A DNA stretch of 21,546 bases from a virus: positions 1 through 21,546 of IMG/VR virus record IMGVR_UViG_3300017951_000167; one strand, given 5' to 3'. This document shows, in pieces, positions 1 to 21,546 of this stretch; within the stretch, counting starts at the first letter, position 1; each line of letters begins with the position of its first letter. A model generated the notes under the pieces. That model had not been told where the DNA came from. It ran no database searches and was given only the letters and a program-made list of their open reading frames with translations. Made by a program: the position numbers and the translations under genes.

Positions 1-103
1 GCTTTTTCAACTTGACACTGATCCAAGCGGCTAAACGATCCGATCTGATAGTACTTGATCGTGTCAGTACTTACGAAGTGGATAAAAATCAAAACGTAGA
101 CCA

Positions 104-571
104 TTACCACTTACCCAAGTAGACGCCTAGATAGTACAGCGCCCCGATCAAAAACGTGAATGCAATACCGATGCCTACGGCAGATGCGATAGCCTCCATT
201 TTCTTTTCCCGTGCCTTCATGGCCGCTCTCTTAGCGTCTGCGCGCTCCTTGCGAACTTTGGCCTCGTAGGATACCCAACGATCCCATGTGCCGCTGGGGG
301 CGTAGAGGCGGCACCAGCTCTCGAGTTCGGCGCGCTTGGCGCGGATGTCTTCCAGAGCTTGGAACTCCTCCCAGTCACCCTCTGATCCGCCTGTAATCGC
401 TGTCAGCGGGCTATTCTTCTTGCGGTCGACGGCGGACTTGATTTCCTCTTCAGCGGTCAGAAACTTGCCAATGCTGCCCATGAGCGTGGCTGTCTCCTTG
501 CCGTTCGACAAGGCAGTCCTGATTACGCTGTAAGCCGCGTTGGCGGCTGCAATGCTTTCTAGGATGGCCAT
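104..571 (-). CDS. Small phage protein with C-terminal membrane segment
   Basis: The protein has 155 residues. It starts with an Ala-rich stretch and has a charged middle rich in Lys, Arg and Glu (about residues 85-125, likely helical). It ends in a single hydrophobic segment at about 129-152, followed by a short basic tail. This looks like a membrane-anchored protein with most of its length on one side of the membrane. From memory, proteins of this shape recur in marine podoviruses without assigned function. A role near lysis or in the virion is possible but inferred only from the membrane anchor and the neighbouring small membrane gene. The start ATG at 571 lacks a strong ribosome-binding site. 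The next leftward gene ends 157 bases upstream, across a gap with an inverted repeat. Confidence 0.7.
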   Translation of the reverse strand: MAILESIAAANAAYSVIRTALSNGKETATLMGSIGKFLTAEEEIKSAVDRKKNSPLTAITGGSEGDWEEFQALEDIRAKRAELESWCRLYAPSGTWDRWVSYEAKVRKERADAKRAAMKAREKKMEAIASAVGIGIAFTFLIGALYYLGVYLGKW

Positions 572-689
572 TACAAATTTCCATATTCAACGCAGCCCAA
601 CCACACGGGCCTCAATACAAGGTAAGTATACTCTATTTCGGGAGATTTATAAACGCATAGCAGCATGGGCATTGGGCCGCTCGGCGTGT

Positions 690-716
690 TGATCCATACA
701 CCTAGTATATGGATCA
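690..716. repeat. 9-bp perfect inverted repeat
   Basis: TGATCCATA (690-698) and TATGGATCA (708-716) are perfect inverted copies around a 9-base loop. The repeat lies in the gap between the two leftward genes, just after the stop of the upstream one. No T-tract follows on the minus strand, so it is not a classical terminator. It could be an operator, an RNA-processing hairpin or a Rho-independent terminator of poor form. Confidence 0.5.
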
Positions 717-728
717 GTATATACAGCA

Positions 729-965
729 TTACTTTCTCAGAGCCTGCTCGATGTTGTCGAGCTTCGTAAATATCGCGGCAATGGTCGTCTTCATCTCTTT
801 CATTTCGCGATCGTGCGCCGACTTATTGGCCTCGTGCTGCGCTTTGAGCACAGCGATATCAGTGTGATGATCACCTTGACGGTTATACATTACCCAAACG
901 AACCCAGCGACTGGCAACACTACCCACTGCATAATTGCATCGATCATCTCGAAATTTACTTCCAT
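729..965 (-). CDS. Small membrane protein with coiled coil, holin/XhlA-like in shape
   Basis: The protein has 78 residues from ATG 965, chosen over an upstream in-frame start because AAAGGCAG sits just before it. Residues about 8-27 form one hydrophobic segment (WVVLPVAGFVWVMY). The rest is a charged amphipathic helix with heptad spacing ending in LDNIEQALRK. One membrane helix plus a cytoplasmic coiled coil is the layout of XhlA-type haemolysin or holin accessory proteins, but I see no diagnostic motif. It shares its upstream region with the rightward gene at 1094, and the 17-bp site at 1051-1067 lies between them. It is probably a lysis or membrane accessory protein; the function is inferred. 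Confidence 0.65.
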   Translation of the reverse strand: MEVNFEMIDAIMQWVVLPVAGFVWVMYNRQGDHHTDIAVLKAQHEANKSAHDREMKEMKTTIAAIFTKLDNIEQALRK

Positions 966-1050
966 GGTTGGCTGCCTTTCTTTCATACTTTTATAGCATA
1001 TCGAAAAAAGAATTAAAATAATTAGCCTCACCCCCTTGAACTATTGAATT

Positions 1051-1067
1051 GTTAACACTAAGTTAAC
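1051..1067 (+). promoter_or_regulatory. 17-bp near-palindrome matching the CtrA box (site A)
   Basis: The sequence is GTTAACACTAAGTTAAC. It contains TTAA, seven bases, then TTAAC, exactly the consensus described for CtrA in Caulobacter. It lies 27 bases before the ATG of the rightward gene at 1094 and upstream of the leftward gene starting at 965, inside a divergent promoter region. The same 17 bases recur with one change at 14856. It may instead be the operator of the ribbon-helix-helix protein encoded at 1390. Confidence 0.65.
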
Positions 1068-1093
1068 AGGACAAACAGTGAAGGAGACACGAC

Positions 1094-1321
1094 ATGGAAA
1101 ATATTAGCGCAGACAGCTTAAGCCTTTTCATCGAACTTGCATCAGATGCTGAAAACTGGAATGGCCAGCCATTGCTGAACATCACTAAAGAGCAACGCGG
1201 AAACCTTAGCGACTTAAAGAAAAAGGGTCTAATGGTCACGTTTCGTGATGAAGGTTGCGAATGGGTAGATTTCACAGATCAAGGCATCGCCTTCGCCGCA
1301 GAACACGGCATCGAAATATAA
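1094..1321 (+). CDS. Small protein, winged-helix-like
   Basis: The protein has 75 residues from ATG 1094, with a good AAGGAG ribosome-binding site ten bases upstream. Its C-terminal half reads LSDLKKKGLMVTFRDEGCEW followed by VDFTDQG. This resembles the recognition helix, wing and 'LTdxG' end of winged helix-turn-helix proteins, but it is too short for a confident family call. It is the first rightward gene after site A, and the second 17-bp site follows its stop codon, so it is placed as an early gene that could regulate transcription. The function is not known. Confidence 0.7.
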   Translation: MENISADSLSLFIELASDAENWNGQPLLNITKEQRGNLSDLKKKGLMVTFRDEGCEWVDFTDQGIAFAAEHGIEI

Positions 1322-1340
1322 GCATAATCTTGCCAAGTTG

Positions 1341-1370
1341 CCCCGTAGTTAGTTCAGTGCTAACACGGGG
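1341..1370 (+). promoter_or_regulatory. Second 17-bp site (site B) inside a larger hairpin
   Basis: Positions 1348-1364 read GTTAGTTCAGTGCTAAC. On the minus strand this is GTTAGCACTGAACTAAC, which matches site A at 13 of 17 positions. It is flanked by CCCCGT (1341-1346) and ACGGGG (1365-1370), so the whole block can fold as an 11-bp stem with one bulged A. No T-tract follows. It lies just before the ribbon-helix-helix gene, a natural position for an autoregulatory operator; the hairpin could also act on RNA. Confidence 0.5.
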
Positions 1371-1389
1371 CGCACATATGGAGGCACAA

Positions 1390-1566
1390 ATGATAACAGC
1401 ACTGAAACAATCGCAATACGAAGACGTGAGGCAGATCGGGCCACGCATCAAAGTTAGCATCGCCGACAGCTTGGCCGATTACAGCAAGCGCACGCGTATG
1501 CCGCAGGCTCTGATCGTCGAGGAGGCGCTCCGCGAGCTGCTCAAGGACGCGGGCTATGACGTCTAA
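1390..1566 (+). CDS. Ribbon-helix-helix DNA-binding regulator
   Basis: The protein has 58 residues. I chose ATG 1390 because GGAGG lies five bases upstream; an in-frame ATG at 1378 is possible but worse placed. Residues about 23-56 show the Arc/CopG pattern: a short strand RIKVSI, a first helix DSLADYSKRT, a turn at Met-Pro, and a second helix QALIVEEALRELLKD. Proteins of this fold dimerise and use the paired strands to read palindromic DNA, usually as repressors. Site B lies directly upstream and related sites occur at three other promoters, so this protein is a candidate to bind them. It overlaps the resolvase gene by 11 bases, so the two are probably co-translated. Confidence 0.8.
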   Translation: MITALKQSQYEDVRQIGPRIKVSIADSLADYSKRTRMPQALIVEEALRELLKDAGYDV

Positions 1567-2017
1567 GATTTACGCAGGCATCGACTGCGGCTACCGCACG
1601 GGAGGCGTCGCCCTCATCGACAAGAGCGGCTTCGCAGAGGTGCACGACCTACCCGTCTACAGCGAGGGCGGGGTCGACATCACGGCGCTCAACGAAATAC
1701 TAACCAGCGTGGATATCGACCACATATTTATCGAGAGGCAGCAAGCCATGCCAAAGCAGGGCGTGTCGTCCACGTTCAAGCTCGGCTACGCATACGGGCA
1801 GATCGTGACAACCGTGGCGCTCACGCAGACGCCGTACACGATCCTAACGCCAACGGGCTGGAAGAAGGGTCTACGCCTGCCGAGCGATAAGGACGCGGCC
1901 CGCAGATTGGCGCAGCAATGGTATCCGAAATGCGCCAGCGACTTTACACGCAAGAAAGACGAGCACCGAGCCGAGGCGCTGTTGATCGCACACTATGGAG
2001 CACTACTAGATGGCTGA
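1556..2017 (+). CDS. RuvC-like Holliday junction resolvase
   Basis: The protein has 153 residues, the normal size for RuvC-family nucleases. The RNase-H-like fold is marked by AGIDCG at the N-terminus (Asp10), FIERQQAMPKQG (Glu60) and the C-terminal KKDEHRAEALLIA (Asp135, His137, Glu140). These correspond to the acidic residues that hold the catalytic metals. Such enzymes cut four-way DNA junctions, resolving branched replication and recombination intermediates before packaging. It is the first enzyme of the replication-recombination block and overlaps the genes on both sides (11 and 8 bases), indicating one operon. Confidence 0.85.
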   Translation: MTSKIYAGIDCGYRTGGVALIDKSGFAEVHDLPVYSEGGVDITALNEILTSVDIDHIFIERQQAMPKQGVSSTFKLGYAYGQIVTTVALTQTPYTILTPTGWKKGLRLPSDKDAARRLAQQWYPKCASDFTRKKDEHRAEALLIAHYGALLDG

Positions 2018-2291
2018 TGTACCGAGAGCACGCGAAATCTTGAATGACACGTTAACAAAAAACATGTCACTTGAAGTTCGCGAGGGAATTGAACAAGCGC
2101 TCAATTACATGTACCGCGACTACTCTTTAGGACGCAAAGCTCCAGTAAAGTCACGCAAGATCACGGAGGGCCTACGCCAGTCGGTGAAGCAATACGCGTC
2201 GACGCACTCGACGCTGTCATATCACGAGATTGCGACGGCGTTTAACATCAACATTGGCCGCGTGTCAGAGATACTGAGAGATATCAAATGA
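2010..2291 (+). CDS. Small helix-turn-helix protein
   Basis: The protein has 93 residues. The C-terminal third, about residues 66-92, reads as a helix-turn-helix: LSYHEIATAFNINIGRVSEILRDI, with the typical small residue at the turn and a hydrophobic recognition helix. The N-terminal part is helical and charged with no recognised domain. It lies in frame-overlap with the resolvase (8 bases) and the exonuclease (4 bases, ATGA), so it belongs to the replication operon. It could be a transcription factor or a DNA-loading protein; the family is not identified. Confidence 0.75.
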   Translation: MADVPRAREILNDTLTKNMSLEVREGIEQALNYMYRDYSLGRKAPVKSRKITEGLRQSVKQYASTHSTLSYHEIATAFNINIGRVSEILRDIK

Positions 2292-3085
2292 GCACCATAC
2301 GCTACGACATGTCCAACGAGGAATACCACGCGAGCGACGCGCTCAGCGCCTCTGGCGCAAAGACAATCGCGCTCGAAAGCCTCTTCGACTTTAAATACGC
2401 AGAACGCGAGCACAAGACAGCGTTCGACGTAGGCACAGCCACGCACACGCTCGTCTTCGAGCCACACTTGGCGGACACAGTGTGGTGCGGCCCAGAAACG
2501 CGTCGCGGCAAGGCGTGGACGGAGGAGAAAGCCGCTGCGGACGCCGCAGGCGCGCTACTGCTCACGGACAGCGACTATCGATTGGCCAAGGGAATGGCCG
2601 AAGCCGTCCGCGCCAACCCCGATGCAGCGGAGCTGCTCACGTCGCAGATGACGTGCGAGGCAAGCGTATTCGCTCGGGATCACATATACGGCGTCGACTT
2701 GCGCACGCGCCCAGACGGGTGGCGCAAGGACATTGCGACGCTGATCGACTTGAAGACGACAGTCGACGCATCGCCAGAGGGCTTCGCCAAGCAGGCGGCA
2801 AACTTTGGCTACCACATACAGGATCAGTTCTATCGCAGGGTCATGACGCTCGCAGGTCACGAGATTGACCGCTTCGTCTTCATTGCGGTAGGAAAGAAGG
2901 CACCGCATAAAGTCGGCGTCTACGAACTCGACTGGCGCACGCTCGATGAGGGCAACGCGGCAGTCAAGTATGCGCTCGAGCAGTACGCAAGAGCGCAGGA
3001 AACGGGAGTGTGGGATTACGGATTTGGGGAGCTGCAAACCCTCCAAATACCGCCATACGCCTTCAAATTCACCGAGGCAAATTAA
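2288..3085 (+). CDS. PD-(D/E)XK exonuclease, RecE/DUF3799-like
   Basis: The protein has 265 residues. The N-terminus has the YDMSNEEYHASDALSASGAK start and the GTATHTLVFEP helix (His53) typical of RecE-like phage exonucleases. The nuclease core follows: Glu124 in CEASVF, RPDGW with Asp143, LIDLKTT with Asp154 and Lys156, and YHIQDQFY at about 175-182. These are the metal-binding residues of the PD-(D/E)XK fold. The family chews double-stranded ends 5' to 3' to expose single strands for annealing or strand invasion. The SSB-like gene follows directly after 14 bases, a usual pairing for a phage recombination module. No separate RecT/Bet-type annealing protein is visible. Confidence 0.85.
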   Translation: MSTIRYDMSNEEYHASDALSASGAKTIALESLFDFKYAEREHKTAFDVGTATHTLVFEPHLADTVWCGPETRRGKAWTEEKAAADAAGALLLTDSDYRLAKGMAEAVRANPDAAELLTSQMTCEASVFARDHIYGVDLRTRPDGWRKDIATLIDLKTTVDASPEGFAKQAANFGYHIQDQFYRRVMTLAGHEIDRFVFIAVGKKAPHKVGVYELDWRTLDEGNAAVKYALEQYARAQETGVWDYGFGELQTLQIPPYAFKFTEAN

Positions 3086-3099
3086 GTCAGGAGACAAAC

Positions 3100-3669
3100 A
3101 TGCCAATAGAATTTACATCTGAAAGCAGCGGGAACTCGAACTTCGTCCGCGTCAATCTTCCGCAAAATCGCTGGACCCTCAAAGCCGAGGGCGGCGACGA
3201 GGTGATTGACATGGAGCGCGGGATCGCGATCGACATCAAAAACGTCGTCTTTGGTTGGCTTCACATCGACGTAGGTGTCCGCGATTGGCAGCCGTGGCCA
3301 TCGCCATCACAGCAAATCGCCAAGCCTAGTGACCAACACAAAAAGGGCTTCGAGGTCGATTGCTGGATGGGCGACGGACGCGCGGCACAGTTCAGCGGGA
3401 ACAGCTACGGGCTGGGATCGTTCATCGCAAAACTCTACAACGACGCGGAGACGCGCCCAGAGTTTGAGACGAAAATCCCAGTGGTACAGGTGACTAGCTC
3501 GACGCCTGTCGTAATCGGGAAGGGGACATCGTACGACGTCGGATTTAACATCCGCACGTGGATCGATCGTCCGTCCGAGGATGCTGCTCCCGCTGCGCCA
3601 GAACCAGCGCCAGCCGCAGCCCCTGAACCCGCGCCCGCAGCGTCAGGAGGTAGCGACTTCGGGTTCTAA
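3100..3669 (+). CDS. Single-stranded DNA-binding-like protein
   Basis: The protein has 189 residues from ATG 3100, with CAGGAG eight bases upstream; the reading frame runs further upstream but without a better start. The first ~155 residues are rich in beta-strand patterns with scattered aromatics (W25, W50, W60 and W63 areas), as expected for an OB-type fold. Then comes a proline/alanine linker (repeated PAPAA) and a short tip SGGSDFGF ending in Phe. A flexible linker with an acidic-aromatic end is how SSB proteins hold partner enzymes. Its place between exonuclease and primase-helicase fits. I base the call on context and tail rather than on a clear SSB motif. A terminator follows 13 bases later. 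Confidence 0.65.
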   Translation: MPIEFTSESSGNSNFVRVNLPQNRWTLKAEGGDEVIDMERGIAIDIKNVVFGWLHIDVGVRDWQPWPSPSQQIAKPSDQHKKGFEVDCWMGDGRAAQFSGNSYGLGSFIAKLYNDAETRPEFETKIPVVQVTSSTPVVIGKGTSYDVGFNIRTWIDRPSEDAAPAAPEPAPAAAPEPAPAASGGSDFGF

Positions 3670-3682
3670 AAACGTACTAACG

Positions 3683-3707
3683 CGCCTCGCCTAACGGCGG
3701 GGCGTTT
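3683..3707 (+). terminator. Rho-independent terminator after the SSB-like gene
   Basis: CGCCTCGCC (3683-3691) pairs with GGCGGGGCG (3696-3704) across a TAAC loop. The nine-pair stem has one T-G wobble and is followed by TTTATAAT. It would end the early operon or reduce expression of the primase-helicase gene just downstream. Confidence 0.65.
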
Positions 3708-3726
3708 ATAATGAGTGAGAGTGAGC

Positions 3727-5925
3727 ATGTCAGAAGCATATTTTAACAAGGTACGAGAAAGCGCCGTCGGCGAAATGCTGTCAACGATAAAAGGCGGACG
3801 CAACGAAACACTAAACAAAGCCGCATACGCATTAGGGCGCCACGCCCACCTTGGCCCAGCCAACATCGATGCGGCGATTAACGAATTACACGCAGCCGCA
3901 AAGCAAATCGGCCTCAACGATATCGAGATCAAAGCCACCATCGGGTCTGGCTTTAAACGCGGCGGCGAAAATCCCAAGGTCCTCGAGGACAGCGACGCAA
4001 TCCCATACACGCCGTCCGAGTTCGACCGCCTCATCGGTCGGCTCGCCAGCAAGGAAATGCTGGTGCGCGACGAGGAGACACGCCAAGACAAGATAAAGAA
4101 GGCGCAGGAGCAATGGGAGCGCGCTGTACCGATATCACGGGAGACAACCGACGCAGTGCGCCCAGCGCTCCTGTACCTCAACTCACGGGGCCTCAGAGCG
4201 AGCACAGCGGTCGACGTGGCGCGCTTCAGCCCCAACGTATACGACGGGCCAGCGATTATCTTTCCCGCGCTCAACGAGCAAGGCACAATTCAAGGCGTGC
4301 AAGCCGTGCTGCTCACACCCGAGGGCAAGAAGCGCGGGCACAACGGCATCAGCAAATACTCTCGCGGCGTGCTCGCTGGCAACGTAATGCGGATCGGCGA
4401 AACGCAAGGCGATCGGCCAATATGCATTACCGAAGGGCCAGAGGACGCGCTCAGCGTCAGGCAAGCGGTAGGAGACGGCGCAACAATCGTCTGCACGTTT
4501 GGCAAGGCTGGCATGGCCTCGTACAACGTCCCACGCGCGTCTGACGTCACGATCTGCGCCGATCCCGACCTCGACGTCGACAAGTGCGCAGAGGTCCTCG
4601 CAGGCGACGGCAGCACAGCCGTGCACGTCGTGCACTTTGACCGCCTCGGCGTCGAGAACGTCAAGGACGCCAACGACTACCTCAAGGAAGCTGGCGAGGA
4701 GGCGCTCAAGCTCGCACTCTCGCAGGCGAAGCCAGTCGAGCAGGCGAAGCAAGAAGCCATCGCAACCGAGCGCAACTGGCCGACGCTGTTCGAGCCAATC
4801 AGCGGGGCGGATATTCCCGCGCGGCGCTGGGTCTACGGCCACCACTACATACGATCATACGTCAGCGTCGTGGCCTCCGCAGGGGGCTTGGGCAAGTCAT
4901 CCATGCAAATGGTGGAGGCGTTCAGCATCGCAACGGGCAAACCGCTCCTCGGGGAACCCGTGCACGAGCCGTGCAACGTCTGGATCGTCAATCTCGAGGA
5001 CCCGATGGAGGAGATGCAGCGCAGGGCGGCAGCCGTGATGCAGCACTACGACATCAAGCCAGAAGAGGTGCGCGGCAAAATCTTCCTAGACGCAGGGCGC
5101 GACCTCAAGATGATCTTCGCCAAGCAGACACGGGACGGGCTGGAGATCATCGAGGAAATCGTCGAATACATGATCAAGGTCATCAACGAGAACGACATCT
5201 CAGTCGTCTTCATTGACCCGTGGGTCGCCGCAATGGGCGGCATCAGCGAAAACGATAACATGGCGATGAACGCGGCGGTGGGAGCCGTGCGCGCAATCGC
5301 AGACGCAACGGATGCAGCAATCGTGCTCACTCACCACATTCGCAAGACGAACGGTGAGGAAGCTACGATCGACAGCGTGCGCGGCGCTGGCTCACTCATC
5401 GGGGCCGCGCGCGCTGCTCGTGTACTCAACCGCGTCACGCAGGAGGAAGCCATGAAGCTCGGCGTCAGCGAGAGCGAGAGCCTCGGCATCTTCCGCGTCG
5501 ACGACGGCAAAAACAACCTGAGCCTGCCCGCAGCCAAGGCGCTCTACAGACGTATGCAGAGCGTGCCGCTGGCAAATGGTGAGTTCGTGGGCGTCGCCAC
5601 GGAGTTCAAGCTGCCAGACTTGTTCGACGGCATAAGCGCCAAGCACGCGATGGAGGTGCAGCGCCTCGTCGGGGCGGCGGAGGAGCGCGACGAGCCGATG
5701 AGAAAAAATGCCCAAGCGAAAAACTGGGTCGGTCAAGCGGTCGCCGTTGTGCTAGACTTAGACATGGAAAAGAAACACGAGAAGGCGAAGGTAAAGGCAG
5801 TCGTGGCGAAGTGGCTCGAGACTGGCGTCCTACGAGAAGCCGAGTGGAAGAGCGCACGCCAAGGACGCGAGGTGCCAGTGATCGTCGTCGGCGAGTGGAT
5901 CAATAGATCGGAGGCAGGGCTATGA
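3727..5925 (+). CDS. Fused Toprim primase and RepA-type replicative helicase
   Basis: The protein has 732 residues from ATG 3727; a GTG at 3715 is an alternative, and neither has a strong ribosome-binding site. The N-terminus has a GGRNETLNKAAYALG segment as seen in primase-associated domains. A Toprim domain follows at about 230-320: CITEGPEDALS with the catalytic Glu, CADPDLD with paired Asp, and KDANDYL. The RecA-like helicase is at about 365-610: Walker A SAGGLGKSS, NLEDP, Walker B VVFIDPW and LTHHIRK. The C-terminal ~100 residues look like a small DNA-binding domain. Such fusions prime and unwind at the phage fork. The gene lies between a terminator and the GTGAGG repeat region, and overlaps the next small gene by ATGA. 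Confidence 0.88.
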   Translation: MSEAYFNKVRESAVGEMLSTIKGGRNETLNKAAYALGRHAHLGPANIDAAINELHAAAKQIGLNDIEIKATIGSGFKRGGENPKVLEDSDAIPYTPSEFDRLIGRLASKEMLVRDEETRQDKIKKAQEQWERAVPISRETTDAVRPALLYLNSRGLRASTAVDVARFSPNVYDGPAIIFPALNEQGTIQGVQAVLLTPEGKKRGHNGISKYSRGVLAGNVMRIGETQGDRPICITEGPEDALSVRQAVGDGATIVCTFGKAGMASYNVPRASDVTICADPDLDVDKCAEVLAGDGSTAVHVVHFDRLGVENVKDANDYLKEAGEEALKLALSQAKPVEQAKQEAIATERNWPTLFEPISGADIPARRWVYGHHYIRSYVSVVASAGGLGKSSMQMVEAFSIATGKPLLGEPVHEPCNVWIVNLEDPMEEMQRRAAAVMQHYDIKPEEVRGKIFLDAGRDLKMIFAKQTRDGLEIIEEIVEYMIKVINENDISVVFIDPWVAAMGGISENDNMAMNAAVGAVRAIADATDAAIVLTHHIRKTNGEEATIDSVRGAGSLIGAARAARVLNRVTQEEAMKLGVSESESLGIFRVDDGKNNLSLPAAKALYRRMQSVPLANGEFVGVATEFKLPDLFDGISAKHAMEVQRLVGAAEERDEPMRKNAQAKNWVGQAVAVVLDLDMEKKHEKAKVKAVVAKWLETGVLREAEWKSARQGREVPVIVVGEWINRSEAGL

Positions 5926-6158
5926 GCTACAGCGAAAATAGAGACGAGATCATGCGCGTCGTGTATTGCGAGAAGTGCGACGGGTACGAGGTCGAGTGGA
6001 ACGGCGCCAACAAGCGGGTGCCGTCGCTGAGCTGCGATCAGGATATCGCGGAGGCGATCAAGGCGTGCGCCGACGCCATGGAGGAAATCGCAGAGCTGGA
6101 GGAGCTACTCGGAGCGTTGCTTTTGGGAGACGTGCACGATCCTCAGTATCCTCACTAG
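5922..6158 (+). CDS. Small acidic protein with one CxxC
   Basis: The protein has 78 residues, starting at the ATGA overlap with the primase-helicase gene; a second in-frame ATG at 5952 is possible. It contains YCEKCDGYEVEW (a single CxxC) near residues 15-26, then an acidic helix rich in Ala, Glu and Leu. One CxxC alone is not a full zinc site, so it may dimerise or the pair may be structural. The stop codon lies inside a small hairpin, TCCTCAC/GTGAGGA, that begins the repeat region. Its function is not recognised; its position suggests a replication accessory role. Confidence 0.6.
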   Translation: MSYSENRDEIMRVVYCEKCDGYEVEWNGANKRVPSLSCDQDIAEAIKACADAMEEIAELEELLGALLLGDVHDPQYPH

Positions 6159-6275
6159 TGGTGAGGAAAGGTGAGGAACGTGAGGAAAATAAGCCGTAAA
6201 ACCATCCTCCTCACCTCTAGCGTATATAATACGCTAGTGAGGGGGAACGTGAGGGGCTTATTAAAGTAAGTGAGG
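6150..6275. repeat. GTGAGG iteron-like cluster with palindrome; candidate origin
   Basis: GTGAGG occurs six times on the plus strand (6161, 6171, 6180, 6237, 6249, 6270) and twice inverted as CCTCAC (6150, 6209), within 126 bases. The first three direct copies are spaced by 9-10 bases, about one helical turn. In the middle, CTAGCGTAT (6217-6225) and ATACGCTAG (6229-6237) form a perfect 9-bp palindrome with a 3-base centre that contains TATAAT. No gene covers 6159-6288. Iterons next to a RepA-type helicase gene are typical of an origin; a regulator-binding array is the alternative. Confidence 0.6.
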
Positions 6276-6288
6276 AAGGTACTTGGTT

Positions 6289-6897
6289 ATGAAGCAGAGA
6301 ATTACAGTGGGGAAGGCAAAGGCGAGAGGACGTGATCCAGTAGGACACATAAAGCCTGACGAGGATGCGCTGGTCATTAAGGCGGCAGTCTGGGGTCAGC
6401 TTGAGCCGCTCCAGCGTGTGGCGAATGAAAAGATTAAGCGCTGGGGCGATTACCTGCCGAAGTGCGTGCCGCCTGAAATGGCTGGTCGCTTCGAGGCAGC
6501 CTACGAGGCGCTCGAGGCTGCGGTGCTCGATAACGACGTCGTCAAGACGCACGAGATTGCGGGGCAGCTCATGCGCGCGTGGGACGTCCTCGAGAAGACT
6601 GCGATCGCAGCGGGGCACGAGCCGCTCAAGGAGAGCGCGTGGTGCGTGCAGATGGAAGAGGGCGACGTGATCTGTATCGCGCTCCACGGGCACGCTGAGC
6701 TGCGGCAGAAGTTTCCGCATTGGACGGTCTACGGGATCGAGGACGCGTGCCGCATCCTGCGCGCAGACTGGACAGCGGCATTCTTGGACAAGGCTTACGA
6801 CAGCTTCCCGAATGCGAAGCTCACGAAAGTCGTGTACAATGGCGAAGACAAGGAACCGATCAACTGGGACTTAGGAGGAGACGAAATTCCATGGTAG
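6289..6897 (+). CDS. Phage protein of unknown function with SSB-like acidic tip
   Basis: The protein has 202 residues from ATG 6289, with GAGGAAGG about nine bases before it. It begins with a basic segment (MKQRITVGKAKARGRD), continues as mostly alpha-helical (about 30-110) and has a more beta-like C-terminal half. The last residues are DLGGDEIPW, an acidic stretch closing in Ile-Pro-aromatic. That closely resembles the DDIPF tip by which bacterial SSB proteins dock replication and repair enzymes. I do not recognise the family. The gene sits between the repeat cluster and the small terminase subunit, overlapping the latter by seven bases, so it may link replication with packaging; that is inference. 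Confidence 0.7.
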   Translation: MKQRITVGKAKARGRDPVGHIKPDEDALVIKAAVWGQLEPLQRVANEKIKRWGDYLPKCVPPEMAGRFEAAYEALEAAVLDNDVVKTHEIAGQLMRAWDVLEKTAIAAGHEPLKESAWCVQMEEGDVICIALHGHAELRQKFPHWTVYGIEDACRILRADWTAAFLDKAYDSFPNAKLTKVVYNGEDKEPINWDLGGDEIPW

Positions 6898-7343
6898 GCG
6901 AAGTCGGCATGGCAAAGATGGCAGCGCTCGACGCTGTCGGAGAGGAAGAGATACTCGAGCGCATTGCGCAGGGCGAGACAATGCAGATGCTGTGCAAGCA
7001 GTACGACATCGGCACGAAGCTCTGGTACAAGTGGCTCGACCGCGTCGAAGGGCGAAGAGATCGCTACAACGCAGCGCAAGCAGAGGCGGCGCACTTCTAC
7101 GCGAACAGAGCGGTGCAGACGGCGCAAGCCGTCACGCCTGACATGGTCAACGTGGCGAGGCTGCAAGTGGATACGGATAAGTGGATCGCGTCCAAGCTCA
7201 ACGTGCAGTACGACACGAGGCAGCGCGATGTCGCGGTGAACATCAGCGTGACAGACTTGCACGCGCAGGCTGCGCAACTGCTCAACAGCGTGGAGATGCG
7301 GGACGTGATCGACGTGGACGCGGAGGACGTGAGCGATGAGTAA
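6891..7343 (+). CDS. Terminase small subunit
   Basis: The protein has 150 residues from ATG 6891, with AGGAGG 12 bases upstream; an ATG at 6909 is a possible shorter start. The N-terminal part carries a helix-turn-helix: EEEILERIAQGETMQMLCKQ then YDIGTKLWYKWLDR. A helical middle follows (RRDRYNAAQAEAAHFYANRA), then VTPDMVNVARLQVDTDKWIASKLN, the pattern of small terminase subunits, and a C-terminal acidic tail. The subunit recognises the packaging site and feeds DNA to the large subunit encoded downstream at 7644. Unusually, about 300 bases separate the two. Confidence 0.8.
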   Translation: MVGEVGMAKMAALDAVGEEEILERIAQGETMQMLCKQYDIGTKLWYKWLDRVEGRRDRYNAAQAEAAHFYANRAVQTAQAVTPDMVNVARLQVDTDKWIASKLNVQYDTRQRDVAVNISVTDLHAQAAQLLNSVEMRDVIDVDAEDVSDE

Positions 7344-7530
7344 GAGTGGCGATTTCACGCACTGGCGCAACACTGCGCACGCGGGCGCGCGCGTAACTGA
7401 ACAAGCGTTCAATTGCAAGCACTTGACACTACATCTTGTGCCATTGCGCGAAACGCATAGCTCGATAACACGTTGCTTCGCGCAAACGCCTTATTTATAT
7501 GACTTATGCAAGAAATGGAATTTAACATAA
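7336..7530 (+). CDS. Doubtful small open frame in the terminase gap
   Basis: An open frame of 64 residues begins at ATG 7336, overlapping the small terminase stop by eight bases. The translation has many Cys, His and Thr residues in no recognised pattern. It runs through a 9-bp inverted repeat, and its codon choice does not resemble that of its neighbours. It may be a real translationally coupled peptide, but the stretch reads more like non-coding DNA. Confidence 0.25.
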   Translation: MSKSGDFTHWRNTAHAGARVTEQAFNCKHLTLHLVPLRETHSSITRCFAQTPYLYDLCKKWNLT

Positions 7531-7643
7531 TCGACATTATCGGAGTGACTTATGCGTCTCGCGCATATCTATGCCGAAAATCGCGTTTTGACCCCCCCCT
7601 TGAAACGGATCGGCCCCCGTCAAAAAAATTTCGGAGAACCCAC
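7344..7643. other. Terminase intergenic region; candidate packaging site
   Basis: This 300-base stretch between the terminase genes holds no convincing gene. It contains a perfect 9-bp inverted repeat, TTGCGCGAA (7444-7452) and TTCGCGCAA (7477-7485), and a run of eight C bases (7592-7599). It also has a 7-bp inverted repeat, TTTTGAC (7586-7592) and GTCAAAA (7619-7625), enclosing the C-tract and a second run of five C bases. Phage packaging sites often lie beside the small terminase gene, so a cos or pac site is plausible but unproven. The frame of the large subunit is open from 7506, so part of the region could be coding. Confidence 0.4.
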
Positions 7644-9053
7644 ATGACCAACGATAACCCGTTTTTGAAGCTGATGTCGCGCTACCGCGATGACCCAGTT
7701 GCCTTTGCCCGCGAGGTCATCGGCATCGAGCCTGACGAGTGGCAGATTGAGCTGCTGGACGCTGTCGCCGCGCCTGCGGTACGGCGTGTTTCTGTTCGAT
7801 CTGGCCACGGCGTCGGCAAGTCCACGGCGGTCGCGATGGCTGCGATTTGGCACGTGCTGATGCGCATCCCGAGCAAGACCGTTGTGACGGCGCCTACGTC
7901 ATCGCAGTTGTTTGACGCGTGTTTCGCGGAGATGAAGAACGTGGCCAAGCGGCTCAAGCCCCCGTTTAACAATTTGCTCGAGATCAAGAGTGACCGCATT
8001 GAGCTGAAGAGCCAGCCCGAGGCCACGTTTATTTCGTGCAGGACGTCGCGTGCGGAGCAGCCAGAGGCGCTTGCTGGCGTTCACAGCGAGAACGTGCTCC
8101 TGATTGCCGACGAGGCGTCTGGCGTGCCCAACGCGGTGTTCGAGGCTGCGTCTGGCTCGATGTCTGGCCACAATGCGACGACGATCCTGACGGGCAACCC
8201 CACGCGGAACACGGGTTTCTTTTACGACACGCACTCGCGGCTGAAGGATGACTGGTACACGATGCATGTGAGCTGCGTTGATAGCCCGCGCGTTGCGGAG
8301 GATTTCGTTGATGACATGAAGAAGCGTTACGGCGAGGACAGCCCTGCGTTTCATGTGCGTGTACTTGGCAACTTTCCCCCGAGCGAGGAGGACACGGTTA
8401 TTCCCGTGGCTCTGATTGACGCGGCGATGAATAACGATATTCGGATACACGAGGACACGACGGCGATTTGGGGTTTGGACGTTGCGCGTCAGGGCGGCGA
8501 TGCGAGCGTTCTGTGTAAGCGTCAGGGGCCTGTCGTGCATCCGTTGACTGTGTGGCGCAATCTCGACTTGATGCAGCTCACTGGAGCTGTGAAGGCGGAG
8601 TATGACGCGTTGCCGCCGTCCAAGCGGCCAGCGGAGATCATTGTTGACAGCAATGGCTTTGGCGCGGGTGTTCTGGATCGCTTGCGCGAGCTTGGCTTGC
8701 CAGCGCGTGGACTGAATGTCTCGGAGCGCGCGTTGTCGAAGGACACGTATTTGAATTTGCGCGCTGAGTTGTGGTTTAAGTGCAAGGCGTGGCTGGAGGG
8801 GCAGGACGTTAAGCTGCCGCGCGATGATTTGTTGTGGGCGGAGCTTGCGGCCCCGCGTTATCACTTTACGAGCGCTGGCAAGCTGCAGGTGGAGAGCAAG
8901 GACGCGATGAAGAAGCGTGGCGTTCCCTCGCCTGACCGCGCCGATGCTGTTTGCTTGGCACTGGCCAATGATCACACGACGATGGCGTTTGGAACGAGTT
9001 CGAGCGGCTCGTGGAGCCGCCCGTTGAAACGTAATATACGTGGGGTTGTTTAG
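7644..9053 (+). CDS. Terminase large subunit
   Basis: The protein has 469 residues from ATG 7644, with GGAG seven bases upstream; the frame is open back to 7506 but the added residues look non-coding. The ATPase part has Walker A SGHGVGKST (53-61), Walker B VLLIADEAS (151-159) and the coupling motif TGNP (183-186). The nuclease part has GLDVAR with Asp279, IIVDSNGFG with Asp335 and SPDRADAV with Asp431 and Asp434, the acidic triad of the RNase-H-like domain. It drives ATP-dependent DNA packaging through the portal and cuts the concatemer. All key residues are present. The gene ends four bases into the convergent leftward operon. Confidence 0.95.
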   Translation: MTNDNPFLKLMSRYRDDPVAFAREVIGIEPDEWQIELLDAVAAPAVRRVSVRSGHGVGKSTAVAMAAIWHVLMRIPSKTVVTAPTSSQLFDACFAEMKNVAKRLKPPFNNLLEIKSDRIELKSQPEATFISCRTSRAEQPEALAGVHSENVLLIADEASGVPNAVFEAASGSMSGHNATTILTGNPTRNTGFFYDTHSRLKDDWYTMHVSCVDSPRVAEDFVDDMKKRYGEDSPAFHVRVLGNFPPSEEDTVIPVALIDAAMNNDIRIHEDTTAIWGLDVARQGGDASVLCKRQGPVVHPLTVWRNLDLMQLTGAVKAEYDALPPSKRPAEIIVDSNGFGAGVLDRLRELGLPARGLNVSERALSKDTYLNLRAELWFKCKAWLEGQDVKLPRDDLLWAELAAPRYHFTSAGKLQVESKDAMKKRGVPSPDRADAVCLALANDHTTMAFGTSSSGSWSRPLKRNIRGVV

Positions 9054-9493
9054 GAGCGGTCGCGCGGTCCTCGGACTGCGTATCGCTTTTTGACTTGCTG
9101 GACGGCTTGGTGCGTCATACCCAGCTCTTTTGCGATGGCGCGGTTTGTGAAGCCTTCCTGTATCATCTCGATGGCGATTTGAATGTGCTTGCGTGCGCCT
9201 ATGCGTGACGAGATTGTGCCCACCGTGCCTTGATTGATCCCGAGGTGCTCGGCGATTTGCTTTTGCGTGTATCCTTCTTTCGTCATGCGTATGATTGCTG
9301 CGTGGCGTTCGGCTTTTACCTGCTTACCCTCGACTGACTTTTTCTTGTGATCCTCGGGGTGCGTGATTTGGCTGCCCCATTTTTTGCGGTAAACTTGTGT
9401 CTCTTGTTGCGCGACGGCTTTCATCAGCGCCCCGACTTCGTCTTGTGTTGGCGTGCGCCCGTTTTCTTCGACGAATTTTGTTATTGCGTTCAT
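9050..9493 (-). CDS. Protein with two tandem helix-turn-helix motifs
   Basis: The protein has 147 residues. Two similar HTH units follow each other. The first is at about 84-108 (YTQKQIAEHLGINQGTVGTI), the second at about 114-138 (FTNRAIAKELGMTHQAVQQV). Each has the AI/QIA helix, a glycine turn and a recognition helix, as in sigma-70 region 4 or resolvase-type HTH domains. The first 60 residues are helical and charged, without a recognised domain. Tandem HTHs suggest binding of a long or repeated DNA site, perhaps as a transcription regulator. It is the last gene of the leftward operon, coupled to the previous one by an ATGA overlap, and its stop overlaps the terminase stop by four bases. Confidence 0.8.
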   Translation of the reverse strand: MNAITKFVEENGRTPTQDEVGALMKAVAQQETQVYRKKWGSQITHPEDHKKKSVEGKQVKAERHAAIIRMTKEGYTQKQIAEHLGINQGTVGTISSRIGARKHIQIAIEMIQEGFTNRAIAKELGMTHQAVQQVKKRYAVRGPRDRS

Positions 9494-9684
9494 ATGTGAT
9501 ATCCTTCCTCTCTGCGATTATTTACGAACTTCTTTAGATCGTCTTTGGCGTACCAGTAGCGATTACCTGCGGACGGTGACGCGTCTTTTTTTGTCCACGC
9601 CTCCATCCAGAAGTCGACCTGTTGTTTTAGAAACCTGTACTCCGCCTCTAGCGCGGGCGGTAGACCTTTTTTTGCGCTCGACAA
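9490..9684 (-). CDS. Small protein starting at TTG, overlapping a zinc-ribbon gene
   Basis: The protein has 64 residues. The frame is open further upstream, but those residues look like a shadow of the zinc-ribbon gene. I place the start at TTG 9684 because AAAGGAGG lies five bases before it. The sequence is well formed: PALEAEYRFLKQQVDFWMEA followed by WTKKD and NRYWYAKDDLKKFVNNRR, helical and rich in aromatics. The family is not recognised. It shares about 122 bases with the zinc-ribbon gene in another frame. A run of seven A at its start could allow a +1 frameshift that fuses the two. The stop overlaps the tandem-HTH start (ATGA). Confidence 0.6.
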   Translation of the reverse strand: MSSAKKGLPPALEAEYRFLKQQVDFWMEAWTKKDASPSAGNRYWYAKDDLKKFVNNRREEGYHI

Positions 9685-9799
9685 TGTTGCCTCCTTTGTT
9701 GATGAATTTGTCGATCCAGCACGGCGCGCAGTGGTGGACGTAATTGTCCACCGTGACCGAAGTTGCGCCGCACTCACAGCATACATTATTTGTTTTCAA
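9563..9799 (-). CDS. Small zinc-ribbon protein
   Basis: The protein has 78 residues from a TTG start at 9799; no ATG is available in this frame. Cys7-x2-Cys10 and Cys24-x2-Cys27 make a complete four-cysteine zinc ribbon in the first 30 residues, followed by WIDKFINKGG. From about residue 44 the sequence becomes Arg/Gly-rich and irregular. This is where the next gene reads well in another frame, so the real product may end or shift near 9680. It may bind nucleic acid or a host protein. It is part of the coupled leftward operon, and the previous gene ends 14 bases after this start. Confidence 0.55.
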   Translation of the reverse strand: MKTNNVCCECGATSVTVDNYVHHCAPCWIDKFINKGGNIVERKKRSTARARGGVQVSKTTGRLLDGGVDKKRRVTVRR

Positions 9800-9947
9800 C
9801 TTTCACTTTCCTCTTCATTGCTTTTGCCGCTCTTCTGGCGTTTCTGTTTACTGGCTTTGGCATCTCGTCATGCGCGACGCGTACCTTCTTTGTCGTATTG
9901 CGCGACCTGCTCGAGGAGATCGGGCCGTGGAACTTTGCTCTGCTCAT
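9786..9947 (-). CDS. Tiny basic protein
   Basis: The protein has 53 residues from ATG 9947, which overlaps the stop of the upstream gene as ATGA. It is strongly basic: the C-terminal half is almost all Arg, Lys and Ala (RNARRAAKAMKRKVKVENK). No motif is recognised; a nucleic-acid-binding or RNA-polymerase-directed peptide is possible. The precise stop/start coupling and the overlap with the next gene (14 bases) support a real gene, although it is short. Confidence 0.55.
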   Translation of the reverse strand: MSRAKFHGPISSSRSRNTTKKVRVAHDEMPKPVNRNARRAAKAMKRKVKVENK

Positions 9948-10591
9948 TTATCTTTCCCCACGAGCTTGCGGATTTCCGCGTGTATGTCGTTGATCTCCTT
10001 GAGCTGGAGCTGCAACTGCGTGACAGCGAGGCTGATGTCTGACGCGCGTTTCTCGGCGTCCTCGAGCCATGTGCGCGCCTCTCCCAGCGCTTTGGCTTCA
10101 GCCTCGTTTTCGTCGCTGTCGCCGTACATGTCGACGCGGATTTCTTTGACCCAGCCCCACATGACGCCGTTGCCCAGCTCCTCGGCGACCGTCTTGTCGC
10201 TATTTAAGCCTTTGTAGTGGCCCTTTTCGATGTCGTACACTGTGTCGAGCATGCCGATGATCTCGCGCTTTTGTTCGCGCGTTGGCTTTCGGATTTCCTC
10301 TACGTTCGTGTTGCACTTCTTCACTTCTACTGCGCTTGACTTCATTTTATTGATTTCCTTCTCTACGCATTTATCGCATTTGCACGCGTGCTTTGTGACG
10401 CGCCAGCCTTGTTTTTTGAGCTGCTGTTGCAGCGACGCTAAGTTGCTGATCTTTAGCCCGCGTACGGTGCCTGACACGCCGCGCGTGCGTTCTGTTGAAA
10501 GGCGAGCACTAAGCTCGACCGTTTCTTTGCAGTGGTCGCATGACGCCTCCACATATTTCTTTCGAGAGTTTTCGCGTATCTCAAACCCCAT
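9944..10591 (-). CDS. Zinc-binding phage protein of unknown function
   Basis: The protein has 215 residues. The N-terminus has CDHCKE at about 18-23, and CKCDKC at about 70-75 supplies a second cysteine pair, together a likely zinc site. Residues about 100-155 form a compact segment (REQKREIIGMLDTVYDIEKG, then YKGLNSDKTVAEELG and WGWVKEIR) that looks like a DNA-binding domain of the kind used to scan for a cognate site. The C-terminal 50 residues are a coiled coil. From memory, proteins of this layout occur in marine phages without known role. The start overlaps the preceding gene by 11 bases and the end overlaps the next by four. Confidence 0.75.
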   Translation of the reverse strand: MGFEIRENSRKKYVEASCDHCKETVELSARLSTERTRGVSGTVRGLKISNLASLQQQLKKQGWRVTKHACKCDKCVEKEINKMKSSAVEVKKCNTNVEEIRKPTREQKREIIGMLDTVYDIEKGHYKGLNSDKTVAEELGNGVMWGWVKEIRVDMYGDSDENEAEAKALGEARTWLEDAEKRASDISLAVTQLQLQLKEINDIHAEIRKLVGKDK

Positions 10592-10829
10592 CTGTCACCT
10601 CCTTTAGCTTTTTCTCGACCTCCGCCAGCTCGGTTTTGTAGCGCTCGACGAGCATCATGTAGTGGGCGATGTCCGCCGACACGGAGCCGTTGCGCACGCC
10701 TGTGTTCTGCGTCTGGATTGTGTTGATGCGACGTTCGTTGCGCTCGATCAGGCTATTGAGCTGACCGACTTGGAATTGTAGCGACACCTCGTCGATGGCG
10801 TCGTTTAGTGTTGGTTCGTTGGTTTTCAT
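10581..10829 (-). CDS. Small coiled-coil protein
   Basis: The protein has 82 residues, starting at ATG 10829 in an ATGA overlap with the zinc-finger gene. Nearly the whole length is helical with heptad hydrophobics (QLNSLIERNERRINTIQTQN and MMLVERYKTELAEVEKKLKE), indicating a dimeric or trimeric coiled coil. No family is recognised. It could be a partner of the 215-residue protein that follows, whose C-terminus is also coiled coil; that is inference. Confidence 0.7.
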   Translation of the reverse strand: MKTNEPTLNDAIDEVSLQFQVGQLNSLIERNERRINTIQTQNTGVRNGSVSADIAHYMMLVERYKTELAEVEKKLKEVTDGV

Positions 10830-11077
10830 TTTGTGTTTTCTCCCTCTGCAACTGCTTCAGCATACGTGATTGCGCATTTGTCTGAGCAGAAATAGTCATG
10901 CTTATGCTTGTAACTTTCGCCATCCCAAAGCGATGCTCTGTAATTACCATTCCAGCTATCTGACCAAACAACCTGCATATTTCCGTTATAAGGCTCATTG
11001 TTAGAATAATTCGTTATGTCTTTTCTGGGGCTTTTGCCGCAGTATTCACACGGTCTTTTATACTTCCATATTTTCAA
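10826..11077 (-). CDS. Small zinc-finger (TRASH-like) protein
   Basis: The protein has 83 residues. I place the start at TTG 11077, which overlaps an upstream stop as TTGA and has GAGGAG eight bases before it; a GTG at 11113 would add 12 residues. Cys10-x2-Cys13 near the N-terminus and FCSDKCA near the C-terminus give a CxxC...CxxxC set, as in TRASH/MYM-type treble-clef fingers. The middle is rich in Trp, Tyr and Asn. It likely binds zinc, and the partner is unknown. The stop is coupled to the coiled-coil gene by ATGA. Confidence 0.7.
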   Translation of the reverse strand: MKIWKYKRPCEYCGKSPRKDITNYSNNEPYNGNMQVVWSDSWNGNYRASLWDGESYKHKHDYFCSDKCAITYAEAVAEGENTK

Positions 11078-11169
11078 AACGGGCACTCCTCTTCTGGTGT
11101 TTCGGGTCGCCACACAACATCACAGTTGTGCAGCGCTTTGATGAAGTCGACTAGGTTACGAGGCCACAC
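11074..11169 (-). CDS. Possible 31-residue peptide
   Basis: A short frame from GTG 11169 (or TTG 11178) ends at a TGA that overlaps the TTG start of the zinc-finger gene. The translation, with NLVDFIKALHNCDVVWRPET and a final ECPF, looks protein-like: amphipathic helix, Trp and an acidic end. No clear ribosome-binding site precedes it. The stop/start coupling, which matches the rest of this operon, is the main support. It may instead be the tail of the upstream gene reached by a frameshift. Confidence 0.35.
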   Translation of the reverse strand: MWPRNLVDFIKALHNCDVVWRPETPEEECPF

Positions 11170-11563
11170 GGTCGGCAAGCTCGTCGACGCGGTTCATGTA
11201 CACGGCCAGAGCGACGCTAAGGTCTTTGATGGGCGCGCGCTCTGCGCATTCGCGGATCGTCTGCCACGCGTGCGCTTTTTGTGGCGCTTGCACCATGTGC
11301 GCGCCGCCATCGGCATCGCGCTCAATCTTCCAGCGCTGGGGCTGGTCGATGTTAAAAACGGTCGGATCGACGTTCTCGACTGTGTTGCCGACTACTGCGT
11401 TTGCGATGCCGTGCTGAGCGCCGACCGCGTTAGTGTTGAGGAAGTTGATCAGCTCCTGCTTGGACGTTGGCACCTCGTGCTCGATCCAGTCTTTGCCCCA
11501 CGCCTTGCGGGCGTCCGCTTGTGTGCCAGCCCATCCGCCTTTTCTGTTAGTGTATAGTTTCAT
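11156..11563 (-). CDS. Hypothetical leftward-operon protein
   Basis: The protein has 135 residues from ATG 11563, with GGGAGG ten bases upstream; a TTG at 11626 would give 156 residues. The N-terminus (MKLYTNRKGGWAGTQADAR) is followed by a mixed domain with KDWIEHEVPTSKQELINFLN. The C-terminal half holds HAWQTIRECAERAPI and a final helix. No motif of a known family is visible. A stem-loop with a TTCG loop lies just upstream of the start and may affect translation or mRNA stability. It is the second gene of the leftward operon. Confidence 0.7.
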   Translation of the reverse strand: MKLYTNRKGGWAGTQADARKAWGKDWIEHEVPTSKQELINFLNTNAVGAQHGIANAVVGNTVENVDPTVFNIDQPQRWKIERDADGGAHMVQAPQKAHAWQTIRECAERAPIKDLSVALAVYMNRVDELADRVAS

Positions 11564-11592
11564 GTTATATGCGCCTCCCAGCGCGCTGTTGT

Positions 11593-11608
11593 GGGCGCCG
11601 AAGCGCCC
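11593..11608 (-). promoter_or_regulatory. UUCG stem-loop before the 135-residue gene
   Basis: On the minus strand GGGCGC and GCGCCC form a perfect six-pair stem closed by a TTCG tetraloop of the very stable cUUCGg type. It lies between the stop of the 51-residue gene and the likely start at 11563. No T-tract follows, so it is more likely an mRNA-stabilising or translation-modulating hairpin than a terminator. Confidence 0.45.
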
Positions 11609-11615
11609 GTTGAGA

Positions 11616-11771
11616 TTAACCTGCAAAATTTACGGAGCGAACTTCATAACCTCGTTCGCGCATAATTTTAGCTGCTTGTGTGCGATTGAATGCGCTGACG
11701 TATTCGTATGTCACAACATATTTCCCGTCTTGGTTCGTGAATGCGATTTCTACATCATAAGAGCGTGTCAT
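11616..11771 (-). CDS. 51-residue protein, first gene of the leftward operon
   Basis: A 51-residue frame starts at ATG 11771 with a perfect GGAGG ribosome-binding site eight bases upstream. The sequence MTRSYDVEIAFTNQDGKYVV then TYEYVSAFNRTQAAKIMRER and YEVRSVNF suggests a small beta-alpha-beta fold with two strands, a helix and a last strand. No family is recognised. It is the promoter-proximal gene of the leftward module, and the 17-bp site C lies 36 bases upstream of its start, so it would be among the first products made. Confidence 0.7.
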   Translation of the reverse strand: MTRSYDVEIAFTNQDGKYVVTYEYVSAFNRTQAAKIMRERGYEVRSVNFAG

Positions 11772-11806
11772 TTGTTAATCCTCCGTTACTCATATGAAGT
11801 ATATAT

Positions 11807-11823
11807 GTTAACTACGCGCTAAC
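11807..11823 (-). promoter_or_regulatory. 17-bp CtrA-like site before the leftward operon (site C)
   Basis: The plus strand reads GTTAACTACGCGCTAAC, and the minus strand GTTAGCGCGTAGTTAAC matches site A at 13 of 17 positions. It holds TTAA, seven bases, then CTAAC on the plus strand, one base from the CtrA consensus. It sits between the leftward gene starting at 11771 and the rightward genes starting at 12008. Confidence 0.5.
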
Positions 11824-11871
11824 ATCAACCCCTGTTTGCGAAATAATTCATTTTCTGGTAATTTTTTTACA

Positions 11872-11959
11872 TGCGGCGTTCCTTCCCGCTCTGGCCGCAA
11901 GAGCTTAAACACCAGCTCCCCCGCGTGCGATTACTCCCAGCGCACGCGGGGTTTATTTT
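11872..11959 (+). ncRNA. Candidate small RNA or leader ending at a terminator
   Basis: Three stem-loops follow each other in the non-coding gap. They are TGCGGC/GCCGCA (11872-11877 with 11894-11899), GAGCT/AGCTC (11901-11905 with 11914-11918) and the 11-bp terminator stem. A possible promoter precedes them: TTGCGA at 11835-11840, a 17-base spacer, then TAATTT at 11858-11863. The transcript would be about 90-100 bases. No rightward gene lies immediately upstream to need this terminator. It could be a free small RNA, an attenuated leader for the gene at 12008, or a block to read-through from the terminase genes. Confidence 0.35.
11919..11959 (+). terminator. Strong rightward Rho-independent terminator
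   Basis: CCCCGCGTGCG (11919-11929) and CGCACGCGGGG (11941-11951) form a perfect 11-bp stem with an 11-base loop, followed directly by TTTATTTT. There is no T-tract on the other strand, so it acts rightward only. It is the strongest terminator in the window. Confidence 0.85.
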
Positions 11960-12007
11960 GCACGTAAATGCTGTATTATAGCCAATAACACGCACAAGGA
12001 GAGCGAT

Positions 12008-12181
12008 ATGCCGAAAAAGGGCTTGTACGCTAATATTCACGCTAAACGTGAGCGCATTAAGGCGGGTAGCGGTGAAAAGATGCGCAAGGCTGGAAGTAAA
12101 GGCGCGCCGACTGCCAAGGCGTTTAAAGCGGCGGCTAAAACCGCTAAGAAGAAAAAAACGAAGAAGAAGGCGAAGAAGTAA
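12008..12181 (+). CDS. Small Lys-rich phage protein
   Basis: The protein has 57 residues from ATG 12008, with AAGGAG nine bases upstream. It begins MPKKGLYANIHAKRERIKAG, continues GEKMRKAGSKGAP, and ends in an almost pure Lys/Ala tail. From memory, the NIHAKR and GEKMRKxGSKGAP segments recur in many marine podoviruses and myoviruses, usually near the portal or capsid genes, with unknown function. The charge suggests DNA or RNA contact, for example as an internal virion protein. The stop overlaps the next start by one base (TAATG). Confidence 0.75.
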   Translation: MPKKGLYANIHAKRERIKAGSGEKMRKAGSKGAPTAKAFKAAAKTAKKKKTKKKAKK

Positions 12182-12285
12182 TGTCAGCTACAACGACCAC
12201 GCGTTTACCGTGCAAGGGTTGTCCTACACCTAAAGCATGCAAGGCGGCGGGTGTTTGCTTGCAAAGATTGAAAAAGTCTATGTGA
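12181..12285 (+). CDS. 34-residue cysteine-rich peptide
   Basis: This short frame starts at ATG 12181 (TAATG overlap) and stops with TGATG into the next gene. It has four cysteines: Cys11-x2-Cys14-x5-Cys20-x5-Cys26, as in LPCKGCPTPKACKAAGVC. That is enough for a small zinc knuckle or disulfide knot. Its place between two overlapping genes of a gene run with no gaps supports translation. No family is recognised. Confidence 0.55.
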   Translation: MSATTTTRLPCKGCPTPKACKAAGVCLQRLKKSM

Positions 12286-12506
12286 TGCCACGTAAGAAGA
12301 CGCCAGCACGCGTAAAATACGCAAACGGTACGACGTACAAGGATAGCAAGGGGCGTACGCATAAACGTACGTCTGCGAAGGGTACGAAGCGCGGCGACGC
12401 GTATTGCGCGCGTTCCAGCGGGCAGAAGCAGACCGAGAAGGTTAAGGTGCGCCGCAAGGCGTGGGGATGCAGGGGCAAGAAATCCGTGAGATCAGGTGGT
12501 AAGTAA
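12285..12506 (+). CDS. Small basic protein with CARS and RRKAWGC motifs
   Basis: The protein has 73 residues from ATG 12285, which overlaps the previous stop as TGATG; the frame is open upstream but that part overlaps the cysteine-rich peptide. It is strongly basic. A beta-like segment ARVKYANGTTYKDSKGRTHK is followed by DAYCARSSGQKQ and KVKVRRKAWGCRGKKS, with two conserved-looking cysteines. From memory, similar short proteins accompany structural genes of marine phages, without known function. The stop overlaps the next gene by one base. Confidence 0.65.
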   Translation: MPRKKTPARVKYANGTTYKDSKGRTHKRTSAKGTKRGDAYCARSSGQKQTEKVKVRRKAWGCRGKKSVRSGGK

Positions 12507-12916
12507 TGGACTATCGTGACCTATATGTCCGAATGACTGGCGATGAGCGCAATGCCTATCTTCCCCGCGAGGACGATGTCGAGGGGCACATGTACTCCGA
12601 CGAAACCATACAGCGCGCCGTGGAGACGTTATCTGACATCGAAGATGACGAACAGCTTAGGTACGCAATCAGCTCTATGATTGAATACGGACCCCGCCAA
12701 GGCGCGACAATGGGTATGCAATACCCGATGACCATGGAGGCTGGAGAAAATGCTGCTCGAGGCTTAATCGACGAATACGTGAAAAGTCCGACGCGCAGCG
12801 AGCAAATTAGCAACGCTGCTCAAGGTATCTTGGCCCCGTTTAACCCACGACTTGCGCCCGCGACACGTCTTGGTGTCGCCAAGGGATTGCTGCGCTACAT
12901 GATGGAAAGAGAATAA
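12506..12916 (+). CDS. Hypothetical 136-residue acidic protein
   Basis: The protein has 136 residues, starting in a TAATG overlap with the basic protein and ending the same way with the 585-residue gene. The N-terminal 75 residues are acidic and helical (DVEGHMYSDETIQRAVETLS, IEDDEQLRYAISSMIEYG). The rest contains Gly-rich and Pro-rich turns (APFNPRLAPATRLG). I recognise no domain. The fixed spacing with the next gene suggests that the two products act together. Confidence 0.7.
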   Translation: MDYRDLYVRMTGDERNAYLPREDDVEGHMYSDETIQRAVETLSDIEDDEQLRYAISSMIEYGPRQGATMGMQYPMTMEAGENAARGLIDEYVKSPTRSEQISNAAQGILAPFNPRLAPATRLGVAKGLLRYMMERE

Positions 12917-14673
12917 TGGTAGACCTAACGCGCTACATACCGCCTAACTTGCGTGGCCCCTTGCGTGAAGCTCGTGGGCTTGGCTACTCAATACTTGACA
13001 ACGTGATCGGGCTAGATGACGACTTCGAAAGCGGTGGGGAGCGCTTAGGTCGCGCAATTAGAGAAAACCCCGTAGGCACAGCTAAGGCGGTTGGCGGCAG
13101 TATACTGGAAGGTGTTGGAGACGCCGTTACAGACCCTGTGGGGACCGTAAAGGACATGGGCGCGAGTATTGCTCAGTCATACGAGAGAGGCTCTCAGGGA
13201 GCCGCTGCGTACTTGCCAGAAGGTGTCGCTCTGAAGGATGCGACATACGCACAAATACGAGAAGCTAATGATGCCTACTTGGCAGACTTAACAAACTTGG
13301 CGTCTGTCGTTCCAGCCGTCAAAGGCGTTGGCTCAGTGGTTCGCGCAGCGGATGACGCTGTTGGTGCAGATACTATTGGACTTTTGCGTGCTGTCTCTCA
13401 AGGCGACCTCGAGGGTATCGGGGAAGTGTTCCAACGCGGTGGAGAGGGCGGGAGCATTGGCGCTGCAAAAGTTGGGTCGGATTACTTCAATCCGCCGAAC
13501 CCGAACGCGGGCAGATCGAAGGATGATGCACTCTTTTCTGAGTTTTCGCTGAAGACAAAACACAAAACAGCGCCTTACAATTGGAAAACAGGCGCAAACG
13601 ACCTCGGAGTGCTCTCACCAACATTGTTAATCAGGCCAGAGGATGATCTCGGTAAAACATATTACTTTGCTGCGGGTGATCGCACCGCAGGCGGGGTCGA
13701 GATAACTAGCATCGGGGACATGAAGCTACGCCGCCCAGTTAAGATGGAAGCAGGGCCAGAGTTCATGAACACTGGAGATGTTTGGGCTTCGCATAGAGGC
13801 GTTATGACCCCAAAGCATAAAGTCTTAAAAAACGCTCAAAATTACCAAGACATCAAATTGGCGTATCAGCCTATGAGTGAGCGTGCGGGTGATTTCGCGA
13901 AGCATCAGGCAGAGCTTTTTGCTGAAGCTCTATATTCATCCAAGATGCCGATCGAAACTGTGTCTCGCATTGACGAAGAACTGCGTAAAATTATCGGTCT
14001 TCAGAAGAAAACTCAACTTACACGGATAAATAAGGCACGAGTTCAAGCTGGTATGCCTCCTATAGATTTACCTGATCAGGGGGTTGTCCCAAGCGTTGTG
14101 TCGCCTGCGTTCAGGGACTGGTTCAGCTCGCAAGCTGCCGAAGCAGTACGGAAGCCGTTTATTCAGCGCTTAGATAAGGCTGACATGAAAAAACTAGAAG
14201 GGCTTGTTGACGTTGGTGAAGTGCGCTTCGCGGCGACAAATCCTGATCTAGTAAATGCGCCTAGCTTCAGTTCAGGGTATCGATTTGGCACGCCTGATAT
14301 TGCGAGAGGGCTTTTGCCATCTGACCACCCATCGTATGACACAAAGTACGCAGCTCGCGAAGGCACTGGAGCTGAGACATACGGAGTAAGCGTCCCAGCG
14401 TCTATCATGGCGCGCGATACAGTACTACCGAGGCTCGCAGAGAGCGCACGGGCTGGAGGCTTCACATTTGGGCAAAATTCCCTAGATTTTAGGGATTACT
14501 TATTGCCTAGCGAGCAGCGCGTATTCACCATGAACCCTAAAACTAGCCAACTTGTCGATAATCAACTTGTTGATGAGGCATCGACGTACATAGACACATA
14601 TAACAGGCTCGGCCCCGACTTTGCGAGAATGTATAATCGCGGCCTAATTGAAGCGTTCATACGAGGGAATTAG
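12916..14673 (+). CDS. 585-residue protein of unknown function, possible virion-delivered protein
   Basis: The N-terminal ~120 residues are helical and Gly/Ala-rich (GTAKAVGGSILEGVGDAVTD, VGTVKDMGASIAQSYERGSQ), like segments that associate with membranes or assemble in virions. A middle region (about 215-330) has a compact mixed domain (LSPTLLIRPEDDLGKTYYFA, TAGGVEITSIGDM). The C-terminal part (about 440-580) holds ATNPDLVNAPSFSSGYRFG and a further helical end. No catalytic motif stands out. The layout and place before the portal recall polyvalent or ejected virion proteins, but that is inference. Codon choice is more A/T-ending than in neighbours, which suggests a separate origin. The last 17 bases overlap the convergent gene ending at 14657. 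Confidence 0.65.
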   Translation: MVDLTRYIPPNLRGPLREARGLGYSILDNVIGLDDDFESGGERLGRAIRENPVGTAKAVGGSILEGVGDAVTDPVGTVKDMGASIAQSYERGSQGAAAYLPEGVALKDATYAQIREANDAYLADLTNLASVVPAVKGVGSVVRAADDAVGADTIGLLRAVSQGDLEGIGEVFQRGGEGGSIGAAKVGSDYFNPPNPNAGRSKDDALFSEFSLKTKHKTAPYNWKTGANDLGVLSPTLLIRPEDDLGKTYYFAAGDRTAGGVEITSIGDMKLRRPVKMEAGPEFMNTGDVWASHRGVMTPKHKVLKNAQNYQDIKLAYQPMSERAGDFAKHQAELFAEALYSSKMPIETVSRIDEELRKIIGLQKKTQLTRINKARVQAGMPPIDLPDQGVVPSVVSPAFRDWFSSQAAEAVRKPFIQRLDKADMKKLEGLVDVGEVRFAATNPDLVNAPSFSSGYRFGTPDIARGLLPSDHPSYDTKYAAREGTGAETYGVSVPASIMARDTVLPRLAESARAGGFTFGQNSLDFRDYLLPSEQRVFTMNPKTSQLVDNQLVDEASTYIDTYNRLGPDFARMYNRGLIEAFIRGN

Positions 14674-14827
14674 AATTGCGTTCTTGTTCAATAATATCTT
14701 CAATAAGCTCGACAATATTACTGGGTAAATCGCCCTCTTTGTCCCACAGCATGAATGCAAGTGAGTATATACCAGCTCGAAGTGGATCAGTTAAATCCAT
14801 TTCGTCGTATGTATTTTTGCCAGACAT
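14657..14827 (-). CDS. 56-residue acidic protein, convergent with the 585-residue gene
   Basis: A frame of 56 residues starts at ATG 14827 with TAGGAGG ten bases upstream, and ends at TGA 14657-14659, inside the end of the opposite gene. The sequence MSGKNTYDEMDLTDPLRAGI then YSLAFMLWDKEGDLPSNIVE and LIEDIIEQERN is acidic and mostly helical, well formed for a real protein. No family is recognised. It is divergent from the portal gene, with the 17-bp site D in between, so both may answer to the same regulator. Confidence 0.65.
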   Translation of the reverse strand: MSGKNTYDEMDLTDPLRAGIYSLAFMLWDKEGDLPSNIVELIEDIIEQERNSNSLV

Positions 14828-14855
14828 AATGCTATCCTCCTATAACAAACACAGT

Positions 14856-14872
14856 GTTAACACTAAGTTAAG
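14856..14872 (+). promoter_or_regulatory. 17-bp CtrA-like site before the portal gene (site D)
   Basis: GTTAACACTAAGTTAAG is identical to site A in 16 of 17 bases although they lie 13.8 kb apart. It contains TTAA, seven bases, TTAAG. It lies 24 bases before the portal ATG and 29 bases from the start of the divergent 56-residue gene. Confidence 0.6.
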
Positions 14873-14895
14873 CGCCGCACAAGAGGGCCTCTAAT

Positions 14896-17022
14896 ATGGA
14901 AAACGAAATAAACGAACTCGCGGCGGAACTTGAAGCCGAGTTGAACCCTAACCAGATGGACGACGAGGAGCTGCAGGGCATTGTCTCGAGCGAACTCGAA
15001 GACGCCCGCGATTACATCGACAACACGGTGTCGCCCGTCCGCGCCTCCGCAACGAAGTATTATCGAGGCGAGCCGTTTGGCAATGAGGAGGATGGACGCA
15101 GTCAAGTTGTAAGCATGGACGTGCGCGACACTGTGCAGGCGATCATGCCGAGCCTGATGCGCATTTTCCACGGATCGGAGCGCACCGTTGAATACATCCC
15201 GCAGTCTGCGGAGGATGTTGCTGCGGCTAAGCAGGCGACCGAGTATGCGAATTACGTGATTAACCGCGACAACGACGGCTTTTTACACATGCACGCCGCG
15301 TTTAAGGATGCGCTAATCCGCAAGGTTGGCGTTCTGAAGTGCTACTGGGATGACCAGACAAAGTTTGAGACGCATGACCTAACTGGCCTCGACGACAACG
15401 CTCTGGCGGCTTTGATGGCGGACCCTGACGCCGAGGTCGAAATTGTCGCATCCGAGATGATTGGCGAGCCGCAGATGGACCCGATGACAGGTGAAATCGT
15501 GCCTCCGCCTTCAGTGCACGCCGTGCGCGTGACCTACACGCATCCAGACGGACGCGTTAAGCTAGAGGCTGTGCCGCCCGAGGAGTTCCTGATTTCTCGC
15601 GAGGCTAAATCTATCGAGGACAGCGATTACGTCGCCCACAGACGCATTCTGACAGTCTCAGAGCTAGTTGCGATGGGATACGACTACGAAGAAGTCGAGA
15701 GCCTTGCATCATCGCACGAAGATATGACGACAAACATTGAGCGCCTGACGCGTAACGCGCAGCTCGACAACGAGCTGAACGAGCGCAACGATAAGGCGAT
15801 GCGCAAAGTGATGTACGTCGAAAACTACATCAAAGTAGACTACGACGGCGATGGCATCGCGGAGCTGCGTAAAATCTGCACGGCTGGCGACGGTAACAAG
15901 ATTTTGATGAATGAGCCGTGTGGCATGGTGCCGTTTGCTTCGTTCTGCCCCGATCCAGAGGCGCACGACTTCTTTGGCATGTCTATTGCTGATACGGTCG
16001 CCGACATCCAGCGGATCAAGTCTAACATCATGCGCAACACGCTCGACAGCTTGGCAATGTCGATCCACCCACGCATGGCGATCACCGAGGGTATGGTTAA
16101 TATCGAGGACGCCATGTCAACTGAGGTCGGCAGCGTAATCCGCCAGCGCCAAGCAGGCGCGGTGCAGATGCTGTCGATGCCATTCGTTGGCCGCGAGGCG
16201 TTCCCAGTACTGCAATACATGGACGAGCTGAAAGAGGCCCGCACAGGCATCTCAAAGGCGTCTGCAGGCTTGGATGCGGGTGCACTGCAGTCATCCACAG
16301 CAGCGGCGGTAAACGCGACTGTGAGCGCCGCTCAGCAGCACATTGAGATGATCGCGCGTATCTTTGCCGAGACTGGCATGAAGCACTTGTACAAGATCGT
16401 GCTGCATTTGCTTACGACGCATCAGGATCAACCGCGCATGGTACGCCTCACGAACGAGTTCGTGCCTATCGATCCGCGCGTCTGGAACGCGAACATGGAC
16501 GTCACTGTAAACATTGCACTTGGCAAGGGCAGCGACACCGAGCGTTTGATGATGTTGCGCCAGATCAGCGAGCTGCAGAAAGAGGCACTCATGCAACTTG
16601 GCCCAGTGAACCCGCTGACCGACATGACGAAACTTTCTAACACGTTGAAATCTATGACAGAAATTGCGGGCTTCAAGGACAGCTCACAATTCTGGTCAGA
16701 CCCAGCGCAATTCCAGCCTCCGCCCCAAGAGGATAAGCCAGACATCAACGAGCAGTTGATACAGGTGCAAATCCAGCAAATCCAAGCTGACATCCAGAAG
16801 AAAGCGGCAGAGCTAACTCTCGAGCGCGAGAAAATGATGATGGAAGACGATCGCAAGCGCGATGAGCTGGATGCCGAGTTATTCGTTAAGGCGGAAGAGA
16901 TGAAGGCTAAGTATGGCACGCAGCTCAACGTCGAGAAGATTAGAGCTGACCTTGCAATCAACCGTGAGGTGATGAAGGGTCAGGCGGACATCATTAAAGG
17001 CGCCGTAGATGATCAAGAGTAA
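14896..17022 (+). CDS. Portal protein, P22/SU10 type
   Basis: The protein has 708 residues, the length of podovirus portal proteins. The N-terminal helices (EELQGIVSSELEDARDYIDN, then RASATKYYRGEPFG) and DVRDTVQAIMPSLMRIFHGS match the start of P22-like portals. A core follows with RVTYTHPDGRVKLEAVPPEE and FLISREAKSIEDSDYVAHRR, then the tunnel-helix region DIQRIKSNIMRNTLDSLAMS. The last ~100 residues form a long coiled coil (QIQADIQKKAAELTLEREKM), matching the barrel of these portals. The dodecamer forms the DNA channel, docks the terminase and nucleates capsid assembly with the scaffold. GAGGG lies 12 bases before the ATG. Confidence 0.92.
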   Translation: MENEINELAAELEAELNPNQMDDEELQGIVSSELEDARDYIDNTVSPVRASATKYYRGEPFGNEEDGRSQVVSMDVRDTVQAIMPSLMRIFHGSERTVEYIPQSAEDVAAAKQATEYANYVINRDNDGFLHMHAAFKDALIRKVGVLKCYWDDQTKFETHDLTGLDDNALAALMADPDAEVEIVASEMIGEPQMDPMTGEIVPPPSVHAVRVTYTHPDGRVKLEAVPPEEFLISREAKSIEDSDYVAHRRILTVSELVAMGYDYEEVESLASSHEDMTTNIERLTRNAQLDNELNERNDKAMRKVMYVENYIKVDYDGDGIAELRKICTAGDGNKILMNEPCGMVPFASFCPDPEAHDFFGMSIADTVADIQRIKSNIMRNTLDSLAMSIHPRMAITEGMVNIEDAMSTEVGSVIRQRQAGAVQMLSMPFVGREAFPVLQYMDELKEARTGISKASAGLDAGALQSSTAAAVNATVSAAQQHIEMIARIFAETGMKHLYKIVLHLLTTHQDQPRMVRLTNEFVPIDPRVWNANMDVTVNIALGKGSDTERLMMLRQISELQKEALMQLGPVNPLTDMTKLSNTLKSMTEIAGFKDSSQFWSDPAQFQPPPQEDKPDINEQLIQVQIQQIQADIQKKAAELTLEREKMMMEDDRKRDELDAELFVKAEEMKAKYGTQLNVEKIRADLAINREVMKGQADIIKGAVDDQE

Positions 17023-17254
17023 ACAGAAAATCATCGATGACGGGCGCGAGGCAAAGCGCCTGCTCGATGACACTGATTTGCAACGATTTCTCGATGAAAT
17101 CCGAGCAGATTGTTACCAAGAGTTCGAAATGACGGACTTTGGTGACAAAGACGGTCGGGAGGCCGCATTCATGAAGTTGCGGGGTGTAGAAACAGTGCGT
17201 CAAGCGCTCCGCGCTTTGGTAGACAACGCATCTATTGAAAAAAAGGGAAAATAG
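17009..17254 (+). CDS. Small helical protein between portal and scaffold
   Basis: The protein has 81 residues and starts 14 bases inside the end of the portal gene, so it is translationally coupled. It is helical and charged (REAKRLLDDTDLQRFLDEIR, GREAAFMKLRGVETVRQALR). A protein of this size is common at this position in related podoviruses. Its role is unknown; a portal or scaffold partner is a reasonable guess. Confidence 0.75.
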   Translation: MIKSKQKIIDDGREAKRLLDDTDLQRFLDEIRADCYQEFEMTDFGDKDGREAAFMKLRGVETVRQALRALVDNASIEKKGK

Positions 17255-17277
17255 ACGCATAATTATGGAGATATAGA

Positions 17278-18288
17278 ATGGCAGAAACCAACAACCCCCT
17301 CGGGACTGATCTGGCATCCGCACAAAATGCAATTAGGCAAATGATGGTGCCCCAAGAGGATAACGCCGCTGAGCCGAACGCGCTTGAGGCAGAAGCTGAA
17401 GAGGTAATCGAAGCTGAAGCCGAAATGCCAGAGGGCGATGAAGAGTACTCTGAAGAGTACGAATTTGGAACCGAAGGCGAACTTGAAACTGAGGAAACCG
17501 AAGGACAGGACGACGACAATTCTTTCGACATACTTGCGGCGACAGTCGAAGTAAACGGAGAAGAGAAGACTGTCGAAGAAATGAAGAACGGTTATCTAAG
17601 GCAACAAGATTACACGCGGAAGACGCAAGAGCTTGCAGAACTTCGACGAGAAGTTGATGCAAGAGAAGCAGAGATCGCGAGTAAAGATGCACAGTATGCC
17701 CAACTTTTACCTGCGCTGCAGGAGCGGTTGGAGCAGCCGATGGAACAGGAGCCTGACTGGGACAAGCTGTACGACACAGACCCCAATATGGCAGCGAGGG
17801 CAGAGCGCCAATGGCGTAAGCAGCAAGAGGAGCGAAACGCTCAACTTGAGGCGGTACGTCAAGAGCGCATGAGAATGGCAGAGCTTGAGCAGCAACGTAA
17901 CGCGCAGTTTGAGGCACGTTACACTGACGAGCAGAGGGCCATTTTGCCAGACCTCATTCCTGAGTGGCGAGACACAAAAGTCGCCAAGCAGGAAGCAGGA
18001 CAGCTACGAGACTTCCTCTTAAGCGAGGGTTTCTCGGAAAATGATGTCAACGGTCTGCGTAATGCCACGCTTGTGAAGTTAGCGCGCAAAGCCATGTTAT
18101 ATGATCGAGGCCAAACTCGAGCCACGCAAGCTAAGACAGCGAAGCCGAAGCCGAAAGCCAAGACCATGAAGACTGGATCGCGCGGTTCACAGCCAAAGCC
18201 AAGGAGTGCACAAACACAAGCGCGCGTGCGCGCACAGCAAACTGGTCGCATGCAGGATGCAGCGGCTGCAATTAAATCGTTACTCTAG
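17278..18288 (+). CDS. Scaffolding protein
   Basis: The protein has 336 residues, with GGAG nine bases before the ATG. The first 85 residues are highly acidic (AEAEEVIEAEAEMPEGDEEY). Then come VEEMKNGYLRQQDYTRKTQE, a long charged coiled coil to about residue 215 and a helical domain. A basic C-terminal tail of about 60 residues (KPKPKAKTMKTGSRGSQPKP) ends in a short helix DAAAAIKSLL. This acidic-coiled-basic plan directly before the major capsid gene is typical of scaffolds; the basic end would bind the shell. Confidence 0.85.
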   Translation: MAETNNPLGTDLASAQNAIRQMMVPQEDNAAEPNALEAEAEEVIEAEAEMPEGDEEYSEEYEFGTEGELETEETEGQDDDNSFDILAATVEVNGEEKTVEEMKNGYLRQQDYTRKTQELAELRREVDAREAEIASKDAQYAQLLPALQERLEQPMEQEPDWDKLYDTDPNMAARAERQWRKQQEERNAQLEAVRQERMRMAELEQQRNAQFEARYTDEQRAILPDLIPEWRDTKVAKQEAGQLRDFLLSEGFSENDVNGLRNATLVKLARKAMLYDRGQTRATQAKTAKPKPKAKTMKTGSRGSQPKPRSAQTQARVRAQQTGRMQDAAAAIKSLL

Positions 18289-18297
18289 GAGGCCATT

Positions 18298-19251
18298 ATG
18301 GCAATCGTAACCAATACATTCACGTCGTTCGACAGCGTCGGCATTCGTGAAGAGCTATCCAATATAATTGCGGATATCTCGCCTGAACAAACCCCATTTA
18401 TGAGCAATGTCAGCTCAGAGAATGTGTCTAACACATACTTCGAGTGGCAGACTGATGAGCTTGCATCAACAAGCACAACAGGGCGCATTGATGGCGACGA
18501 CGTGACAACTTTCGACGCGACAAGCGCGACAACTCGTGTGGGTAACTACACACACATTCTACGCCGTACGCTAATCGTTGCGGACAACTTGGGTTCACAA
18601 GATGCGGCGGGCCGCAATGACGAACTAAGTTTCCAACTTGCAAAGCGCGGCAAAGAATTAAAGCGCGATGTAGAGGCAACTCTTCTTCAGTCGAACGCTC
18701 AGGTCGCTGGCAACTCGTCAACAGCTCGTGAGACAGCGGGTCTTCCTGCATGGATCGCGACAAACGACGTGTTCGGATCAGGCGGTGCGTCACCCACTGG
18801 CGACGGCACAGACACTCGTACAGACGGCACACAAGCCGACTTCACCGAGACAATGTTGAAATCTGCGATGCAAAACGCATACACCGCAGGCGGCGAGCCA
18901 ACAATCTTGATGGTTGGTCCGTTCAACAAAACTCAAGTGTCTACATTCGCAGGCATCGCGGCTCAGCGTTACCAAGCGCCGTCAGACAGCCCAACCACCA
19001 TTATTGGTGCGGCTGACGTATACTTGTCCGACTTCGGGACTTTGAGCGTCATCCCTAACCGCTTCCAGCGTGAGCGCGACGCGTTCTTGCTAGACCCAGA
19101 GTACGCATCTGTATGCTACCTGCGTCCGATCCAAGCGGTCGATCTTGCCAAGACAGGCGACGCCGAGAAGAAAATGATGATCTGCGAGATGGGCTTGAAA
19201 GTGTCCAACGAAGCAGCTCACGCAGGCGTCTTCGACTTGACAACATCATAA
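18298..19251 (+). CDS. Major capsid protein, DUF5309/SU10-type
   Basis: The protein has 317 residues, with AGGAGG eight bases before the ATG. The N-terminus (NTFTSFDSVGIREELSNIIA, DISPEQTPFMSNVSSENVSN) and YFEWQTDELA are typical of this HK97-fold capsid family. Then comes THILRRTLIVADNLGSQDAA and the KRGKELKRDVEATLLQ spine-helix region. The C-terminal half has GPFNKTQVSTFAGIA, DVYLSDFGTLSVIPNRF and CEMGLKVSNEAAHAG. The scaffold gene before it and the adaptor after it agree. A hairpin follows nine bases after the stop. Confidence 0.92.
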   Translation: MAIVTNTFTSFDSVGIREELSNIIADISPEQTPFMSNVSSENVSNTYFEWQTDELASTSTTGRIDGDDVTTFDATSATTRVGNYTHILRRTLIVADNLGSQDAAGRNDELSFQLAKRGKELKRDVEATLLQSNAQVAGNSSTARETAGLPAWIATNDVFGSGGASPTGDGTDTRTDGTQADFTETMLKSAMQNAYTAGGEPTILMVGPFNKTQVSTFAGIAAQRYQAPSDSPTTIIGAADVYLSDFGTLSVIPNRFQRERDAFLLDPEYASVCYLRPIQAVDLAKTGDAEKKMMICEMGLKVSNEAAHAGVFDLTTS

Positions 19252-19259
19252 AGACTGGC

Positions 19260-19279
19260 GGGGCGGCTTCGGCTGCCCC
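19260..19279 (+). terminator. UUCG hairpin after the capsid gene
   Basis: GGGGCGGC (19260-19267) pairs with GCTGCCCC (19272-19279) around a TTCG tetraloop, with one G-T wobble in eight pairs. Only TCTCACTTCT follows, a weak T-tract, so termination may be partial, limiting genes downstream of the highly expressed capsid gene, or it may protect the transcript end. Confidence 0.5.
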
Positions 19280-19299
19280 TCTCACTTCTGGAGCGAAGC

Positions 19300-19605
19300 A
19301 TGGGACAGAAAAGAGTTTTCGACACAGACCCCCTGACAGGCGTCACGTCTTACTGGCATGTGACCGACAAGGGAGAGTATGTCATTGAGCGGGTTCAGGA
19401 TGCGACATCGATCGCAAATGCGAACAAGCGGGAGTACAACGAAACGCCAACAAAATATGGCGATGTAAACAAGGTGGCGTCAATACCACTTTCTGTGTAT
19501 TATGACCTCAAGCGCAGAGGCATCGCAGACGATCCAAAGGCGTTGAGAAAGTGGTTGAACGATGGCGACAACCGAGTGTTTAGGACAAGGGCGGGCACGC
19601 TGTGA
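19300..19605 (+). CDS. Small protein between capsid and adaptor genes
   Basis: The protein has 101 residues, with GGAG nine bases before the ATG. It contains FDTDPLTGVTSYWHVTDKGE, IANANKREYNETPTKYGD, and a C-terminal helix region ADDPKALRKWLNDGDNRVFR with a TRAGTL end. From memory, proteins of this kind often sit at this position in marine podoviruses, without known function. The end overlaps the adaptor gene start by four bases (GTGA). It is probably a virion or assembly factor. Confidence 0.75.
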   Translation: MGQKRVFDTDPLTGVTSYWHVTDKGEYVIERVQDATSIANANKREYNETPTKYGDVNKVASIPLSVYYDLKRRGIADDPKALRKWLNDGDNRVFRTRAGTL

Positions 19606-20207
19606 GCATTACGACATACGACGAGCTTAAATCATCAATCGCGGACTTCTTAGATCGAGACGACCTTACGTCAGTGATCCCGACGTTCATATCTCTTGCG
19701 GAGGCGCGAATTGCGCGCGACTTGCGTCACTGGAAGCAGGAAAAGCGCGTGACTGCAGATATGGATGAGCGCTACGAGAACCTGCCAAACGATTGGGTGG
19801 AAATTCAGCAAGTCCAGATTACAGACGGCGGGCGCATCTCGTTTATTTCAGCATCTGACATGGCCGAGCGCCGCGCCCTAAACGATACCAGCGGGAAGCC
19901 AAGATACATGCGTCTGACTGCGGATCAGCTTGAGCTATATCCAACGCCAGATGCGACGTATGAAGTAACAATGCAATATTATGGCAGAATACCAGCGCTG
20001 AGCGCCTTAGAGCCTGATAACTGGCTGCTAAGAGACGCTCCAGATGTATTCTTGTACGGGGCGCTAATGCACTCAGCGCCCTACTTGGCGGAGGACGCCC
20101 GTACGACTATCTGGGCGAACCTGTACCAAAGCGGCATACAAGCTCTGAACTTAGAAAGTGAAAAGGCTCACGCGGCTGGGCCACTACGCATGAGGATACC
20201 AACGTAA
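19602..20207 (+). CDS. Head-tail adaptor protein
   Basis: The protein has 201 residues with a GTG start coupled to the previous gene by a four-base overlap. The N-terminus (TTYDELKSSIADFLDRDDLT, then IPTFISLAEARIARDLRHW) is the typical start of podovirus adaptor proteins. A beta-rich centre (LPNDWVEIQQVQI, PRYMRLTADQLELYPTPDA) and a helical end (DVFLYGALMHSAPYLAEDAR) follow. These proteins form the ring that joins the portal to the tail. The stop overlaps the tail-fibre start by one base (TAATG). Confidence 0.82.
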   Translation: MSITTYDELKSSIADFLDRDDLTSVIPTFISLAEARIARDLRHWKQEKRVTADMDERYENLPNDWVEIQQVQITDGGRISFISASDMAERRALNDTSGKPRYMRLTADQLELYPTPDATYEVTMQYYGRIPALSALEPDNWLLRDAPDVFLYGALMHSAPYLAEDARTTIWANLYQSGIQALNLESEKAHAAGPLRMRIPT

Positions 20208-21546
20208 TGGCAACGACAACTTGGACGCAAACCGCTGGCATGGTATCCGAAGAGGATACAGACAACGTAGAAAGTTTTGCGGAGCAGGCGGAGGCTTCTA
20301 AGGACGCCGCTGCGGCCTCTGAGACTGCGGCTGCGTCTTCTGCAGCTTCTGCGGCTTCGAGCGCCACGTCGGCAGGAACAGACGCGGCGACAGCGACAAC
20401 GGGCGCGGCGACAGCGACAACAAAAGCTGCAGAAGCATCAACGAGTGCGTCTAATGCCGCGACCAGCGCGTCTAACGCGTCTACGTCTGAGGCAAATGCC
20501 TCATCATCCGCCGCCTCTGCGGCTTCGAGCGCTGCGGCTGCGGCGACATCAGAAACAAACGCAGCCACGAGCGCAACTTCTGCAGCGGCTTCTGCGGCTT
20601 CGGTCGGCACAGAGGCGGCAGACGCGGCTGCGAGCGCAACTGCGGCGGCTGCATCCGAGACAGCGGCGGCTGCATCTGAGGCAGCGGCGGCGGCTTCCGA
20701 GACGGCGGCCTCCACGTCCGAAACGAATGCGGCGGCGTCTGCGACGACGGCATCTACTGCGGCGACTAACGCCGCAACGTCTGAAACGAATGCCGCCACT
20801 AGCGAAACAAATGCTGCAACCTCAGAAACGAATGCGGCAACCAGCGAAACAAATGCCGCAACGAGTGCATCCTCTGCGTCTACTTCAGCATCTAACGCCG
20901 CAACGTCAGCATCGGCTGCGAGTGCGTCACAAGTTTCTGCGGCTGCATCGGCTGCATCTGCGGCGAACTCCTACGACTTATTCGATGACCGCTACCTCGG
21001 CACAAAGACATCTGATCCAACTGTGGACAACGATGGGAATGCTTTGGTCGCTGGCGCATTGTACTTCAACAGCACGGCAAACGAGATGCGTGTGTATGAC
21101 GGTGCGAACTGGATTGCGGCATCATCGGCTGGTGGTGCGTCACTGCTTGAGTACAAGTACACTGCGACATCTGGACAGACGACATTCTCTGGAGCAGACG
21201 ATAACGCAAACTCTTTGTCATACACTCAGGACAACTTGATCGTCACACTGAACGGCGTAGTGCTAGAGAACGGCACTGACTACACGGCGACAACTGGTAC
21301 ATCTGTCGTCTTGGCGTCTGGAGCGGCTACGAGCGACGAATTGAACGTGATTGCCTTTAAGACGTTTACTACCGCAGACATGGTTGCTGCGAGTACTGGC
21401 GGCACGTTCTATGGCGATGTTGCCATGGATGCTAACCTAACCTTCGGCGACAACGACAAAGCCATCTTCGGCGCAGGGTCCGACCTACAGATTTACCATA
21501 ACACGGTAGGGTTTACTGGCAACATTATAGCAAGCGCAACGAATAA
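20207..21546 (+). CDS. Tail fibre protein (partial, runs off the right edge)
   Basis: The frame is open from ATG 20207 to the window end, giving at least 446 residues. After a short N-terminus (about 1-30) come about 230 residues made almost only of Ala, Ser, Thr, Glu and Asn. They are arranged in heptads, including four exact AATSETN copies, and are expected to form a long trimeric coiled-coil shaft. Next are DRYLGTKTSDPTVDNDGNAL and VAGALYFNSTANEMRVYDG, then NLIVTLNGVVLENGTDY and DKAIFGAGSDLQIYHN. These are repeat modules known from podovirus and siphovirus fibres. Receptor binding would lie further downstream, outside the window. The ORF is large but truncated, so its product is incomplete here. 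Confidence 0.85.
   Translation, partial: MATTTWTQTAGMVSEEDTDNVESFAEQAEASKDAAAASETAAASSAASAASSATSAGTDAATATTGAATATTKAAEASTSASNAATSASNASTSEANASSSAASAASSAAAAATSETNAATSATSAAASAASVGTEAADAAASATAAAASETAAAASEAAAAASETAASTSETNAAASATTASTAATNAATSETNAATSETNAATSETNAATSETNAATSASSASTSASNAATSASAASASQVSAAASAASAANSYDLFDDRYLGTKTSDPTVDNDGNALVAGALYFNSTANEMRVYDGANWIAASSAGGASLLEYKYTATSGQTTFSGADDNANSLSYTQDNLIVTLNGVVLENGTDYTATTGTSVVLASGAATSDELNVIAFKTFTTADMVAASTGGTFYGDVAMDANLTFGDNDKAIFGAGSDLQIYHNTVGFTGNIIASATN
20771..20854 (+). repeat. Four tandem AATSETN heptads in the fibre shaft
   Basis: Four consecutive 21-base units each encode Ala-Ala-Thr-Ser-Glu-Thr-Asn. The protein repeat is exact but the DNA is not: Ser is TCT, AGC, TCA, AGC and Thr after Glu alternates ACG, ACA, ACG, ACA. 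The third position changes as if kept different. It is part of a longer Ala/Ser/Thr-rich shaft. Confidence 0.8.

Follow-up and report, generated by a model that had tools for sequence, protein, structure and literature searches.

The window analysed here, which is the whole viral record of 21546 bases, carries a block of small genes between its terminase and virion genes, on the strand opposite to both flanking operons. What such a block is doing inside the structural region, and what controls it, is the question raised by this locus. We suggest, with a probability of about two in three, that the island is one slot (slot B) of an early accessory regulon that is defined by a common operator, controlled by a repressor and filled with exchangeable cassettes.

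Organization of the island and its flanks

Ten leftward genes (i1-i10) are readable at 11771-9050, their start codons having been corrected using the Shine-Dalgarno sequence and relatives. Seven of the nine adjacent pairs overlap by 4-14 bases, the exceptions being i1/i2, separated by a gap of 52 bases, and i8/i9, which overlap by 122 bases. TTG or GTG starts are found in i3, i4, i8 and i9, and the AT skew drops from positive to about -0.4 across 9050-11771. These features bear out the sequence-only reading, which had described a leftward operon of about ten small, coupled genes with several non-ATG starts. It had also placed the island between the terminase and capsid genes, running against both; i10 and the terminase large subunit gene (7644..9053, + strand), the conserved left flank of the slot, are indeed convergent and share 4 bases at the terminase end (9053). 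On the other side, a rho-independent terminator-like hairpin (11919..11960, + strand; an 11-pair stem followed by TTTATTTT; -23.9 kcal/mol, z -4.7) separates the slot from the virion operon, whose first gene, encoding a 57 aa lysine-rich protein (12008..12181, + strand), forms the conserved right flank.

All island genes lie on the - strand. The first gene behind the operator-like site described below is i1 (11616..11771; 51 aa), which has a GGAGG ribosome site. For i2 (11156..11563; 135 aa), an ATG behind GGGAGGCG was chosen over a TTG at 11626; its homologs occur in early regions of other marine phages, and its predicted structure was poor (pLDDT 61) and unfit for a fold search. It is followed by i3 (11074..11169; 31 aa, GTG start; relatives start MWPRNLVDF), i4 (10826..11077; 83 aa, TTG start), a possible zinc-binding protein, and i5 (10581..10829; 82 aa). 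The i6 product (9944..10591; 215 aa; phrog_21667, phrog_12127) has cysteine pairs near its N-terminus, and its homologs head the replication operon in other phages; i7 (9786..9947) encodes a basic protein of 53 aa. The last three genes are i8 (9563..9799; 78 aa, TTG start), which is zinc-ribbon-like, i9 (9490..9684; 64 aa, TTG start behind AAAGGAGG) and i10 (9050..9493; 147 aa).

Of the motifs proposed earlier, helix-turn-helix (HTH) elements were confirmed, with two in i10 (HTH_23 2e-14). Zinc ribbons hold for i8 (C-X2-C...C-X2-C), and i4 shows a weak zinc motif (zf-FCS E 0.04). Same-place homologs, roughly 40-100% identical, were found in relatives for i2, i3, i5, i6, i7, i9 and i10, and a homolog of i4 (80% identical) is the first gene of another slot, slot A, in contig L258; the island genes are therefore more than chance reading frames. 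No homolog was found among the relatives for i1 or for the tail of i8, the C-terminal part of which overlaps i9 and is not conserved. A fusion of i8 and i9 by frameshifting at the A7 run was ruled out, because in relatives i9 retains its own start while i8 is replaced. Homologs of i6, i2 and i9 also sit in replication regions of unrelated phages.

The island varies between conserved flanks

Gene order was compared across 80 related viral contigs. The terminase, the first virion genes and the portal gene are kept, while the block between them changes or is missing, its gene number ranging from zero to at least seven. In contig L003, DNA identity to the window is 88-91% for the terminase, first virion genes and portal, whereas the island aligns over just 39%. 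Poor alignment of the L003 island, together with the variation in block size, supports a variable accessory island, as the sequence-only reading had expected; its cargo varies between conserved flanking genes, as in a moron-type accessory locus. Gene-for-gene conservation alongside terminase and portal, which would mark a virion morphogenesis module and which that reading had named as speaking against it, is clearly absent.

The breakpoints can be located precisely. Homology to L003 is interrupted at 11772, the base just upstream of the i1 start codon. Likewise, homology to L002 and L006 ends at 1089 and restarts at 1325, and the gap (1090-1324) brackets a single ORF (1094..1321, + strand; 75 aa), the first gene of the early operon, which is swapped as a unit in both contigs. 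Judging from these alignments, two swaps in the window break exactly at start codons.

In relatives, the slot contents include DNA methyltransferases, among them cytosine methyltransferases and a DPPF methyltransferase-like protein, as well as endonucleases of the HNH/GIY-YIG kinds and numerous small orphan proteins. Window products gave no match to known defence or anti-defence families in Pfam, PHROGs and PADLOC; PADLOC matches of i10, i9 and i6 (E 2e-4 to 6e-3) were judged to be generic HTH or chance matches. A counter-defence role is only plausible: methyltransferases occupy the slot in relatives, yet the window has no such match and homing-type endonucleases occur there too. For some island products, host takeover or counter-defence is likely.

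In the outgroups phiM5, MW202879 and MW202711 no leftward block follows the terminase, and strong sites and relatives of the candidate repressor family described below are absent as well. The nearest isolates, all distant, infect Sinorhizobium and Pelagibacter. A portal and terminase search for a prophage or host in 84,980 genomes gave a single close match, a contig in an Opitutae bin that is probably a misbinned virus.

One palindrome heads several operons

The island is preceded by a predicted leftward promoter (11800..11828, - strand), read from the sequence as TTGATG (11828-11823), a 17-base spacer and TATATA (11805-11800). These promoter-like hexamers surround an operator-like palindrome, TGTTAGCGCGTAGTTAACA (11806..11824, - strand), which fills the spacer and whose palindromic 17-bp core, GTTAACTACGCGCTAAC, lies at 11807-11823. 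The site had been taken as the island's own; the 17-bp palindrome is real, but two further copies occur elsewhere in the window. One is perfect (1050..1068, + strand) and lies in the predicted promoter of the early operon (slot C); the other is imperfect (1347..1365, + strand) and precedes the candidate repressor gene. Three copies stand against 0.29 expected. The site at 1347 lies in a longer inverted repeat and could instead be an RNA hairpin. A degenerate copy (14855..14873, - strand) precedes the small leftward gene of slot D (14657..14827, - strand; 56 aa), which is located ahead of the portal gene and is conserved in L066, L078, L034 and L011.

Across relatives the 19-letter consensus is TGTTAAC-N5-GTTAACA. 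The site overlaps the predicted promoter and usually lies 24-35 bases upstream of the start codon. The palindrome resembles a CtrA box. A site scoring at least 11/14 stands at the head of 45 of 47 leftward blocks, and 12/14 is attained by about 2% of random stretches of 210 bases. In 25 whole genomes the pattern was counted 57 times, versus 10 in the reversed control. The palindrome heads at least three places, including slot A, which is an accessory operon close to the lysis genes, the island (slot B) and the early operon (slot C), with 79, 72 and 63 sites in slots A, B and C, counts that are partly redundant because the relatives' contigs overlap; nonredundant sites number 87-96. The matches listed in a scan of the whole viral collection were mixed with chance ones and were used only for contigs carrying landmark genes.

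The gene right behind the palindrome is hypervariable: 139 distinct site-gene pairs fall into 71 families, a few slot A first genes probably being artefacts of the home-made caller applied to the relatives. The 147 operons behind the palindrome comprise 105 families, of which 56 occur once. The same sequence stands before unrelated genes at several loci, as in a regulon defined by a regulatory sequence. Eleven protein families recur in two or more slots; four of these have members in the island, namely i3, i4, i5 and i10, the HTH family link being based on short motifs; homologs of i3 and i5 lie in slot A operons. The proposal of a host-takeover or counter-defence island hence stands as regards a variable accessory island, but not as regards a self-contained one, as at least two other operons have the site too and the gene pool is common to several slots.

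A candidate repressor

A small ribbon-helix-helix (RHH) protein of 58 aa, Arc-like and a candidate repressor, is encoded at 1390..1566 (+ strand), about 25 bases behind a site in the window and in relatives alike. It matches RHH_3 (8e-8; 32.5 bits versus a cut-off of 21.6) and phrog_3180 (Arc-like repressor). In its predicted fold, an N-terminal strand region is followed by two helices; RHH structures were the best matches in a fold search with this model, each of them weak, and a PDB sequence search using the RHH profile found nothing. The protein is present in 22 of 25 genomes, and the remaining three apparently end short of this region. In relatives the putative DNA-contacting strand, KQIGPRI, is nearly invariant, while the helices diverge. 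The centres of the two GTTAAC boxes of the palindrome are 11 bases apart. The Arc operator likewise has two boxes about 11 bases apart within the promoter. Co-occurrence, adjacency and strand conservation point to the RHH protein as most likely the binder of the palindrome.

Other possible readers and functions of the slot

Two other proteins might read the palindrome. According to one explanation, the island is an operon of small counter-defence genes autorepressed by i10. The layout is that of acr-aca operons, in which repression is established (PMC9410906, PMC9410881): small genes, a promoter containing an inverted repeat, and an HTH gene at the end. Unlike in those operons, the repeat here is common to several operons and is present where the HTH gene is absent. 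As blocks without i10 (e.g. L015, L028, L031 and L074) and the early operon carry the site, i10 was rejected as its general reader; moreover, in the libraries searched no island product is similar to a known Acr, and this explanation is unlikely. Scarcely more probable is reading by the host regulator CtrA, which would tie the accessory operons to the host cell cycle. CtrA control through TTAA-N7-TTAA in promoters, with a link to the cell cycle, has been proposed for phages of Alphaproteobacteria (PMC9437464); the palindrome consensus contains the box described there, 67 of 96 nonredundant sites match it, and the outgroup phiM5 infects Sinorhizobium. Nevertheless, the sites of the island head (TTAA-N7-CTAA) and the RHH gene (TTAG-N7-CTAA) miss it, and so do 29 of the 96 sites, which keep the outer GTTA...TAAC. 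In addition, phiM5 has no such site though its host has CtrA, and the sites here are single, overlap the promoter core, follow a stricter consensus and occur in step with a phage regulator, whereas reported CtrA sites are clustered.

As for the cargo, the slot might mainly be a landing place for homing endonucleases, the other genes being passengers without selected function. HNH, GIY-YIG and NUMOD3-HNH proteins do occur in the relatives' slot, often adjoining the terminase end, but many blocks, including that of the window, lack a recognisable endonuclease, operator and leader are precisely kept while genes change, and i10 and i9 are 64-100% identical across relatives with intact frames. We consider this somewhat less probable than either of the two alternative readers. 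That the island consists of late morphogenesis-related genes merely running backwards is suggested by their location between terminase and capsid genes; it is largely refuted, since block content changes among relatives that keep the morphogenesis genes, several relatives and the outgroups have no block at all, and homologs of its genes occur in replication regions.

Proposed mechanism and significance

Under the repressor-controlled regulon that we favour, a promoter with a built-in palindromic operator would drive the leftward operon of small early-type genes, and the same operator would drive the early operon and the accessory operon near the lysis genes. The phage-encoded Arc-type RHH repressor, itself a product of the early operon, would most likely bind this operator, so that the regulon genes would be on at once upon infection and off as the repressor accumulates. 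Gene exchange would occur both downstream of the conserved operator and leader and beside the terminase end, and cassette genes would move between slots; because of this exchange, each phage would have its own gene set.

P22 Arc and other RHH repressors offer a parallel in the small RHH protein and the two-box operator within a promoter, but in the phage studied here control appears to extend to accessory slots across the genome. Hotspots of P2-like phages and P4-like satellites (PMC9122126) similarly have fixed flanks and exchangeable cargo at a set place; there the cargo consists of known defence systems, whereas here several slots are tied by one operator. In SIRV2 and other archaeal viruses, early anti-defence genes share one regulatory sequence (PMC11065993). 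The likeness lies in many unrelated small genes at several genome places, a conserved regulatory sequence and a small viral regulator as likely repressor. Those viruses have archaeal promoters, a wHTH regulator (Aca8), mostly single genes and tested anti-CRISPR members; the phage described here has bacterial-type promoters, operons and an RHH candidate.

More tentatively, and with somewhat less than even confidence, we propose a plug-in architecture in this group of uncultured aquatic phages, in which one repressor-operator pair marks several slots, whole ORFs are exchanged exactly behind the operator and between slots, and the operator labels a pan-genome of some hundred families, mostly undescribed, of early proteins for host takeover and counter-defence. 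At this locus, gene exchange behind a common control element can be followed at the resolution of single genes. Provided that the operator marks early accessory genes, searching for its sequence would be a simple and unbiased way of listing anti-host and anti-defence candidates in uncultured phages independently of homology, and this operator logic would carry the finding made in archaeal viruses over to bacterial phages.

Genome layout and the leftward block

The window is a complete viral record of 21.5 kb, in which several genes were named by comparison with annotated relatives. The gene order is as follows: leftward lysis-region genes, an early operon (an RHH protein, a RuvC-like resolvase, and exonuclease-like, SSB-like and primase/helicase-like proteins), rightward small and large terminase genes, the leftward island, and the rightward virion operon (portal, scaffold, capsid). 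A long tail-fibre-like protein with many SETNAAT-type repeats (20207-21544, +) runs past the record end.

The leftward block proposed at 11771-9050 was confirmed with small corrections, being backed by base-composition skew, ribosome sites and homologs of 8 of its 10 genes (i1 to i10). The overlap pattern said to join nearly all neighbouring genes was found in seven of nine pairs. Genes i8 and i9 share 122 bases, read in different frames across an A7 run (9563-9684, -); i9 is conserved, but the i8 tail overlapping it is not. A strong, rightward-oriented terminator-like hairpin (11919-11960, +) separates the island promoter from the virion operon and may end read-through transcripts from terminase running antisense to the island.

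A variable slot between fixed flanks

A terminase 76-99% identical to that of the window is encoded in 80 viral contigs, where the slot lies downstream of terminase and is bordered on the right by a lysine-rich protein (12008-12181) or portal. It holds from no leftward genes (contigs L017, L018, L026, L035 and L062) to seven or more. The clearest case is the related contig L003, whose terminase and first virion genes share 90.7% DNA identity with the window and whose portal shares 88%, whereas only 39% of the island can be aligned; L003 has a methyltransferase-related gene at the terminase end of the slot. Thus, the gene-order comparison proposed in the sequence-only reading revealed a varying island beside kept flanks, and not an island conserved gene for gene with the morphogenesis module, which all but rules out a morphogenetic role. 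Relatives carry C5 cytosine methyltransferases in the slot (PF00145, 6e-56), as well as a protein weakly matching a DPPF methyltransferase motif, endonucleases of the HNH, GIY-YIG and NUMOD3 types and, by motif only, possible cysteine peptidases and a ParB-like protein; many other products are orphans. No reversed block follows terminase in the outgroups phiM5, MW202879 and MW202711, where same-strand genes come next, so that the slot is probably derived.

The probable control element and its slots

The pattern TGTTA-N9-TAACA occurs in the window at 1050 and 11806, with a one-mismatch copy at 1347 (0.29 matches expected). Read leftward, the island copy fills the 17 bases that separate TTGATG from TATATA. 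Where a leftward block occupies a closed slot (47 loci), a copy scoring at least 11/14 lies around the block head in 45 cases and slightly further away in the remaining two; about 2% of random stretches score at least 12/14. The consensus of 87 nonredundant oriented copies is TGTTAAC-N5-GTTAACA, positions outside the search pattern being conserved as well (A 0.76, C 0.80, G 0.93, T 0.89). In these copies TTG precedes the element by about 14 bases and the spacer contains TAT, which would suit a promoter with a -10 region overlapping the right box; gene starts mostly follow 24-35 bases behind the element. This layout suggests a repressor site. The copy preceding the RHH gene sits within a longer inverted repeat, CCCCGT...ACGGGG (1342-1371), whose counterpart in contig L006 is CCCGC...GCGGG, as though pairing were kept; it is possibly an RNA hairpin or attenuator.

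The 17-bp site attributed to the island is indeed present, but it is not the island's own, as in complete relatives the element also heads slot A, an operon flanked by virion and lysis genes, and slot C, the early operon. A conserved 56-aa leftward gene just before portal (14657-14827, -), with a weaker, degenerate palindrome copy 27 bases upstream (14855-14873), appears to form a fourth slot, D. The gene that directly follows the element is hypervariable, with 71 families among 139 distinct site-gene pairs. When all genes of the 147 operons are counted, 105 families cover 291 distinct proteins, and 11 families are found in more than one slot. Such multi-slot families include i3, i4, i5 and i10 of the window; i4 is 80% identical to the first slot A gene of the related contig L258.

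Two exchanges can be traced to the single base. Homology to L003 begins again at 11772, directly before the i1 start codon. Similarly, homology to both L002 and L006 ends at 1089 and restarts at 1325, so that precisely the ORF at 1094-1321, which lies between two element copies, has been replaced. The simplest cause of these exchanges would be recombination within conserved DNA (operator, leader and flanks). Homing endonucleases may help gene movement; however, they cannot explain the precise operator-gene junctions.

What reads the element

An acr-aca operon in which i10 reads the element fails as an explanation, because the element is retained in blocks without i10. Host CtrA possibly reads it at some sites (PMC9437464): the motif TTAA-N7-TTAA is part of the consensus, yet it is missed by the island copy and by 29 of 96 nonredundant sites.

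Our candidate regulator, proposed from sequence, is the 58-aa RHH protein encoded at 1390-1566 (RHH_3, 8e-8; Arc-like repressor PHROG), whose gene starts about 25 bases behind the third element copy. It is present in 22 of 25 genomes; judging from contig coordinates, the other three contigs stop short of the region. Over 71 distinct RHH sequences the N-terminal strand KQIGPRI, the DNA-contacting part of this fold, is near invariant and the helices are divergent; the predicted fold is consistent with the assignment. With their centres 11 bases apart, the two symmetric boxes would presumably accommodate two adjacent RHH dimers, as in Arc and MetJ. Neither a member of this RHH family nor a good element copy was found in phiM5, MW202879 and MW202711.

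The sequence-only reading of the island is partly supported and has to be widened: the unit of interest is a proposed operator-defined regulon of exchangeable slots that contains the island, rather than the island itself. Contig L330, binned as an Opitutae bacterium, carries a terminase of this phage type (88%), portal and capsid, and is probably a misbinned virus rather than a host link.

Possible functions of the island

In other marine phages, i6 homologs head a replication operon, and homologs of i2 and i9 occur together after a helicase gene and a VRR-NUC nuclease gene, adjoining a possible cysteine peptidase resembling those of slot B, i.e. the island; these settings suggest that the island genes are early-type accessory genes. 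In the unrelated phage L107 (4894-6871), i9 and i2 relatives lie by HTH-like and possible cysteine peptidase genes behind a helicase, the same kinds of gene apparently having been assembled there independently. Most island products were expected to lack a recognised function, and library searches accordingly gave no function for the window's island genes except DNA binding for i10. The slot methyltransferases point to putative restriction avoidance in some relatives. In archaeal viruses, early accessory genes sharing one common regulatory sequence, a like arrangement, include real anti-defence genes (PMC11065993). Because of this precedent, the proposed host-takeover or counter-defence role is a reasonable reading, and by analogy there is about an even chance that it would apply to at least several island genes.
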